From the NCBI RefSeq assembly GCF_004114375.1, contig NZ_CP034692.1:1736001-1800000 (forward strand): a DNA stretch of 64,000 bases, given 5' to 3'. The position numbers and the translations under genes are program-made. The notes beneath the pieces were generated by a model. The model saw only the letters and a program-made list of their open reading frames with translations, was not told the DNA's origin and did not search any database. This DNA is from Halorubrum sp. BOL3-1 (GTDB taxonomy: Archaea > Halobacteriota > Halobacteria > Halobacteriales > Haloferacaceae). Positions 1 to 64,000 of this stretch are shown in pieces (within the stretch, counting starts at the first letter, position 1; each line of letters opens with the position of its first letter).

Positions 1-690
1 CCCGAGCGAACGCTCACGGCCGTCCTCGCCGGACTCGTCGGGGCGATCCTCGCGAACGTCGGGTTCGCGCTGCTCGGACCCGAGGGCGAACAGGCGTCCG
101 TGGCCGCGGCCCTCGGTCCCGGCCTCGGAGTCGGGGCGGCGGGGACCGCGGTCGTGAGCCTCGCGATCGCCGCGCTCGTCGGGATCGCCGTGTACGCGGA
201 CCTCGGCCGCGATCACGAGGGCGCCCAGCGACGGTTCCTGCTCGCGATGGGCGGACTCGTCGCGTTCTCGGCGGGCGGGTCGCAGGTCGGCCTCGCGATC
301 GGCCCGCTCGTCCCGATCTTCAGCGACGTCGGCGTCCCCCTGTGGGCGCTGCTCGTCGGCGGCGGGGTCGGACTGCTGGCCGGGTCGTGGACCGGCGCGC
401 CGCGAATGATCAAGGCGATCTCGCAGGACTACGCCTCGATGGGACCGCGGCGGTCGATCGCCGCGCTCATCCCGTCGTTCGCGATCGCCCAGACCGCCGT
501 CGCATTCGGGATCCCCGTCTCGTTCAACGAGATCATCGTCTCCGCGATCGTCGGTGCGGGGTACGCCGCGGGCGACGCGGGCGTGAGCCGGAAGAAGATG
601 GGGTACACCGTCCTCGCGTGGATCGGATCGCTCGTCGGCGCGTTCACGCTCGGGTTCGGCGTCTACTCGGCGGTCGCGTTCGCGCTGTGA
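1..690 (+). CDS. PiT-family inorganic phosphate permease, C-terminal part
   Basis: The reading frame is open from base 1, so the start lies outside the window and 229 residues are visible. The visible part is almost entirely hydrophobic, with about six membrane segments. It carries the PiT-type signature near the end (SWTGAPRMIKAISQDYASMG, then FNEIIVSAIVGAGYA). PiT permeases import phosphate, or sulfate in some relatives, with a cation across the cytoplasmic membrane. The next gene is on the opposite strand and converges on it with a 30 bp gap, so nothing in the window shows its operon partners. The family call is good. The exact substrate is inferred. Confidence 0.85.
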   Translation, partial: PERTLTAVLAGLVGAILANVGFALLGPEGEQASVAAALGPGLGVGAAGTAVVSLAIAALVGIAVYADLGRDHEGAQRRFLLAMGGLVAFSAGGSQVGLAIGPLVPIFSDVGVPLWALLVGGGVGLLAGSWTGAPRMIKAISQDYASMGPRRSIAALIPSFAIAQTAVAFGIPVSFNEIIVSAIVGAGYAAGDAGVSRKKMGYTVLAWIGSLVGAFTLGFGVYSAVAFAL

Positions 691-720
691 GGTGGGCCTT
701 CGACGAGGTTCGCGGGGCGC

Positions 721-1878
721 TCAGACGCGCAGCTCCGGGTACGCCGGGAGCCGTGCGGACCGGGCGCTCCTGTCGGCGAACGGGAGTTCGGCGGCGCTCG
801 CGGCGACCTCGTCGCCGTCGACCCGGACGGCGACCCCGTCGAGGTCGGCGTCGAACGCGACGAGCGCCAGCGCGATCGGGAGGTCCGTCGCCGGCCCGAC
901 GGCGGCGCGGGTGACCTCCCCGACCGCCTCGTCGCCGTCGAAGACGGCCGCGCCGGACGCCGGAAGCGCGTCGTCTATTCCCCGCGGGTCGGCGTCCGCG
1001 TCGACATCCGCGACCGCTTGGGCGAGACCGCCGAGTTCGAGACCGACGAGGCGCCGGCTCGGTCGGCCCTGGTTCTCCACGCGCGAGACGACCTCTTGGC
1101 CGACGTAACACCCCTTGTCGAAGTCGAGCGCGTTCCGGAGGCCGAGAACGTTCGGGACCGTCCCCGCCAGTTCGTACTTGAAGAGGGGCGTTCCGGCCTC
1201 CGTCGCGAGCGCGTCCCACGTCCGGTAGCCGAAGGGGGTCGCGTTGAGCCCGCGGTTGATCAGCGTGTCGAACACGTCGGCCGCGTCGGCGGCGGCACAG
1301 ACGATCTCGTACCCCTCTTCGCCCAGCGGCGCGTCCGTCGCGATCACGGTGACGCCGGCGTCGACCATCGACCCGCGAACGAACGACAGTTGCTCTTCGG
1401 GCGCGCCGGGACCGCCGAGGACGGACGCAACCTTCTCGGTCGACTTGGGTCCGTGGACGCCGAACACCCCGAACTCCTCGGAGGCGTCGTCGACCTCGAC
1501 GTCCTGGATGAACACCTTCTCCGCCCAGTCGGCGGCGACCGCCTCCGTCCGCTCCGGCGGGAGGAACACGAGCAGCCGCTCGTCGGCGTTGTACACGTAC
1601 ATGTCCGTCTCGATCCCGCCCTGCGGGTCGAGCAAGAGGGCGTAGGTACCCCGTCCGTCCTCGGTCGGGACGCGGTTCGAGACGGCGTTGTCGACGAACT
1701 CGACGCGGTCGTCGCCCCTGACCGCGAGGACGCCGTACCCCATCTCGATCACGCCGGCGACTTTGCGGACCGCCTTCCCGGCGCGGACGGGCTTTCCGTA
1801 GTGGTCGACGACCTCGCGGCCGCCGCGGTCGCGGTACGCCGCGCCGTGCGCGTCGTGGGTGCCGGAGACGAGCGTCAT
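721..1878 (-). CDS. ygfZ: YgfZ/GcvT-like folate-binding protein
   Basis: This 385-residue aminomethyltransferase-fold protein has the KGCYVGQE motif at about residues 255-262. That motif marks the YgfZ/IBA57 branch, which helps maintain iron-sulfur enzymes using tetrahydrofolate, rather than true glycine-cleavage T protein. An N-terminal GCV_T-like domain is followed by a short C-terminal beta-barrel region. The start is placed at the ATG beginning MTLVSGTHDAHG, because the nine residues upstream do not look conserved. Annotation pipelines often call this family aminomethyltransferase. No H or P proteins of the glycine cleavage system are nearby, which fits the YgfZ role. Confidence 0.85.
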   Translation of the reverse strand: MTLVSGTHDAHGAAYRDRGGREVVDHYGKPVRAGKAVRKVAGVIEMGYGVLAVRGDDRVEFVDNAVSNRVPTEDGRGTYALLLDPQGGIETDMYVYNADERLLVFLPPERTEAVAADWAEKVFIQDVEVDDASEEFGVFGVHGPKSTEKVASVLGGPGAPEEQLSFVRGSMVDAGVTVIATDAPLGEEGYEIVCAAADAADVFDTLINRGLNATPFGYRTWDALATEAGTPLFKYELAGTVPNVLGLRNALDFDKGCYVGQEVVSRVENQGRPSRRLVGLELGGLAQAVADVDADADPRGIDDALPASGAAVFDGDEAVGEVTRAAVGPATDLPIALALVAFDADLDGVAVRVDGDEVAASAAELPFADRSARSARLPAYPELRV

Positions 1879-1961
1879 GGTCGCTGGAACGCGAGCGAGC
1901 GGCAAAAGGCCGCCGTCTCCGGCGGCGCGGGACGAGACGGCGGCGTAGAGCGAGACGACGG

Positions 1962-2261
1962 CTACAGTCCGATCCGGTCGCGGATCGCGTCGACGAGGCT
2001 CTCCGAGGGGTCGTCGATTGCCTCCTCCGGGTCGGGGACGACCCGCTCGTGGGCGTACACCCGGACGTGCTCGTCGGTCTCGACGGTGATCAGCGAGTCG
2101 TTTTTCAGCGTCGAGAGCGCCTCCTCGACGGCGTCGATGTCGGCGTCGACGGCCGCGCGAAGTTCGAGGACCGTCATCCCCTCGTCGCCGCGGTCAACGA
2201 GCGCGTCGAGCAGCGCGACCTCGACGTCCGGCCGGTCGCGGTATTCCGGCTTTGCGGCCAT
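1962..2261 (-). CDS. small winged-helix-like haloarchaeal protein (DUF6432-like)
   Basis: A 99-residue acidic protein. Its middle (about residues 20-60) reads as a helix-turn-helix: VALLDALVDRGDEG, then TVLELRAAVDADIDAVEEAL, then a short strand pair around LITVETDEHVRVYAHERV. It ends with an acidic tail. It resembles the family I know as DUF6432, a recollection not checked. It may bind DNA, but no target is visible. The ATG two codons upstream (2267) is an equally possible start. It lies 83 bp upstream of the ygfZ-like gene on the same strand and could share its transcript. Confidence 0.6.
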   Translation of the reverse strand: MAAKPEYRDRPDVEVALLDALVDRGDEGMTVLELRAAVDADIDAVEEALSTLKNDSLITVETDEHVRVYAHERVVPDPEEAIDDPSESLVDAIRDRIGL

Positions 2262-2344
2262 ACCCATCCTTTGTGCGGGACGGACTTTACGTCTACCGGC
2301 GGCGAGAAGAGGTCGGAACTTGGCCGGGCAGTGAGAGGGGAGCG

Positions 2345-2866
2345 TCAGCGAACGAGCCGAGAGCAGGTGCCACAGAGGTGCTCCTCTTTCACGTCGACCT
2401 CGCGGACGGTGGGGGAAAACGACATCACGCACTTGCTGTTGTCGCAGTGTTCCAACCCGAGCGTGTGTCCGATCTCGTGGACGACCTCCTTGCGGACGCG
2501 GTCACCGAAGACGTCGACCGCGGGCTTGGTAGAGACGCCGCCGTCGGAGGAGGTGCGGAGGCGGTGCGTGGAGATGACGGAGCCGTTCCCGTTGAGGTAC
2601 GCGAGACCGAACACGTAGTTCCGGCGGCGGTAGTAGAGGTCCTCGGGCGTGATGCCGATATTCTTCTCGCCGCCGCCGACCCGCGTGACCGTCTCGATGA
2701 GGTCCTCGGCGCGGTACTGGCCGCGGTCGGCGTCGAACGCGGAGTCGGGGATCGCCTGATCGTCGTGGACCGTCACGTCGCAGTCGTACACGGAACGCAG
2801 CGCGCCGGAGGCCTCCCGCTTCACTTGAGGGGTGACGTCTCCGACGGGGACGATGTCCACGAGCAT
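2345..2866 (-). CDS. amzA: archaemetzincin family zinc metalloprotease
   Basis: This 173-residue protein carries the complete archaemetzincin signature. HEIGHTLGLEHC spans residues 130-141, with the three zinc-binding histidines and the catalytic glutamate. It is followed by C146, the Met-turn M148 and a C165-x-x-C168 pair, which hold the structural zinc characteristic of the family. It is predicted to be cytoplasmic because there is no signal peptide. The start at MLVDIVPVGD is chosen over an ATG nine codons upstream because a TATA-like TTTATG on the minus strand (about 2892-2897) then lies 27-30 bp before it. The physiological substrate of archaeal members is unknown. Confidence 0.9.
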   Translation of the reverse strand: MLVDIVPVGDVTPQVKREASGALRSVYDCDVTVHDDQAIPDSAFDADRGQYRAEDLIETVTRVGGGEKNIGITPEDLYYRRRNYVFGLAYLNGNGSVISTHRLRTSSDGGVSTKPAVDVFGDRVRKEVVHEIGHTLGLEHCDNSKCVMSFSPTVREVDVKEEHLCGTCSRLVR

Positions 2867-2905
2867 GGAATCGCTTTTGACCGCCGCAATCATAAAGCCC
2901 GCGCC

Positions 2906-3406
2906 GTGGTATCATCGTCCCCATCAGAGCGGGCACTCACCGCCGCACTCGACGGATACGAGCGGGTGATCGAGGTCGGTATCGGTCGGCGCCCGGGCGT
3001 CGCCCTCGCGCTCGCCGACCGCGGTCGAGAGGTGGTCGCGGTCGACGTCGAGATGAGCGATACAGCGCGGGACGCGGCGAGCGAGACGGAGGGAGCGGGC
3101 GGGGGGTCGCTCCGGACCGTCACCGCGGACGTGACGGCGCTGGCGACGGCCGACGGCGGCCGAGCCGTCGGTCGCGCGCTCGGGTTCGGCGCGGAGGCGA
3201 GCGACATCGGAGACGCGTCGGACGCGACCGGCGTGGACGCCGTGTACGCGCGGAACCTCCCCGCCGAACTCCAGTCGCCGACGGTCGCGCTCGCGGAGCG
3301 GCTCGACGCCGCCTGCCTGTTCACCACGCTCGGGTTCGAGGAACCGGTCGTCGACGTCCGGCGGCGCTCGGCGGAGTCGGGACCCGTCGTGTACGTCGCT
3401 CGCTGA
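2906..3406 (+). CDS. UPF0146 family protein
   Basis: A 166-residue protein with a Rossmann-like N-terminus ([20 protein letters not shown], then VVAVDVEM), like the SAM-binding core of a methyltransferase. It continues with [12 protein letters not shown] and a [14 protein letters not shown] segment typical of UPF0146. A glycine- and alanine-rich insertion sits in the middle. No biochemical role is established for the family. The start is the first in-frame GTG. It is divergent from archaemetzincin with only 39 bp between the starts, so the two promoters must interleave. Confidence 0.7.
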
Positions 3407-3491
3407 CCGCGGTCTCGGCCGGAACGGGACCGAACCGGCGACCCCGACCGCGAACCCGAACGTTCATTCCGCCGCCAGCCGGGGTAGCGGT

Positions 3492-4355
3492 ATGCAGGTC
3501 GACGCAGTAGTCCTCGACATCGACGGGGTGTTGGTCGACGTGGCGGACTCCTACCGACGGGCGATTCTCGAGTCCGTCGACCGGGTGTGTGGCAAGCCGA
3601 TCGAGCGGGACGCGGTCCAGACGTTCAAAGACGCCGGCGGGTTCAACAACGACTGGGAGCTGACCGACGCGGCCGCGCTGTTCGTGATAGCCCGGCGCGA
3701 GGGACTCCGGATGGACGTCGACGAGTTCACCGACCGCGTCCGCGAACTCGGCGGCGGCCTCGACGCCGCCAAGGAGGTCGTCGGCGACCTCCCGCGGGTC
3801 GCGCAGGCCCGGGTCCGCGACCAGTGGGACCGGGACGCGCTCCGCGAGACCTTTCAGGCGCTGTACCTCGGCGCGGAGCTGTACCGCGAGCTGGAGGGCG
3901 GCGAGCCGCCGGTCGAGGCGGCCGGGTACGTCCACGACGAGCCGACGCTCGTCGATCCCGAGACGCTCGACGACCTCACCGCGCGGTTCGACGTGGGCGT
4001 CCTCACCGGTCGGCCGGCCGCCGAGGCCGACATCGCCTTGGAGCACGTCGGGCTCGACGTCCCCGACGACCGACGGTTCACGATGGACGACTGGGACGAG
4101 GGGAAGCCCCACCCGCGGGCGCTCGTCGAACTCGCGGAGCGGTTCGACGCCGAGCGCGTCGCGTTCGCGGGCGACACCCTCGACGACGTGCGGACCGCGC
4201 GCAACGCCGACGAGGCCGACGAGACGCGCGTCTACTACGGAATCGGCGTGTTGACCGGCGGGCTGACCGGCGAGTCGGGGCAGGAGAAGTTCGCCGAGAG
4301 CGGTGCCGACGCCGTCGTTGAGGACGTGAACGAGCTGGTAGACCTGTTGGAGTAG
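3492..4355 (+). CDS. HAD-superfamily hydrolase (TIGR01548-like)
   Basis: This 287-residue protein has haloacid-dehalogenase motif I at residues 8-13 (LDIDGV, with nucleophile D9 and acid/base D11). A helical cap follows. Motif II is probably the threonine in VLTGRP (about residue 171), the motif III lysine is in DEGKPHPRA, and motif IV is [11 protein letters not shown]. It matches the archaeal subfamily TIGR01548, which is related to phosphoglycolate phosphatases. The real substrate is unknown. The ATG at 3492 gives the motif I spacing usual for the family. It is a single gene, followed downstream by a tRNA on the other strand. Confidence 0.75.
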
Positions 4356-4379
4356 CGGAGGGGAACGGTGTGATCTGGA

Positions 4380-4454
4380 TGGGCCCTGCCGGATTCGAAC
4401 CGGCGATCGACTCGTTATGAGCGAGTCGCTTTAACCGGACTAAGCTAAGGGCCC
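4380..4454 (-). tRNA. tRNA with CAT anticodon (Ile2 or elongator Met)
   Basis: Read on the minus strand, the acceptor strand GGGCCCT pairs with AGGGCCC. A D-arm, an anticodon stem ACTCG/CGAGT around CTCATAA, and a T-arm with GGTTCGAATCC complete a full cloverleaf with discriminator A73. The anticodon is CAT. Candidates are elongator Met and the AUA-reading tRNA-Ile2, whose first anticodon base is modified to agmatidine in archaea. The GGGCCC acceptor end resembles archaeal Ile tRNAs, so I lean to Ile2. A TATA-like CCTAAAG lies about 33 bp upstream. No intron is visible. Confidence 0.88.
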
Positions 4455-4500
4455 GCGTTATCTCGGGGTAGATACGGCACGGTCTTTAGGCTACCGCATT

Positions 4501-4965
4501 GCGATGACCGAAGGCGATCGAGGACGGTGTCAAGCCGGTACTCCGCGTGCCAGTTCACGTTCGGTCGGTTGTTGTTCGCGGCGGGTCCGTACCGGATGGT
4601 CATCTGCGTCTCGCTGGTCCCCTCGCACTGGCCAGAGACACTTCGTCGCAGGCGGGAGCGTAAACCGCGAAGAGATCGACACGGCCGTCGTGTCCCTCCC
4701 GCTCGTGTCCGGAACTCCTCGTCCGCGCGCTCCAGGTTCGGAATCGTACCGCTCCGTCGGTAGTCGCTTCGAACGCCGTTCTGATTTGGAGCCGACGGAA
4801 CTCGTCGTCCGGTTCGATCACGAGGTCGTACGGGTCAGTGTCGTACGCGGGAGTCAACACGGGGATTTCGCGGTTCACGAGGTCGGACTTCACGATCGCC
4901 TCGGCGGCCTGTCCACGTTTCTGCGGGCCCTCAAGCGAGGCGAACCGCTCGCTTCGATTCGACAT
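4501..4965 (-). pseudogene. frameshifted group I intron-associated PD-(D/E)XK endonuclease-like gene
   Basis: From the ATG at 4965, 121 residues can be read to a TGA at 4600. The first 100 resemble the PD-(D/E)XK family (AAEAIV helix, DPYDLVIEP with the catalytic D, then LQIRTA, where R replaces the usual lysine). The end of this frame is unrelated arginine-rich sequence. A second frame restores family-like residues: SETQMTIRYGP, then NVNWHAEYRLDTVLDRL, ending near 4501 and open to 4445. The shift falls at about 4620-4640. The TATA at about 4991-4999 is intact. The gene sits between two tRNA genes on the same strand and is probably inactive, unless the shift is a sequencing error. Confidence 0.7.
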
Positions 4966-5035
4966 GGCCGTTAGGGGGCCGGTGATGACGGATAAGCTGA
5001 CCGCTCAGTGGGTGGTGTCGACGGGCGAAGAGAGG

Positions 5036-5108
5036 CGCCGAAGCCAGGACTCGAACCTGGGACCGCCTCGTTAACAGCGAGGCGCTCTACCAACTGAGCT
5101 ACTTCGGC
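5036..5108 (-). tRNA. tRNA-Asn(GTT)
   Basis: On the minus strand the acceptor GCCGAAG pairs with CTTCGGC, and discriminator G73 follows. The D-arm reads GTAGCTCAGTTGGTAGAGC. The anticodon stem GCCTCG/CGAGGC encloses CTGTTAA, so the anticodon is GTT. The T-arm carries GGTTCGAGTCC. The cloverleaf is complete with no intron. A TATA-like ATATCAAAAC lies about 28 bp upstream on the minus strand. Confidence 0.95.
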
Positions 5109-5268
5109 TCGCTTTCGGATACTCACGTCGTTTTGATATGGCTTTCGTTTCCGCCCGACGGAGAGAGGTTCGACGGACGCGAACGGTGCGAGACGTTATC
5201 GCGGCGGCCGACCGTCACGTCGCCGACCCGACCGACACGTTTTCGGCCGGACCGCGAGACGTGTCGGT

Positions 5269-6678
5269 ATGGACGACGAGGAGACCGCCGGGGACGAGCT
5301 GGAGGCGGTGCTGTCGCGCGTCCGCGAGCGCGCCCTCCCGGAACCGGCGGAGCGCGAGCGGCTGCGCGCGGCGAGCGCGGCGCTGACCGAGCGGACCCGC
5401 GAGGCGATAGCCGACCTCGCCGTCGACGCCGACGTGGTTCAGGTCGGGTCGACCGCGCGCGGCACGTGGGTCGCGGGCGACCGCGACATCGATCTCTTCG
5501 TCCGGTTCGACGCGGACCTCGACCGCGCCGAGTTAGAGGAGTACGGCCTCGCGGTCGGGCACGCGGTCCTCCCCGACGGTCACGAAGAGTACGCCGAACA
5601 CCCGTACGTCAAGGGGAGTTACGAGGGGTTCGACGTCGACCTGGTTCCCTGTCACGACGTGGAGACGGCGGGCGATCTGGTCTCCGCGGTCGACCGCACT
5701 CCGTTCCACGACGCGTACCTCTCCGCACGGCTCGACGACGACCTCGCGGCGGACGTGGTGGCGGCGAAGGCGTTCCTGAAGGGGGTCGGCGCGTACGGGA
5801 GCGACCTCCGCACCGAGGGGTTTTCGGGGTACCTCACGGAGCTGCTCGTGTTGGAACTCGGCGGGTTCGTCCCGCTCGTCGAGTCGGCGCGGAGCTGGCA
5901 CCCACCGGTGGAGTTCGACCCCGAGGGACACGCGGAGCGCACGTTCGAGGACCCGCTCGTCGTCGTCGACCCCACTGACCCGACGCGGAACGTCGCCGCT
6001 GTGCTGTCGGCGACGAACCTCGCGCGGTTCCAACACTACGCGCGAGAGCTGCTCGCGGCCCCGAGCGAGGCCCTCTTCGAGCCGGACGAGCCGGAGCCGC
6101 TCGAACCGCGGGAGGTGCGGTCTCACCTCGACCGACGGAAGACGACCCCCGTCGCGGTCGTCTTCGACGCGCCCGACATCGTCGACGACCAGCTGTGGCC
6201 GCAGCTCCGGCGATCGCTCGACGGGGTCGTCCGCGGTCTCGACGGTCACGGGTTCGACGTCCTCCGCGCGACGGCGATGACGAACGCGGCGGGAGCGACG
6301 GACGATTCGGCACGGGGGACGCGAGCGGCGCTGTACGCGGAGTTAGAGGTGACGGAACGACCCGCCGTCGAGCGCCACGAGGGACCCCCGGTCGCGGTCA
6401 GGAAACACGCCGCGAGCTTCTACGAGTCGTACGTCGACGACGTCGATCCGGACACGTACGGTCCCTTCATCGACGGCGACCGCTACGTCGTCGAGCGCGA
6501 GCGGGAGTTCGCCACGGTCAGGGAGTACCTCGAGAGCGACGCCGCGAGCGACGTGGCGCTCGGCGCGCAGGTGGAGTCGGCGTTCGACGACCGCGACGTG
6601 CTGGTCGGCGAGGCCGTCGCCACGCTCGCACCGGCGTTCGGCCGACCGCTCCGGAAGTTCTACGAACCGCGACCGTGA
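5269..6678 (+). CDS. cca: CCA tRNA nucleotidyltransferase (archaeal class I)
   Basis: This enzyme adds or repairs the 3'-terminal CCA of tRNAs without a nucleic acid template. Its 469 residues fit archaeal class I enzymes. The nucleotidyltransferase core shows GSTARGTW (residues 60-67) and the catalytic DxD at D73/D75 in DRDIDLFVRFD, with the third carboxylate in DVDLVPCHDV. The archaeal tail domains follow, including KHAASFYESY near the C-terminus. The start is the ATG after TCGGT. It is monocistronic, with tRNA-Asn upstream on the other strand. The tRNA genes in this window do not encode CCA, so the enzyme is essential for them. Confidence 0.95.
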   Translation: MDDEETAGDELEAVLSRVRERALPEPAERERLRAASAALTERTREAIADLAVDADVVQVGSTARGTWVAGDRDIDLFVRFDADLDRAELEEYGLAVGHAVLPDGHEEYAEHPYVKGSYEGFDVDLVPCHDVETAGDLVSAVDRTPFHDAYLSARLDDDLAADVVAAKAFLKGVGAYGSDLRTEGFSGYLTELLVLELGGFVPLVESARSWHPPVEFDPEGHAERTFEDPLVVVDPTDPTRNVAAVLSATNLARFQHYARELLAAPSEALFEPDEPEPLEPREVRSHLDRRKTTPVAVVFDAPDIVDDQLWPQLRRSLDGVVRGLDGHGFDVLRATAMTNAAGATDDSARGTRAALYAELEVTERPAVERHEGPPVAVRKHAASFYESYVDDVDPDTYGPFIDGDRYVVEREREFATVREYLESDAASDVALGAQVESAFDDRDVLVGEAVATLAPAFGRPLRKFYEPRP

Positions 6679-6738
6679 GGTCTCCCGCCGGAACGTCACC
6701 GGGGGACCGGAACCGAGACGGCGACGAGAAAGTGGCCG

Positions 6739-7053
6739 TCACCGGGAGATGCGGTCGAGGAGCCAGTAGGTGAGCGCCGCGACCGCGGCGACGATCGCTG
6801 CGACCGCCGAGAGGAGACCGGCGGCGCGGGGGAACGACAGCCAGAACGCGGCGTAGAAGGCGAGCGCGAACGCGAACAGCCCGACGACTAGCAGTCCGCG
6901 AGAGGGGTTCTGCGCCGCGGCGACGAACGCGCGCTGGAGCGTCGAGAGGTCCCCGAACTCGGGGACTTCTTCGGGGTCCGCGTCCGCTGAGAGCGGTCCC
7001 GAGTCGCTCGGATCGGTCGACTCGGCGTCGACGGAGCGGTCGGTGTCGGTCAC
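6739..7053 (-). CDS. small haloarchaeal membrane protein, unknown function
   Basis: A 104-residue protein with an acidic soluble N-terminal half (about residues 1-50) and two hydrophobic segments (about 53-72 and 76-97). It ends in a short basic tail (DRISR), consistent with a two-span protein with both ends in the cytoplasm. I do not recognise the family. It converges on cca from the other strand with a 60 bp gap. Codon use matches its neighbours. Confidence 0.6.
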   Translation of the reverse strand: MTDTDRSVDAESTDPSDSGPLSADADPEEVPEFGDLSTLQRAFVAAAQNPSRGLLVVGLFAFALAFYAAFWLSFPRAAGLLSAVAAIVAAVAALTYWLLDRISR

Positions 7054-7138
7054 GCGCTTGGGTACGGGCCGGAGGGTGCTGTACCTATCGCTTGCCGGGT
7101 CGACGGCGGGCCGACACCCGGCAGACGAGCGCAGCCGT

Positions 7139-7500
7139 TCAGCCGAAGGCGCGACCGACGGCGATCGAACCGAGGAGGAACGCGATCAGCGCGACCGCGA
7201 GGTTCGTCCCGGCGACCGCAGCCGCGGCGCGGTTTCCGATCTCGCTCGCGGTCCGCACGGTCCCGACGGCGAACGACGAGAACGTCGTGAACGCGCCGCA
7301 GAAGCCGACGCCGAAGAGCAGCGTCGCCGCCGACCCGATCGGTGCGGCGGAACGGCTCCGAGACCGAAGCTCCCGAGCGCGTTGACCATGAGGACCGACC
7401 GGCGTCCCCCGACGGGGAGTCCGACCGCGTGACGGGAGACCGCTCCGAGGGCGCCGCCGACGCCGACGAGCGCCGGGGCGAGAAGCGGGACGGCGGTCAT
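7139..7500 (-). pseudogene. crcB: second fluoride channel subunit FluC/CrcB, frameshifted
   Basis: The ATG at 7500 overlaps the stop of the upstream crcB (ATGA). The first 50 residues are FluC-like, with GGALGAVSRH and VNALGSFGLGAV. Near 7345-7353 the frame is lost, and the rest of the channel (FGVGFCGAFTTFSSFAVG and the last membrane span, ending at 7139) is in another frame. The spacing from GSF to GFCG is about six residues shorter than usual in FluC. That suggests a short deletion rather than a one-base read error. FluC channels are dual-topology dimers that export fluoride, and two-gene pairs form heterodimers, so the pair may be inactive as sequenced. Confidence 0.75.
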
Positions 7501-7901
7501 CGTCGGCGCCGCCTCCCGACCGCGAGTCTGAGCGCGGCCGCGGCGAGTCCGGTGGCGTAGCTGGCGGCGACGTACCACGCGCCCGCCGGAGTTCCGAGCG
7601 CGACCGCGTCAGAGACGAACGCGCTGTACGTCGTGAACAACGAGAGCGCACCGGTGCCGACGAGGAGACGGATCCGGTCGCTCGACGTTCGGGTCAACAG
7701 GAGTCCGAGCGCGAACGAGCCGGCGACGTTCGCGGCCAGGGTCCCGACACCGGTCGCCGTCCCGCCGAGGACCGCCGGACCACCACCGAGAGACGCTAGA
7801 GCGACGGGCCCGCCGACCGCGGCGTCGGTCGCGTACCTGGCGACCGCGCCGAGGAATCCCCCGACCGCGACGAGCAGGAGTCCGTACGGCGTCCGTTCCA
7901 T
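7497..7901 (-). CDS. crcB: fluoride ion channel FluC/CrcB, first subunit
   Basis: A 134-residue protein with four membrane segments that exports fluoride passively across the cytoplasmic membrane. Family marks are VGGFLGAVARYA near the N-terminus, ANVAGSFALGLLL in the second helix, and GALSLFTTYSAFVSD in the third helix, where the usual pattern is GFxGxxTTFSTF. The changed residues in the third-helix motif suit a heterodimer in which the partner supplies the canonical pore-lining copy. That partner gene is directly downstream and frameshifted. The ATG at 7901 is chosen because the upstream in-frame residues are hydrophilic and unlike the family. Confidence 0.85.
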   Translation of the reverse strand: MERTPYGLLLVAVGGFLGAVARYATDAAVGGPVALASLGGGPAVLGGTATGVGTLAANVAGSFALGLLLTRTSSDRIRLLVGTGALSLFTTYSAFVSDAVALGTPAGAWYVAASYATGLAAAALRLAVGRRRRR

Positions 7902-7947
7902 GCGCGCCGGTGGGTCCGGGACCGCTTGTACGTTCTGAACCGGCGTG

Positions 7948-9141
7948 CTACTTCGCGTCCGACAGGCGACTCGCGCGGGGACTCTCCCCCTCGTGTGGCG
8001 TTCGCCGCTCGCGAATCCGGACCGTGTGGGCCGTCTCGGTGGCGTCGTCGACGACGAGCGCCTCACCGACCCCCTCGGGGAGTCGCGCCGCGAGGTCGCC
8101 GGCGAGGTACGTCGCCTCCGCTTCCGCCAGTCGCTCGACGTCGCGCGTGGCCGTGAGCCGGTGGGAGACGAGGAGGTCCGACTGCGAGACGGCGACGCTC
8201 GGCAGCGCGGCCGGCCGCTGGGTCGCGCAGACGAGCGAGACGCCGGGAGCGCGGCCGCGGGTCAGGAGGGTCCGGAGCGCCGGTTCCGCGACGCCGTCGA
8301 AGAAGGCGTGCGCCTCGTCGACGAGCAGCCACGGGAGCCGCGGTAGATCGCCGCCGATCCGCGCGTCGTAGAGCCCGCGAGCGACCCCGCGGACGACGGC
8401 GGCCGCTGCCGCGTCGGGAACGCCGGCGAGGTCGAGTACCGCGGGGTCGCCGTCCGCCGCGAGGGACGCGACCGGCGGCGCGTCGGCGTCGAAGACGTCC
8501 CACGAGGCGGCCAGTCGGAGGTGGTTCGCCGCGGCGCGCCGCGTCTCCGCCGGAGCGTCGGCCGCGTTGACCGCCTCGCGGAGCGCCGCGAGCGACGGGG
8601 ACGGGTCGTCGCGACCCGATCCGCCTCTCTGGGTCTCGTCCCCGCGACCGTCCTCGATCTTGTCCCCGCCACCGCCGTCAAGCGCGTCCGCGACGACGCG
8701 CCAGACGAGGCTTCCCGGTCCGCTCGCCGGGTCGAGACCGAGCAGGTCCGGCCACGTCGACGGGGGGATCGAGGCGGGGCGGACGGCGGGGTCGACGACG
8801 CGGCCGCCGACCGCTTCGAGACCGCCGAAGACGCCCATCGGGTCGACGACGACCGGCGCGACCCCGTCGGCCTCTGCGAGCTCCTCGGCGAGGACGCCGA
8901 GCGTGTACGACTTCCCGGTCCCCCGCTTCCCGAAGACGACCCCCGCGTGCGGGCGATCGATGTCGACGCCGACCGGCGCACCGGCACTCCCGTCCCGCGC
9001 GAGGAAGGCACCGATACGAGCGGTGTGTGGGGGGCGACGGTCGCGCTCGGTCTCGTCGTCGCCGTCGCGGCCGTCCGTGTGTCCGTCGTCGCTCTCGTCG
9101 TCGCGGCCGAGTACGTACACGCACTCGGGTGGTCTCGGCAT
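7948..9141 (-). CDS. HerA/DUF87-type ATP-binding protein
   Basis: A 397-residue P-loop ATPase of the HerA/FtsK/VirB4 class. Walker A is GKRGTGKS (residues 71-78), Walker B is LLVDEAH (272-278), and a sensor-like CATQRP lies at 305-310. The N-terminal strand ARIGAFLARD resembles the HAS-barrel entry of HerA, but the protein is shorter than HerA and the barrel is weak. No NurA nuclease gene is adjacent, so a double-strand-break resection role cannot be assumed. The start MPRPPECVYVLG is the last methionine before the conserved region. It lies 46 bp upstream of the fluoride-channel pair and is possibly co-transcribed with it. Confidence 0.75.
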   Translation of the reverse strand: MPRPPECVYVLGRDDESDDGHTDGRDGDDETERDRRPPHTARIGAFLARDGSAGAPVGVDIDRPHAGVVFGKRGTGKSYTLGVLAEELAEADGVAPVVVDPMGVFGGLEAVGGRVVDPAVRPASIPPSTWPDLLGLDPASGPGSLVWRVVADALDGGGGDKIEDGRGDETQRGGSGRDDPSPSLAALREAVNAADAPAETRRAAANHLRLAASWDVFDADAPPVASLAADGDPAVLDLAGVPDAAAAAVVRGVARGLYDARIGGDLPRLPWLLVDEAHAFFDGVAEPALRTLLTRGRAPGVSLVCATQRPAALPSVAVSQSDLLVSHRLTATRDVERLAEAEATYLAGDLAARLPEGVGEALVVDDATETAHTVRIRERRTPHEGESPRASRLSDAK

Positions 9142-9192
9142 CGCGTAAAAGCGGTCGGGTCGCCGGATCGAACCGCATCCGCCGCCCGACCA

Positions 9193-9200
9193 TTTATAAT
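9193..9200 (+). promoter_or_regulatory. TATA box, leaderless promoter
   Basis: TTTATAAT is centred 28 bp before the ATG at 9224, so transcription should begin at or next to the start codon. Confidence 0.7.
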
Positions 9201-9223
9201 GGATGCCGCGGCCAGCGCGGCGT

Positions 9224-9700
9224 ATGTCCGATCGAACACGCGACTCCCGCACCGCGAACCGCCGGACGTTCAGCACCGACACCCGCGCGATCGAGGGGTT
9301 GCCCGTTCGCCTCGTCATCGCCCTGGTCGTCGGGGTCGCCAGCCTCAGCGTGATGATGGGGATGATCGGTGACATCGACGGGTTGGCCGCGACGGAACTC
9401 GACGCACAGCCCCAACCGGAGGTAACCACTCCCGGCGACCAGTCGATCGACGTCGCCGTCGTCGACCCGGACGGCTCCCGCGTCGCGGGCGCGACGGTCA
9501 TCGTCCGCGGCGGCTCCGCGCGGATCGACGGGGTCGCCACCGCGCGGACGAACAGCGAGGGGATTGCGAGCGTGGACGTCGGCCCGGAACTCGGTCCGAA
9601 CCAGGCCGACGGAACGCTGACGGTCGATATCAAGCCGCCGGCGGAGGGCGACTACGTCGACGAGCGAGGGAACACCGAGGTGCTCGTCGTCGAGGAGTGA
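9224..9700 (+). CDS. membrane-anchored protein with an Ig-like/carboxypeptidase-regulatory domain
   Basis: A 158-residue protein. A basic N-terminus is followed by one membrane helix (about residues 28-52, LVIALVVGVASLSVMMGMI). The extracellular part includes a beta-sandwich (about residues 75-158) with the pattern DVAVVDPDGSRVAGATVIV, then ARTNSEGIASVDV. This is the carboxypeptidase-regulatory or bacterial Ig-like fold used to display surface domains. It probably sits at the cell surface, with the domain outside. The archaellin/pilin-like N-terminus could also suggest a type IV pilin-like protein, but no clear processing site is seen. The start is fixed by the TATA box 28 bp upstream. Confidence 0.65.
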   Translation: MSDRTRDSRTANRRTFSTDTRAIEGLPVRLVIALVVGVASLSVMMGMIGDIDGLAATELDAQPQPEVTTPGDQSIDVAVVDPDGSRVAGATVIVRGGSARIDGVATARTNSEGIASVDVGPELGPNQADGTLTVDIKPPAEGDYVDERGNTEVLVVEE

Positions 9701-9740
9701 ACGCACCGGGAGGCGCAGACGTCTCGGGGTCGAGACGCGC

Positions 9741-10562
9741 TCAGATCCGGTCGTCCCAGTCGATCCAGTCTTGTTCCCAGCCGTGCCGGCGGTGACGGTC
9801 TCTCTCGGCGTGTTCGGCGTCCTCCCGTCGAGTCCGATTTCGCTCCACACCGGGCTGTTCGCCCTCGACGAGCATCGGTTGGAGCCGCGCCGGGCCGTGC
9901 GTCTCGACCGTCTCGAACCCGGCCGGTGCGGGGTCGTCGTCCGCGTCGGTGCTCTGCTCGGAGTTGTCGTCTGCCACGCTGGTACCGTTCGCGTCCGAGC
10001 CTTCGGTCGACGACGGTTCGATCGCCGCGACCGTCTGAACGCCCGCACCGCGCGGGTACACGATCCGACCGTCGGGCGCCAGCTGCTCGCGGAGGGCTCG
10101 CGGCGGCTCGATCACGGCCGCTTCGAGGAGGATCCGGTCGTACGGCGCGTACGCCGGGAGCCCGTCCGCGCCGTCCGCGCGGTCGACGAGGACCGCCTCG
10201 TAGCCGGCCGCGTCGAGGTTCGACCGCGCGGCCACGACGGCGGAGCGATCGATATCGACCGCGTGAACGCGGCGGGCGCCGACGATCTCAGCGATCATCG
10301 CGACCGAGTAGCCGACGCCGGCGCCGACGACGAGGACCGCGTCGTCCTCGTCCGCGTCGAGAGCGGTGACGAGGCGGACCACCGTTTCGAGCGAGAGCGA
10401 GTGGGGGTCGTCGCCGTCGGCGGCGCCGCCGCGGGGGGAGTCGTCCACGAAAGGGTCGCGAGGAACCCGCTGAAGCGCGGTCAACACGGGCGGATCGATC
10501 GGCTCGCCGATCGAGTGTTCGAGCCCCTCGATCATGTCCGCCCTGAGCGACGCGTCGTCCAT
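9741..10562 (-). CDS. divergent protein-L-isoaspartate O-methyltransferase-like protein
   Basis: A 273-residue class I SAM-dependent methyltransferase of the PCMT family. The SAM-binding motif is VLVVGAGVGYSVAMIAEIVG (about residues 75-94), followed by VHAVDIDRSAVVAARSNL and YDRILLEAAV. An acidic insertion and a long charged C-terminal tail (ending WEQDWIDWDDRI) separate it from its shorter neighbour. PCMT repairs isoaspartyl residues in aged proteins, but this copy is divergent in the N-terminal substrate-binding region and may act on something else. It is 49 bp downstream of the canonical copy on the same strand, so the two are probably co-transcribed. Confidence 0.8.
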   Translation of the reverse strand: MDDASLRADMIEGLEHSIGEPIDPPVLTALQRVPRDPFVDDSPRGGAADGDDPHSLSLETVVRLVTALDADEDDAVLVVGAGVGYSVAMIAEIVGARRVHAVDIDRSAVVAARSNLDAAGYEAVLVDRADGADGLPAYAPYDRILLEAAVIEPPRALREQLAPDGRIVYPRGAGVQTVAAIEPSSTEGSDANGTSVADDNSEQSTDADDDPAPAGFETVETHGPARLQPMLVEGEQPGVERNRTRREDAEHAERDRHRRHGWEQDWIDWDDRI

Positions 10563-10611
10563 GACCGGACTCGGGACTCGGCCCTCTAAAAGCGTGCGTT
10601 CGCCGGGTGGC

Positions 10612-11244
10612 CTATCGCATCGGGACGAACCGCACGCCGCCGTGGTCCTCGCGGTCGACGCCGTCCTCCCGGACCGTGAGTCGGACGAGCCGCTGGCCGC
10701 CGCCCTCGCGGACGGGAGCGACGACGCGGCCGCCCGGCCGAACGCGGTCGACGATCGCGTCCGGAACCGCCTCGGGCGCCGCGCAGGTGAGGTAGGCCGC
10801 GTCGAACGGCGGCCTGTCCGCGAACGCCTCGCGTCCGTCGCCGACCGCGACCGTCACGTCGTAGCCGAGGCGGTCGAGTCGCGCTCGGGCGTCAGCGGCG
10901 AGTTCCGGCACGCGCTCGGCCGAGAAGACGTTCCCGGGACCGACGACTTCGGTGACGACCGCGGCGTGGTAGCCGCAGCCGGTCCCCACCTCGAAGACGC
11001 GGTCACCGCGCTCGACGCCGAGGAGGTCCGTCATCGTCGCGACCATGTGCGGCGCGCTGACCGTCTGATCGCGGCCGATCGGCAACGGACGGTCGGCGTA
11101 CGCCGACCCGCGGTGCGACTCCGGGACGAACTCGTGGCGCGGGACGGCGCCGACCGCCGACAGCGTCGGCTCGCCCACGTCGAGGCGTCGACGGAGCGCG
11201 CCCACCAGCTCGCGTCTGGCGGCCGCGTGGTCGGCGTCGTTCAT
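10612..11244 (-). CDS. pcm: protein-L-isoaspartate O-methyltransferase
   Basis: This 210-residue enzyme methylates L-isoaspartyl residues using SAM, starting their conversion back to aspartate. Recognisable parts are VPRHEFVPE and GQ/DQTVSAPHMVATM in the substrate-binding N-terminus, the SAM motif VFEVGTGCGYHAAVVTEVVG (about residues 83-102), and RPPFDAAYLTCAAPEAVP. The ATG at 11244 is chosen; an in-frame start five codons upstream is also possible. It is the first of two tandem paralogues. An Hsp20 gene lies just upstream on the same strand, giving a small protein-quality-control group. Confidence 0.92.
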   Translation of the reverse strand: MNDADHAAARRELVGALRRRLDVGEPTLSAVGAVPRHEFVPESHRGSAYADRPLPIGRDQTVSAPHMVATMTDLLGVERGDRVFEVGTGCGYHAAVVTEVVGPGNVFSAERVPELAADARARLDRLGYDVTVAVGDGREAFADRPPFDAAYLTCAAPEAVPDAIVDRVRPGGRVVAPVREGGGQRLVRLTVREDGVDREDHGGVRFVPMR

Positions 11245-11368
11245 GCGGACGGCTAACACGGGACGCGTGGAGAAAGCATCGGCCGAGGACGGACGGACTG
11301 GTTCGGTCGGAAAATGGACGGGCGGGTTCGGGCAGTTCGAGCGATTCGACCGAGTCGGGCGGTCGGCG

Positions 11369-11881
11369 TCAGTTCACGTCGATCGTGTGTCCCCGGTCGT
11401 CGTCGGGCGATCGCTTGGGCAGCGTGACGGTGAGTACGCCGGCGTCGAAGGAAGCGGTCGCCGCGTCGGCCTCGACGGCGCCGGGGATCGGAACCCGGCG
11501 GGAGACGGACCGGAGGCGTCGCTCGCGTCGGTGGTAGCGGACGCCGTCGTCGGTCTCGTCCGTGCCGTCGACCGCGTCGTCGTCGGCGTTCGTATCGCCC
11601 TCACCGGCGTCGAACCCGGTCGACTCCTCGCGGGATCCGGCGATCACGAGCGCGTCGTCGCGCAGTTCGACGTCGACGGCGGCGGCGTCGAACCCGGGAA
11701 GGTCTGCGACGACGGTGATCGACTCGTCGGCTTCGATCACGTCGACGTCAACGTCGCGGGCGCCGGGGAACTGCGGGATATCGGGACCGGTTCCCTCCAG
11801 CGTTCCGCCGAGTTCCTCGAACTCGCGGCCCATCCGTTCGAGCAGCTCCTCGATCTCGTCGAAGGGATCGCGTCGGGTCAT
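11369..11881 (-). CDS. Hsp20/alpha-crystallin family small heat-shock protein
   Basis: A 170-residue ATP-independent holdase chaperone. The N-terminal helix DPFDEIEELLERMGREFEEL precedes the alpha-crystallin domain (about residues 55-165). This includes ITVVADLPGFDAAAVDVEL, and near the end the AxFxxGVLTVTLPK strand (ATASFDAGVLTVTLPK). An acidic loop (about residues 97-125) is inserted in the middle of the domain. The start is the ATG just before TRRDPFDE, since the upstream residues are unrelated basic sequence. It is the upstream neighbour of two isoaspartyl methyltransferase genes, 124 bp away on the same strand. Confidence 0.88.
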   Translation of the reverse strand: MTRRDPFDEIEELLERMGREFEELGGTLEGTGPDIPQFPGARDVDVDVIEADESITVVADLPGFDAAAVDVELRDDALVIAGSREESTGFDAGEGDTNADDDAVDGTDETDDGVRYHRRERRLRSVSRRVPIPGAVEADAATASFDAGVLTVTLPKRSPDDDRGHTIDVN

Positions 11882-11994
11882 ACGGGACAGGATTCGGGAC
11901 GGAGCGTCTTGAACGTACTGGCGGAGACGGGATCGGGGAGCCGGCCGGAGACGGCGGGCGACAGACACTATCCGCTGGCGACCCTGCCGATCGC

Positions 11995-13380
11995 ATGGAG
12001 CTGTTCTGGCACCGCGGGGACGCTCGCACGCAAGACAACGCCGGCCTCGCGGCCGCGACCCGGGAGGGAACGGTCGTCCCGGTGTTCGTGTACGACGCCG
12101 ACCTGCTCGGGACGGTCGGCGCGCGACAGCGCGCGTTCTTCCTGCGCCACGTGAAGCGGCTGGAGGAGCGGTATCGGGAGTTGGGGAGCGACCTGATCGT
12201 CCGCGCCGGCGACCCCGACGAAGTCCTCGTCGAGGTGGCCGAGGAGTACGACGCCGAGACGGTCTTTTACGACGAACACTACCGGCCGGCCCGCCGGAAC
12301 CGCCAGCGGGCGGTCGAGGACGCGCTCGCCGGCGCGGGCGTCGAGACGGACTCGCGGACCGACCTGGTGCTGGTGGATCCCGGGCGGCTGGAAGCGCGCT
12401 ACCCGAACCACGGTCAGTTCCACGACGACTGGGAGGCCGTTCCGAAGCGCGGCCCGTACGCCGAGCCGGACCCCGAGGCGCTGGCGGACGTGCGCGACGG
12501 GAAGACGGTTCCCGAACCCGACGCCGACATCGACATACCGGAATCTGGGTACGGGGCCGCGCGGGAGCGTTTCGACGAGTTTCTGGACTACGGGATCACC
12601 TCGTACAACGACACACGGGACGACCTCGCCCGCGCGGTCGAGGCGCCGACACACGCGGTCTCGCGGATGTCGCCCTATCTGGCGACGGGAGCGATCGGAA
12701 TTCGAGAACTGTGGGCGGGCGCGAGCGACACCTACGACGCCGTGACCGGCGGCGAGCGCCGCAACGTCGACAAGTACCGATACGAGCTGTCGTGGCGCGA
12801 GCAGATGTACCACCTGCTGTACTACAACCCCGACCTCGCGGTGTCGAACTACGAGTCGTTCCCGAACGAGATCGCGTGGCGCGACGACGACGCGGCGTTC
12901 GAGGCGTGGACGCGCGGCGAGACCGGCTACCCGCTCGTCGACGCCGGGATGCGCCAGCTGAACGCGGAGGGGTACCTCCACAACCGCCCGCGGCAGGTCG
13001 TCGCGAGCTTCCTGACGAAGCACCTCCTGATCGACTGGCGGCGCGGCGCGCGCTACTTCACCAAGCAGCTGATCGACCACGACTACGCGTCGAACCACGG
13101 GGCGTGGCAGTGGACCGCCTCGACCGGGACCGACTCCGTCGACGTCCGCATCTTCGACCCGGTGAGCCAGATGTCCAAGTACGACGACGACGCGCGGTTC
13201 GTCAAGTCGTACGTCCCCGAGCTGGCCGACGTTCCGGCGGGCGAGGTCGTCGACTGGCCGACGCTCTCGCGGGCGGAACGCGAGGAGCTGGCGCCCGACT
13301 ACCCGCATCCGATCGTCGACCGAAACGATGGGTACGAGCGCGCGCAGCGCGTCTTCGAGGAAGCGCTGGGGAAGCGATAG
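11995..13380 (+). CDS. phr: deoxyribodipyrimidine photo-lyase (class I CPD photolyase)
   Basis: This 461-residue FAD enzyme uses blue light to split cyclobutane pyrimidine dimers in DNA. An N-terminal antenna-binding Rossmann domain (starting MELFWHRGDARTQDNAGL) leads to the helical FAD domain. The FAD domain has SRMSPYLATGAIGIREL, RYELSWREQMYHLLY and, near residues 320-385, TGYPLVDAGMRQL, LHNRPRQVVASFL and NHGAWQWTASTGTD. These are the FAD- and dimer-binding segments of photolyases. The length fits the family. The ATG at 11995 begins directly at the conserved N-terminus. It is transcribed away from hsp20, with ilvA 48 bp downstream. Class I CPD activity is likelier than cryptochrome function. 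Confidence 0.92.
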   Translation: MELFWHRGDARTQDNAGLAAATREGTVVPVFVYDADLLGTVGARQRAFFLRHVKRLEERYRELGSDLIVRAGDPDEVLVEVAEEYDAETVFYDEHYRPARRNRQRAVEDALAGAGVETDSRTDLVLVDPGRLEARYPNHGQFHDDWEAVPKRGPYAEPDPEALADVRDGKTVPEPDADIDIPESGYGAARERFDEFLDYGITSYNDTRDDLARAVEAPTHAVSRMSPYLATGAIGIRELWAGASDTYDAVTGGERRNVDKYRYELSWREQMYHLLYYNPDLAVSNYESFPNEIAWRDDDAAFEAWTRGETGYPLVDAGMRQLNAEGYLHNRPRQVVASFLTKHLLIDWRRGARYFTKQLIDHDYASNHGAWQWTASTGTDSVDVRIFDPVSQMSKYDDDARFVKSYVPELADVPAGEVVDWPTLSRAEREELAPDYPHPIVDRNDGYERAQRVFEEALGKR

Positions 13381-13428
13381 GGAGGTCGATCCCGTCGGGG
13401 GCTCTCAGCGTTCCGTAGCCGAGTCCTT

Positions 13429-14718
13429 TTGCGGGTCCCCGAGGACGGCTCCGCCACGTCCACCGTTACGATCGACGACGTCGAGACCGCCGCCGAGCGG
13501 CTCGCCGGCACCGACATCGTCCAGCGCACGCCCGTCGAGCGCAGCCGGTCGCTGAGCGAGCGGTGCGGCGCCGACGTGCGGCTCAAGATTGAACACCTCC
13601 AGCGGACCGGCTCGTTCAAGACGCGGGGCGCGTACAACGCGATCTCGCGGGCGATCGACCGGTCCGGGGAAGGGTCCGACGAACCCGCGATCGAGCGCGT
13701 CGTGGCCGCGAGCGCGGGCAACCACGCGCAGGGGGTCGCGCTGGCGGCGTCGGGCGCCGGGATCGGCGCGACGGTCGTGATGCCGGAGTCGGCGCCGGCC
13801 GCGAAGATCGAGGCGACGCGCGGGTACGGCGCCGAGGTCGTCCTCCGGGGGAACGCGTTCCCCGAGGCGATGGCGCACGCGCAGGCGCTCGTCGACGACC
13901 CCGGGACGCGGTTCGTCCACGCGTTCGACGACCCGGACGTGGTCGCCGGACAGGGGACGCTCGGCCTGGAGGTGACGGGGCAAGTGCCCGAGGCCGACGC
14001 CGTCCTCGTCCCGGTCGGCGGCGGCGGACTCGCGGGCGGCGTCGCGACCGCGGTCAAAGCGCGGTCCCCGGAGACACGCGTGATCGGGGTCCAGACGGAG
14101 GGCGCCTCGACGCTCTCGGAGAGCCTCGCGGCGGGCGAGCTCGTCGCGCGCGAGGAGCCGGACACCATTGCCGACGGAATCGCGACCGGCGGGCTGAGCG
14201 ACCTCACCATCGGTCTCCTCCGAGAACACCTCGACGCCGCCGTCGTCGTGAGCGACGACGACGTGGCGAGCGCTATCCTGCTACTCTTAGAGCGTGCGAA
14301 GCAGATGGTCGAGGGCGCGGGCGCGACCGCCGCGGCCGCCCTCCTGAACGACGACGCGGTCGACGAACTCGACCTGTCCGGCGAGACCGTCGTTCCCCTG
14401 CTCTGTGGCGGCAACATCGACGTGACGACGCTGAAGGAGGTGGTCACGCACGCCCCCGTGGACCGTCACCAGCTGATCGAACTCTCCGTCCGGATCGACG
14501 ACACGCCCGGGACGATGGGCGAGATACCCACCCTGATCGGCGCGGAGCGCGCGAACATCCGGACGGTCCGCCACGAGCGCAGCCGACCGGACCTGCCGGT
14601 GGGCGACGCCGACCTCGTGTTCGAGGTGGAGACGAACGGCCCGGCCCACGTCGACCGCGTCCTGAGGGCGGTGCGCGAGGCGGGCTACGAGGTGGAGTGG
14701 ACGACGCAGGAGGCGTGA
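13429..14718 (+). CDS. ilvA: threonine ammonia-lyase
   Basis: This 429-residue PLP enzyme deaminates threonine to 2-oxobutyrate, the first step to isoleucine; catabolic use is also possible. The PLP lysine is K64 in SFKTRGAYN. SAGNHAQG and the phosphate-binding GGGGLAGG are present, and a C-terminal ACT domain begins near HQLIELSVRIDDTPG (about residue 346). The length fits the short form with a single ACT domain. No ATG or GTG precedes the conserved N-terminus in this frame, so a TTG start at 13429 is inferred. It follows phr by 48 bp on the same strand. Confidence 0.88.
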   Translation: MRVPEDGSATSTVTIDDVETAAERLAGTDIVQRTPVERSRSLSERCGADVRLKIEHLQRTGSFKTRGAYNAISRAIDRSGEGSDEPAIERVVAASAGNHAQGVALAASGAGIGATVVMPESAPAAKIEATRGYGAEVVLRGNAFPEAMAHAQALVDDPGTRFVHAFDDPDVVAGQGTLGLEVTGQVPEADAVLVPVGGGGLAGGVATAVKARSPETRVIGVQTEGASTLSESLAAGELVAREEPDTIADGIATGGLSDLTIGLLREHLDAAVVVSDDDVASAILLLLERAKQMVEGAGATAAAALLNDDAVDELDLSGETVVPLLCGGNIDVTTLKEVVTHAPVDRHQLIELSVRIDDTPGTMGEIPTLIGAERANIRTVRHERSRPDLPVGDADLVFEVETNGPAHVDRVLRAVREAGYEVEWTTQEA

Positions 14719-14747
14719 GGTGTGAGGTCGGTTGCCTGTACGTGAGA

Positions 14748-15008
14748 CTGCGGTGGCGCGCCCCGGTGAACGGCCCGAAGGGCCGCGAACCGACGGTGCG
14801 AGGGACGCGGCGAACGCGAGCGGCGAAGCCGCGAGCCGTGAGCCGCGAGGCTGGGGAGGTATGAGGCGGTGCGGTGTGGTCGGGTGGGACTCAGAGGGGC
14901 GGTCGGTGAGGCGGGCGCAGGCGACGCAAGGACCACAGGGAGTGAGCGGAGCGAACGACCGAGGACCGCAGGGAGCGTGCGCCCGCCTCACCGACTGGGG
15001 CTCTGGAA
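14748..15008 (+). repeat. structured dispersed repeat, copy 1
   Basis: A roughly 260 bp element with several hairpins: CGGCCC-gaa-GGGCCG near 14771, GCGGCGAAGCCGC near 14820, and a long stem with 18-bp perfect arms at 14902-14919 and 14978-14995, extended outward by CAGAG/CTCTG. Between the long arms, AGGACCACAGGGAG and AGGACCGCAGGGAG form a short direct repeat. Its first half shares TGCGGTGGCGCG, GAGGCTGGGGAGG and GGTCGGGTGGGAC, in the same order, with a second copy at about 31188-31345. The strand given is the one on which both copies read the same way. Function is unknown. Confidence 0.6.
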
Positions 15009-15154
15009 ATGTCCGTCGCGGTCGGTCCGACGATAACCGCTTGTAAGCGAAGGGCAGGGCTTTTGGAGATTTCACCGTCGCTCCGCCACCAGTAACGATT
15101 ACTTATAACCGACCGCCGGAACTTCCATCGTGACGCCCTTCGTCGATCCGACGA

Positions 15155-15163
15155 TTTAAAATT
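15155..15163 (+). promoter_or_regulatory. cysS TATA box
   Basis: TTTAAAATT lies 28-30 bp before the cysS ATG at 15187, implying a leaderless or near-leaderless transcript. Confidence 0.65.
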
Positions 15164-15186
15164 CTCACCCGAGCTACCATCTCGTA

Positions 15187-16704
15187 ATGAGTCTCGTCGT
15201 TACCGACACCCTGGAAGACGAGCGCGTCGAGTTCGCGGCCGACGGCGACGTCACGCTGTACGTCTGCGGCCTGACGGTGTCGGACGACCCCCATCTCGGA
15301 CACGCCCGGCTGTGGTTCCACGCAGACGTCCTCCACCGGTGGCTCGAACACGTCGGCCACGACGTGCGCCACGTCGAGAACGTCACCGACGTCAACGAGA
15401 AGATCACGGCCCGCGTCGGGGAGCGCGACGACTGGACCGGAGAGCGCGACGTGGCCGAGACGTTCACCGCGAACACTTTCGACGCGATGCGCGGTCTCAA
15501 CCTGTTGCGCGCCGAGGTGTACCCCCGGGTCACCGAGCACGTCCCGGAGATCGTCGGTCTCGTCGAGACGCTGGTCGAGAAGGGGTACGCCTACGAGTCG
15601 AACGGCTCCGTCTACTTCGACGTGACCCGCTTCGACGACTACGGGAAGCTCTCGAACCAGGACGTCGCGGACCTCGAAGCGCAGGGCGAGCCGGACGAGC
15701 GCTCCGAGAAGCGCAACCCGTCGGACTTCGCGCTCTGGAAGGCCGACAGCGTGAGCGAGACGGCCGCCCGCGGGCACGCTAAACACGACCACGGCGCGGA
15801 CGTCCCCGACGGCGAGACGTGGGACTCTCCGTGGGGTGAGGGCCGACCCGGCTGGCACGTGGAGTGCTCCGTGATGTCGACGACGCACCTCGGCGACACG
15901 CTCGACGTCCACATGGGCGGGCGCGACCTGGTCTTCCCGCATCACGAAAACGAGATCGCGCAGTCGGAGGCCGCCACCGGCGAGACGTTCGCGCGCCACT
16001 GGCTCCACGTCGGCCTGCTCTCGATGGACGGCGAGAAGATGTCCTCCTCGGTCGGCAACTTCTGGACCGTGCCGGACGCCCTCGAAGAGCTCGGCGTCAA
16101 CGTGATCCGCACCTTCTACGCCGGCGCCGCCTACCGCTCCGAACAGTCGCTCACGGAGGAGACGATCGCGGAGGCCGAGGAGCGCTGGGAGCGGCTCTCG
16201 CGCACCCACGAGCGCGCGGTCGACGCACTCGACTCCACCGAGGCCAGCGCGAAGGCGGAAGGCGAGACCCTCCGCGGGGCCGTCGAGACCGCCCGCGACG
16301 ACTTCGCGGCCGCGATGAACGACGACCTCAACCTCCGGGAGGCGACCGCGGCCCTCCTCGATCTCACCGACGCCGTGAACCGCCACGTCGACGCGGTCGA
16401 GGACGGTGACGGTGCGGAGGGCGAGATCGACGACGACGAACCCGCCTACGACTACCGCGGACTCCGCGAGGCCGTGGAGGCGTTCGAGGAGCTCGCTGGC
16501 GACGTGTTGGGCCTCCAGTTCGAGTCGACGAGCGAGGGCGACGTCGACCTCGCCGGCGAGCTGGTCGAACTCGTCTTAGACGTGCGAGAGACCGAGCGCG
16601 AGGCGGGCAACTACGAGCGCGCCGACGAGCTCCGCGACGCGCTGCGGGAGGTCGGCGTCGAGATCGAGGACGGGCCGGACGGGACGACGTATCGGTTCGA
16701 GTAG
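15187..16704 (+). CDS. cysS: cysteine--tRNA ligase
   Basis: This 505-residue class I aminoacyl-tRNA synthetase charges tRNA-Cys. The HIGH motif is HLGH (residues 36-39) and the KMSKS loop is KMSSS (284-288). The zinc site that selects cysteine is formed by C27, C227, H252 and E256. Both halves of the catalytic domain and the C-terminal helical domain are intact. An acidic insertion sits at about residues 185-215, as in many haloarchaeal enzymes. The start is placed at the ATG after the TATA box. The gene stands alone. Confidence 0.96.
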   Translation: MSLVVTDTLEDERVEFAADGDVTLYVCGLTVSDDPHLGHARLWFHADVLHRWLEHVGHDVRHVENVTDVNEKITARVGERDDWTGERDVAETFTANTFDAMRGLNLLRAEVYPRVTEHVPEIVGLVETLVEKGYAYESNGSVYFDVTRFDDYGKLSNQDVADLEAQGEPDERSEKRNPSDFALWKADSVSETAARGHAKHDHGADVPDGETWDSPWGEGRPGWHVECSVMSTTHLGDTLDVHMGGRDLVFPHHENEIAQSEAATGETFARHWLHVGLLSMDGEKMSSSVGNFWTVPDALEELGVNVIRTFYAGAAYRSEQSLTEETIAEAEERWERLSRTHERAVDALDSTEASAKAEGETLRGAVETARDDFAAAMNDDLNLREATAALLDLTDAVNRHVDAVEDGDGAEGEIDDDEPAYDYRGLREAVEAFEELAGDVLGLQFESTSEGDVDLAGELVELVLDVRETEREAGNYERADELRDALREVGVEIEDGPDGTTYRFE

Positions 16705-16729
16705 GAGTCGGCGGCAGATCCGGGAGCCG

Positions 16730-17056
16730 TCAGAGGTAGTGAATCGACGTGTCGTCGTCGGCTCGGTCCTGTAGGTGCGAGTCGACTGCCTTCACCACGT
16801 CGCCGATCTTCCGCCCCGACTGCCGGACGTATATCGCTCCGTAGTGGTCCAGTCCGTCGCCCTCGACGAGCGAGAGGAAGTCGTCGTCGAACATCAGCGG
16901 GGTCCAGTCGTTCTCGATCGCGTAGCGCAACTGTTCGCGGTCGGGGTCTCCAAGTGTCTCCTCCTCGCGGGCCGTATGAACCGTCCAGCCGCGGCGGCGG
17001 AGACCGTCCGCGACGGGGGTCCAGATACTCTCGTCGCAGTACAGTCCCGTACTCAT
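16730..17056 (-). CDS. DUF5615 PIN-like protein, putative toxin
   Basis: A 108-residue protein of the PIN-like DUF5615 family. It begins with the acidic LYCDESI site and has MFDDDFLSLV in the middle. These acidic residues would bind metal in a PIN-type RNase. The family usually follows a DUF433 gene, as here, where the start codon overlaps the DUF433 stop (ATGA). The pair is therefore a candidate type II toxin-antitoxin module. Nuclease activity is inferred from the family, not shown. Confidence 0.8.
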   Translation of the reverse strand: MSTGLYCDESIWTPVADGLRRRGWTVHTAREEETLGDPDREQLRYAIENDWTPLMFDDDFLSLVEGDGLDHYGAIYVRQSGRKIGDVVKAVDSHLQDRADDDTSIHYL

Positions 17057-17283
17057 GCCGCGGTCGGCTCGGAGGAAGGCGATCTGAAGTCCTCGATATG
17101 GTCGTAGTAGTACGCCAGCGCCCGACGAACGTCGGCAAGGCTGAGATCGGGGTATAACTGTGTGATCTCGTCGGGCTCGTAGCCGCTGTGTTCGTACGCC
17201 ACCGCGACGTCTTTCACGCGGATCCCCGTTTCCGCTATCGTGGGCGCACCGTCGCTGTGTTCGGGGTCTCGGACGATCGCCAT
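17053..17283 (-). CDS. DUF433 domain protein, putative antitoxin
   Basis: A 76-residue protein of the DUF433 family. GIRVKDVAVAYEHSGYEPDEI reads as a small winged/HTH region, and ADVRRALAYYYDHIEDF is the usual C-terminal helix. Members are usually encoded directly before a DUF5615 protein and are thought to be DNA-binding antitoxins that autoregulate. The gene overlaps the DUF5615 start by four bases, so the two are translationally coupled. A TATA-like GATACTTCAAC on the minus strand lies about 27-30 bp upstream. Confidence 0.8.
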   Translation of the reverse strand: MAIVRDPEHSDGAPTIAETGIRVKDVAVAYEHSGYEPDEITQLYPDLSLADVRRALAYYYDHIEDFRSPSSEPTAA

Positions 17284-17366
17284 ACGACAGGTTGCGCCCG
17301 CCGTGAGTTGAAGTATCGGGTGGACGGAGTCGCCTCGGTCACGGTGTCCGACGAGGAGACTCAGAG

Positions 17367-18173
17367 CTACTCCAACACGTGTTCGGCGTCGTACGAACCG
17401 AGCACCTTCACCCACCCCTTGTCGGCGATCGCCTCGATGTCCTCGACCGCCTTCGCCGTGTGGTCCTCGTAGAGGCCGGCGTCGACGTCGAAGTGGAACA
17501 GGTAGTCCCCGAGGCGCTCCCCGCTCGGGCGGGACTCGATCCGCGAGAGGTTGAGGTTGCGGTCCGCGAACGCCTCCAGCAGTTCGAGCAGGAGACCGGG
17601 GTAGTTGGCGTTCGGGTAGACGATCAGCGTCGTCTTGCCGCCGGCGTCGGACTCGGCGGACTCGGGACCGACGACGAGGAACCGGGTCGCGTTCGAGGTG
17701 CGGTCCTGGATGTCCTCCGCGAGGATCTCGAGGTCGTCGCCGGCGTTGTCCGGGTGACCGATCCCGGCGACACGGGCGTCCTCGCGGGCGCGTTCGACCC
17801 CGCGAGCCGTGGAGGCGACCGCCTCCAGGCCGGCGGACGGGTAGGTGGACTCCAGCCAGTTGCGACACTGCGCGAGCGCCTGCGAGTGGCTGGCGACGAG
17901 CTCGAACCCGTCGTCCTGCGCGAGGAGGGCGTGCCGGATCGGCGTGACGACCTCGCGGGTGACCGACACGTCGTAGTCGGCCAGCGCGTCGAGGCTCTCC
18001 GTGACGGACCCCTCGATGCTGTTCTCGATGGGGACGACTCCGCGCTCGAACTCGCCGCTCGCGACGGCGTCGACGATGGCGGTGACCGACTCCCGGAACG
18101 ACACTTCTGCGGCGACGGCGCGCGCGGCGCGGTGCGAGTACGTGCCGGCGGGACCCAGCGTGACGGCGTTCAT
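17367..18173 (-). CDS. pheA: prephenate dehydratase
   Basis: This 268-residue enzyme converts prephenate to phenylpyruvate in phenylalanine synthesis. The catalytic domain starts MNAVTLGPAGTYSHRAA and contains the GVVPIENSIEGSVTE motif (about residues 44-58) and the TRFLVVGPE strand with the catalytic threonine. A C-terminal ACT regulatory domain follows, with LNLSRIESRPS, the usual phenylalanine-binding ESRP element. The length fits a stand-alone dehydratase without a chorismate mutase domain. It is 83 bp downstream of nothing on its own strand and appears monocistronic. Confidence 0.93.
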   Translation of the reverse strand: MNAVTLGPAGTYSHRAARAVAAEVSFRESVTAIVDAVASGEFERGVVPIENSIEGSVTESLDALADYDVSVTREVVTPIRHALLAQDDGFELVASHSQALAQCRNWLESTYPSAGLEAVASTARGVERAREDARVAGIGHPDNAGDDLEILAEDIQDRTSNATRFLVVGPESAESDAGGKTTLIVYPNANYPGLLLELLEAFADRNLNLSRIESRPSGERLGDYLFHFDVDAGLYEDHTAKAVEDIEAIADKGWVKVLGSYDAEHVLE

Positions 18174-18260
18174 TACGCCAACGTATCGGGGGAGGTGAGA
18201 AAAGCCTGCGGGGCGCGGCGACGTTTCGGGCGGGCGCGCTCCGACGGAGGCCGCGAGTCG

Positions 18261-19487
18261 TTACTCCTCGTCCGGCTCCGTGGGTACGCCGCCGAGGTTC
18301 CCCCCGTCGTCGAACCGCTTGGCGCGCAGGAAGCGCGCGCGGTAGCGGTTCGCGCCCTCCTTCGTGTCCGCCTCGCGGATCTCGTCGGTCCGCCCGTCCG
18401 CGACCGCGTCGATAATGTCTTCCACCTGCTCCTTCTCGCTCGGCGTCAACTCGAACTCGTAGGTCCGCGGTTGCTCGCTCTCCAGCCGCGTCCACTTCCG
18501 GGCGGCCGACACCACCACCGAGCAGGGCTCGCGGCACGGGAAGGCGCCGTCGCCGCCGTCGACGTCGAGGTCGGTGTCCTCGTCGTACTCCCACTCCCGG
18601 CGCTTGAGACACTGCGAGTCGTCACAGCAGGCCTCCGCGGCCCAGTTCACGTGCTCGTTGCCCTCGCCGCGGTCCCAGGTCTTCACGACGCCGTAGATGC
18701 CCGACTGGCGCCCCATCGTCTCGCGCCAGTGGGTCACGTCGAGGTCGCCCTCGCGCTCGCGGTGCCAGTTGGCGACGGTCGCGGGGTATATCGTCTCGAC
18801 CGTCTCGTAGAGGTCGCGCGGCCCCAGACCGGGGAACGCCCATCCCCCCGCGAGCGACGGCGCGGTCTTCAGCGGGCGGTACCGCCCCTCCTCGTCGAAG
18901 GTGACGAGGTCGCGCGCGTCGAGGGGGTCCCCGTGGGTCTCCAGGTCGTCGACGGGGACGCCCGCGTCGTCTTCGTGCCGCACGTCGTAGCGGCGCTCGC
19001 CGCGGTCGGTGAGGGTGGCCGTAATCTTCAGTTCGCCCCACGCGCGCTCGATGCCCGCCGCGAGGGCGGCGTAACGGGCCGCGACCGTCTCGCCGTCCGC
19101 GTCCTCGATCCAACGGACGAAGGCGCGGCGCGGGCCGAACTCACCGACGACGCGCTCGAAGGCGTACCAGTCCGTGACGGCCCGTGCGCGCGCGTCGAGC
19201 GCCTCGCGGAGGTCGCGCTCGCTCAGGCCGGTCCGGGGGTCGCCGTCGGCGGGATCGAGCCGGTATTCGCCCGCCGTGTCGCCGTCGCCGGCGCTGTCGC
19301 CGGCACCGTCGCCCGCCTCGCGAGCCACGCCGAACCCCTCGAACCGGAGCCGCGCGCCCGGGTCGCGCTCGTCGAGCGCGTCGAGGACCGCGTCGAACGC
19401 GTCGCCGGGGAGGTCGACATCCGGGACCGTCGGCTCGTCCGCTTCCGTCGCCGCCGCGTCGGCTGTCTCCGACTCCCGGTCTCCCAC
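18261..19487 (-). CDS. DR2241-family 4Fe-4S protein linked to CbiX
   Basis: A 408-residue protein like the C-terminal half of Deinococcus DR2241, where it is fused to CbiX. The cysteine cluster ACCDDSQCLKRREWEY and then PCREPCSVVVSAARKW (about residues 290-345) would bind a 4Fe-4S centre. The N-terminal region is acidic with a stabilising alpha/beta part. It is preceded by cbiX with a 2 bp gap, so the two are co-transcribed. A role in metal insertion into sirohydrochlorin or in electron transfer for it is likely, but no reaction is established. Confidence 0.75.
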   Translation of the reverse strand: MGDRESETADAAATEADEPTVPDVDLPGDAFDAVLDALDERDPGARLRFEGFGVAREAGDGAGDSAGDGDTAGEYRLDPADGDPRTGLSERDLREALDARARAVTDWYAFERVVGEFGPRRAFVRWIEDADGETVAARYAALAAGIERAWGELKITATLTDRGERRYDVRHEDDAGVPVDDLETHGDPLDARDLVTFDEEGRYRPLKTAPSLAGGWAFPGLGPRDLYETVETIYPATVANWHREREGDLDVTHWRETMGRQSGIYGVVKTWDRGEGNEHVNWAAEACCDDSQCLKRREWEYDEDTDLDVDGGDGAFPCREPCSVVVSAARKWTRLESEQPRTYEFELTPSEKEQVEDIIDAVADGRTDEIREADTKEGANRYRARFLRAKRFDDGGNLGGVPTEPDEE

Positions 19488-19489
19488 GG

Positions 19490-20359
19490 TCAGTCCCCCG
19501 TGGCGACGCGGGTCGTCTCGCGCACGTCGTCGAGCGCGGTCCCGAGGTCGGCGCCGGCGTCGGCCGCGCGCTCTAAGACCACGTCGGCCATCAGGGGTTC
19601 GGTCCCCACCGCGCCGGCGTACCAGATCCGGGTGCCGTCGACGGTCTCGGGCACGTCGTACCCCTCCGTGTGGTCCTCACAGAGCCCGACGTCCTCCGGG
19701 ATGTCCTCTTGAGTGTGGTAGCCGTCAGCGATGAACAGCGGGACGAGGACGACGTCGTCGCTCTCGAAGTGGTCGGGGAGGTCGTCGACCTCCGGCTCCT
19801 CGTCCATGTACAGCGCCTTCACCTCGTCGAAGCGGTCGCGTTCGTCGATCCGGTCGGCGTGGTACGCGACCGCCTTCGCGCTGTTCTCGTTGCGCTCGGT
19901 GCCGTGGCCGACGACCGCCAGCCCGACCCCCTCGCCGACGTCGGGGTCGCCGGTGACCGACTCGGTGCGCCGGGCGATCACGTCGGTCATCGCGCGGTGC
20001 GTGCCGACCGGCCCGCAGTAGTGGACCTCGCGGTCGATGTCCGCGGCGACGAGGGTGGCCTGATCGGCCGAGAGGCCGTCCGAGTCCCACTGCGAGACGT
20101 CCCAGCCGTCGAGCCGCAGTTCGCGGGGGATCACCTGTTCGGTGAAGTACCCCTCCGAGACGAACAGCGGGACGACGTAGACCTCGTCGCCCTCGACCGT
20201 GCGGAGCACCTCTCGGAAGTGCGGTTCCTCCTTCCAGAAACCGGTGCGGACCTCGTCGAAGGCACCGGCCGCGCGGATCGTGTCGGCGTGGTCGTACGTC
20301 GGCGCGCTCGACTCGGGATTGAGGTGGGAGCCGTGCGCGACGATGACGAGCGACTGCAT
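19490..20359 (-). CDS. cbiX: sirohydrochlorin cobaltochelatase CbiX (two-domain)
   Basis: A 289-residue chelatase that inserts cobalt (or possibly iron) into sirohydrochlorin, at the entry to anaerobic cobalamin synthesis. Two homologous domains are visible. The first begins SLVIVAHGSH with the metal-binding histidine H9, and the second has LAVVGHGTERNENS at about residue 140. Each also carries a PLFVSEGYFTEQ or PLFIADGYHTQE motif. The long form equals a duplicated small CbiX. Together with the DR2241 gene next to it, this is a cobalamin unit separated from the large cob cluster at 36-46 kb. Confidence 0.9.
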   Translation of the reverse strand: MQSLVIVAHGSHLNPESSAPTYDHADTIRAAGAFDEVRTGFWKEEPHFREVLRTVEGDEVYVVPLFVSEGYFTEQVIPRELRLDGWDVSQWDSDGLSADQATLVAADIDREVHYCGPVGTHRAMTDVIARRTESVTGDPDVGEGVGLAVVGHGTERNENSAKAVAYHADRIDERDRFDEVKALYMDEEPEVDDLPDHFESDDVVLVPLFIADGYHTQEDIPEDVGLCEDHTEGYDVPETVDGTRIWYAGAVGTEPLMADVVLERAADAGADLGTALDDVRETTRVATGD

Positions 20360-20420
20360 ACCCGTCCTGGGGCCGCGGCGCTCTTAGGGACTTCGGAGGC
20401 TGCGGGACCGCGGGAACGGC

Positions 20421-20933
20421 TCACGGGGGGTCGGCGCTCGGGACCGCGTCGAGCGCGGCCTCGACGGTCCGAACCGCGTCCGGGCCGTCGGGCCGGCCGA
20501 CGACGCAGACGAGCGCGTCGCCCGCGACTCCCGCGGCCGCTATCTCCACGTTCCGAAGCGTGAGCCGGCGTATCACGGCTGCGAGCGCCGCGGCGTCGAC
20601 GTCGCCGGTCGCCGCGACCGCCGTGTGGTCGCCCTCCGGAACGACGCCGGCATCGGCCACCCGGAGGAGCGGGGAGTCTCCCTCCGGCGAGTCGGTGAGG
20701 CCCACGCCGCTACGCATCGAGACGACCGCGGTCCGGTCCTCGGTCGCGTGCGGGGGCAGTTCCTCGCGGAAGCGGCGGAGTGCGGCGGCGACCGCGTCCG
20801 AGTCGCCGCCGATGTCGGCGGCCTCGGAGAGCCAGTCGGCCGCGGCGCTGTGGTTCAACAGCCCGGCCCGGAGCGCGTCGAAGACGAACGGGCGCGACCG
20901 GACGGCCTCGCGGGTGTCGGCTGCCAGCGACAT
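20421..20933 (-). CDS. uncharacterised haloarchaeal protein (DUF7523-like)
   Basis: A 170-residue acidic protein that starts MSLAADTREAVRSRPFVFDA and has a region LLNHSAAADWL that looks like a small helical domain. The C-terminal part reads like an ACT-type fold, with VEIAAAGVAGDALVCVVG near the end. I believe this is the family listed as DUF7523, but have not checked. The ATG at 20933 is chosen over one nine codons upstream because the conserved residues begin there. It lies 61 bp upstream of cbiX on the same strand and may be the first gene of that operon. A role in amino-acid or metabolite sensing would be speculation. Confidence 0.6.
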   Translation of the reverse strand: MSLAADTREAVRSRPFVFDALRAGLLNHSAAADWLSEAADIGGDSDAVAAALRRFREELPPHATEDRTAVVSMRSGVGLTDSPEGDSPLLRVADAGVVPEGDHTAVAATGDVDAAALAAVIRRLTLRNVEIAAAGVAGDALVCVVGRPDGPDAVRTVEAALDAVPSADPP

Positions 20934-21029
20934 GGATCGTCGTGTGGGAGCGTCGAGCAAGCCGGTTTCGATCGCCGCCCGGGTCGGGTCCGGCGGCGGC
21001 GTCCCCGAGGTTCGGTCGCCGCGCGGGGG

Positions 21030-22646
21030 TCAGTCGTCGTCCTCGGCGGGCGTCGCCGGAGCGACCGGCGTCGGGGCGGACTCCGCCTCGGTGTCGCTCG
21101 CGGCGACCGGCTCCGGGGAGTTCGACAGCCACCGCACGAACCCGCCCATCGCGACGAGACAGACGAGCGCGAACGGCGCGCCCGTCACGATCACCGACGA
21201 GCGGAGCGCGGTCGCGCCGCCGACGACCACGAGTACGGAGGCGATCGCGCCCTGAAGGACGCCCCAGAACATGCGGTTGGCACCGGAGGGCTTCCGGCTG
21301 CCGCCGGTCGTGAGCATGCCGACCGCGAGCGTCGAGGAGTCGGCGGAGGTGAGGAAGAAAGTCGTCACCAACACGAGGAACAGCAGCTGCCACAGCTCGC
21401 CGCCGGGGAACGCCCCGAAGATGACGTACCCGGAGACGCCGTTGCCGTACTCGCCGACCGCCCCGAGGACGTCGACCGCCCCGGAGTCTTGAAGCCGGAT
21501 CGACGTGCCGCCGATCACGGTGAACCACAGCGCGGAGACGGCTGTCATCGTGCCGAACGCGGTGCCGACGACAGACCGTATCGTCCGACCGCGGGAGATC
21601 CGCGCGAGGAACAGCCCGACGAACGGCGCCCACGCGATCCACCACGACCAATAGAAGACGGTCCACGCCGCCGACCATCCGGGACCGCCCTCGACGCCGC
21701 TCCCCGTGAAGAGGCTCATCTCGAAGAAGGAGGTGGCGTAGGTGCCGAGCGCCGCCACGCCGACGTTCAGCACGTCGACCGTGGGACCGGCGACGAGCGC
21801 CACGCCGAGCAGGAGCGTCATGATACCGACGTTGAACACGGAGAGCCGCCGGATACCGCGACTGACGCCCGCGACGAGCGACAGCGTGAACAGCGCGGTG
21901 ATCCCGACGATGACCGCGACGGTCTCGGCGTCGCCGAAGGTGACCCCGGTCCGGAACGTCACGCCGGTGAGCAGCTGCGTGGCGATGAAGCCGAGACCGG
22001 TCGCGATCCCGCCGATGGTGGCGACGACCGCGAGCGTGTCGACCGTCCGGGCGACGACCCCGTCGAGTCCGTCGGGACCGAGGACGGGGTACAGCGCGGT
22101 CGAGACGCGGAACGGCGCGTCGTGTCGGTACGCGAAGTACGCGACCGGCAGGCCGATCGCGAGGTACCCGCCCCACGCGCTGACGCCGTAGTGGAACACC
22201 GTGTACGCGACCGCCGGCACCGCCGCCGCGCTCGACTCCGCGGCGACCTCGCCGGCGAACAGCGGCGGAACGGTCTGATAGTGTCGGAGCGCTTCGACGG
22301 GACCGAAGAACACGATACCGGCGGAGAGGCCCGCCGAGAAGAACATCGCGACGTACGAGAGCGTCCCGTACTCCGGGTCGCCGTCGCCGAGGCGGACGCG
22401 GCCGTACCTCCCGACGAGGAGGTACGCGCCGGTCCCCACGAGCGCGAGCATCGTGCCGAGGTACAGCCACGCGAGTCCCTGACCGAACGTCACGAAGGCC
22501 GCGTCGATGGCGGCGGCGGCGCCGTCCGTGTCGATCACGGTGTACGCGAGGAAGGCGAACGTCGCCAGCGCACCGGCGGCGAACGGCGCGGGATCGACCT
22601 CGGCTCGGAACGAACGTATCGACTCAACGACGGAGCGTTTACTCAT
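21030..22646 (-). CDS. BCCT-family transporter (glycine betaine/choline/carnitine type)
   Basis: A 538-residue sodium- or proton-coupled transporter with about twelve membrane helices. The family signature is visible as WSAAWTVFYWSWWIAWAPFV, followed by GLFLARISRGRTIR (about residues 325-358). YGVSAWGGY lies near residue 155, and FFLTSADSSTLAVGMLTTGG near residue 430. These transporters import compatible solutes such as betaine. A salt-in haloarchaeon may use it for osmotic fine-tuning. The start is MSKRSVVES. The C-terminal acidic tail is cytoplasmic. It is a single-gene unit. Confidence 0.92.
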   Translation of the reverse strand: MSKRSVVESIRSFRAEVDPAPFAAGALATFAFLAYTVIDTDGAAAAIDAAFVTFGQGLAWLYLGTMLALVGTGAYLLVGRYGRVRLGDGDPEYGTLSYVAMFFSAGLSAGIVFFGPVEALRHYQTVPPLFAGEVAAESSAAAVPAVAYTVFHYGVSAWGGYLAIGLPVAYFAYRHDAPFRVSTALYPVLGPDGLDGVVARTVDTLAVVATIGGIATGLGFIATQLLTGVTFRTGVTFGDAETVAVIVGITALFTLSLVAGVSRGIRRLSVFNVGIMTLLLGVALVAGPTVDVLNVGVAALGTYATSFFEMSLFTGSGVEGGPGWSAAWTVFYWSWWIAWAPFVGLFLARISRGRTIRSVVGTAFGTMTAVSALWFTVIGGTSIRLQDSGAVDVLGAVGEYGNGVSGYVIFGAFPGGELWQLLFLVLVTTFFLTSADSSTLAVGMLTTGGSRKPSGANRMFWGVLQGAIASVLVVVGGATALRSSVIVTGAPFALVCLVAMGGFVRWLSNSPEPVAASDTEAESAPTPVAPATPAEDDD

Positions 22647-22818
22647 AAATAGAGGTATACCGATCGATGGAACTCGATCCGCTTAAACCTGTTTCTAACC
22701 CCGTCAGGGTCGAATATTACAAGAGAGACGCAGCCTGATTCGTACTTATAAATTCACCGCTGTCCGGGCGGCCCGGCCCAGGGCAAGTGACTCGTGTCGG
22801 GGGAGCGTACCCCGCCGC

Positions 22819-23154
22819 GTGAACCACGTCCCGAACGAGGCGCTGGCCGCGATCGACGCGTTCGGTGAGGGGCACCTCCGCGGTGACCCGCCGGCGGTCC
22901 GGGAACGGCTCCGGTCGGACCTTCGGGTTCGGATAACCGCGAACGCGGACGGCCGGACCGCTCGGTGTCGGTTCGAGACGGAACACACGCGGTCGCCACC
23001 GACCCTCCGCGGTCGAGGCTCGTTCCTCGCCACCTACGTCGACGGGGTCGACGACCGCCTGCGGGCGTGGGGGATCGGCCCGCCGGAGGCCTACGAGTAC
23101 CGCGAGACGGTCGACGGGACTCACCGGTACGAGGGAACGCTGTCGCTGCCGTGA
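22819..23154 (+). CDS. hypothetical protein
   Basis: A 111-residue soluble protein with no family I recognise. It is rich in arginine and acidic residues, with the segment VRERLRSDLRVRI in the first half and EAYEYRETVDGTHRYEGTLSL at the end. It has no membrane segment, signal peptide or cysteine pair. GTG at 22819 is the first in-frame start. A TATA-like CTTATAAATT at about 22745 is 70 bp before it, so the promoter is uncertain. The length and the consistent GC bias at third positions support a real gene. Confidence 0.5.
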   Translation: MNHVPNEALAAIDAFGEGHLRGDPPAVRERLRSDLRVRITANADGRTARCRFETEHTRSPPTLRGRGSFLATYVDGVDDRLRAWGIGPPEAYEYRETVDGTHRYEGTLSLP

Positions 23155-23212
23155 CCGGAAACGAGTCCGTCCGCGTCGGATATTTGTCTGCCCGTCGACC
23201 CGAGGGGGCGAG

Positions 23213-23629
23213 GTGATCCGAACCGCCGCCTACGCCGCGCACCGCCTGCTCATGGTCACGCGCTGGACCGGCGTCGCGCTGCCGGTCACCGGCGCGTACC
23301 TCGTCTGGGCGCTCTACCGGCCGATCGATCTACTGACCGGCACGCCGCGGGGGTGGGCCGTCCTCGCGATGCTGTCGCTGTGGGGCGTGATGAACGGACT
23401 CGTCGAGATCGGGATCCTCCGGATGCGCCGCGAGGTCGACCCCGACATCGGGTTGGGGAGGTACATGGCAGAGGGGTTTCCGGTCGAGGCTCTCGACGAC
23501 CGCGCCCCGACGGCTCCCGAATCCGCCCGATTGGCGGCCGTCGCCCGGCCCTACCTGCTGGCGAGCGCGGGGGTCGCCGTCCTGCTGCTCGTCGACGCCG
23601 CCCTGTTGGCCGGCGGGGTTCCCGGCTGA
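23213..23629 (+). CDS. small integral membrane protein, unknown function
   Basis: A 138-residue protein with three or four hydrophobic segments, at about residues 18-36, 44-66 (WAVLAMLSLWGVMNGLVEIG) and 112-134 (LLASAGVAVLLLVDAALLAG). A short hydrophilic stretch links the second and third. I do not recognise the family. The start is GTG at 23213. It lies 58 bp after another hypothetical gene on the same strand, and the two may be co-transcribed. Confidence 0.55.
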   Translation: MIRTAAYAAHRLLMVTRWTGVALPVTGAYLVWALYRPIDLLTGTPRGWAVLAMLSLWGVMNGLVEIGILRMRREVDPDIGLGRYMAEGFPVEALDDRAPTAPESARLAAVARPYLLASAGVAVLLLVDAALLAGGVPG

Positions 23630-23818
23630 CGTGGGAGCGACGAGACGGGTCGGAACGACGTGTCTCTATATAAATGACCTCGAATCGACTTTCGCGAGCG
23701 GACAGAGATGAATGGTAACTCTCCACACGAAGTAGCGATAAATACGGTGGAGTCGTGCGGTTTTCGTTCTCGTCTCTCGGTGGCAGCTGTCCGCGCCCGT
23801 CAGCCGCCCACCGAGAGG

Positions 23819-23826
23819 TTTATATA
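23819..23826 (+). promoter_or_regulatory. thermosome gene TATA box
   Basis: TTTATATA lies 25-32 bp before the ATG at 23851 and is preceded by a purine-rich GAGAGG, as expected of a BRE. This is a strong, probably heat-responsive promoter of the type found before haloarchaeal cct genes. Confidence 0.75.
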
Positions 23827-23850
23827 GAATCACAATCAATCAAACGTTGT

Positions 23851-25506
23851 ATGAGTCAGCGAATGCAGCAGGGCCAGCCGATGATCATTATGGGCGAGGA
23901 CGCCCAGCGCGTCCAAGACAAGGACGCACAGGAGTACAACATCTCCGCGGCGCGCGGCGTCGCCGAATCCGTCCGCTCGACGCTCGGACCGAAGGGGATG
24001 GACAAGATGCTCGTCGATTCGATGGGTGACGTCACCATCACCAACGACGGCGTCACCATCCTCCAGACGATGGACATCGACAACCCGACCGCCGAGATGG
24101 TCGTCGAGGTCGCCGAGACGCAGGAGGACGAGGCCGGCGACGGAACGACCAGCGCGGTCGCCATCGCGGGCGAGCTGTTGAAGAACGCAGAGGACCTCCT
24201 CGAACAGGACATCCACCCGACCGCGGTGATCAAGGGGTTCAATCTCGCGAGCGAGTACGCCCGCGAGCAGGTCGACGAGGTCGCGACGGCCGTCGACCCC
24301 GACGACGCTGAGACCCTCCGGAACGTCGCGGAGACGTCGATGACCGGGAAGGGCGCGGAGCTCGACAAGGAGACCCTCGCCGACCTCGTCGTCCGCGCGA
24401 TCCAGGGCGTCACCGTCGAGGCCGACGACGGCTCCCACGTCGTCGACCTCGCGAACCTCAACATCGAGACGCGCACCGGCCGCGCGGCGACCGAGTCCCG
24501 CCTGCTCACCGGCGCGGCGATCGACAAGGACCCCGTCCACGAGGACATGCCGACCGACTTCGAGGCGGCGAACGTTCTGCTCCTCAACGACCCGATCGAG
24601 GTCGAGGAGGCCGACGTCGACACTTCCGTCAACGTCGACTCCCCGGACCAGCTCCAGCAGTTCCTCGACCAGGAGGAGAAACAGCTCCGCGAGAAGGCCG
24701 ACGCGATCGTCGAGTCCGGCGCCGACGTCGTCTTCTGTCAGAAGGGCATCGACGACCTCGCCCAGCACTACCTCGCGAAGGAGGGGGTTCTGGCGGTCCG
24801 CCGCACGAAGAAGTCCGACCTGAGCTTCCTGAAGAACGTCCTCGGCGCGCCCACTGTCACGGACCTCGACTCGCTCACCGCCGACGACCTCGCCGTCGGC
24901 TCGATCGAGCGCGACGCCGACGAGGAGCTGTTCTACGTCGAAGGCGAGGACGCCCACGGCGTCACGCTCCTCCTGTACGGCACAACCGAGCACGTTGTCG
25001 ACGAGCTGGAACGCGGCATTCAGGACGCGATCGACGTTGTCTCGACGACCGTCTCCGACGGGCGGACCCTCTCCGGCGGCGGCGCCGTCGAGGTCGAGAT
25101 CGCCAGCCGGCTGCGCGACCACGCGGACTCCATCGAGGGCCGCGAGCAGCTCGCGGTCGAGGCGTTCGCGGACTCCCTCGAACTGATCCCGCGCGTGCTC
25201 GCTGGGAACGCGGGTCTCGATGCGATCGACCTTCTGGTCGACCTGCGCTCGGCCCACGAGGCCGGCGATCAGAACGCCGGACTCGACGTGTTCGCCGGCG
25301 AGGTCGTCGACACGGCCGATGCGGGCGTCGTCGAGACGGCCCACGCGAAAGAGCAGGCGATCGCCTCCGCCGCCGAGGCGGCGAACCTCGTCCTGAAAAT
25401 CGACGACATCATTTCCGCGGGCGACCTCTCGACCGCGGGCGACGACGAGGGTGGCGCTCCCGCCGGAGGCATGGGCGGCATGGGCGGCATGGGCGGCGCT
25501 ATGTGA
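23851..25506 (+). CDS. thsA: thermosome (group II chaperonin) subunit
   Basis: A 551-residue ATPase that assembles into double-ring chaperonin particles and folds proteins in the cytoplasm. It begins MSQRMQQGQPMIIMGEDAQR and has the conserved STLGPKGMDKMLVDSMGDV and DEAGDGTTSAVAIAGELL (nucleotide site) in the first 120 residues. GGGAVEVEIA and LEL-IPRVLAGNAGLD lie in the second half. It ends with GGM repeats typical of haloarchaeal thermosomes. The ATG is placed 28 bp after the TATA box; the longer open frame upstream lies in promoter DNA. Heat-shock induction is expected from the family. Confidence 0.97.
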   Translation: MSQRMQQGQPMIIMGEDAQRVQDKDAQEYNISAARGVAESVRSTLGPKGMDKMLVDSMGDVTITNDGVTILQTMDIDNPTAEMVVEVAETQEDEAGDGTTSAVAIAGELLKNAEDLLEQDIHPTAVIKGFNLASEYAREQVDEVATAVDPDDAETLRNVAETSMTGKGAELDKETLADLVVRAIQGVTVEADDGSHVVDLANLNIETRTGRAATESRLLTGAAIDKDPVHEDMPTDFEAANVLLLNDPIEVEEADVDTSVNVDSPDQLQQFLDQEEKQLREKADAIVESGADVVFCQKGIDDLAQHYLAKEGVLAVRRTKKSDLSFLKNVLGAPTVTDLDSLTADDLAVGSIERDADEELFYVEGEDAHGVTLLLYGTTEHVVDELERGIQDAIDVVSTTVSDGRTLSGGGAVEVEIASRLRDHADSIEGREQLAVEAFADSLELIPRVLAGNAGLDAIDLLVDLRSAHEAGDQNAGLDVFAGEVVDTADAGVVETAHAKEQAIASAAEAANLVLKIDDIISAGDLSTAGDDEGGAPAGGMGGMGGMGGAM

Positions 25507-25552
25507 AATCTGTCGGAGACAGATTTCCATAGACCGTCAGACGCAGTCTGAC
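25506..25552 (+). terminator. tandem hairpins at the thermosome 3' end
   Basis: A perfect stem AAATCTGTC/GACAGATTT with loop GGA spans 25506-25526 and begins on the last base of the thsA stop codon. A second stem GTCAGA/TCTGAC with a 5-base loop follows at 25536-25552. They may act as a terminator or as a 3' stability element. Archaeal termination usually needs U-rich tracts, which are weak here, so the function is inferred. Confidence 0.45.
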
Positions 25553-25794
25553 GCAGTCGATGTAGAAGCGGGGACGCGCGATTATCCACCTCCGGCCCGA
25601 GAACGCGATCGCCTCGACGACCCCTCTTCGAACGCTCCGATTTTTCCGTCCAAACGCTCCGATTGTCCCCGTTCGCGATTTCCGAGAGCGACTGCCGAGC
25701 CGAGGCGGTCGATCCGAGCGCCCGCGATCGCCCGTGCGCGACGGGCACACCGGCGGCCGCACCTCTTTACGAGTCCGGGCCGTACGGACGGGTG

Positions 25795-26049
25795 ATGCCG
25801 AATATGAAACTATACGAACTGGAGGGCTGCCCGTACTGCGCGAAGGTCAAAACGAAGCTCGCGGACCTCGGGTTGGAGTACGACTCGGTGATGGTACCGC
25901 GTTCGCACGGGGAGCGGACGGAGGTCGAGGAGGTCTCCGGACAGACCGGCGTCCCCGTCCTCGTCGACGATGAACACGGGGTCGAGGGGATGCCCGAGAG
26001 CGACGACATCGTCGAGTACCTCGAAGAGACGTACGGGAACGCGAGCTGA
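25795..26049 (+). CDS. glutaredoxin/glutathione-S-transferase N-terminal domain protein
   Basis: An 84-residue thioredoxin-fold protein. The active-site motif CPYC is at about residues 13-16 (LYELEGCPYCAKV). The cis-proline TGVPVLVDD is near residue 53, followed by the helix SDDIVEYLEETYG, as in the GST N-terminal domain. It probably carries out thiol-disulfide exchange with a low-molecular-weight thiol; haloarchaea use gamma-glutamylcysteine. The start is the ATG of MPNMKLYELEG, with a second ATG three codons later. A CTCTTTACG TATA-like element lies about 20 bp upstream. Confidence 0.85.
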   Translation: MPNMKLYELEGCPYCAKVKTKLADLGLEYDSVMVPRSHGERTEVEEVSGQTGVPVLVDDEHGVEGMPESDDIVEYLEETYGNAS

Positions 26050-26130
26050 GCGACGGCCGCTCGAACGCGTTCGGGCTCCGAACGCCCCGCCAAGAGAACG
26101 AGAGGCTATTTATTCGGCGGCGGCGACGAG

Positions 26131-26496
26131 GTGAGCGTGCGACTCGTTCACCGTCCCGAACCGGCGAACGACCGGTCCGAGAGCGTCCTCGCGAGCGACG
26201 TCGACGTCGCGCGCTCGACGCTCGAACAGGCCCGGGGACTGATGTTCCGACGGTCTATCCCGGACGACTACGCGCTCGTGTTCCCCTTCGAGGGAGCCGA
26301 CACGCGGTGGCTCCACATGCTGTTCGTGCCGTTCGCGATCGACGCGGTGTGGCTCGTCGACGGCGAGGCGACGGCGAAAAAGCGGCTCGGGCCGTTCGTC
26401 GGGCTGGGTCGCGACCGCGCCGACACAGTCGTCGAACTCCCGGCGGGGGCGGCCGAGCCGGTTGCGGTCGGAGACGAACTGCGGCTCGTCAAGTGA
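26131..26496 (+). CDS. DUF192 family protein
   Basis: A 121-residue protein of the DUF192 beta-barrel family, marked by RGLMFRRSIPDDYALVF, then WLHMLFVPFAIDAVWLVDGE and the C-terminal VVELPAGAAEPVAVGD. Structures of the family are known but no activity is established. Many homologues are secreted; this one has no signal peptide. The GTG start fits a CTATTTATT TATA-like element 20-25 bp upstream. It is monocistronic, convergent with the histidine kinase downstream. Confidence 0.85.
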   Translation: MSVRLVHRPEPANDRSESVLASDVDVARSTLEQARGLMFRRSIPDDYALVFPFEGADTRWLHMLFVPFAIDAVWLVDGEATAKKRLGPFVGLGRDRADTVVELPAGAAEPVAVGDELRLVK

Positions 26497-26514
26497 GCGA
26501 CGGTCCGCTCGACG

Positions 26515-28053
26515 CTACGCCCCGCCCGCCGTGTCTTCCGGACTGAACGGTTCCGCGTCGTCGTCGGGCGGCGTTCCCTCCGCGGCGCGCAGCGACAGTC
26601 CGACCCGGCTACCGCCGGCCTTGCTCTCGGCGATATCGAGGCTCCCGCCGCCGGCGGTGACGATCCAGTTCACGTACCAGAGGCCGAGTCCGCTCGCGTG
26701 TTCGAGCGGCGTCTCTTCGCCCGTGAGGACGGAGCGCTCGGCCGGCGGGATGCCCGGTCCGTCGTCCGCGACGACGAGCGAGACCCACGACTCGCTGGGG
26801 AGTTCCGCGGCCGAGACCCGGACCCGCGGGTCGGCGGTATCGTTGTGCCGGATCGCGTTGTCGACGAGTTCGGTGATCGCCTCGGGAAAGAACGCGACCG
26901 CGGAGACGGCCATCTCCTCGGGGACGTCGACCTCGACCGCGGCCCGCTCGCGGACCGCCGGGTCGAGCGATTCGAGCGCCGCGTCGACCGCGGACGCGAG
27001 CGCGAGAGGTCGGGGCGAGGGGCGCTGCGAGAGCAGTCGTTCCACTTTCCGCGACGTCTCACCGATGCGCAACAGCCGCTCGGCGGTGCCGACGACCCGT
27101 TCGAGCTGCGCGGTCAACTCCGGGTCGTCGATCGCCTCGATGGCTCGCCTGGTAAACCCCGTGATAACGTTGAGGTCGTTTCGGAAGTTGTGGCGTAACA
27201 CGCGCGTCAACACCGCGAGCCGCTCCTCTCTGAGCGACGCCTCGGTGAGGTCCTCGCCGACGCCGACCGCGCCCACGACCCGATCGCCGTCGGTCACGGG
27301 ACCGATCGAGAGCCGGTACGGGACGCGTTCGCCGGAGCGGGTGAGCAGCCGCGCCTCGCAGGAGGTCGTCTCGCCGTCGCGGTACACCCGTGAGAGCGCC
27401 TCACCGAGGGCACCGCTCGTCTCCTCGTCGAACAGCGAGGTGAGCGCCGTCCCGGACAGCGACGTCGGCTCGTAGCCGGAGTCGGCCGCCAACCGGTCGT
27501 TCCACCGAGAGAGCGTTCCCCCCTCGGTACAGCGGAACAGCGCGAGCGGGACGGTCTCCGTGAGCGCGTCGACGAGCCGCCGCTCCGTGTCGCGCTCGCT
27601 CGCCGCCGCGACGCGGGGGGTCGCGTCCGAAAACCCGGCGACGAGCCACTCGCCGCCGGCGATCGTCGCCGTGTGGAGCGCCGCGTCGACCCGCAGTCCC
27701 GGGTCGCCGATCCGGACGTCCCACTCGAACCGTTCGGGGACGTCGGACTCGTCGGAAACGGGCGAGTCGACGTCCGACACCGCAGCGGCGACGTCCGCGA
27801 CCGGCTCCCCCGCGACGGTGACATCGGTCTCACCGACGTCCGTCAGTCCCATCAGCGTCAGCGTGCCGCGGTCGTAGCCGAAGAGGTCGACCGCGGGAGC
27901 GTTCGCGGCGCGGATCGTCAGCGTGCCGGGGTCGCAGACGACCGTCGCGGTCGGAACCGCCTCGACGAACGCTCGGAGGATCCCGGTCGCGTCGGTGGTC
28001 CCGCTCGACGACGGCCGGTCGTCGGTCGGCGGATCCGCGTCGGGGTCTCCCAT
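26515..28053 (-). CDS. PAS-domain sensor histidine kinase
   Basis: A 512-residue soluble kinase. Two PAS-like domains (about residues 25-150 and 160-270) precede the dimerisation helix with the phospho-accepting H288 in VLRHNFRNDLNVI, then an HATPase domain. That domain has the N-box VDNAIRHND, the G1-box DDGPGIP and the G2-box GLGLWYVNWI. No membrane segment is seen, so it should sense an intracellular signal. A response regulator is not adjacent. The start is MGDPDADPP. A TATA-like CCATAAAC lies on the minus strand about 35-40 bp upstream. The signal is unknown. Confidence 0.9.
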   Translation of the reverse strand: MGDPDADPPTDDRPSSSGTTDATGILRAFVEAVPTATVVCDPGTLTIRAANAPAVDLFGYDRGTLTLMGLTDVGETDVTVAGEPVADVAAAVSDVDSPVSDESDVPERFEWDVRIGDPGLRVDAALHTATIAGGEWLVAGFSDATPRVAAASERDTERRLVDALTETVPLALFRCTEGGTLSRWNDRLAADSGYEPTSLSGTALTSLFDEETSGALGEALSRVYRDGETTSCEARLLTRSGERVPYRLSIGPVTDGDRVVGAVGVGEDLTEASLREERLAVLTRVLRHNFRNDLNVITGFTRRAIEAIDDPELTAQLERVVGTAERLLRIGETSRKVERLLSQRPSPRPLALASAVDAALESLDPAVRERAAVEVDVPEEMAVSAVAFFPEAITELVDNAIRHNDTADPRVRVSAAELPSESWVSLVVADDGPGIPPAERSVLTGEETPLEHASGLGLWYVNWIVTAGGGSLDIAESKAGGSRVGLSLRAAEGTPPDDDAEPFSPEDTAGGA

Positions 28054-28163
28054 CTGTCGAGGATTGAGACACTCCGTCCGTATGTGTTTATGGATTTATG
28101 AGTCCCGTCAGCCGCGGGAGGGATGTCAACCGGGACGCCTGTCGATCGGCGACCGGGGACCGG

Positions 28164-30797
28164 TCAGTCCGCCTTCGCCTGCCAGTCGCGGACGGTGTCC
28201 GTGCCCACGCCGTCGACGTCGGCCGCCAGGTCGTTCGGGTCGGCCGACTTGAGCTCGTCGACGCCGTCGACACCGGCGTCTTTCAGCTTCGCGGCGGTCT
28301 TCTCGCCTATCCCCTCGACCGCCTGTAGCTCCGACCCCTCCTGGCGGGCCGTGAACTCGCGGTAGTTACAGATCGGACAGCCCAGCTCCCACGGGTCGTC
28401 CCCGGAGTGGACCCGGAGGTGCGGGAGGTCGTGTTCCTCGCAGGTCTCGTCGGTGACCTCGATCTCGCCGCGCCGGGGGAGCGGCAGCGAGTAGTCGCAG
28501 TCCGGGTAGCGCGTACAGCCGACGAGCCGGGAGCCGGAGCGGAGCTGTTTGATGGCCAGTTCGCCGCCGGCGGCGGTTTCACCGCTGCCGTTTCGCGGCG
28601 AAGCCGCGCCCTCCCCGCACTCGGGACAGACGCCGATCACCTCGTCAGCCTGCTCGTCGGCCTCGTCGGCCTTACACTGCGGACAGCCGTGAACGAACGT
28701 CTTCCGACCCGCGAGCATCTTCACGCCCCGGAGGTCGTGGTCCTCGCAGGTCTCGTCGAGGAGGAGCGGCTTCCCGGTCGAGGGGAGCGGGAGGGTGTAC
28801 TCGCAGTCGGGGTAGCCGTCGCAGCCGACGAAGTGCGACCCCTGCCGCGATTTCCGGACGAGGAGGTCCGAGCCGCACTCCGGGCAGGGACCGAGCGTCT
28901 TGTCCGCCTTCAGCGACGTCTGGAGGTGGTCACCGACCGCCTCGCGCGACTCGGTGAGGTCGTCGAACACGCTCGATAGCAGCTCGCGGGACTCGGCCGT
29001 CACCTCCTCGTACTCCTTCTCGCCGGCCGCGATGGCCGCCATGTCACGTTCGAGCTGTGCGGTCATCTCCTCGCTCACGATCCGGTCAGCGAACTCCTCG
29101 GCGGCCTCGACGACCGCCTCCGCGAGCCGCGTCGGTCTGGGGGGATCGCTCTCGACGTAGTTACGATCGTACAGCTTCTCTATCGTGCGGTGGCGGGTCG
29201 CCTTCGTCCCCAACTGCCGCTTTTCCATCTCCTCGATCAGCCGGGACTGCCCGTACCGACGGGGAGGCTGGGTCTGCTTGGCCTCGGTGGCGCGGCCCGA
29301 CAGCGACAGCGTCTCCCCGACCTCGACGTCCGGGACGATCCGCTCGTCGCTGGAGCGGTACGGGTACACCTCGTGGTAGCCGGCCTCCAGCAGCCGCTTC
29401 CCGTTGGCCTTCAGCCGCAACCCGCCGTCGGCGACGAGGTCGGCGGGCTTCGCCGCGTCGTCCGGGTTCCGGAGCGCAGCGAGTCCGTCCGCGCCCGCGG
29501 CGACCGCGGTCGCGTCGCCGTTCGCGAGCGCGACCACCCGCAGGCGCTCCCAGGTGGCCGGGTCGGCGCAGGTGGCGAGGAAGCGACGGACGATCAGCTC
29601 GTACACCTCCCGCTCGTCGTCGGAGAGGTCGCCCGCGGACGGCAGCTCGTCGGTCGGGTGGATCGGCGGGTGGTCCGTCGTCTCCTCGTCGCCCTCGGTC
29701 GGCTCGATATCGCGGTCGTCGTCGAGCAGGCTCGCGGCGTCCGCGCCGAACGTCGAACTCGCCCGAAGCGCCTCGATCAGCGCTTCCGGGTCGAGGTCGT
29801 CGGGGTACACCGTGTTGTCGGTCCGAGGGTAGGTGACGTAGCCGGCGGTGTACAGGTCCTCCGCGAGCGACATGGCGCGCTGCGCCGAGTGGCCGAGCGA
29901 GCCGGCGGCGCGGATGAACGCGGTAGTGTTGAACGGCGTCGGGGGGTCGTCGGTCTGCGTCCGGCGGGTGACGTCGTCGACCGTCGCTCCCTCGGCCGCG
30001 TCGAGTGCCTCGGTGAGCGTCTCGGCGACGGCCTCGTCCCAGACGCGCTCGCGCTCGTTTCCCTCGTCGTTCAGGTAGAAGTAGCGCGCCTCGAAGGGGT
30101 CGCCGCCGGCCTTCGCCGGCTCGCCCGACAGCTCCCAGTAGGATTCCGGGTCGAACGCCTGTATCTCGCGCTCGCGGTCGACGATCAGCTTGAGCGTCGG
30201 TCCCTGGACCCGGCCGACGGAGATGAAGTCGTCACCGAGCTGGCGGGCGGACAGCGAGAGGAAGCGCGTGAGCGCGGCCCCCCACGTCAGGTCGATCGTC
30301 TGGCGGGCCTCGCCGGCGGCCGCCAGCTCGAAGTCGAGGTCGTCGGTGTTCGCGAACGCTTCCTGCACCTCGTTTTCGGTGATAGAGGAGAAGCGCACGC
30401 GGTCGACGGGGGCCTCCTCGTTCACCTCGCGGACCAGCTCGTAGGCCTCCTTGCCGATCAGCTCGCCCTCGCGGTCGTAGTCGGTCGCGATCACGACGCG
30501 GGAGGCGTTGCGGGCGAGCCGCCGGAGCGCGGCGACGATCCCCTCCTGCGTCGGGGTCTTGGTGACGGGCGCGTCGATGAGCTCGACCGGCTCGACGTCG
30601 CGCCAGTCGTTGTACTCGGCGGGGAAGTCGACGCCGACGACGTGGCCGGAGAGACCGATGCACCGCTTGCCGCCCCACTCGTAGACGTTGACATCGTTCG
30701 TCCGCTCCGCGGTCGCGGACTCGCCGCTCAGGATGTCCGCGATGCGCCGCGCCGCGTTGTCTTTCTCCGTGATTATCAGCTCGGGGCCGCGACTCAT
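28164..30797 (-). CDS. topA: DNA topoisomerase I (type IA)
   Basis: This 877-residue enzyme relaxes negatively supercoiled DNA by transient single-strand breaks. The Toprim domain has LIITEKDNAARRIADIL at the N-terminus and IATDYDREGELIGKEAY near residue 105. The catalytic tyrosine is in YVTYPRTDN at about residue 320. The C-terminal part carries four zinc-ribbon modules (for example CPECGSDLLVRKSRQGSHF and CPECGEGAAS), then a helix-hairpin-helix tail near EGIGEKTAAKL. Reverse gyrase features are absent. The minus-strand TATA-like GCTTTAGAC is about 28 bp upstream of the ATG. Confidence 0.96.
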   Translation of the reverse strand: MSRGPELIITEKDNAARRIADILSGESATAERTNDVNVYEWGGKRCIGLSGHVVGVDFPAEYNDWRDVEPVELIDAPVTKTPTQEGIVAALRRLARNASRVVIATDYDREGELIGKEAYELVREVNEEAPVDRVRFSSITENEVQEAFANTDDLDFELAAAGEARQTIDLTWGAALTRFLSLSARQLGDDFISVGRVQGPTLKLIVDREREIQAFDPESYWELSGEPAKAGGDPFEARYFYLNDEGNERERVWDEAVAETLTEALDAAEGATVDDVTRRTQTDDPPTPFNTTAFIRAAGSLGHSAQRAMSLAEDLYTAGYVTYPRTDNTVYPDDLDPEALIEALRASSTFGADAASLLDDDRDIEPTEGDEETTDHPPIHPTDELPSAGDLSDDEREVYELIVRRFLATCADPATWERLRVVALANGDATAVAAGADGLAALRNPDDAAKPADLVADGGLRLKANGKRLLEAGYHEVYPYRSSDERIVPDVEVGETLSLSGRATEAKQTQPPRRYGQSRLIEEMEKRQLGTKATRHRTIEKLYDRNYVESDPPRPTRLAEAVVEAAEEFADRIVSEEMTAQLERDMAAIAAGEKEYEEVTAESRELLSSVFDDLTESREAVGDHLQTSLKADKTLGPCPECGSDLLVRKSRQGSHFVGCDGYPDCEYTLPLPSTGKPLLLDETCEDHDLRGVKMLAGRKTFVHGCPQCKADEADEQADEVIGVCPECGEGAASPRNGSGETAAGGELAIKQLRSGSRLVGCTRYPDCDYSLPLPRRGEIEVTDETCEEHDLPHLRVHSGDDPWELGCPICNYREFTARQEGSELQAVEGIGEKTAAKLKDAGVDGVDELKSADPNDLAADVDGVGTDTVRDWQAKAD

Positions 30798-30903
30798 TGC
30801 GCCGAGATAGGCCGCTCCTCGGTCTAAAGCTTTCGCGACGCGAGATCGCTGGCGGGCGGGGCGGGGAACGGCCGACGAGAAGAGACGAGTCGGGCGCGGC
30901 CGG

Positions 30904-31071
30904 TCACGCGGCCAGATCCTCGGACTCAGCGAGGAACTCCGCGTCCGTCGGCTCCGCGTACGGTTCCGGCGGTTCGTCGTCCGCGTCGAGTTCGCGCCGT
31001 GCGAGGTGGTTCTCGAGTTGGCGGCGCTTGTTCCTCCCTTTCCGCTCGCGACCCGATTTCGTGTCTGGCAT
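30904..31071 (-). CDS. small basic-acidic haloarchaeal protein, unknown function
   Basis: A 55-residue protein with a basic N-terminal half (PDTKSGRERKGRNKRRQLEN) and an acidic C-terminal half (LDADDEPPEPYAEPTDAEFL). Small proteins of this composition are common in haloarchaea, but I cannot name the family. Possible starts are at 31071 and 31077, and the shorter form is given. It lies 106 bp upstream of topA on the same strand. Confidence 0.5.
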   Translation of the reverse strand: MPDTKSGRERKGRNKRRQLENHLARRELDADDEPPEPYAEPTDAEFLAESEDLAA

Positions 31072-31098
31072 CGTCATCCGTGATAACAACACACACAC

Positions 31099-31461
31099 AC
31101 ATGAGTCTTGTGTCGGTGTGTGGATGAGTCGAGGCAGTGTTTAAATACTGGTAGCGGTGACGCCGATTATTTATAAACGAATGTGCGGTGGCGCGTGCCG
31201 CCGAGCGCGCCGCCGAAGGCGGCCGCGAGGAGCACGCGCGAGGGAGTCGCTGGCCCCGGAGCGAAGCGGAGGGTGCCAGTGACGAGGCTGGGGAGGCGTG
31301 GGGCGCTGTGCGGTTGCGGTCGGGTGGGACACGGAGGGACAGCCCCGAGACCGTGTCCGTGTCGATCGAGTGTTTATAAACAAACCCATCATCCTACAGC
31401 CGAGCGGCTGGGGCTTCGGCGGTGTTCACCGGTGGATCGTCGACTGTGTAAAATCGTTTTA
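31099..31461. other. non-coding region with second repeat copy
   Basis: No credible gene. It holds a (CA)n tract just before (near 31088-31101), a TTTAAATA box near 31139 that could serve the small minus-strand gene, and the repeat element of about 31188-31345. TATA-like TTTATAAAC boxes lie on each side of the repeat at about 31170 and 31372. Confidence 0.6.
31188..31345 (+). repeat. structured dispersed repeat, copy 2 (short form)
   Basis: It shares TGCGGTGGCGCG (start), GCGAGGGA, GAGGCTGGGGAGG and GGTCGGGTGGGAC, in the same order and with similar spacing, with the copy at 14748-15008. The internal sequence differs but keeps hairpins (CGCCGCCGAAGGCGGCC, then GGCCCCGGAGCGAAGCGGAGGGTGCC). It lacks the long terminal stem of copy 1. 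A TATA-like TTTATAAAC at about 31170 stands 15-20 bp before its first conserved base, so it could be transcribed as a small RNA. Confidence 0.5.
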
Positions 31462-31526
31462 CTCGTCGCTGTCGCTCCTCGCTCGCAGTCGGCGTCGACA
31501 GAAACGCCAGGAGAGGGATTTGAACC
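31462..31526 (+). repeat. 65-bp direct repeat, distal copy, with tRNA-Ser 3' fragment
   Basis: Identical over 65 bp to 31737-31801. Its last 22 bp (31505-31526) equal the 3' end of the tRNA-Ser gene (acceptor and T-arm strand). The arrangement resembles the far attachment site left by integration at a tRNA 3' end. Confidence 0.8.
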
Positions 31527-31638
31527 GAAATCAGACGTGCTCGCTCACTACGTTCGCTACGCGCGACTGATAGGGTTCGAAACCCTCCGTCTCGGTTTCG
31601 ACGAACGGCTCGCTACGCTCGCCGTGTTCGTCGAGAAC

Positions 31639-31660
31639 GCCGGGAGAGGGATTTGAACCC
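31639..31660 (+). repeat. third tRNA-Ser 3'-end fragment
   Basis: GCCGGGAGAGGGATTTGAAC matches the tRNA-Ser 3' end with one mismatch (G for A in the acceptor) and lies between the two 65-bp repeats. It is a degenerate att-like fragment. Confidence 0.65.
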
Positions 31661-31736
31661 CAGTCGTTCCGCTCGCTTCGCTCACTCCACTCCCTGATTC
31701 AAATCCCTTGATTTCGGTTCGTCGACGCCGGGCTCG

Positions 31737-31801
31737 CTCGTCGCTGTCGCTCCTCGCTCGCAGTCGGCGTCGACAGAAACGCCAGGAGAGGGATTTGAAC
31801 C
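31737..31801 (+). repeat. 65-bp direct repeat, proximal copy overlapping tRNA-Ser
   Basis: Exact copy of 31462-31526, 275 bp apart. It runs from the tRNA-Ser flank into the tRNA T-arm, so the tRNA gene is complete at this end. Confidence 0.8.
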
Positions 31802-31861
31802 CCCGATCCCGGATGGGAACACGCTTTCCAGGCGTGCGCCTTACCACTCGGCCATCCTGGC
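31780..31861 (-). tRNA. tRNA-Ser(GGA)
   Basis: On the minus strand the acceptor GCCAGGA pairs with TCCTGGC and is followed by discriminator G73, a serine identity base. The anticodon loop CTGGAAA gives GGA. A long variable arm (GTTCCCATCCGGGATC region) places it with the type II serine tRNAs. The T-arm reads GGGGGTTCAAATCCC. A TATA-like CTTAACAG lies about 28 bp upstream. Truncated copies of its 3' end lie just downstream. Confidence 0.95.
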
Positions 31862-31888
31862 TCACGCGGAGGTAATCCGGTGCGACTG

Positions 31889-32149
31889 TTAAGTCCTTCT
31901 TTTCGCTCGCAGCCGCGCCTCGATGAGATAGGAGAGACCGGCCGAAGCGGCGGCGACGCCGACCGCGACGAGCGCCAGCCCCCCGACACCGATCGGCAGC
32001 GACGCGGCCGCGACGAGCCGGTACCCCTGCGCGAGCGCGAGAAAGGCGACGCCACCGACGATCCCCCACAGCGCCGCGGACCGCGCCCTAGAGCGCGGTG
32101 TCGCCGGAGCGCCGGGCGTCGCCGTCGACTCCTCCCCGCCGTCGGACAT
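31889..32149 (-). CDS. small two-span membrane protein
   Basis: An 86-residue protein. A proline-, threonine- and alanine-rich N-terminus is followed by two membrane helices (about residues 27-50 and 54-76) and a short basic tail (EARLRAKRRT). I do not recognise the family. Its ATG directly follows the stop of the RidA gene with no gap, so it is the second gene of that transcript. Confidence 0.6.
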   Translation of the reverse strand: MSDGGEESTATPGAPATPRSRARSAALWGIVGGVAFLALAQGYRLVAAASLPIGVGGLALVAVGVAAASAGLSYLIEARLRAKRRT

Positions 32150-32530
32150 CTACTCGACGACGGCGACCGCCTCGATCTCGACGCCGACGCCCTTCGGGAG
32201 CGCGCCCGCCTGAACCGCGGAGCGCGCCGGCGGAGACTCGTCGAAGTAGCCGGCGTACGTCTCGTTCATCTCGTCGAAGTCGTCGATGTCGTCGAGGAAC
32301 ACCGTCGTCTTGAGCACGTCCTCGGCCGACGCGCCCGCCTCGTCGAACACCGCGAGGAGGTTGTCGAGCGCGCGCTCCGTCTGGACCGCGATCGACGCGT
32401 CGTCGAGCAGGTCGCCGTCGGGGGTCAGCGGGATCTGCCCGGCCGTGAACACGAGGTCGCCGTCGGTCGTCGCCTGGCTGTACGCCCCCACCGCCGCCGG
32501 CGCGTCGTCCGTGTGGATCGTCTTTTTCAT
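32150..32530 (-). CDS. ridA: RidA family protein (enamine/imine deaminase)
   Basis: This 126-residue protein forms trimers that hydrolyse reactive enamine/imine intermediates released by PLP enzymes such as threonine ammonia-lyase (present at 13.4 kb). Family marks are GAYSQATTDGDLVFTAGQIP near residues 15-34, VLKTTVFLDDIDDF, and the catalytic arginine in PPARSAVQAGALPKGVGVEIE. The length fits. It ends exactly one base before the downstream small membrane protein gene begins. Confidence 0.93.
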   Translation of the reverse strand: MKKTIHTDDAPAAVGAYSQATTDGDLVFTAGQIPLTPDGDLLDDASIAVQTERALDNLLAVFDEAGASAEDVLKTTVFLDDIDDFDEMNETYAGYFDESPPARSAVQAGALPKGVGVEIEAVAVVE

Positions 32531-32656
32531 ACGACCGTGTCTTCGCCCGGCGGCCTCAAGAGTACTCTGGAGCGAGCGTGTCGAATCGGACCCACCGGAG
32601 CGAACGCGCCGGGACCACCGTCAGACACAAGACTTTGGAATGGTAACACGGCACGT

Positions 32657-33052
32657 GTGACGGGTGACCAGCTCCTGCCGCTCGCCGCGGTCCTCGTCGG
32701 CGTGGCGGCGGTCAACCTCGCGGTGATGTGGCTGCTCGTCCGGCGGAACCCCGACCCCGCGGGACCGCTCGGATCGGTCGCGACCCGGTCTTCGGACGCG
32801 GACCGCGACGGCCCCGACGGGAGCGACGGAGCGACCGGCTTGGTCGAGGTCTCGGGCGGGGACGGGGCGGGCGCTGGCGGTCACGGGGACCCGCCGCCGC
32901 TCGACGCCGACGGCGAAACGGTCGTCTGCCGGCACTGCGGGGCGGAGAACCGCGCCGGCTACCGGTACTGCCGGTGGTGCGTGCGCTCGGGGTTCGTCGA
33001 CGGGGATACCGGGGTCACCGCGGGGACCGCGATGACCGACCGGTCGCCGTGA
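32657..33052 (+). CDS. membrane-anchored zinc-ribbon protein
   Basis: A 131-residue protein. One N-terminal membrane helix (about residues 6-27, LAAVLVGVAAVNLAVMWLL) is followed by an acidic linker. A zinc ribbon sits near residues 91-110, with two CxxC pairs (VCRHCGAENRAGYRYCRWCVR). It resembles the family I know as DUF7577, not checked. It probably faces the cytoplasm. The GTG start is the only credible one before the hydrophobic segment. The function is unknown. Confidence 0.65.
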   Translation: MTGDQLLPLAAVLVGVAAVNLAVMWLLVRRNPDPAGPLGSVATRSSDADRDGPDGSDGATGLVEVSGGDGAGAGGHGDPPPLDADGETVVCRHCGAENRAGYRYCRWCVRSGFVDGDTGVTAGTAMTDRSP

Positions 33053-33090
33053 GCGGTCACGTCGACCCGAAGCGCCGCGGACCGGGAGCC

Positions 33091-33903
33091 TCAGGCCGCG
33101 TCGACCCGACAACCGGTCGCGTAATCGATCCCGTCGAGCGTGTCGATACCGTCGTCGCCGCACACCGGACAGTCCGGGTTGCGCGCGTACGGCACGGTCT
33201 CGAACGAGAGGTCCATCGCGTCGTAGAACAGCATCCGACCGACGAGCGGTTCGCCGACGCCGATCAGGAGCTTCACCGCCTCCGTCGCCTGGAGACACCC
33301 GACCGTCCCCGGGAGGACGCCGAGAACGCCGGTGCTGGCGCAGTCCGGCACCGTCCCCGGCTCCGGCGGCTCGGGAAACAGACAGCGGTAGCAGGGACCG
33401 TCGGGCGACAGCGTCGTCACCTGCCCCTCGAACTTGTAGATGGCGCCGTGCGAGACGGGGACGCCCTCGATCCGCGCGGCGTCGTTCACCACGTATCGGG
33501 TTGCGAAGTTGTCCGAGCAGTCGACGACCACGTCGTAGCCTGCGATCAGTTCCCGAGCGTTGCTCGCGTCGAGGCGGACCTCGTGTCGCTCGACGTCGAC
33601 GTCGGGGTTGAGTTCCGCGACGAAGTCGGCGGCCGAATCGACCTTCTTGCGCCCCACGTCGTCGTCGCCGTGAATGACCTGACGCTGGAGGTTGGAGCGC
33701 TCGACAGCGTCGTCGTCGGCGATTCCGATCGTCCCGACGCCAGCGGCCGCGAGGTACTGGATCGCGGGCGACCCGAGTCCGCCCGCGCCCACGACGAGGA
33801 CGCGGCCGTCGAGCAGTCGCTTCTGTCCCTCGGGACCGACGTCGTCTAAGATGACGTGTCTGGAGTAGCGGTCGAGTTGGGTCGCGTCGAGAGAGAGGCT
33901 CAT
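33091..33903 (-). CDS. ubaA: SAMP-activating E1-like enzyme UbaA
   Basis: This 270-residue ThiF/MoeB-family enzyme adenylates the C-terminal glycine of ubiquitin-like SAMPs, for protein sampylation and sulfur transfer (2-thiolation of tRNA, molybdopterin). The ATP-binding motif is VLVVGAGGLGSP (residues 35-46). R69 and K87 lie near SNLQRQV. The zinc ligands are in CYRC and CPVC. The catalytic cysteine is C188 in PDCASTG, at the position used by the Haloferax enzyme. A minus-strand TATA (33925-33933) is about 27 bp upstream. A SAMP2-like partner is encoded at 63.4 kb. Confidence 0.95.
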   Translation of the reverse strand: MSLSLDATQLDRYSRHVILDDVGPEGQKRLLDGRVLVVGAGGLGSPAIQYLAAAGVGTIGIADDDAVERSNLQRQVIHGDDDVGRKKVDSAADFVAELNPDVDVERHEVRLDASNARELIAGYDVVVDCSDNFATRYVVNDAARIEGVPVSHGAIYKFEGQVTTLSPDGPCYRCLFPEPPEPGTVPDCASTGVLGVLPGTVGCLQATEAVKLLIGVGEPLVGRMLFYDAMDLSFETVPYARNPDCPVCGDDGIDTLDGIDYATGCRVDAA

Positions 33904-33924
33904 GTGTGTGACCTGTGTCGGCGC

Positions 33925-33933
33925 AGATATAAT
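33925..33933 (-). promoter_or_regulatory. ubaA TATA box
   Basis: ATTATATCT on the minus strand lies about 22-30 bp before the ubaA ATG at 33903, indicating a leaderless start. Confidence 0.65.
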
Positions 33934-33991
33934 CGTGTTCCCGGAGACGCTGTCGCAGACGGCCTCGGTCTGCCGACGGCGTCGCGAACGC

Positions 33992-35362
33992 TCACTCCGA
34001 CGACGACGCCACCGAGTCGGTCATCCAACAGTCGTCGACGTCGCCGAGGGTGTCGTTCGTCCCCTGGCTCCCGCCCGCGATCAGTTCGAGCCGGAACTCG
34101 TACCGCCCGGTCACGCCGCCGTCCTCTCTCGTGACGACCTGAATTTCGGCGGTGCCGCCGTCCACCTCCGGGACCGAGTACCGCGCGGTGTCGTACGTGA
34201 GCATCGGCGCGTACCGCTCCGTCTCGAACAGCGCGGCGTAGTCGCTCACGGAGCCGACGACCTCCCTGTTCTCCGGCGAGGCGAACGCTCGCAGGGTTCG
34301 GATACCGTCGTTCGTCGCGTTGTCGTTGTAGCGTAGCGCGTTCAGCTGTATCTGAACGACCTGAAGCGCGGACCGCTCGCAGGTGGGAGCGGGCGCCGTG
34401 TTCCTGACGACTTCGTCGGCCGGTCCGGCCGTCGGCTCGCCGTCGACGCTCTCCACGGCGTCCCCGTCGGCGGTCTCCGTTCCGCCCCCGTCGGCGGTCC
34501 CCGTTCCGCTCCCATCGGCGGTCCCCGTTCCGCTCCCATCGTCGCCCTCGACGCCTGCGATACCGCCCGGACCGTCGGTTCCGACGGTAGCGGCAACGAA
34601 CGCGCCCCCGACGCCCGCAGCGAGGAGCGCGACGACGGCGACCGCCGCGAGGAGGGTCCGCGGGTACGCTCGGTCGCTCGACGCGCCGGCAGTCTGAGAC
34701 TCATCCGTCCGAGAGTCGCCCGTCCGCGACCGTTCCGACGAGGACTCGACCCCGGCAGTCGTCACGTCCGCCGCCGCGTCGGCGGCTCCGGTCCATCCGA
34801 CTCGGGAGAGAGGGCCATCCTCCGAGTCGGACCCGTCATCGTTCGCCGCGCCGTCCGTCGTATCCCCAGCCGTCGTATCGCCGTCGTTCGTCGTACCGCC
34901 GCTTGTCGCTCCATCGCCCGCGCCGACGTTCGTCGCATCCCCACCCGTCGCGTCGTCGTTCGTCACGCCGTCGTACGCCTCGGATCGGACCGGAAGGTCG
35001 AGGATCCGTTCGGTTATCGCGTTCGCAGCCGCGGGCGACGCGGCGTACAGGAGGCGCTGTCGGAGATCCGCCGGGGTGACGACCGCGACGTCGCACTCGG
35101 GGACGCCGCCGTCGAGGAGCGAGTCGCTCGCGACCGCGACGGCGTCGGCCGACTCGCCTCGCACGCGCTCGGCCGCGTCCGAGACGACGAGGATCTCGGT
35201 CCGACGACCCCCCGACGACACCGCGACGCGCGGCGGGTCGACCGCCGCGGCGTCGGCGGTCACCGCGTACGCCTCACCGACGAGCGCCGCGAACGCGTCC
35301 CTGTCGAGCGACTCGACCGCGGTCGCGAACGCGTCGAGGGAGATGGGGTTGCTCGCGGTCAC
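33992..35362 (-). CDS. single-pass acidic haloarchaeal protein with DUF4864-like extracytoplasmic domain
   Basis: A 456-residue protein. The N-terminal soluble domain (about residues 1-125) starts PISLDAFATAVESLDRDAFA. A long low-complexity linker rich in D, G, T and N (about 130-230) follows, then one membrane helix (about 240-262, LLAAVAVVALLAAGVGGAFV), a second Gly/Thr/Asp repeat tract, and a C-terminal domain from about residue 330. That domain (ALQVVQIQLNALRYNDNA, CWMTDSV) resembles DUF4864. It is probably anchored with the tail outside. Function is unknown. I considered but did not support a Mrr-like nuclease domain in the N-terminus. Confidence 0.6.
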   Translation of the reverse strand: MTASNPISLDAFATAVESLDRDAFAALVGEAYAVTADAAAVDPPRVAVSSGGRRTEILVVSDAAERVRGESADAVAVASDSLLDGGVPECDVAVVTPADLRQRLLYAASPAAANAITERILDLPVRSEAYDGVTNDDATGGDATNVGAGDGATSGGTTNDGDTTAGDTTDGAANDDGSDSEDGPLSRVGWTGAADAAADVTTAGVESSSERSRTGDSRTDESQTAGASSDRAYPRTLLAAVAVVALLAAGVGGAFVAATVGTDGPGGIAGVEGDDGSGTGTADGSGTGTADGGGTETADGDAVESVDGEPTAGPADEVVRNTAPAPTCERSALQVVQIQLNALRYNDNATNDGIRTLRAFASPENREVVGSVSDYAALFETERYAPMLTYDTARYSVPEVDGGTAEIQVVTREDGGVTGRYEFRLELIAGGSQGTNDTLGDVDDCWMTDSVASSSE

Positions 35363-35500
35363 CGGTGGATCGCCACGCAGTACCGATAGTACGTGACGCG
35401 GTCTCTTTGCTCTTGTGTCGGGAAAACCGAGCGCGGCGGCTCGACGAGGGGAGCAGGTCGAGAATAAAGTAGAGCGCGGTCGACCGCGAAACGGGACGCG

Positions 35501-36091
35501 TTACTTGCCCTGACGGTCGTTCGAGGTGACGCTCGGGCGCGTCTTTTCGGTGCCCTTGCCGCGTTTGCGCTGACCGCGGCCCTTGGTGCCGGCGGAGGTG
35601 AGCCCGCGGTACGCGCGGCCCTTGTGGTCGTCCGAGCAGATCCAGTTCAGGTCGTCGTCGTTCTCGATCGCCGGGTGGGCGGGGTCCACGAGGATGACCT
35701 CGTGCCACTTCTGCGAGCCGTCCTCACCGACCCAGTAGGAGTTGAGCACGCGGAGGTTACGGTACTTCCGCGAGACGCGCTCCTCGGCGATGCGCTGGAT
35801 CGACTTGCGGCGCGAGACGCGGTTGACGCCCTGGCGCTTCGAGCGGCGGCCCCCCTTGAAGCGCTGCTTGCGCGAGCCGCCCTTACGGACGCTCGCGCGG
35901 GCGACGATGACGCCCTGCTTGGCCTTGTAGCCCAGTTCGCGGGCCTTGTCCAGTCGGGTCGGGCGCTCGATGCGCTCGATGGCGCCCTCGTCGCGCCACT
36001 CCTGTTTGCGCTGCCACTGCAGTTCCGCCAGTTTCCCCTCGTCGGGGGACCGCCACGCCTCCTTGATGTGCGAGTAGAAGCTTCGTGCCAT
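35501..36091 (-). CDS. rpl15e: 50S ribosomal protein L15e
   Basis: A 196-residue archaeal and eukaryotic large-subunit protein. It begins MARSFYSHIKEAWRSPDEG and carries the basic RKGGSRKQRFKGGRRSKRQG stretch that contacts 23S rRNA. The RVLNSYWVGEDGSQKWHEVI segment is typical of L15e. It is unusually basic compared with the acidic proteome. It is monocistronic here. The ATG directly follows ACACA on the minus strand, and no clear TATA box is seen nearby. Confidence 0.97.
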   Translation of the reverse strand: MARSFYSHIKEAWRSPDEGKLAELQWQRKQEWRDEGAIERIERPTRLDKARELGYKAKQGVIVARASVRKGGSRKQRFKGGRRSKRQGVNRVSRRKSIQRIAEERVSRKYRNLRVLNSYWVGEDGSQKWHEVILVDPAHPAIENDDDLNWICSDDHKGRAYRGLTSAGTKGRGQRKRGKGTEKTRPSVTSNDRQGK

Positions 36092-36463
36092 TGTGTGTCC
36101 GCGGACGGTTGCGATTCAGCCGCGAGGGCCACATGTCGTCTCGTCCCGGGGCGCGCGGCGGTCGGTCCGACCGCGGCCCCGGCGGCGAGTGCCCGCTGTG
36201 TCCGCACCAGCGAGTTGTCTGGAGTACCCGCGGTTCGCCCTTAACCGCTTCGTTCCGCGGATCGCGTGCGGTCGGGTATCGCGAGCCGGCACCGACGCGA
36301 CCGACAGCGTCGAAGGTCGGTGCCGTCGTCGGTCAGTACCGTCGGGATCGGCACCGTCGCGGTCGCGCGTCGATCGATTAAAGTTCACTTGTATCGATGA
36401 ACCGCTAGTGGTACACACCGACGCCGAGCCGGGCGGACGCGAACTCGACGGAGGGGATATCCG
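36092..36463. other. intergenic region between L15e and the cobalamin cluster
   Basis: It contains two divergent promoters. No gene is seen. A TATA-like GATTAAAG near 36376 could serve cobT with a leader of about 60 nt. I looked for a cobalamin riboswitch (adenosylcobalamin box and peripheral stems) and could not support one. Confidence 0.5.
36450..36456 (+). promoter_or_regulatory. Shine-Dalgarno site for cobT
   Basis: GGAGGGG lies 7 bases before the ATG at 36464. It is unusual for this window, where most genes appear leaderless, and it supports this start and a leadered transcript. Confidence 0.55.
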
Positions 36464-37579
36464 ATGGGAGAGGTGAGACTGATCGTCGTCGCGGGAACGA
36501 CCGCGACGGCCGCAATCGACGGTATCAGCGCCGCTGGCGCCGATCCCGACCTACGGGTCCACACGCCGAGCGCCGACCTCGAGATCGTCGAGGCGGGGCG
36601 CCCCGCGCCGGACTCGCCCGTGCCGGTGAGTCCGACCGGCTGCCCGACGCCCGCGGTCGTCACCCGTGCGGTCCGCGAGCTGCTCGGCACCGAGTCGCTT
36701 CCGGTCGAGGCCCTCGACGCCGGACTCGGGACGCCGACCGCGGCCGCCGCCCGCGACGTCGGCGCCGCTCCGGGCGGCGACGTTCGCGACCCGGAGCCGG
36801 TCCCGGAGGCGGCGACCGTCTTCGAGCGCGCTCGCGCGCTGGCTCCGGGACTCGCCGCGCCCGACGGCGGTGACGATATCGAGAAGGGTGAAGCCGCCGA
36901 ACTGCTCGTCGCCGAGACGATTCCCGGCGGGACGACCACCGCGCTCGGCGTGTTGACCGCGCTCGGTGAGCGGGCCGCGGTCTCCTCGTCCCTACCGGCG
37001 AACCCGATCGAGCGCAAGCGGCGCGTCGTCGCGGAGGCGCTGGACGCGAGCGGTCTCGAACCGGGCGACGCCGCCGGCGACCCGATCGAGGCGGTGCGGC
37101 TCGCCGGGGACCCCGTCCTCGCCGCGGTCGCCGGCCTGGTCGTCGGCTGCGCGGACGCCGACGTCGACGTCACCCTCGCGGGGGGCACCCAGCTCGCGGC
37201 CGCCGCCGCGCTCGCTCGGCACGCCGGCGTCGACCGCCCGCTCCCGCTCGCGACCACGTCGCTGGTCGCGGACGACCCCACCGCCGACCTCCCGGCGCTC
37301 GCCGCCGACCTCAACTTGCGACTGGCGGCCGCCGACCCGGGGTTCGACGAGAGCGACCACCCGGCGATGGCGGCCTACGCCCGCGGCGAGGCGAAGGATG
37401 GCGTCGGCATGGGCGGGGCGCTCGCGCTCGCGGAGCGGGCGGGGGCCGCCGACTCCGCCGTCCGCGAGCGGATCGGCGCCGTGACCGACCGCCTGCTGGC
37501 CGAGCGCCCGGACGACGGCGGGACCACAGACGGCGAGACCCCGGACGGCGCTCCCCACAACGGAGGCGACGCGAGGTGA
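36464..37579 (+). CDS. cobT: archaeal CobT-like protein (UPF0284, nicotinate-nucleotide phosphoribosyltransferase family)
   Basis: A 371-residue member of the archaeal CobT family, thought to activate 5,6-dimethylbenzimidazole as alpha-ribazole phosphate for the lower ligand of cobalamin. Visible elements are [14 protein letters not shown] in the first 75 residues, [19 protein letters not shown] (about 150-168), and [16 protein letters not shown] with GKDGVGMGG-like residues near the end. It opens the cobalamin cluster. Its stop overlaps the cbiA start (GTGA). The C-terminus has a short glycine-rich acidic tail. Confidence 0.85.
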
Positions 37580-38889
37580 AGGGGGTCGTCCTCGCCGGCA
37601 CGGCCTCCGGCGTCGGCAAGACGGTCGCGACCCTCGCGACGCTCCGCGCGTTCGAAAGCGCGGGACGGACCGTCCAGCCCGCGAAGGCGGGACCGGACTT
37701 CATCGACCCGAGCCACCACGCCCGCGTCGCGGACCGCCCGTCGCGGACGCTCGACCCGTGGCTTCAGGGGACCGACGGGCTCCGGCGCAACTACGCCCGC
37801 GGCGACGGCGACGTCTGCGTGATCGAGGGGATGATGGGGCTGTACGACGGCGACGCCGCCAGCACGGCGGGGGTCGCCGCCGCGCTCGACCTCCCCGTCG
37901 TCCTCGTCGCGGACGCGAGCGCCGGGATGGAGAGCGTCGCCGCGACCGCGCTCGGCTTCCGCGACTACGCCGACCGGACGCCACACGACCTCGACGTCGC
38001 GGGCGTGATCGCACAGCGAGCGCACGGCGGCCGCCACGAGTCCGGGATCCGCGAGGCGCTCCCCGAGGAGTTGACGTACTGCGGCCGGATCGCTCCCGAC
38101 GAGGCGCTGGAGATCCCCGAACGCCACCTGGGGCTCGAGTCGGGCGAGGAGGCCCCGGTCGACGACGCGGCGCTCGACGACGCCGCCGAGACGCTCCGAA
38201 CCGACCGGCTGCTCGACGTCGCGCGGGAGCCGACCCCGCCGACGACGCCGCCCGGCGAGGCGAGCGAAGCGGCAGACGGCGACAGCCCCCGGGTCGCGGT
38301 CGCCGCCGACGCCGCCTTCCGGTTCGTCTACCCGGCCACCCGCGAGCGGCTCCGCGAGCGCGCGACCGTGGTCCCCTTCGCGCCCGCCGCCGGGGACGAC
38401 CTCCCGCCCTGCGACGGCGTCTACCTCCCCGGCGGCTACCCGGAGCTCCACGCCGAGGCGCTCGGCGAGGGGCCCGCTCTCGCGTCGGTCGCGGACGCCG
38501 CGGCCGAGGGCGCGCCGGTCCTCGGGGAGTGCGGCGGACTGATAGCGCTCGCGGAGACGCTGACGACGGCCGACGGCGACGCCCACGAGATGGCCGGCGT
38601 CCTCCCGGCGACCGTCGAGCGCCGCGACCGGTATCAGGCGCTCGACCACGTCGAACTCCGCGCCCGCCGGGAAACGCTCACGGCGGGGACCGGCGAACGG
38701 CTCCGCGGCCACGAGTTCCACTACTCCGCGGCCGACGTCGACGCCGACGCCCGGTTCGCCTTCGACGTGGCGCGCGGGACCGGGATCGACGGCGACCGCG
38801 AGGGACTGACCGAACACCGCACGCTCGGAACGTACTGTCACGTCCATCCGGAGAGCGGGGCGTTCGACGCGTTCCTCGACGAGCTATGA
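37576..38889 (+). CDS. cbiA: cobyrinate a,c-diamide synthase
   Basis: A 437-residue glutamine amidotransferase that amidates the a and c side chains of cobyrinate using ATP and glutamine. The N-terminal P-loop is GTASGVGKT (about residues 8-16), followed by [12 protein letters not shown]. The C-terminal triad-type glutaminase domain holds GGYPELHAE, the cysteine nucleophile in LGECGGL (about residue 318) and the histidine in [10 protein letters not shown]. The length is standard. The GTG start overlaps the cobT stop, and the stop overlaps the cbiB start. Confidence 0.93.
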
Positions 38890-39947
38890 CCCCGAGCGCG
38901 ACCGCGACGAACCCGCCGGCGGTCGCCGCCGTAGCCGCCGCGCTCGCGGTCGTCGTCGCCGTCGCCGTCGATTCGGCCGTCGGGGAGCCGCCCCGACGGA
39001 TCCATCCGGTCGCGCTGTTCGGCGCGGCGGTCGCCCCGCTCGACCGCGACTGGCGACACTCGGACGCGATCGGCGTCGGGATCGCCGTCGCGCTCCCGCT
39101 GGCGGCCGCGGTCGTGCTCGGCGGGACCGTCGCGGTCGCAGCGGACGTCGCTCCGCGAGCCGGCGGCGTCCCGCTCGTCGGCGTCGCGGTCGCGGGCGTC
39201 GCGCTGTGGGTAACGATCAGCCCCCGGATGCTCGTCGCGGTGGCGAAAGAGACCGTCGCGCTGACCGAGACGGACCCCGAGGCGGCCCGCGAGCGCGTCG
39301 TCGCCCTGGTCGGCCGCGACCCGGACGACCTCTCCCCGGCCGACCTCCGGAGCGCCGCCGTCGAGAGCGCGGCCGAGAACCTCGCGGACGGCGTGGTCGC
39401 CCCGCTGTGGTGGTTCGTCGCGGTCGCGACCGCCGGGGTCGCGGCGACGGGCGTCGTTCCCGTCTCGACCGCGACGCTCGCGCTCGGCGGCGGCTCGGCC
39501 GCGGCCGTCTGGGCGAAGGCCGTGAACACCCTCGACTCCATGCTCGGCTACCGGTCGAAGCCGGTCGGTCGCGCGAGCGCCCGCCTCGACGACGCCGCCA
39601 TGTACCTGCCGGCGCGCGCGAGCGCCGTCTGCCTCGCGCTCGCGGCGGGGTCGCCCGACGCGCTCCGCCGCGCGAGACCGCTGGCCCGCGAACCCGCGTC
39701 ACCGAACTCGGGCTGGCCGATGGCGACCGCGGCGGTCGCGCTCGGCGTCCGCTTGGAGAAGCCGGGCGCGTACGTCCTCGCCGGGGGGGCAGAGCCGCCG
39801 ACGTCGGCGACCGCCCGCGCCGGGATTCGGCTCGTCCGGACCGCGGGCGGGGTCGCGGCCGCGGTCGGCGCCGGCTGGCTGTTCGCGCTCGCCGCGGTGG
39901 TCGGAGGCGCCGGGAGCGCGAGCGGGGTCCCCGGGGTGGTGGCGTGA
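38886..39947 (+). CDS. cbiB: adenosylcobinamide-phosphate synthase
   Basis: This 353-residue membrane protein attaches the aminopropanol (phosphate) arm to adenosylcobyrate. It has about five membrane segments. Family signatures are DSAVGEPPRRIHPVALFGA near the N-terminus, SAAENLADGVVAPLWWF (about residues 158-174), and NTLDSMLGYRSKPVGRASARLDD. SGWPMATAAVALGVRLEKPG is near the end. The ATG overlaps the cbiA stop by ATGA, and the stop overlaps the cobS start. Confidence 0.92.
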   Translation: MTPSATATNPPAVAAVAAALAVVVAVAVDSAVGEPPRRIHPVALFGAAVAPLDRDWRHSDAIGVGIAVALPLAAAVVLGGTVAVAADVAPRAGGVPLVGVAVAGVALWVTISPRMLVAVAKETVALTETDPEAARERVVALVGRDPDDLSPADLRSAAVESAAENLADGVVAPLWWFVAVATAGVAATGVVPVSTATLALGGGSAAAVWAKAVNTLDSMLGYRSKPVGRASARLDDAAMYLPARASAVCLALAAGSPDALRRARPLAREPASPNSGWPMATAAVALGVRLEKPGAYVLAGGAEPPTSATARAGIRLVRTAGGVAAAVGAGWLFALAAVVGGAGSASGVPGVVA

Positions 39948-40744
39948 CCGTCGCCGCGCTGCGGGGCGCGCTGGGGTTCCTCACCCGGCTCCCCCTCGGT
40001 CGAGACGAGGCCGCGTTCGAGGCGTTCGCGGGCGCCCCCTGGACGTTCCCGGTCGTCGGCTACCTCGTCGGCGGGACCGTCTCGCTCCCGGTCGCGGCCG
40101 GAGCGGTCGGAGCGCTCCCGGCGCCGACGGCGGCTCTCGCGACCGTCTGCGTCGTCTACGGTGCGACCGGGATCACCCACCTCGACGGCGTCGCGGACCT
40201 CGGCGACGCGGCGGTCGTCCACGGCGGTCCCGACGAGCGGCGCACGGTCCTCCGGGACTCTACCCTCGGCGTCGGCGGGACCGGCGCGCTCGCCGTCGTC
40301 GTCCTCGGACTCGCGACCGGCGCGCTCGCCGTCGTCTCGGCCGCCGAGTCCGCCGGGACGGTCGGCGTCGGCGCGAACGGCGGGGTCCGGACGGCGGTCG
40401 GGCTCATGGTCGCCGCGGAGGTCGGCGCCCGGGCGGCGACCGCCGCGCTCGTCTGCGTCGGGGACGCCGCCCACGAGGGACTCGGGTCGTCGCTGACCGA
40501 GCGGGTCGGCCCGACCGCGCTGCTCCCGGTCGTCGCGCTCGCCGCGCCGGCCGCGCTCGCGGCGTGGCCCCGTTTCCTTCCCGGCGCGGTCGCCCTGTCG
40601 GTCGCCGCGGCGGTCGGCGTCGCGGTCCGGGGGTGGGCGCGTTCGCGTCTCGGCGGCGTCTCCGGCGACGTCCTCGGCGCGACGACGGAACTCGCGCGGG
40701 TGGCCGCGCTCCACGCGGGGGTGATCGCGTGGACGCTCTCGTGA
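39944..40744 (+). CDS. cobS: adenosylcobinamide-GDP ribazoletransferase (cobalamin synthase)
   Basis: This 266-residue integral membrane enzyme joins adenosylcobinamide-GDP and alpha-ribazole (or its phosphate) in the final assembly step. The N-terminus reads RGALGFLTRLPLG. The catalytic motif THLDGVADLGDA is near residue 78. The rest is five or six hydrophobic helices. The GTG start overlaps the cbiB stop, and its end overlaps the next gene by 16 bp. Confidence 0.9.
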   Translation: MTVAALRGALGFLTRLPLGRDEAAFEAFAGAPWTFPVVGYLVGGTVSLPVAAGAVGALPAPTAALATVCVVYGATGITHLDGVADLGDAAVVHGGPDERRTVLRDSTLGVGGTGALAVVVLGLATGALAVVSAAESAGTVGVGANGGVRTAVGLMVAAEVGARAATAALVCVGDAAHEGLGSSLTERVGPTALLPVVALAAPAALAAWPRFLPGAVALSVAAAVGVAVRGWARSRLGGVSGDVLGATTELARVAALHAGVIAWTLS

Positions 40745-41475
40745 TGTGCGGCGGCCGCGGCACGCGGCTCGGGGGCGACGGCGAAAAGCCGCTGGCGACG
40801 GTCGCCGGGCGGTCGATGGTCGACCGCGCGCTCGACGCCCTCGCCGCGAGCCGAGTCGAGACCGCGTACGCGGCCGTCTCCCCGCACACTCCGCGAACGC
40901 GCGAGCGGTTGATCGCACGGCGGGACGGCGAGGAGTCCTGGCCGGATCGCGGGTCGCTCGGACTCGTTGTCGTGGACACGCCGGGCGACGGGTACGTCGC
41001 GGACCTCCGGACGGCCGTGAGGGCCGGACCGACCGCGCCGACGCTCACCCTCGCGGTCGACCTCCCGCTGCTCGACGGGCCGGCCGTCGACGCGGTCCTC
41101 GACGCCTACGCCGCGGCCGACGCCGACGCGCTGTCGGTCCGGGTGCCCGCGGCGCGCAAGCGGGAGCTGGGCGCGAGCGCCGACGCCGCGACGCGGTACG
41201 ACGACGCGAGCGGCGAGTCCTCGACGGGCGGCCGCGTTCCCGCCGGAATCAACGTCGTCGGGGCGCTCGACGGCGCGGGCGGGGAGACCGTCCGGGCGAC
41301 CCGCGACGCGCGCCTCGCCGTCAACGTCAACCGCCCGGCGGACCGCCGGCTCGCGGACCGGACCCTCACGGGCGACCCGGACGCCCCCGACCGCCCGAGC
41401 GGCGGGATCGACTGGCTCGACCGGCCCGGCCGGCCCGACGCGGATCCGGTCTCCGAGGGGGGTGACTCGTCGTGA
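40729..41475 (+). CDS. cobY: GTP:adenosylcobinamide-phosphate guanylyltransferase
   Basis: This 248-residue archaeal enzyme transfers GMP from GTP to adenosylcobinamide phosphate, replacing bacterial CobU. The nucleotide-binding motif CGGRGTRLGGDGEKPL lies at residues 7-22, and the metal-binding DLPLLDG is near residue 108. The C-terminus is an acidic tail. The start chosen is GTG at 40729; GTG 40741 and ATG 40744 are shorter options. Translation is probably coupled to cobS. Confidence 0.85.
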   Translation: MDALVMCGGRGTRLGGDGEKPLATVAGRSMVDRALDALAASRVETAYAAVSPHTPRTRERLIARRDGEESWPDRGSLGLVVVDTPGDGYVADLRTAVRAGPTAPTLTLAVDLPLLDGPAVDAVLDAYAAADADALSVRVPAARKRELGASADAATRYDDASGESSTGGRVPAGINVVGALDGAGGETVRATRDARLAVNVNRPADRRLADRTLTGDPDAPDRPSGGIDWLDRPGRPDADPVSEGGDSS

Positions 41476-42557
41476 ACCGTGATCGCGCGGCGGCGCTCGG
41501 GCGCGAGCCGCACGGGAGCAGCGACGACCCCGACCTGCTCGATTTCAGCGCGAACGCGAACCCCGAGGTGCCCGAGGGGGTCGAGCGCGTGTACCGGGCG
41601 GCGTTCGAGACGGCCCGGACGTACTCCCCCGAGCCGCCGTCGGCGTTCCGGGCGGCCGCCGCCGAGTACGTCGGCTGCGACCCCGAGAGCGTGGTCCCGA
41701 CGCCGGGCGGACTGGCGGCGATCCGGGCCGCGGTCTCGCTCGCGGTCGACGACGGCGACAGGGCCCTGCTCCCGGCGCCGAGCTTCGGTGAGTACGCCCG
41801 CGAGGTCCGGCTACGGGGCGGCGACCCGACGTTCGTCGACGCCGAGCGCGTCCTCGACGCGGACCCGAGCGGCCACGCGCTGGCGGTCGTCTGCGCGCCG
41901 AACAACCCCACCGGAACCGGCTACGACACGCCGGCGCTGTCGGCGTTCGCGGCGCGCTGTCGCGCGGCGGACACGGTGTTGCTCGTCGACGAGGCGTTCC
42001 TCGGGTTCACGGAGCGCGAGTCGCTCGCGGGGACCGAGGGAGTCGTCGTCGCGCGGGCCCTCACCAAGCTGTTCGGTCTCCCCGGGATCCGGGCCGGCTT
42101 CGCGGTCGGGACCGGCGACCTCGGCGCGGCGCTGCGGGGCGCTCGCCGCGCGTGGAACGTGAGCGCCCCGGCGCTCGCGACCGGCGAGTACTGCCTCCGA
42201 CAGGGGGCGTTCGTTCACGAGACCCGCGAGCGCGTCCGGCGGGAGCGCGAGCGGCTGCGGGCGGCGCTGACCGACGTCGGGTACGCCGTGGCGCCCTCCG
42301 AGGCCCCGTTCCTGCTCGTCGACGTCGTCGAGCGCGACGTCGACCGCGTCGTCGAGCGCGACGTCGACCGCGTCGTCGAGCGCGCCCGCGAGCGAGGCGT
42401 AGCGATCAGAGACGCGCGATCGTTCCGCGGACTCGACTCCCACGTCCGGGTCGCTGTCCGCCGCCCGGCGGAGAACGACCGACTCCTCGCGGCGCTCGAC
42501 GCGGGCGACGGGGAGGGCGGAGCCGACGGGAACGGGGGTGAGGACGCCGGTGTTTGA
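41472..42557 (+). CDS. cobD: L-threonine-O-3-phosphate decarboxylase
   Basis: This 361-residue fold-type I PLP enzyme makes (R)-1-amino-2-propanol phosphate, the substrate of CbiB. The PLP lysine is K199 in ALTKLFGLPGIRAG, and the cofactor-ring aspartate is in VDEAFLGF (about residues 172-179). NANPEVPEG and PNNPTGTG also fit. A tandem duplication of eight residues (VVERDVDR twice, then VVER) lies near residue 285-305. It could be confused with histidinol-phosphate aminotransferase, but the cobalamin context decides. Confidence 0.9.
   Translation: MNRDRAAALGREPHGSSDDPDLLDFSANANPEVPEGVERVYRAAFETARTYSPEPPSAFRAAAAEYVGCDPESVVPTPGGLAAIRAAVSLAVDDGDRALLPAPSFGEYAREVRLRGGDPTFVDAERVLDADPSGHALAVVCAPNNPTGTGYDTPALSAFAARCRAADTVLLVDEAFLGFTERESLAGTEGVVVARALTKLFGLPGIRAGFAVGTGDLGAALRGARRAWNVSAPALATGEYCLRQGAFVHETRERVRRERERLRAALTDVGYAVAPSEAPFLLVDVVERDVDRVVERDVDRVVERARERGVAIRDARSFRGLDSHVRVAVRRPAENDRLLAALDAGDGEGGADGNGGEDAGV
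42324..42383 (+). repeat. in-frame 24-bp tandem repeat inside cobD
   Basis: The 24-bp unit GTCGTCGAGCGCGACGTCGA plus CCGC occurs twice exactly, followed by a half copy. It encodes VVERDVDR repeats and is probably a recent slippage. Confidence 0.85.
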
Positions 42558-43296
42558 CGCGACCGTCGACGAGGGCGTTCTCCGGCTGTGCCGGCCGGAG
42601 ACGCGCTGGCTCTCGACCGGCTGGGACGGCGGGCGGTCGCGGGCGCCGGCCGCGCACAACGTCTCCGTCCCGGAGGGGTTCGACCGGACCGACCTCGCGG
42701 CCTACCGCGACGAGCGGCTGGCGCGGGCGGGGTTCGACAGCGATACGGAAGACAACCCGGAGTCCGACCGCGACGCCCCGCCGACGCTGTTCACGGGCGT
42801 CTCGATGGACCACGCCCGAGGCGCGCGGCTCGGGCCGGTCGTCGCGTACGCGACGGTCGGGCTTTCGAACCCCGCGATGCTTCCGGCGGAGCCGGCGGAC
42901 GCGACCGACTCTCGCAAGTCGGCGGCGACGACCGACCGCCCCGAACATTTCGGAACCGTCAACCTGATCGTCGGCGCGACGCGGCGGCTCGCGCCCGGGG
43001 CCGCCGCGAACCTCGTCGCAGTCGCGGCCGAGGCGAAGGCGGCGACGCTGCTCGCGACGGCGGGAGTTCCGGGGACGACGAGCGACGCCGTCGTCGTCGC
43101 GGACGACCCCGGCGGCGAGCCGGCCGAGTTCTCCGGGAGCGCCACGGCGGTCGGCGGGGCGGCCCGCGCCTGCGTCCGGGACGCGGTCCGCGCGAGCATG
43201 CGGTCGCGGTATCCGGACGGCGACGTGCCCGGCCCGACGGCCGACGCCGAACACGGCGTCGTCACCGACGAGCGGGCGGAGGTATTCGACCCATGA
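42538..43296 (+). CDS. cbiZ: adenosylcobinamide amidohydrolase
   Basis: This 252-residue enzyme cleaves the aminopropanol arm from adenosylcobinamide, giving adenosylcobyrate, so that salvaged cobinamide can re-enter synthesis in archaea. Recognisable parts are FTGVSMDHARG (about residues 82-92), GTVNLIVGATRRLAPGAAAN and TSDAVVVADDP in the second half. Its start overlaps cobD by 20 bp and its stop overlaps the cobO start. Confidence 0.9.
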   Translation: MRTPVFDATVDEGVLRLCRPETRWLSTGWDGGRSRAPAAHNVSVPEGFDRTDLAAYRDERLARAGFDSDTEDNPESDRDAPPTLFTGVSMDHARGARLGPVVAYATVGLSNPAMLPAEPADATDSRKSAATTDRPEHFGTVNLIVGATRRLAPGAAANLVAVAAEAKAATLLATAGVPGTTSDAVVVADDPGGEPAEFSGSATAVGGAARACVRDAVRASMRSRYPDGDVPGPTADAEHGVVTDERAEVFDP

Positions 43297-44051
43297 CCAC
43301 GAACCACGACGACGGCGACGACGGAGCATCGACCGACGGCGACGACGACCAGACGCAGGCCGACGGCGAGACGCCGACCGACGACGACCCCGCCGTCCGC
43401 ACCCCGGGCGGCGGAACGGCTCCCGAACCGGAGCCGATCGAACCCGCCGCGCCCGAGGAGTTCGGGCTGGTGCAGGCGTGGTGGGGCGACGGCAAGGGGA
43501 AGACCACGGCGGCGATGGGGATGGGCTTCCGGGCCGCGGGGCACGGCTACCGCGTTCACATGCTCCAGTTCATGAAGGGGGGCGCGGACAGCGTCGAGGG
43601 CGTCAGGGGCGAGTACAACGCCATCGCGGCCGTGCCGGGGTTCTCCTACGAGAACGCCGGTCACTACGGCTGGCACGGCCTGCTCGACGGGTCGGCCGAC
43701 GACGAACACGAGGTGAAGGCGACCGCCGCCTTCGAGCGCGCGGAGGCCCTCGCCGCCGGCGCGGCCGAGGCGGACCTGACCTCGCCGCTCCCGCTCGACG
43801 GCGACCCGGAGAGCGGCGTCCACGTGCTGATTCTCGACGAGCTGCTGTACGCGGTGGACCGCGGTCTCGTCGACCCGGACGACGTCGTCGAACTCGCGGC
43901 GTCGAAGCCGGAGAACCTCGAACTCGTCCTCACCGGGAGCCACGCCGAGCCGGAGTACCTCGACGGGGTCGCGGATCTGATCACGAACGTCCGAAAGGTG
44001 GCGCACCCGTTCGACGACGGGCAGCGCGCCCGCCGGGGCACGGAGTACTGA
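43293..44051 (+). CDS. cobO: cob(I)yrinic acid a,c-diamide adenosyltransferase
   Basis: This 252-residue CobA-type enzyme transfers the adenosyl group of ATP to Co(I) corrinoids. The P-loop is [16 protein letters not shown] (about residues 65-80), then LQFMKGG, and [15 protein letters not shown] and [13 protein letters not shown] match the family. The first 55 residues are a very acidic extension ([20 protein letters not shown]). CobO ends 19 bp before the next gene. The enzyme is cytoplasmic. Confidence 0.92.
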
Positions 44052-44070
44052 GCGTGGGGGGCGGACTCGC

Positions 44071-45660
44071 ATGACGGGCGACGGCGCGGCTTCGCCGGCG
44101 GCCGACCGCGACGCCGACACGGTCCTGATCGCGGGCACGGCGAGCCACGTCGGCAAGAGCACGCTGGCGGCCGGTCTCTGTCGGCTGCTCGCGCGCCGCG
44201 GCGTCGACGTCGCGCCGTACAAGGCCCAGAACATGAGCAACAACGCGCGGGTGGCGCTGACGCCGGACGGAGAGTGGGGCGAGGTGGGCGTCTCCCAGCA
44301 CGTTCAGGCGCGAGCGGCCGAGACCGTGCCGACGACGGATATGAACCCAGTGCTGCTCAAACCCCGCGGCGGCGGCGAGAGCCAGATCGTCGTCGACGGC
44401 GGGGCGATCGCGAGCGTCCCCGCCGGCGAGTACTACGACGAGCACTGGGAGGACGCGCGCGCCGCCGCGGTCGCGGCGCACGAGCGATTGGCGGCCGGCC
44501 ACGACGTGATCGTCGCGGAGGGCGCGGGGAGCATCGCGGAGATCAACCTCCGCGACCGCGACCTCGCGAACGTCGAGTGCGCCCGGTTCGCGGACGCGGC
44601 GATCCTGATCGCGGTCGACATCGAGCGCGGCGGCGCGTTCGCGAGCCTCTACGGCACCCTCGAACTGCTCCCCGACGACCTCCGCGAGCGCGTCGACGGC
44701 GCGGTCATCACGAAGTTCCGCGGCGATCCCGACATCCTCGAACCCGGGATCGACGAGATCGAAGAGCGGACCGGTGTCCCGGTCGTCGGCGTCGTCCCCC
44801 ACGACGACCCGGGACTACCGGCGGAGGACAGCCTCTCGCTGCCGGACCGAACGGCCGGCGGCGAGGAGAGCGGAGTCGAAGACGGCGGCGTCCTCGGCGC
44901 GGACGACGGCGTCCCCGACGACGAGGCGGTCCGGATCGCCGTCCCGCGGCTCCCGCGCATCTCCAACTTCACCGACCTGGAGCCGCTGGCGCGCGAGCCG
45001 GGGGTGCGCGTCGTCTACCTCCCGCTTGACGCCGCATTCGGCGGGGTCGACGCGGTCGTGCTGCCGGGGTCGAAGAACACCGTCGACGACCTGCTCGCGC
45101 TCCGGGAGGCCGGGTTCGACGAGCGGCTTCGCGAGTTCGGCGGCCCCGTGGTCGGCGTCTGCGGCGGCTACCAGATTCTCGGGGAGCACCTCGTCGACGC
45201 CGACATCGAGGGGACGGGCGAGCGCGAGACGGTTCCCGGAGTCGGCCTGCTGCCGGTCGAAACCGGGTTCTCGACGGACAAGCGCGTCGAGCGAGTGACC
45301 TGCGCGGTCGACGGTGTCGGACCGATCGCGGGCGCCGAGGGGGACGCGACCGGCTACGAGATCCGCGCCGGACGGACGCGGCTCCTCGACGTGGAAGAGA
45401 GGGAGGCGGCGCCGCTCTCGACGGAGCCGCTCGGCACGGAGAGCGTCGCCACCGAACGGGTGCTCGGGACGTACCTCCACGGGCTCTTCGAGACGGAGGG
45501 CGTGCGCGACGCCTTCGTCGAGACGGTCTTCGAGCGGGCGGGGCGGTCGCGGCCGCCCGGCGACACGGACGGTCGCTCGCCGTACGACCGCGCGGCCGAC
45601 CTGGTCGCGGACCACGTCGACCTGGCGGCGGCGGGGCTCGGTGACCTCGGCGAGCGGTGA
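44071..45660 (+). CDS. cbiP: cobyric acid synthase
   Basis: This 529-residue glutamine-dependent enzyme amidates the b, d, e and g side chains of adenosylcobyrinic acid a,c-diamide. The dethiobiotin-synthetase-like domain starts with [18 protein letters not shown] (about residues 20-37), then [12 protein letters not shown]. Its amidotransferase half has [11 protein letters not shown], the nucleophile in [10 protein letters not shown] (about residue 366) and GTYLHGLFE. An acidic linker separates the two. It is the last gene of the cobalamin cluster. Confidence 0.95.
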
Positions 45661-45804
45661 CCGGAGTCGAAGGACTGAGCGAGGATCGACGCACGGAGTC
45701 GAGGCCGACGGAGAAAACAGAGACCGACGAACGACGACCGCGCTCGACGAAACGCACTCGGGTGTCGCGGTGAATTCCTCGTCATAGTCTCGCGCGAGAA
45801 CGCC

Positions 45805-46014
45805 GTGATACTGACCTGTATCGCCGTGACCGTCGCGGTCGGGATCACCGTCGACGTGACAGGGGCGTCCTACCCGTCGTGGGTCCCGGGAGCCCTGTTC
45901 ATCGGGGGGGAGGACGTCGTCTTGCCCCTGACGGTGAACGTACCTCGACCGGACCGAGTCGCCCCGAGCCGGGGGCGTCCACCGTGCCACCGCGCGGTTC
46001 AGTATCACTCGTGA
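45805..46014 (+). CDS. doubtful small membrane protein, possible gene remnant
   Basis: A 69-residue frame from GTG. The first 50 residues form a plausible two-span membrane protein (ILTCIAVTVAVGITVDVTGA, then WVPGALFIGG and VVLPLTVNV). The rest is basic and unrelated, as if the frame were lost after a run of seven G. It may be a remnant of a small membrane protein gene or a chance frame. Confidence 0.25.
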   Translation: MILTCIAVTVAVGITVDVTGASYPSWVPGALFIGGEDVVLPLTVNVPRPDRVAPSRGRPPCHRAVQYHS

Positions 46015-46030
46015 AATTCGCGTGTTGGTG

Positions 46031-46036
46031 TTTATG
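46031..46036 (+). promoter_or_regulatory. HemAT TATA box
   Basis: TTTATG is 24-29 bp before the ATG at 46060, supporting that start over the upstream GTG at 46036. Confidence 0.5.
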
Positions 46037-46059
46037 TGACCCGGTTGGAGAGGCCCAGC

Positions 46060-47796
46060 ATGGAAACGTCAGGAGAGTACGGCCGACACGACTTCGGGAA
46101 GGGCGGTATGAACGACAGGCTCGACGCCGCTGAACTGGTCGAGGAGATCGGGCTCGACGCCGACGAGATCGCGTGGCGGAAGGAGTTCGTCGGGTTCGAC
46201 GACGACGACGTGCGCCGACTGGACCGGTACGAGGAGGCGTTCGCGGAGAACGCCGACCAGGTCGCCGAGGACTTCTACGAGAACCTCACCGGCCACAAAC
46301 AGACGACCGACGTCATCGGCCGGTCCGACAAGGGGCTCGAACAGCTCAAGCGGACGCAGTCGGCGTACCTCGTGACGCTCGCACGAGGCGAGTACGGGCC
46401 GGAGTACTTCGAGGACCGGGCGCGGATCGGGAAGATCCACGACATGCTGGAGATGCCGATGAAACACTACCTCGGGCAGTACGGGGTCTACTACGACCTC
46501 ATCCTCCCGATCGTCGGCGAGCGACTCGTCGAGTCTCTCACGGACCGGTTGGCCGACGGCACCGCCGGGGACGGGGTCGACGCCGCGACGGAGGCGGCGG
46601 TCGAGGAGGAGGTCGACGACGCGATCGAGGACCTCCTCTCCGTCCTCCGGATCGTCAACCTCGACATGCAGGTGGTCACCGACACGTACATCCACTCGTA
46701 CAGCGAGAAGCTCTCCGAGGAGATCGAGCGGAACGAGCGTCTGATGACCGAGGTGGAAGACGAGGTCCGAGGACCGATCGGGGACCTCCAGTCGTCCGCG
46801 GAGGACGTCGCCGACAGCGCCGCGACGATCAGCGACGCGGCCGAAGACCAGTCGAGCCGGATCGACGAGGTTTCTTCCGAGGTAGCGGACCTCTCGGCTA
46901 CGGTCGAGGAGGTCGCGTCGACCGCCGACGAGGTCGATCAGTTGAGTTCGCGAGCGGAGGAGCGCGCCGAGGATGGGCGGGCCGCCGCCACCGAGGCCAC
47001 CAACGTCATGGATGACATCGGGACCGCCGTCGACGACGTGACGGGCGACATCGAGAGCCTGCAGGACCGCGTCGGCGAGATCGACGGGTTCGTCGACGCG
47101 ATCAACGGTATCGCAGACCAGACGAACCTACTCGCGTTGAACGCCTCGATCGAGGCCGCACGCGCCGGCGAAGCGGGGTCCGGGTTCGGGGTGGTCGCCG
47201 ACGAGATCAAGTCGCTCGCAGAGGAGTCACAGCAGCACGCGAGCGACATCGAGGAGATGGTCAACGGGATCCAAAGCGACACCGAAGAGACCGTCGACAG
47301 CCTCGCTGAGACGACGAAGCGCGTCGACGAGGGAGTCGACCGGGTTGAAGACGCACTGGAGAGCCTGACGGAGATCGCCGACGCGGTGACGGAGACAGCG
47401 GAGGGAATCGCCGAGGTCTCCGACGTGACCGACGAGCAGGCCGCCGCGGCCGAGGAGATCGCCGCCACGGTGGACGAGGTGGTTCGGCAGTCGAACCAGG
47501 TCACGACGGAGGTCCAAGACTTGGCGGCCGCAAACGAGGAACAGGCGGCGATGGTCGACGAGGTCGGTGCCGCAGTCCGGCGCCTCGGGGGCGACGCTCA
47601 CGCGGACGGCGGCAGCGTCGACGGTGCGGCGCCGAACGGACGCGAAACAGACGGCGAAACACCGGAGGCGGACGGCGACGTTTCTCTTCCGGACGACCTT
47701 CCCGAAGGGGTCCCCGACTCCGTCGTCGAGACGCTCTCCGACGAGCAGCTCCGAGCGGTCGCTCGCAGCGAACTCGACGCGAGCGACGTGCTGTGA
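46060..47796 (+). CDS. globin-coupled aerotaxis transducer (HemAT-type)
   Basis: A 578-residue soluble chemotaxis receptor. The N-terminal protoglobin sensor (about residues 25-195) contains FVGFDDDDVRRLD and the probable proximal haem histidine H127 in RIGKIHDMLEM. It probably binds oxygen. A coiled signalling domain follows, with the methyl-accepting tip INGIADQTNLLALNASIEAA near residue 350, where CheA/CheW contact occurs. A short conserved C-terminal module (VETLSDEQLRAVARSEL) ends the protein. No membrane segments are present. There are no che genes nearby, so it feeds an unlinked chemotaxis system. Confidence 0.92.
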   Translation: METSGEYGRHDFGKGGMNDRLDAAELVEEIGLDADEIAWRKEFVGFDDDDVRRLDRYEEAFAENADQVAEDFYENLTGHKQTTDVIGRSDKGLEQLKRTQSAYLVTLARGEYGPEYFEDRARIGKIHDMLEMPMKHYLGQYGVYYDLILPIVGERLVESLTDRLADGTAGDGVDAATEAAVEEEVDDAIEDLLSVLRIVNLDMQVVTDTYIHSYSEKLSEEIERNERLMTEVEDEVRGPIGDLQSSAEDVADSAATISDAAEDQSSRIDEVSSEVADLSATVEEVASTADEVDQLSSRAEERAEDGRAAATEATNVMDDIGTAVDDVTGDIESLQDRVGEIDGFVDAINGIADQTNLLALNASIEAARAGEAGSGFGVVADEIKSLAEESQQHASDIEEMVNGIQSDTEETVDSLAETTKRVDEGVDRVEDALESLTEIADAVTETAEGIAEVSDVTDEQAAAAEEIAATVDEVVRQSNQVTTEVQDLAAANEEQAAMVDEVGAAVRRLGGDAHADGGSVDGAAPNGRETDGETPEADGDVSLPDDLPEGVPDSVVETLSDEQLRAVARSELDASDVL

Positions 47797-47819
47797 CGCC
47801 GAGATTCGAGCCGGTCGAC

Positions 47820-47990
47820 TCAGGGCGCGAAGTAGGCGTCTTGACCGCGAACGTCGCGGAGTTCGCGGAGCGGACCGGCACCGCACCGACCGCAGGCGGT
47901 CGGCTCGTCGGGGTCGTCGGGCAGCGCGAACACCGTCCCGCAGGCGTCGCAGGCGTAGTAACGAAGCGCGAGCGACGGGCTGTCGGCCAT
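47820..47990 (-). CDS. 56-residue zinc-ribbon protein
   Basis: A short gene in the gap between HemAT and the F420 reductase. From the ATG at 47990 it reads MADSPSLALRYYACDACGTV, then an acidic linker, then ACGRCGAGPLRELRD, and ends QDAYFAP with a stop at 47820. Two CxxC pairs (CDAC and CGRC) would bind one zinc. Small proteins of this type are common in haloarchaea. The function is unknown. Support comes from the motif and the convergent spacing with HemAT (24 bp between stops). Confidence 0.7.
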   Translation of the reverse strand: MADSPSLALRYYACDACGTVFALPDDPDEPTACGRCGAGPLRELRDVRGQDAYFAP

Positions 47991-48089
47991 ACGCGGTAGA
48001 GGGGGGCGACGTATATGAATCCCGCTCCGAACGGTGGCGAGGACGGCCGGTCACGCAACGCTGAAGTCGCGAGCGCCCGACTCGATTAT

Positions 48090-48758
48090 ATGCGAATCGC
48101 GATACTCGGCGGCACCGGCGACATCGGACAGGGGATCGCGCTCCGGCTGGCGGCCGACACCGCCCACACGGTCACGATCGGCTCGCGAGAGGCCGAGAAG
48201 GCCGAGACCAAAGCCGAGGAGTACACCACCGAACTGGAGAGCCGCGATATCGACGCCGCGGTGACCGGCGGCGAGAACGCCGCGGTCGCCGCCACCGCCC
48301 AAATCGTCGTCCTCGCGGTCCCGCCGTACCACGTCGGGGACGCCGTCGAGGCCGTGGCGGAGTCGCTGGACCCCGGCGACATGCTGGTCTCGCCGGCGAC
48401 GGGCATGAAACGGGACGACGACGGCTTCCACTACCACAAGCCGGGCGCGGGCTCGGTGACGCGGATCGTCGCGGACGCGGCGCCGGAGGGCGTCGCCGTC
48501 GTCGGCGCGTTCCACAACCTCGCGGCCGCGCGGCTCGCGAACCTCGACGCCGACCTCGGGGTCGACACGCTGGTGATCGGTGACGACGACGACGCGAAGC
48601 GGACGGTGGCGGACGTCGCCGAGGGGATCGAGGGGCTGCGCGCGCTCGACGCCGGCGGGCTCGCCAACGCGCCCGAGATCGAGGGGTTGACGCCGCTCCT
48701 GATCAACGTCGCACAGAACAACGACGGGCTTCACGACCTGGGCGTCCGGTTTCAGTAG
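48090..48758 (+). CDS. npdG: NADPH-dependent F420 reductase
   Basis: This 222-residue enzyme moves hydride between NADPH and coenzyme F420. The nucleotide-binding motif AILGGTGDIGQGIALRLA (residues 3-20) and IGSREAEKAETKAEEY (NADP specificity) are present. ATAQIVVLAVPPYH, VSPATGMKRDDDGFHY and GAFHNLAAARLAN complete the pattern. The ATG at 48090 is chosen as it abuts the conserved start; a longer open frame upstream is not conserved-looking. Cytoplasmic. Confidence 0.93.
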   Translation: MRIAILGGTGDIGQGIALRLAADTAHTVTIGSREAEKAETKAEEYTTELESRDIDAAVTGGENAAVAATAQIVVLAVPPYHVGDAVEAVAESLDPGDMLVSPATGMKRDDDGFHYHKPGAGSVTRIVADAAPEGVAVVGAFHNLAAARLANLDADLGVDTLVIGDDDDAKRTVADVAEGIEGLRALDAGGLANAPEIEGLTPLLINVAQNNDGLHDLGVRFQ

Positions 48759-48861
48759 CCGAAGTCTCCTGTCGAATGGGCCGGTCGCCACGCGGTCGGC
48801 AGATCCGACTCCGCCCGCGGTTCCGTTAGGCCTTTGCGCGCCGGGACCCTCCGGGCGATAG

Positions 48862-49728
48862 ATGGAGTACCTGCAGCGCCGTGTCGGGTTGGTCGAAGAC
48901 CGGATCGAGTCGGTCATCGACGACGTCGAGCCCGACGAGCTGTCCGACGAGGTCGGCCACGTCGTCCTCGCGGGCGGCAAGCGGGTCCGCCCCGCGGTGA
49001 CCGTCCTCGCCTGCGAGGCGTTCGACGGCGACCCCGAGGCGGCGGTCGACTTCGCGGCCGGCATCGAGTTCGTCCACAACGCCTCGCTCGTGGTCGACGA
49101 CATCATCGACCGCTCCGAGGTCCGCCGCGGCACCCCGGCCGCGTGGGCGGAGTTCGGCTACGGCCCGGCGCTCGTCGCCAGCGACGGCCTGCTCGGTGAG
49201 GCGTTCGCGCTCTTTTCGGCGGACCCCCGCGCGATGCGAACCGTCGCGGAGGCCATGGTCGAACTCGGAGAGGGCGAGGCGACTGAGCTGGCGGCGCGAC
49301 CGACCAACGAGGCCGAGTACATGGAGCTGGCGCGCCGGAAGACGGGCGCGCTGTTCCGCGCCGCCGCCGAGCTGGGCGCGGTCGCCGGCGGCGCCGACGC
49401 CCACGCGATCGACTCCTTCGGGGAGTACGCCGAGCGCGTCGGCGTCGCCTTCCAGATACGCGACGACGTGTTAGACGCCACCGCCGACGCCGACGACCTC
49501 GGCAAGCCCACCGGGCAGGACGCCGAGATGGACCGCCCCTCGGTCCTCCAGGTCACGTCGCTGTCCCCGAAGGAGATCGACGAGCGGGCTCGTCGGGAGT
49601 CGGAGCACGCGCTCGCCGCCCTCAACGACGCCGACCCCCCGAGACCGAGGCGATCGAGTACCTCCGCGACCTGGCTGAGTTCGTCGTCGTCCGCGAGCGG
49701 TAAGCTCCACGACGAGGCGTCCGAGTGA
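48862..49728 (+). CDS. idsA: geranylgeranyl/polyprenyl diphosphate synthase with a 3' frameshift
   Basis: A 288-residue trans-isoprenyl diphosphate synthase that makes C20 or longer chains for archaeal lipids. The first aspartate motif is D79-D80-x-x-D83 (VVDDIIDRS). The second, QIRDDVLDATAD, lies near residue 205. AGGKRVRP is near the N-terminus. After about residue 256 the frame leaves the family pattern at a run of six C (49635-49640). One added base would continue as ETEAIEYLRDLAEFVVVRER and stop at 49703. The deletion is either real or a sequencing error, and the catalytic core is intact. Confidence 0.85.
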   Translation: MEYLQRRVGLVEDRIESVIDDVEPDELSDEVGHVVLAGGKRVRPAVTVLACEAFDGDPEAAVDFAAGIEFVHNASLVVDDIIDRSEVRRGTPAAWAEFGYGPALVASDGLLGEAFALFSADPRAMRTVAEAMVELGEGEATELAARPTNEAEYMELARRKTGALFRAAAELGAVAGGADAHAIDSFGEYAERVGVAFQIRDDVLDATADADDLGKPTGQDAEMDRPSVLQVTSLSPKEIDERARRESEHALAALNDADPPRPRRSSTSATWLSSSSSASGKLHDEASE

Positions 49729-49744
49729 CGCCGTCGGTCCCGAG

Positions 49745-50797
49745 TCAGTCGTCCGCCGGCTCCCCGGCCGCCACGTTCTCCCCGATCGGCTCGCTGTCCC
49801 AGTACGCGTGGTCCCGGTCCGTCCGGAAACAGGCCGCGGTCCGGCCCTCGCCGACGTCGTACGCCGGCGGCGTCGACTCCCGACAGGCCGCTCGCGCCCG
49901 CGGACAGCGCGTGTGGAACCGACAGCCCGCGGGGGGGTTCCGCGGCGAGGGGACATCCCCGTGGAGGGTGGCGAACTCCTCGTCGCGAGCCTCCGCGTTG
50001 GCGCGTGGGACGCTCGACAGCAGCGCCTTCGTGTACGGGTGCGCGGGGTCCTCGAAGATCTCCTCGACCGGCCCGATCTCGACGATCTCGCCCAGGTACA
50101 TCACCGCGACGCGGTCGCAGGCGTGCCGGACCACGCCGAGGTTGTGCGCGATGAAGAGGAACGTCAGCCCGAAGTCGTCTTGGAGGTCCTCCAGGAGGTT
50201 CAGGATCTGCGCCTGAACGCTCACGTCGAGGGCGCTGACCGGCTCGTCCAAGACGACGAACTCCGGGTCCAAGGCGAGCGCCCGGGCGATCCCGATCCGC
50301 TGGCGCTGGCCGCCGGAGAACTCGTGGGGGTACCGGTCGACCTGGTCGGCGGAGAGGCCGACGCGTTCGAGCAGGTCCCGGGCCGTCTCCCGGCGCTGCT
50401 CCCGGTCCGACACGTCGTGGATGCGGAGTCCCTCGGTGACGATGTCTCCGGTCGTCATCCGCGGGTCGAGACTGGAGAACGGGTCCTGAAAGACGATCTG
50501 GGCGCGCCGCCGGAACTGCGTCAGTTCGCGGTCGGTCATCCCCCGGACGTCGGTCCCGTCGAACGTGATCTCGCCGGCGGTCGGCTCCCGGAGCCGCAAC
50601 ACCGTCTCGCCGGTCGTCGACTTCCCGCAGCCGGACTCACCGACCAGCCCCAGCGTCTCTCCCTCCCGCACGTCGAAGGACACGCCGTCGACGGCCTTCA
50701 CGCTCTCCGACTCCTGCCCGAGCAGGCGGTCGACGAGCGACTGGTCGTCGGCGTAGTACTTCTTCAGGCCGTCGACGGAGAGGAGCGGGTCGCTCAT
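49745..50797 (-). CDS. peptide ABC transporter ATP-binding protein (Dpp/OppF type)
   Basis: A 350-residue ATPase. Walker A is GESGCGKST (about residues 55-63), the Q-loop reads [14 protein letters not shown], and the signature [15 protein letters not shown] (about 167-181) and [13 protein letters not shown] follow. A C-terminal oligopeptide-transporter domain with [15 protein letters not shown] holds a cysteine cluster. It is the last gene of a five-gene transporter operon and overlaps the preceding ATPase (ATGA). It powers uptake of peptides or similar substrates. The substrate is inferred from the family. Confidence 0.93.
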
Positions 50798-52095
50798 TCG
50801 TCCGCACCCCCGTCGGTCGCGGCCGCGTCGTCCCCGCCAAAGTAGTCGTCCGGGAGCGCGTCGGCCGGGTCGTACTCGCGGTCCGCGAGGACGCACCTGA
50901 CGCCGTGGTCCGCGCCGGCGTCGACAGTGCGTTCGGCCGGTCGTTCGAGACACGCCTCCATCGCCTTCGGACAGCGGTCCGCGAAGTAACACCGGTCGCC
51001 CATTTCGGCGTCGATCAGGCTCGGGACGTTGCCCGCGATCGGTTCGAGCCGCGCCCGCGGGTCGTCCACGTCGGGAATCGACCCGAGCAGTCCCCGCGTG
51101 TACGGGTGAACGGTCTGGTTGAACACCGATTCGAGCGTACCGCGCTCGACGACCTCGCCGGCGTACATCACGCAGACGCGGTCGCACATCTCCGCGATCA
51201 CGCCCAGATCGTGAGTAATGAGCACGATACTCATGCCGCGGTCGGCCTGGATCTCCTTCAGCAGGTTCAGGATCTGCGCCTGGATCGTCACGTCGAGCGC
51301 GGTCGTCGGCTCGTCGGCGATCAGCACGTCGGGTTCGCCGGCGAGCGCCTGCGCGATCATCGCGCGCTGGAGCATCCCGCCGGAGAACTGGCCGGGGTAC
51401 TCGTCGACGCGCTCCTCGGGATCCGGGATCCCGACCTGGTCGAGCAGCTCGACGGCCCGGTCCATGCTCTCCGCGCTGGTGTAGTCGCGACCGGGGACGA
51501 TCCCGTCGAGTAAGTACTTCCCCAGCCCGTACCCCTGCGTCCGCGAGCGCGTCGAGCGGGGGTTCGCCCGCGCCCGGCGCTGGACCTCGACCGCCTCGGC
51601 GATCTGCTCGCCGACGGTGATCGAGGGGTTGAAGCTGCTCATCGGGTCCTGAAAGATGACGCTGAACGAGGGACCGCGCAGCGACCGGCGGACGCGCGGC
51701 GGCACGGTGCGGAGGTCGACGTGGTCGCCGTCGACCCCGATCCCGTCGTCGTCGCGGAACTCCGCGCTGAGGTCGGCGTCCCGGTACCACACCTCGCCGG
51801 CCGTGATCCGACCCGGCGTCTCGACGAGGTCGACGAGCGAGAGCGCCATCACCGACTTGCCGGAGCCGGACTCGCCCACGACGCCGAGGATCTCGTCTTC
51901 CCGGAGGTCGAAGGAGACGGACTCGACCGCGTTGATCTGTCCCTCCTCGGTGAAGAATCGTGTCGAGAGGTCCCGGACCGCGAGCACGTCGTCGGGACCG
52001 GGCGCACCGGTCGGCGCCGCCTCCGCGGTCGACCGCGCCCCGGTCGGGGACGTGACGGCCTCCTCGGCGTCGTCGACGCGAGGCGTGTCGCTCAT
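50794..52095 (-). CDS. peptide ABC transporter ATP-binding protein (Dpp/OppD type)
   Basis: A 433-residue ATPase, partner of the OppF-type protein. Walker A is GESGSGKSV (about residues 79-87). [17 protein letters not shown], the signature-like [15 protein letters not shown] and [14 protein letters not shown] follow. The usual signature glycine-glutamine is GGM, as in many OppD proteins. The C-terminal cysteine motif is [16 protein letters not shown]. It has an acidic N-terminal extension of about 45 residues. Its start overlaps the permease gene. Confidence 0.92.
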
Positions 52096-53111
52096 GCGGC
52101 ACCCCCTTCGCCCTCGATACCGGGGTCCAAGGCGTCGCGGAGCCAGTCACCGAGCAGGTTGATACCGATCACCGACAGCATGATCGCGAGCCCGGGGATC
52201 GAGGCGATCCACCACTGGCCAGAGGAGACGTAGTCGCGCCCCTGCGCGATGTCGAAGCCCCACGACAGCGTCGTCCCCGAGAAGCCGAGGAACGACAGCG
52301 AGCTCTCCAGGAGGATGATCGCCGCCACCTGTACCGTCCCGAGGACGATGATCGGCGTCACCGCGTTCGGTAGGACGTGTCGGAGGATGATCGTGTTGTC
52401 GCTCGCGCCGAGCGCGCGCGACGCCTTTACGTACTCCTGCCCGCGCAAGGAGAGCGCCTCGCCGCGGGCGACCCGGGCGAACCACACCCAGTTGACGAGA
52501 CCGACGACTATCACCACCGTTATCGGCAACACGAAGCTCTCCGGCATCTCCGGCGCCAGCCCGGCGACGACGAAGGGGTCCGGAACGTCGACCGCCGCGC
52601 GGCCCCACAGTCCGATCAGCGCGACCGCCAGCACGAGCGACGGGAACGCGAGGCTCACGTCCGCGATCCGCATCAGCGCGTCGTCGACACGCCCGCGGTG
52701 GTAGCCGGCGAGCAGGCCGACGGGAACGCCGATCGAGGCGGCGAGCAAGGTGCCGAGGACGCCGACGACGAGCGAGGTGCGGGCGCCGTACACCACCCGC
52801 GAGAACATGTCGCGGCCGAGTCCGTCGGTGCCGAACACGTGGTCCGGGTCCGCCGTGATCTCGACCTCCTCGGTGACCGTCTGGATCTCGCCGTCCACCA
52901 TCTGCGAGGAGGTCTGCTCCGTCGTCTCCGAGAAGCCGACCGGCGGTAGCTCGCTCTGGTCGAGCTGTTGGTCAGTGGGGTTGTGGGGCGCGACGAACGG
53001 GGCGAACACGGCGGTCAACGCGATGATGACCACCAGCGCCAGCCCGAGCTTCGCGAGCCCGCTCTGTCTGAACTCCTTTTTGAGATTACGAATGACACGT
53101 GAAGAAACCAT
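52092..53111 (-). CDS. peptide ABC transporter permease (Dpp/OppC type)
   Basis: A 339-residue permease with about six membrane helices. A cytoplasmic N-terminus is followed by the first helix ([18 protein letters not shown]). The EAA loop reads [20 protein letters not shown] (about residues 208-227), and the family motif [14 protein letters not shown] follows. It pairs with the OppB-type permease directly upstream, one base away. It also has a short periplasmic-type insertion (about residues 50-95). Confidence 0.93.
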
Positions 53112-53112
53112 G

Positions 53113-54105
53113 TTAGTCGTTCACCACCTCCGGGTCGAGGTAGGCGTACACCAGATCGACGAGGATGTTGACGAGAACGAAGCTCGTGCCGATGACGATG
53201 AGGCTGCCCTGGAGCGCCGGCCAGTCGCGCTGGTTGATACTCTCGATGACTAAGGTTCCGAGGCCCGGCCACGAGAACACCGCCTCGGTGATCACGGCAC
53301 CGCCGATCAGCGTCCCGAGCTGTAGGCCGAGGACGGTGATGACCGGGATGAGGGTGTTTCGAAGGGCGTGTTTGTACCGGATCAGGGTCCCCGGAAGCCC
53401 CTTCGCGCGGGCGGCCTGGACGTAGCCCTTGCTGAGTTCGTCCAACATCCCGGACCGCGTCAGCCGGGTGATGAGCGCCATGAAGTAGGTGCCCAAGGCG
53501 ATCGCGGGCAGCGTGATGTACGCGAGCCACGCGAGCAGCGTCCCGACGAACGGCTCGACGGTAACGACCGACAGCGCGACGTCACCGACGTCGACCCCGC
53601 GGCCGCTGGTGTTGAACACGTCGAACTCCACGGCGAATATCAGGATGAGCATGATCCCGAGCCAGAAGTTCGGGGTCGAGATTCCGCCGAGCGACAGCAG
53701 CGTGGCGCCGTAGTCGACCGACTCGTTGCGCCGGGTCGCGCTGATCACGCCCAGCGGAATCGCGAGGGCGATCGCGACGACGCTGGCCGCGACAGCGAGT
53801 TCGACCGTGGCGGGCAGTCGTTCGAAGACGAGCGTCGTGACCTCCTGTCCCTTAATGTACGACCGGCCCATGTCTCCCTGAAGCAGGTCGAAGACGTACT
53901 GGCCGTACTGGACGTACAGGGGCTGATCGAGGCCGAGCTCGGCGGCGATGGCCTGCCGCGTCTCTTGGGTGGCGTCGAGCGGCGCGACCGCGTTGATCGG
54001 GCTGCCGGGCGTGACGAACCGCAGCGCGAACACGACGGTGATGACGCCCCAGACGACGCCGACCCCCTGGAGGCTTCTTTTGAGTGCGAATCTGCCGAAT
54101 GACAT
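53113..54105 (-). CDS. peptide ABC transporter permease (Dpp/OppB type)
   Basis: A 330-residue permease of the OppB family with about six membrane helices. Its N-terminus starts FALKRSLQGVGVVWGVITVV, and APLDATQETRQAIAAELGLD is the usual extracytoplasmic segment. The EAA-type loop YVQAARAKGLPGTLIRYKHAL is near residue 245, and NTLIPVITVLGLQLGTLIGG follows. It comes 30 bp after the substrate-binding protein gene in the same operon. Confidence 0.93.
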   Translation of the reverse strand: MSFGRFALKRSLQGVGVVWGVITVVFALRFVTPGSPINAVAPLDATQETRQAIAAELGLDQPLYVQYGQYVFDLLQGDMGRSYIKGQEVTTLVFERLPATVELAVAASVVAIALAIPLGVISATRRNESVDYGATLLSLGGISTPNFWLGIMLILIFAVEFDVFNTSGRGVDVGDVALSVVTVEPFVGTLLAWLAYITLPAIALGTYFMALITRLTRSGMLDELSKGYVQAARAKGLPGTLIRYKHALRNTLIPVITVLGLQLGTLIGGAVITEAVFSWPGLGTLVIESINQRDWPALQGSLIVIGTSFVLVNILVDLVYAYLDPEVVND

Positions 54106-54135
54106 TACTAACGGTGTGGGGAGATGGCGGTCGCG

Positions 54136-55755
54136 TTACTGTTGGGTTGCGGTGTCCGGGTCGATGAACTCGTCGGTCCGCGGCTCCCACGAGATGTCGT
54201 TCGAGACGCCGTAGACGCTGAACTGCTGGTGTAGGAACACCCACGGCGCCAGGTCGTGGGCGAGCTGGTTCGCCTCTTGGAGGGTGTCGACGCGCTCGTC
54301 CGAGTCCTCGGTCGCCTCGGCGTCTTCGAGCAGGCCGTCCATCTCGTCGTTCTTTAGTACGGTGAGCGCGCCCTCCGAGGAGAGCAGCGGCGTCAGCGTC
54401 TGACTGCCGTCGAACTCCGCGTTCCCCCACCCGAGGAGGTTAAAGTGCGGGCGGTCCTCGATGTCCGGCGCGGTGACGTCCTGGACGAGCGCGGAGAACT
54501 CGCGCTGTTCGACCTCACAGGAGACGTTCGACAGCGAGTCGATCTGGCTGGCCGCCGCCTGCGCGATGTCGACGTCGCGGAGGTACCGACCGATCGGCGT
54601 CTCCAGCGTTATCTCGACGCCGGCGTGGCCGGACTCCTCGACGAGCCGCTCGGCCTCCTCGGGGTCGTACGGGTACGGATCGATGTCCGGGTTGTAGCCG
54701 ACGTGGTTCTCTAGGGTCGGCTGCGCGGTGATGTTCCCGAAGCCGTTGAGGACGCTCTCGACGATGCTCTCGACGTCGACCGCGTGGTTCATCGCCTGCC
54801 GGAACTGCTGGCTGGAGAACGGTTCCACGTCGTAGCGCATCTGGAGGAAGATGATCCGCGCGCTCCCCACGGAGTTGATCGTCGCGACGTCCGAACCGTT
54901 CACCCGGGAGACCTCGTTCGGCGGGACGTTCGTCACGATATCGGTCTCCTCGGCGAGCAGCTGGTTGACGCGCGTGCTCGACTCGCTAGAAGCGCTCATC
55001 CGGAGCTCGTCGACCGCCGGCGCGTCGTCCCAGTAGTCCTCGTTCGGCTCGTAGATCACTTCGTTGCCCGAGTCGTACCCCGTGACCCGGAACGGGCCGG
55101 TCCCGTTTGCGTTCCGGTTGATGTAGTCGCCGCCGTTCTCCTCGACCCACGACTGCTGTACGATCTCGCCGTTCGTCGCGAACAGCTGGAAGGCGATCGG
55201 ATTGAACCCCTCGAAGGAGACCGTCACCTCCCCGTCGCCGGTCGCGACCTCCGAGACCGGGCCGAGGTCGTTGGACTGCGGGCTCACGATACCGACTTCC
55301 TCGAAGACGATCCGCCGGATACTGTACCGGACGTCCTCCGGGGTGACCTCGTCCCCGTTGTGGAAGGTGAGGCCGTCACGGAGCAGGAAGCGGACGCTGC
55401 CGTCGTCGGTCCGCTCCCACTCGTTCGCGAGTCCGGCGATGATGCCGCCCTGCTTGTCGCGGTCGAGCAGCCCCTCGTACACCTGCCCGACGATGATCTC
55501 GGTGTTCGTTTCCGCGTGGTCCTGCGGGTCGAGTCCGGAGTCCATCTGGCCCATCGTGACGCCGAGTTCGAAGGCGTCGTCGCCGCCGTCGGAACCGTCG
55601 CTCCCGTCGGAACCGTCGCCGCCGTCGCTCCCGTCGGAACCGTCGCCGCCGTCGCCGCCGTTTCCGGAACAGCCGGCGATCCCGACCGCACCGGCCGTTC
55701 CGGCGTACTTGAGCACCGTCCGCCTGTCGACGCGACCGTCGTTGTCAGTAGGCAT
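54136..55755 (-). CDS. peptide ABC transporter substrate-binding lipoprotein
   Basis: A 539-residue solute-binding protein (SBP family 5). The N-terminus has a twin-arginine signal (VDRRTVLKYAGTAGAVGIAG) with the lipobox cysteine at about residue 29 (GIAGC), so it should be exported folded and lipid-anchored. A Gly/Ser/Asp-rich linker (about residues 30-60) made of GSDGSDGG repeats follows. Family marks include YEGLLDRDKQGGIIAGLA, TFHNGDEVTPEDVRYS and QFRQAMNHAVDVE. It is the first gene of the operon, and peptides or nickel-like substrates are possible. Confidence 0.93.
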   Translation of the reverse strand: MPTDNDGRVDRRTVLKYAGTAGAVGIAGCSGNGGDGGDGSDGSDGGDGSDGSDGSDGGDDAFELGVTMGQMDSGLDPQDHAETNTEIIVGQVYEGLLDRDKQGGIIAGLANEWERTDDGSVRFLLRDGLTFHNGDEVTPEDVRYSIRRIVFEEVGIVSPQSNDLGPVSEVATGDGEVTVSFEGFNPIAFQLFATNGEIVQQSWVEENGGDYINRNANGTGPFRVTGYDSGNEVIYEPNEDYWDDAPAVDELRMSASSESSTRVNQLLAEETDIVTNVPPNEVSRVNGSDVATINSVGSARIIFLQMRYDVEPFSSQQFRQAMNHAVDVESIVESVLNGFGNITAQPTLENHVGYNPDIDPYPYDPEEAERLVEESGHAGVEITLETPIGRYLRDVDIAQAAASQIDSLSNVSCEVEQREFSALVQDVTAPDIEDRPHFNLLGWGNAEFDGSQTLTPLLSSEGALTVLKNDEMDGLLEDAEATEDSDERVDTLQEANQLAHDLAPWVFLHQQFSVYGVSNDISWEPRTDEFIDPDTATQQ

Positions 55756-55942
55756 AGAGAGTCACAAACAAGGGAGCGTTATGAACTTATCGCACGGGGA
55801 GAGCGTCCACCACTCCCGCCTGCTGGCGATCTACTGACAGGAGAACCGCTCGCTCGCCCCGATTTTCCGGCGGAAATCACCGGGAATAGAGGGACCGCCG
55901 GAGACCGACGAGTATGTACGTTCGGGAGCGAATACCGTCGAC

Positions 55943-56392
55943 ATGCGCGACCCCGGAGCCCGGTGGGACGACGTGGTGAGTGACGCGGAGTCGACGGCGG
56001 ACGCCTACGAGGAGCGGGGATGGGAGGTCTTGGCGGCCCATCCCGGCGACGTGAACCCCGTCGCCGACGCCGCTCGGGTCGACGTGCTGCTTCCGGGGTC
56101 GGAGTTCGAGGCCGCGATTTCGTCGGTCGACGCCGCCGCGGTCGACGGCGTCGACGTGTACGCGGGCGCCACGGGCGGCGTCGCGTACCGATTGGTGGTC
56201 GCGACCGACGAGGCGGCGCAGGTGGCGCTCTGCGTGCCGACGTACATCGGGAGCGACGACCTCGCCTCGCTGCGCGCGGCCGCCGAGGCGTCAGGGACGC
56301 TCACCGTTCGGCTGCGTCCCCTCGACGACCGCGACGGCGTCGAGATCGCGATCGACGACCCCGCAGTGTTCTTCGACGCGCCGGAAGCGTGA
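55943..56392 (+). CDS. uncharacterised haloarchaeal protein (DUF7529-like)
   Basis: A 149-residue acidic protein. It starts MRDPGARWDDVVSDAESTAD and has GWEVLAAHPGDVNPVADAAR, then YRLVVATDEAAQVALCVPTY and a C-terminal strand pair ending DDPAVFFDAPEA. I know this pattern as DUF7529, not checked. It is conserved in haloarchaea with no known function. It has no membrane segment. The gene is upstream of the purine-related phosphoribosyltransferase on the same strand, 73 bp away. Confidence 0.65.
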   Translation: MRDPGARWDDVVSDAESTADAYEERGWEVLAAHPGDVNPVADAARVDVLLPGSEFEAAISSVDAAAVDGVDVYAGATGGVAYRLVVATDEAAQVALCVPTYIGSDDLASLRAAAEASGTLTVRLRPLDDRDGVEIAIDDPAVFFDAPEA

Positions 56393-56435
56393 GAACCACG
56401 CACGTGGGTATCGATACGGCATCTGACTTCGACGT

Positions 56436-56471
56436 ATTCATACTTGTGCGATCGCGATCATCAGTATGAAT
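56436..56471 (+). promoter_or_regulatory. inverted repeat spanning promoter and start of the HTH-phosphoribosyltransferase gene
   Basis: ATTCATACT (56436-56444) and AGTATGAAT (56463-56471) are perfect 9-bp inverted arms. GATCGCGATC, itself palindromic, lies near the centre. The left arm contains the TATA-like sequence about 28 bp before the ATG at 56466, and the right arm contains that ATG. A dimeric regulator bound here would block initiation, and the HTH of the gene product makes autoregulation plausible. Confidence 0.5.
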
Positions 56472-57179
56472 CGCGCAGAGAAGGCGGCCCTCCAGCTACA
56501 GGCGGTCGCCGTGTTGCGGATGCTGAAGGAGACGCGAACGTACGAGGAGCTGTCAGAGGTCACCGGGCTCCCCGCGGGCGACCTGAACCGGTACGTGAAC
56601 GGCCACGTGCTGCCCGGGACCGGCCGCGCGAGCGAGGTCGTTGAGGCGGTCGGCCGCGAGGCGCTTGCCGACGAGCTGGTCGCGCGCGTCGAGTTCGACG
56701 ACGAGGGGTACGTCGACAACTCCGCCGTCGTCTTCGACCAGTCGTTCCTCGATCTGGTGGCGCCCGTCGCGGCGGAGACCTTCGACTTCGAGACGCCGGA
56801 CGTGGTCCTGACGGCCGCGACCGACGGGATCACGCTGGGCGCGGCGATGGCATCGTTCTTCGACGCGCGGCTCGCGTACGCGAAGAAGTCGAAGGAGACC
56901 GCGGTCGAGGAGTTCATCGAGTCGCGCCAGCGGCTCGCCTCGGGGATCGAACTCACCTACTACCTCCCCGCGAGCGCGCTCGACGCCGGCGACACCGTCC
57001 TCGTCGTCGACGATCTGATCCGCTCGGGCGAGACCCAAGAACTCCTCTTAGACATCGCGTTCCGGGGCGACGCCGACGTCACCGGCGTGTTCACGCTCAT
57101 CGCGATCGGCGACGAGGGGATGGACCGCGCGCGGGAGATCACCGACGCGCCGGTCGGGGCGCTGACGACGTTCGAGTAG
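56466..57179 (+). CDS. HTH-phosphoribosyltransferase family protein, probable purine regulator or salvage enzyme
   Basis: A 237-residue protein. An HTH-like N-terminal region (about residues 10-55, KETRTYEELSEVTGLPAGDL and YVNGHVLPG) precedes a type I phosphoribosyltransferase domain. The PRPP motif VLVVDDLIRSGET is at about residues 178-190. The layout is like bacterial PurR or archaeal PRTase-type regulators and differs from GfcR in its N-terminus. The NCS2 permease gene downstream supports a purine link. Both enzyme and regulator roles are possible. The ATG lies in an inverted repeat. Confidence 0.75.
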   Translation: MNRAEKAALQLQAVAVLRMLKETRTYEELSEVTGLPAGDLNRYVNGHVLPGTGRASEVVEAVGREALADELVARVEFDDEGYVDNSAVVFDQSFLDLVAPVAAETFDFETPDVVLTAATDGITLGAAMASFFDARLAYAKKSKETAVEEFIESRQRLASGIELTYYLPASALDAGDTVLVVDDLIRSGETQELLLDIAFRGDADVTGVFTLIAIGDEGMDRAREITDAPVGALTTFE

Positions 57180-57268
57180 TCTCGGCAACATCCGAACGTG
57201 GTCGACGACGCCATAATAGACACATTCTCGCATATTTTACGTATTTAGGCCGTTCGAAGTGTTATTTA

Positions 57269-57286
57269 GATCCACATATATGGATC
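57269..57286 (+). promoter_or_regulatory. inverted repeat upstream of the NCS2 permease
   Basis: GATCCA-CATATA-TGGATC has perfect 6-bp arms, 58-76 bp before the permease ATG in an AT-rich gap. It may be an operator or part of a promoter. A TATA-like GCTTATCAC stands at about 57306. Confidence 0.35.
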
Positions 57287-57344
57287 ATAACCTGACTCGT
57301 TCAGCAAGGCTTATCACCCGATCCGGCGGTACGTCCACCCGTTA

Positions 57345-58724
57345 ATGGGTCTTTCAGACACGCTGGCCGCGCGGTTCGACGTGGAGTCACACGGATCGGA
57401 CGTCCGGACCGAACTCGTTGCCGGACTGACGACGTTCCTCGCGATGTCGTACATCATCGTGGTGAACCCCGCGATCCTCTCGGACGCGATCCAGATCGAG
57501 GGGTACGGGCAGGGCGAGGTGTTCCAGATGATCGCCATCGCGACGATCCTCTCGGCGGCGGTCGCGACGACGGTGATGGCGCTGTACGCCAACCGCCCGT
57601 TCGGGCTCGCGCCGGGACTCGGGCTCAACGCCTTCTTCACCTACACGGTCGTGATCGGACTCGAGATCCCGTGGCAGACTGCCCTCGCCGCGGTGTTCAC
57701 CGAGGGCATCCTGTTCATAATCCTGACCGCGATCGGCGCCCGGGAGTACGTCATCCGGTTGTTCCCCGAACCGGTGAAGAAGTCGGTCGGGGCCGGTATC
57801 GGGCTGTTCCTGCTGTTCATCGGTCTCCAAGAGCTCCAGATCGTCGTCCCCGACGACGCGACGCTGGTCACGCTCGGCGGAATCTTCGCAAACCCATGGG
57901 CGATCCTCGGGGTCCTCGGCCTCGTCCTGACGTTCGTACTGTGGGCGCGCAACGTCACGGGCGCCATCGTCCTCGGCATCGTGACAACCTCGGTGGCCGG
58001 CTGGGGGCTCACCCTCGGGGGCGTCTTCGACCGGGGAACAGTTACTCCCCCGACCCTACCGGCCGCCCAGTACGACATCACGCCGCTCGCGGGCGCGTTC
58101 GTCGACGGGCTCTCCGGGATCGACCCGGTCACCTTCGTCTTGGTCATGTTCACGTTCTTTTTCGTCGACTTCTTCGACACCGCCGGGACGCTCATCGGCG
58201 TCTCGCAGTTCGGCGACTTCCTCGACGACGACGGCGACCTCCCGGACATAGACAGGCCGCTGATGGCCGACGCGGTCGGCACCACCGTCGGCGCGATGCT
58301 CGGCACCTCCACGGTGACGACCTACATCGAGTCGTCGGCCGGCGTCGAGGAGGGCGGCCGCACCGGACTCACCGCCCTCGTCGTCGCCCTCCTCTTCCTC
58401 GCGTCGCTCGCGGTGATACCGATCGTCGCCGCGATCCCCGAGTACGCCTCCTTCATCGCGCTGATCGTCGTCGGCGTGATGATGCTTCAGGGACTCGTCG
58501 AGGTCGACTGGAGCGACCCGGCGTGGGCGGTCTCTGCCGGGCTCACCGTCACGCTGATGCCGTTCGCCTACTCCATCGCGGACGGACTGGCGGCCGGTAT
58601 CGTCGCGTACCCGATCATCAAGCTCGCCGTCGGTGAGGGCGACGAGGTCGCCCTCGGTCAGTACGCCATCGCCGCGCTGCTCGCCGTCTACTACGTCCTC
58701 TCGACGCGCGGCGTCATTCTCTGA
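57345..58724 (+). CDS. NCS2 family permease (AzgA/PbuG type)
   Basis: A 459-residue nucleobase importer of the AzgA/PbuG group, for hypoxanthine, adenine or guanine. About twelve to fourteen helices are seen. Signatures are TTFLAMSYIIVVNPAIL, NRPFGLAPGLGLNAFFTYTV (about residues 83-102), FFFVDFFDTAGTLIGV and ESSAGVEEGGRTGLTALVV. Preceding it is a phosphoribosyltransferase that could trap the base or regulate the gene. No nucleobase deaminase is adjacent. Confidence 0.93.
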   Translation: MGLSDTLAARFDVESHGSDVRTELVAGLTTFLAMSYIIVVNPAILSDAIQIEGYGQGEVFQMIAIATILSAAVATTVMALYANRPFGLAPGLGLNAFFTYTVVIGLEIPWQTALAAVFTEGILFIILTAIGAREYVIRLFPEPVKKSVGAGIGLFLLFIGLQELQIVVPDDATLVTLGGIFANPWAILGVLGLVLTFVLWARNVTGAIVLGIVTTSVAGWGLTLGGVFDRGTVTPPTLPAAQYDITPLAGAFVDGLSGIDPVTFVLVMFTFFFVDFFDTAGTLIGVSQFGDFLDDDGDLPDIDRPLMADAVGTTVGAMLGTSTVTTYIESSAGVEEGGRTGLTALVVALLFLASLAVIPIVAAIPEYASFIALIVVGVMMLQGLVEVDWSDPAWAVSAGLTVTLMPFAYSIADGLAAGIVAYPIIKLAVGEGDEVALGQYAIAALLAVYYVLSTRGVIL

Positions 58725-58755
58725 GGCGGTCGCGGCGGCGTTCGCTTGCGGCGCC

Positions 58756-58841
58756 GGAGCGCTGTTGAGGCGATCACGAAGACGCGTTGTTGCGGCGAAT
58801 ACGGCGGAGCGCTCTTGAGGCGATCACGGCGGAGCGCTCTT
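58756..58841 (+). repeat. short direct repeats before the glycerate kinase gene
   Basis: GGAGCGCTSTTGAGGCGATCACG occurs at 58756-58778 and 58806-58828, and a third partial copy GGAGCGCTCTTA lies at 58830-58841. The first two copies are 50 bp apart. The last copy overlaps the TATA-like CTTATG of the downstream gene. Confidence 0.7.
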
Positions 58842-58881
58842 ATGTCGTCGGTCTGAACCCGAACCCGAGCGGACCCGACTC

Positions 58882-60378
58882 ATGCCCGACACTCCCGACG
58901 ACCACACCGATCGCCCCGTCACCGTCCGCGGCCGCGAGCGACACGCGAGCGACCCGGCGCGCGGGCTCGCCCTCGACTGCGTCACCGCCGGGATCGAAGC
59001 GGCACACCCGGACGCGGTCGTCGCGGACGCCCTCTCTCTCGACGGCGACCGGCTGACCGTCTCGGACGTGGACGGCGAGGCGACGACTCGCGACCTCGAC
59101 GCGTACGGCCGCGTGGTGGTCGTCGGGGCGGGTAACGCGGCGGGCCACTTCGCGGCCGCGGTCGAGGACCTCCTCGGCGCTCGGATCGACGACGGCGCGG
59201 TCGTCACGGACGACCCGGTCGAGACCGAGCGGATCGCGGTGCTGCCCGGCGACCACCCGACCCCGAGCGAGGCGGGCGTCGAGAGCGCCCGGCGCGTCCG
59301 GGAGGTCGCGGCCGGCGCCGGCGAGCGCGACCTCGTCCTCGCGCTCGTCACCGGCGGCGGGAGCGCGCTGCTGGCGGCGCCCGGGGCCGGCGTCTCCCTC
59401 GACGACCTCCGCGAGACGACCGACGGGCTGCTGGCCAGCGGCGCCGCGATAGCCGAGATCAACGCGGTCCGAAAGCACCTCTCGGCGGTGAAGGGCGGCG
59501 GTCTCGCGCGGGCGGCCGCGCCCGCTGACGCGCTCGGACTCGCGGTCAGCGACGTGACCGGCGACGATCCGACGGTGATCGCGAGCGGTCCCCTCTCTCC
59601 CGATCCGACGACGTACGCGGACGCGCTCGGGGTCCTCGACCGGCACGCGGTCGACGTGCCGGACGCCGTCGGGGACCGGCTGGATCGGGGCGCCGCGGGC
59701 GAGGTCGCGGAGACCCCGAAACCGGGCGGCCCCGCGTTCGACGGCGTCGCCGTCCGCGTCGTCGCGAGCGCGCACACCGCCCTGGACGCGGCCCGGGGGG
59801 TCGCGGCGGCGCGGGGGTACGAGCCGCTCGTGCTCTCCTCGCGGGTGCGCGGCGAGGCCCGGGAGGCGGCGAAGACGCACGCCGCGGTCGCGGAGGAGTG
59901 CCGTGTGGCCGGCGAGCCGGTCGAGCCGCCCGCGGTCGTCCTCTCGGCCGGCGAGGTGACGGTGACGCTCGGAGACGACCCGGGCCGCGGCGGACCGAAC
60001 GGGGAGTTCGCCCTGTCGGCGGCGGTCGAACTCGACGCCGCGGGACCGGCCGGCGAGGGCGTCGTCGTCGCGAGCGTCGACACCGACGGGGTCGACGGCG
60101 CCACCGACGTCGCGGGCGCGCTCGTCGACGGTCGCCTCGTCGGCGGCGGCGCCGACCGCAGCGACCGCGACGCCGACGATCCGCTGGACCGCGAGGCGGC
60201 AGCGAGGGCGCTCGACGCGCACGACGCGTATCCGGCGCTCGACGAGGCGGGCGCGCTGCTCCGGACCGGGCCGACCGGGACGAACGTCAACGACCTGCGC
60301 GCGGTCGTGATCGCGGCGCCCGGAGCGCGTTCGGAGGTGAGCGAGCGGCGACCGCCGTCCGGGTTCGGAAGGGACTAA
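58882..60378 (+). CDS. gck: glycerate 2-kinase
   Basis: This 498-residue kinase phosphorylates D-glycerate at position 2, feeding glycolysis. The DUF4147 N-terminal domain has VVVGAGNAAGHFAAAVEDLL (about residues 74-93), PGDHPTPSEAGVESARRV and LVTGGGSALLAAP. The lysine pair in INAVRKHLSAVKGGGLAR is typical. The C-terminal MOFRL domain shows GGPNGEFALSAAVEL and TDGVDGATDVAGALVDG. The length is slightly long for the family because of an acidic N-terminus. It runs in an array with the next gene, 24 bp downstream. Confidence 0.92.
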   Translation: MPDTPDDHTDRPVTVRGRERHASDPARGLALDCVTAGIEAAHPDAVVADALSLDGDRLTVSDVDGEATTRDLDAYGRVVVVGAGNAAGHFAAAVEDLLGARIDDGAVVTDDPVETERIAVLPGDHPTPSEAGVESARRVREVAAGAGERDLVLALVTGGGSALLAAPGAGVSLDDLRETTDGLLASGAAIAEINAVRKHLSAVKGGGLARAAAPADALGLAVSDVTGDDPTVIASGPLSPDPTTYADALGVLDRHAVDVPDAVGDRLDRGAAGEVAETPKPGGPAFDGVAVRVVASAHTALDAARGVAAARGYEPLVLSSRVRGEAREAAKTHAAVAEECRVAGEPVEPPAVVLSAGEVTVTLGDDPGRGGPNGEFALSAAVELDAAGPAGEGVVVASVDTDGVDGATDVAGALVDGRLVGGGADRSDRDADDPLDREAAARALDAHDAYPALDEAGALLRTGPTGTNVNDLRAVVIAAPGARSEVSERRPPSGFGRD

Positions 60379-60402
60379 GTGCCGGCCGGCAAATTCTGCG
60401 AC

Positions 60403-61461
60403 ATGCAGACGCTGCTTCTCAACGCGGACGACGTGGAGGCGAACGCGGAGATGGACCGCGTGATCGACGCGGTCCGCGGCGCGTTCACGGCCTACGAGCG
60501 CGGCGACGCCAAGATGCCGGCGAAATCGTACGTCGACCTGCCCGAGTACAACGGCGACTTCCGGTCGATGCCGGCCTACCTCGACGTGCGCGAGGAGGAC
60601 GTCGCGGAGGAGACGGCGACCGGAGACGGGTGGGACGCCGCCGGGATCAAGTGGGTGAACGTTCACACCGACAACCCCGCCGACCACGACCTCCCGACCG
60701 TGATGGGGACGATGATCTACTCGGACCCGGAGACGGCGTTCCCGCTGGCGATCCTCGACGGGACGACGCTGACGATGAAACGCACCGGCGCGGCCGCCGC
60801 GGTCGCCACCGACCACCTCGCCGTCCCCGACGCGGACTCGCTCGGGATCGTCGGCGCCGGCGTCCAGTCGTACACCCAGCTGGAGGCGATCGCCGCGGTG
60901 CGAGACGTCGAGGAGGTCGTCGTGAGCGACCTCGACGAGGAGCGCGTCGCGGACTTCGTCGACGCCTTCGAGGACCGGTTCGACGTGCGCGCGGGGTCGG
61001 TCTCGGAGGCCGGCCACTGCGACGTGCTCTCGACGGTGACGCCCGTCGAGGACCCGATCGTCGGTCCCGACGACGTCGGCTCGCACACGCATATCAACGC
61101 GATGGGCGCGGACGCGGAGGGCAAACACGAGCTGGCCGACGACCTCCTCGTAGACGCCACGGTCGTCATCGACGACCACGAGCAGTGCACCCACTCCGGC
61201 GAGATCAACGTCCCCTACGCCGCGGGGACGGTCACCGACGACGACATCGACGGCGAGATCGGCGAGATCGTCGTCGGTCGGCGGGCGGGGCGCCCCGGAA
61301 CGCCGGGGACGCCCGCGGACGCGGACGGCGTGAGCGGCGTCAGTGTCTTCGACTCGACCGGCCTCGCGATTCAGGACGTCGCGGCCGCGCGCGTCGTCTA
61401 CGAGCGCGCCGACGAGCGGGACAACGGCTACCGGTTCGACCTGCTCGGGTTGGACGACTGA
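60403..61461 (+). CDS. ornithine cyclodeaminase/alanine dehydrogenase family protein
   Basis: A 352-residue NAD(P)-binding enzyme of the OCD/mu-crystallin family. [41 protein letters not shown], and the Rossmann motif [17 protein letters not shown] (about residues 145-161) fit. Haloarchaeal members may act as alanine dehydrogenases or in proline/ornithine metabolism. The product is not known here. The start is [11 protein letters not shown], a typical beginning. It probably shares a transcript with gck. Confidence 0.88.
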
Positions 61462-61509
61462 GTCCGACGGTCGAGGCGCGGACCTGCGTGCGGCGCCCGA
61501 CGCGCGGAC

Positions 61510-61516
61510 TTTTTAT
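61510..61516 (+). promoter_or_regulatory. dihydrofolate reductase TATA box
   Basis: TTTTTAT lies 22-28 bp before the GTG at 61538 and marks it as a leaderless start. Confidence 0.5.
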
Positions 61517-61537
61517 CGACGCCGCCCTACTCCGACC

Positions 61538-62032
61538 GTGAGACTCGTCAGCATTGCTGCCGTAGCGGAGAATCGGGTGATCGGGAGAGACGGCGAGGTG
61601 CCGTGGCCGCACATCGAGGCGGACGTCAGGCAGTACCGCGAGCGCGTCGCGGGGTCGCCGGTGATCTTGGGTCGGCGGACGTTCGACTCGATGCGCGACG
61701 ACCTCCCCGGGAGCCGCCAGATCGTCGTGAGCAGGAGCGTCGACGGCGTCGACGTCCCGACGGCGACCGTCGGGAGCGGCGACGAGGCGGCGATCGAACT
61801 GGCCCGCGAGGCCGCGGAGGAGGTCGGCGTCGAGACGGTCTACGTCCTCGGCGGGGGCGGGATCTACGAGCTGTTCCAGCCCCACCTCGACGGGATGGCC
61901 CTCAGCCACGTCGACGGCGCCTACGAGGGCGACACGCGATACCCCGACTGGAACGGGGACGAGTGGGAGGTCACGGCGGAGACCGAGTACGACCGGTTCA
62001 CGCTGCGCGAGTGGGTCCGTCGGGAACGGTGA
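61538..62032 (+). CDS. folA: dihydrofolate reductase
   Basis: This 164-residue enzyme reduces dihydrofolate with [25 protein letters not shown], the adenine-binding [11 protein letters not shown] (about residues 43-53), QIVVSRS and [19 protein letters not shown] match the family. The GTG start is preceded by a TATA-like element. It is monocistronic. It converges with rlmE on the other strand, 68 bp away. Confidence 0.94.
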
Positions 62033-62100
62033 ATGGCCTCGGAGATTGGCCCCGAGGCACTCGCCCCGAACCGGCTGTAGACGTCCGGTCGGATCGACCG

Positions 62101-62874
62101 CTACGGCGCGTCGACGCGCTCCGTGAAGCCGAACCGCGGCTTGACATCGGTCACGGCGACGGTGAGCGTCTCGTCCACCTCGGCGTCGACGAAGAGGGTG
62201 TACCCGTCGACGTAGGCGATGCCGTCGCCCTCGTCGCCCTCCTCCTCGACGGTCACCTCAACCCGGTCGCCTTCGGAGACGGGTGACTCGGTGTACCCCT
62301 TCGCGACGAGGTACACCTCCGAGGAGGCGTCCCGCGAGGCGGGCGGCGAGACGGTTCGGACGTACTGGAACGACTCGCTCACGTCGTCGCGGAAGGCGTC
62401 GAGGTCCTCGCCTTGGAACACCTTGACGACGAAGTCGCCGCCGGACGCGAGCAGCTCGGCGGCGGCCTCGAACGCCTGCCGAGCGAGGTGGACCGACCGG
62501 GCGTGGTCGAGGTTGTACTCGCCGGTCATGTTCGGCGCCATGTCGCTCACCACGACGTCCGCGCCCCCCTCGTCGACCGCCTCCCGAAGGTAGTGGCGGG
62601 TGCGCTCCTCGGTCATGTCGCCGCGGATCGTCTCCACGTCGTGCTCCTCAAGATCGTCGATGCGCTGGAGGTCGACGCCGACGACGGTCCCGCTCTCACC
62701 GACTTCCTCGGCCGCGACCTGGAGCCACCCGCCGGGCGCGGCGCCGAGGTCGACCACGGTATCGCCGCGGTCGAGCAGGTCCGCCTCCTCGTCGAGCTGT
62801 TTCAGCTTGTAGGCGGACCGGGCGCGGTACCCCTGCTGTTTGGATCGGTTGTAGTAGTCGTCTTTGCCGCTCAT
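62101..62874 (-). CDS. rlmE: 23S rRNA (uridine-2'-O-)-methyltransferase RlmE/FtsJ family with TRAM domain
   Basis: This 257-residue SAM methyltransferase modifies 23S rRNA. The N-terminus YYNRSKQQGYRARSAYKLKQ and motif I VVDLGAAPGGWLQVA (about residues 39-53) fit. DVVVSDMAPNMTGEY holds the catalytic aspartate, and VVKVFQGED the lysine (residues about 110-160). The C-terminal 60 residues (KGYTESPVSEGDRVEVTVEEE) form the TRAM RNA-binding domain found in archaeal members. The ATG is MSGKDDYYNRS. A minus-strand TATA-like CGATAAAC lies about 30 bp upstream. Confidence 0.94.
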   Translation of the reverse strand: MSGKDDYYNRSKQQGYRARSAYKLKQLDEEADLLDRGDTVVDLGAAPGGWLQVAAEEVGESGTVVGVDLQRIDDLEEHDVETIRGDMTEERTRHYLREAVDEGGADVVVSDMAPNMTGEYNLDHARSVHLARQAFEAAAELLASGGDFVVKVFQGEDLDAFRDDVSESFQYVRTVSPPASRDASSEVYLVAKGYTESPVSEGDRVEVTVEEEGDEGDGIAYVDGYTLFVDAEVDETLTVAVTDVKPRFGFTERVDAP

Positions 62875-62935
62875 TGGCGGCTCGTAGGCCGGCCGGCCGT
62901 TTATCGGCGTCGTTCGGCGGAGAACGCCGGAACGG

Positions 62936-63391
62936 TCACACTCGCCGGCGGCCGACGCGTCGGCCCTCGTCGGCGTCGTCGTCGACCGAGAACCCGACTC
63001 CCTCGTAGAAGCGGCTCAGTTCGGCGTCGAAGCCCGACGTAACGCGGTCGACGTGGGAGTCCGACTCTCCCCGGCGGACCGCGGCCGCGACGAGCGCCGA
63101 GCCGATGCCGCGGCCGCGCCGAGACCGCCGCACAGCGACGGCGTCGACGTGGAGTCGAGCGGGGTCGGGACGCGTCGCGACGAGCGCGCCGACGACCCCG
63201 CCGGTGCGCGTCGATCGGGCGACGAGCGCGTCGCCGGCCGCGATCCGGTCGGCGACGGTGTCGGCGTCGGTTTCGAGCATCGCGGCATCGAGGACCCGGA
63301 GGATATCGAGCCGGTCGTCGGGAGTCGCCGGCTCGACGGCGACATCGGCGGGCGAGTCGGTGTCGGCGGCGGGCGAGTCGTCGGCAGTCAC
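62936..63391 (-). CDS. GNAT family N-acetyltransferase
   Basis: A 151-residue GNAT acetyltransferase. After a 25-residue acidic N-terminus the family core shows DAVAVRRSRRGRGIGSALV (about residues 91-109, the acetyl-CoA binding motif A) and ELSRFYEGVGFSV near the end. Substrate unknown. Its GTG start overlaps the stop of the SAMP2-like gene (GTGA), so the two are translated together. That raises the possibility of acetylation linked to the modifier protein or its targets, which is speculative. Confidence 0.85.
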   Translation of the reverse strand: MTADDSPAADTDSPADVAVEPATPDDRLDILRVLDAAMLETDADTVADRIAAGDALVARSTRTGGVVGALVATRPDPARLHVDAVAVRRSRRGRGIGSALVAAAVRRGESDSHVDRVTSGFDAELSRFYEGVGFSVDDDADEGRRVGRRRV

Positions 63392-63606
63392 AGTGTGAAC
63401 TCGCCCGAACCGCCCTTGATCAGTCGCAGAATTTTGACCGACTCGGCGTCGACGACGCCGTCGCCCGGCACCGGCGAGCCGTCGACCAGCGCCGACGCCT
63501 CCTGCGGGTGGTAGCCCGCCGCGCGGATCAGGTCGTCGTACGTCGCGTCGGCGGCGAGGCTGTACTCGTCGGTCCCCTCGCCGACGACCTCGACGGTCAC
63601 GTCCAT
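63388..63606 (-). CDS. samp2: SAMP2-like ubiquitin-like small modifier protein
   Basis: A 72-residue beta-grasp protein like SAMP2. It starts MDVTVEVVGEGTDEYSLAAD and contains DLIRAAGYHPQEASALVDGS and SVKILRLIKGG. In Haloferax SAMP2 the protein ends at this GG, which UbaA adenylates and joins to lysines or uses for sulfur transfer. Here six residues (SGEFTL) follow the GG, so a protease such as the archaeal JAMM enzyme must expose it. Otherwise the protein does not act as a modifier. The UbaA gene is at 33.1 kb. The ATG is at 63606. Confidence 0.82.
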   Translation of the reverse strand: MDVTVEVVGEGTDEYSLAADATYDDLIRAAGYHPQEASALVDGSPVPGDGVVDAESVKILRLIKGGSGEFTL

Positions 63607-63649
63607 GGGCGCGGTAGCGGGTGGGCGGGCGTCAATCGCACGGTTCGGG

Positions 63650-63967
63650 TCACCGCGTCGACCGCTGTTCGCGGACGTTCCACTTCCAGAGGAGCCACAC
63701 CGTCGGGGCGGCGACGGCGGCGGTCACGAGCGCTCCGGGCCGGGGGACCGCGCCGGTCCACGCGTCGACGGCGAGGAGTCCGACTCCCGCGGCCGCGGCG
63801 ACGAGGACGGCCGCCGCGTCGCGGGCGAGTTCCGCCTCGCGCTCGGGCGGGAGGTCGCCGTCGTAGCCGGCGATCAGGCCGACCGCGCCGCGGCGGTGAA
63901 TGGTCCAGGCGAGCAGGAGGCAGAGCCCGGTCGGGAAGCCGAGCAGGAGGGTTTCGGCAACGGCCAT
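63650..63967 (-). CDS. membrane protein, DUF3784-like
   Basis: A 105-residue protein with three membrane segments (about residues 5-21, 50-66 and 78-95). It carries the motif GLIAGYDGDLPPEREAELAR between the first two, as in DUF3784-type proteins where the LIAGY segment is conserved. The C-terminus is basic. Function is unknown. The ATG is at 63967, and upstream DNA continues out of the window. Confidence 0.6.
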   Translation of the reverse strand: MAVAETLLLGFPTGLCLLLAWTIHRRGAVGLIAGYDGDLPPEREAELARDAAAVLVAAAAGVGLLAVDAWTGAVPRPGALVTAAVAAPTVWLLWKWNVREQRSTR

Positions 63968-64000
63968 GTGTGCGGCTACGCCGCGCGATCGGTATAAGAA

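Follow-up and report, generated by a model that had tools for sequence, protein, structure and literature searches.

A dispersed intergenic repeat family with a conserved fold in Halorubrum and other haloarchaea

The genome of Halorubrum sp. BOL3-1 carries about 90 intergenic copies of an element of about 250-300 nt, two of which lie in the window, the 64,000-nucleotide stretch of DNA analysed here. Together they form a real and apparently undescribed family of structure-constrained dispersed repeats. On balance, and with considerable reserve, it is best explained as a non-autonomous, old or slowly mobile intergenic repeat family of haloarchaea, mainly Halorubrum, held under a strand-specific constraint on its fold. 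We infer that a mobiliser provided in trans would have inserted copies at intergenic positions beside AT-rich sites resembling TTTATAA, that its machinery may recognise the folded plus strand in the form of RNA or of single-stranded DNA, and that the stems would be renewed by exchange between copies combined with compensatory mutation. A function for the host is not needed to explain the data, though some sites have long been kept. A bolder and quite tentative proposal is that these are archaeal mobile elements of a new class, which would rely on a multi-domain folded strand to propagate, with hairpins exchanged as cassettes while the fold and the G-rich connectors stay fixed. That a much-studied genus carries an abundant intergenic family with strong covariation, lacking an Rfam entry or any description that we could find, makes a single fold available in hundreds of natural variants, and allows tests of whether archaea possess small mobile elements relying on a folded strand and of how a site that retains its copy renews its stems.

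The element and its two copies in the window

Copy 1 extends from 14750 to 15005 on the plus strand, in non-coding DNA between the end of an ilvA-like gene (14718) and the start of cysS (15187), and copy 2, also non-coding and on the plus strand, occupies about 31185-31418. The first half of copy 1 matches 31283-31338 with 84% identity over 56 nt (BLAST within the window, E 4e-10), and a weaker block is shared between 14749-14788 and 31184-31228. When a covariance model based on 35 copies, none of them from the window, was run over the 64 kb, it found 31190-31303 (E 1e-10) and 14755-14866 (E 1e-4), the next best hit having an E-value of 0.019. An earlier, sequence-only reading had noted blocks shared with about 31188-31345, and these matches bear it out; its restriction of the homology to the first half does not hold, as GGCTGGGGCTTCGG, which forms the 3' side of the long hairpin, recurs at about 31406-31419 as the counterpart of 14994-15006. 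The 18-bp perfect inverted arms that it described in copy 1 (14902-14919 and 14978-14995) are real and sit inside a 31-nt pair, 14892-14922/14975-15005, which is 84% complementary. Of the internal direct repeat there remains a weak match of 20 nt (14666/14897), one member of which lies inside the upstream gene, and it was given no weight.

Three helical domains, P1/P1a, P2 and P3, make up the element and are linked by conserved G-rich strands. Its 5' part consists, in order, of an AT-rich stretch (TTTATAA in some copies), GCGGTGGCGCGYGCC, P1, a GAGGGA link, P2 and GAGGCTGGGGAGGYGTGAGG. P1 encloses a short P1b, followed by a tandem G.A step and the hairpin P1a. After GAGGCTGGGGAGGYGTGAGG come a variable G/C linker, GGGYGGGACTC, P3 and TGGGGCTTYGG. 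P3, the long hairpin first noticed in copy 1 and present in most copies, starts from a base of 5 bp. Above it lie an internal loop, GGG x GGG, that hardly varies (GGGC/TGGGG or GGGC/CGGGG in 130 of 134), then a long stem and a tip rich in mismatches. RNA folding of a well-preserved copy predicts this same P1/P2/P3 structure (z -5.6), and for copy 1 the z values are -4.75 (plus strand) and -3.15 (minus strand).

In copy 1 the sequence and the fold, and for P1a also the model alignment, place P1a (CGGCCC-GAA-GGGCCG) at 14771-14785 and P2 at 14806-14846; the surrounding P1 is partly decayed, with unpaired P1 positions in the model alignment. The core strand GAGGCTGGGGAGG, one of the conserved unpaired strands and (nearly) invariant in alignment A1, follows at 14847-14859, and P3, with its base CAGAG/CTCTG, GGG x GGG loop, long stem carrying the 18-bp arms and mismatch-rich tip, spans 14892-15005 according to the inverted arms and the fold. 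In copy 2, P1 (GCGCGTGC/GCACGCGC) encloses P1a (GCCGCC-GAA-GGCGGC) at 31191-31239 and P2 (GTCGCTGGC...GCCAGTGAC) lies at 31246-31283, both from sequence and model alignment, followed by the conserved core GAGGCTGGGGAGG at 31284-31296. Comparison with other copies shows that its P3 (31332-31418, CGGAG-GGA-CAGCC...GGCTG-GGG-CTTCG) is reduced, the usual tip being lost and replaced by a 3' unit with TTTATAAAC at 31371-31381. All these features are on the plus strand. The GGAGGYG of the core (e.g. 14854-14859, 31291-31296) resembles the complement of the 16S rRNA 3' end, possibly by coincidence.

Beside copy 2, the interval 31500-31700, next to a tRNA at 31780-31861, contains repeated tRNA 3'-end fragments, GGGATTTGAACC, which suggests a tRNA-linked integration hotspot. 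In H. yunnanense (L148) the copy 2 site looks empty, but 606 bp including the tRNA fragments are missing, so that this is not a clean test of absence.

Copies, sites and turnover

A DNA search of the whole genome found 43 places. The 13-nt core GAGGCTGGGGAGG with at most one mismatch occurs in 130 places as against 29 for the reversed pattern, and exactly in at least 74 places among the matches listed; 92 distinct copies also have the upstream link motif. The suggestion that the element belongs to a dispersed family is thereby supported, and the family extends to related genomes, since all 35 Halorubrum genomes of a first survey carry 3-96 copies each by a strict pattern, the reversed-pattern control being 0 in every genome. 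Class-wide, at E<=1e-6, the covariance model finds the family in 42 of 292 genomes and seven of 77 genera (Halorubrum included), with E-values down to 1e-20; 35 of those 42 genomes are Halorubrum. Pattern matches beyond the genus occur, among others, in Haloparvum, Halorussus, Halosimplex, Haladaptatus, Halobellus and a Natrinema plasmid, and BLAST matches in three Halobaculum plasmids. Several relatives have a variant P3, CTGAAAG..CTTTCAG. No contig of a viral collection matches the element, and a viral origin was set aside.

An indication of movement comes from the L016 locus, where the element is absent in two species (G018 and G029) and where G029 has TTTATAA without the element. It came from a flank query covering four loci, and is the one clean empty site seen. 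Together with the range of copy numbers and the patchy spread it supports mobility. At least ten other sites are common to several species, which implies a slow turnover, and within this genome no pair of copies matching over more than 180 nt is more than about 90% identical, so that there is no sign of recent movement here, a point against the mobile-repeat reading.

The sites themselves may point to an AT-rich target. A dip in GC content lies at -17 to -10 before the copies, and upstream of copy 2 the AT-rich TTATTTATAAACGA (31166-31180, plus strand) is the proposed insertion target, on the grounds of its sequence, of the equally placed dip before other copies and of the motif in the empty site elsewhere. 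TTTATAA as such precedes no more than 15 of 86 copies, which counts against this proposal. As a possible target duplication, TTTATAA-like motifs flank some copies on both sides; the empty site has a single motif, its right junction being too diverged for comparison. The motif at -17 was also considered as a promoter and rejected: the usual archaeal promoter spacing would start the RNA inside P1, and the motif is present in G029 without the element.

No transposase or parent element belonging to the family was found, which counts against the mobile-repeat reading. Neither window copy has terminal inverted repeats, except for a 12-nt AT-rich pair at copy 2; the inverted arms are internal (P3). 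Dependence on a present-day Y1 transposase was rejected, as copy number is uncorrelated with the Y1 count (rho -0.03, p 0.89) and seven of the 35 genomes have no Y1 match, several high-copy genomes among them (G016 has 66 copies). Descent from IS605/TnpB elements was likewise discarded: in this genome the ends of 15 inspected TnpB loci and of the one TnpA locus are unlike those of the element, and the single element near a TnpB gene does not share its ends. Derivation from a retroelement or group II intron finds no support, as a reverse transcriptase model (PF00078, RVT_1) that finds its controls gave no match in the 35 Halorubrum genomes.

The shared sites count against the mobile-repeat reading to the extent that selection for function could also explain them, and they bear on a rival that we regard as unlikely though worth serious attention, namely that the element is a functional structured RNA, whether a small RNA present in many copies or a cis element of 3' UTRs or read-through transcripts, selected for regulation, processing or stability. 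Besides such long-lived positions, among them that between ilvA and cysS, it draws on the spacing to genes: where the upstream gene is directed towards the element, the median gap is 51 nt. The copies sit between genes (called by a simple codon-usage method), and the right neighbour tends to end towards the element (62/94). Against this rival, left neighbours face either way equally often (46:48), an orthologous site can be empty, and a copy number which varies so widely between species is not what this rival would lead one to expect.

Covariation and the folded strand

Compensatory changes in the stems, which the sequence-only reading had proposed as a check, proved abundant. When 93 copies from other Halorubrum loci were aligned to the model, 94.8% of pair cells proved to be paired and two-sided changes occurred in 22 of 25 pairs. 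Cells with such changes number 326, compared with 90 after shuffling (0/500), and slid controls collapse. As this alignment was fitted to the model it leans towards it; in a MAFFT alignment which was not so fitted, helix 1 is paired in 98.5% and the whole structure has two-sided changes in 107 cells against 38 in shuffles. Structure is thus kept while the letters are free, also between copies at the same place. At the ilvA-cysS locus many species have the element, and most of these copies have the P3 base CAAAG/CTTTG in common, yet differ widely in the sequence types of their P1a and P2 hairpins; the common base suggests one inherited copy, independent insertion at the same site being the alternative. 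At the L065 locus, with flanks 91-94% identical, the P2 arms are GTCAGTCGGTC/GACCGACTGAC in G000 and GTCGACCGGTC/GACCGGTCGAC in G016, for which independent insertion at the same site is one possible cause.

A strand test on a stem alignment was noisy. Among wobble pairs, G-U exceeds A-C by 118:46 overall, though not within P2 itself, with 52:19 in P1, 29:4 in P1b and 25:3 in P1a. A separate count gives 73:22 for P3, where a single pair has T.G 30 times and C.A twice. P2 is without such a preference (12:20, the register being uncertain, and 15:11 in a separate count). Hairpin loops are GNA in 72 cases against 6 of the reverse-strand TNC. The G-U preference and the GNA bias imply that it is the plus, G-rich strand that folds, and a conserved fold of a strand-specific kind is well supported.

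Whether that strand acts as RNA or DNA divides the remaining readings. Tolerance of wobble would favour RNA as the folded nucleic acid and, with the covariation on one strand and the strong conservation of the unpaired strands, speaks for the functional RNA set out above; of the marks of a structured RNA family, covarying pairs are found, and strand-specific wobble in P1, P1b, P1a and P3, not in P2. The hairpin loops tell against it, as they include GNA triloops and no GNRA tetraloop. GNA triloops are unusually stable in DNA, and such a loop set would fit single-stranded DNA. The loops therefore count in favour of a somewhat less likely rival, a palindromic repeat of the REP/BIME kind that acts as DNA, double- or single-stranded, perhaps bound by a nucleoid or topology protein or processed by a single-strand transposase, as do the P2 counts and the inverted pairs of elements in Halorussus and Haloparvum. 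A pure-DNA reading based on P2 alone is weakened by the wobble preference in P1 and P3, and the palindromic repeat is opposed by the same clear preference, seen in P1, P1b, P1a and P3, and by the lack of correlation between copy number and Y1 count, several high-copy genomes having no Y1. Chance resemblance among the G+C-rich palindromes in which haloarchaeal intergenic DNA abounds, a reading for which the frequent GAGCGAAGCG-type palindromes of the stems might speak, is refuted by the empty reversed-pattern controls and is hardly credible given the conserved unpaired strands, the same-locus copies across species and the covariance-model E-values. Among the readings first offered (a structured RNA, a MITE-like element or a recombination site), that of a structured element which has moved fits the evidence best.

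Relation to known systems and associated repeats

The REP/BIME sequences of bacteria are palindromes of 20-40 bp whose units bear a GTAG or CGTC tag at one end (PMC3733652). The family resembles them in its many intergenic copies, its palindromic and mosaic make-up and the inverted pairs in some genera, but it is archaeal, its Halorubrum unit has about 250-300 nt, three helical domains and conserved unpaired strands, among which alignment A1 contains no such tag, and no RAYT-type transposase is linked to it. With MITEs and other non-autonomous elements it shares a short, non-coding and dispersed nature, empty sites in relatives and variable copy number, whereas it differs in that terminal inverted repeats, a classical mark of MITEs, were not found and that the internal fold is conserved rather than the ends. 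As in IS200/IS605 elements with their omega RNAs, there is a structured strand and a short AT-rich motif on the 5' side, although no tnpA or tnpB lies inside or consistently beside it. Its covariation is comparable in strength to that of multicopy structured RNAs in Rfam, yet no Rfam family matches it: in the window only tRNAs reach the gathering score, and the best weak match to a good copy has an E-value of 3.8. The freely accessible papers searched likewise gave no account of it, in agreement with the initial impression that it is not known as a described family.

Further repeats accompany the element. One or more 48-69-nt units with the same last strand often follow it; these tandem 3' units repeat GAGCGGCTGGGGCTTYGG downstream of the core at L006, L021, L062, L071 and other loci, and also at G000:C3:1575127-1575608. 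Their spacings are nearly all multiples of 3, for which no reason was found, and a protein-coding role was dismissed as no frame is open across the unit classes. Inverted pairs of elements are tail-to-tail around a long palindrome in Halorussus and head-to-head in Haloparvum (L176 3443-3773, L207 94-412, L132 6734-7133, L205 6681-7018). In L132, L149, L161, L204 and L205 the core is followed by a different P3-like domain, GAAAGGGCGAGGC...GATATSYCGCT...GAGGGCTTTC, which is common to Halosimplex, Halorussus and Haloparvum and may be a separate family of repeats. Small double-hairpin modules, GCCGGCGCTGCGCGCCGGCTGCCAGAGAATCTTCGATTCTCGCTG and CAGCGTGGCGC..GCGCCACGAGCAGCCGGC, are inserted at different points in L008, L016, L022, L074, L085 and other copies, and may represent a second, smaller repeat family.
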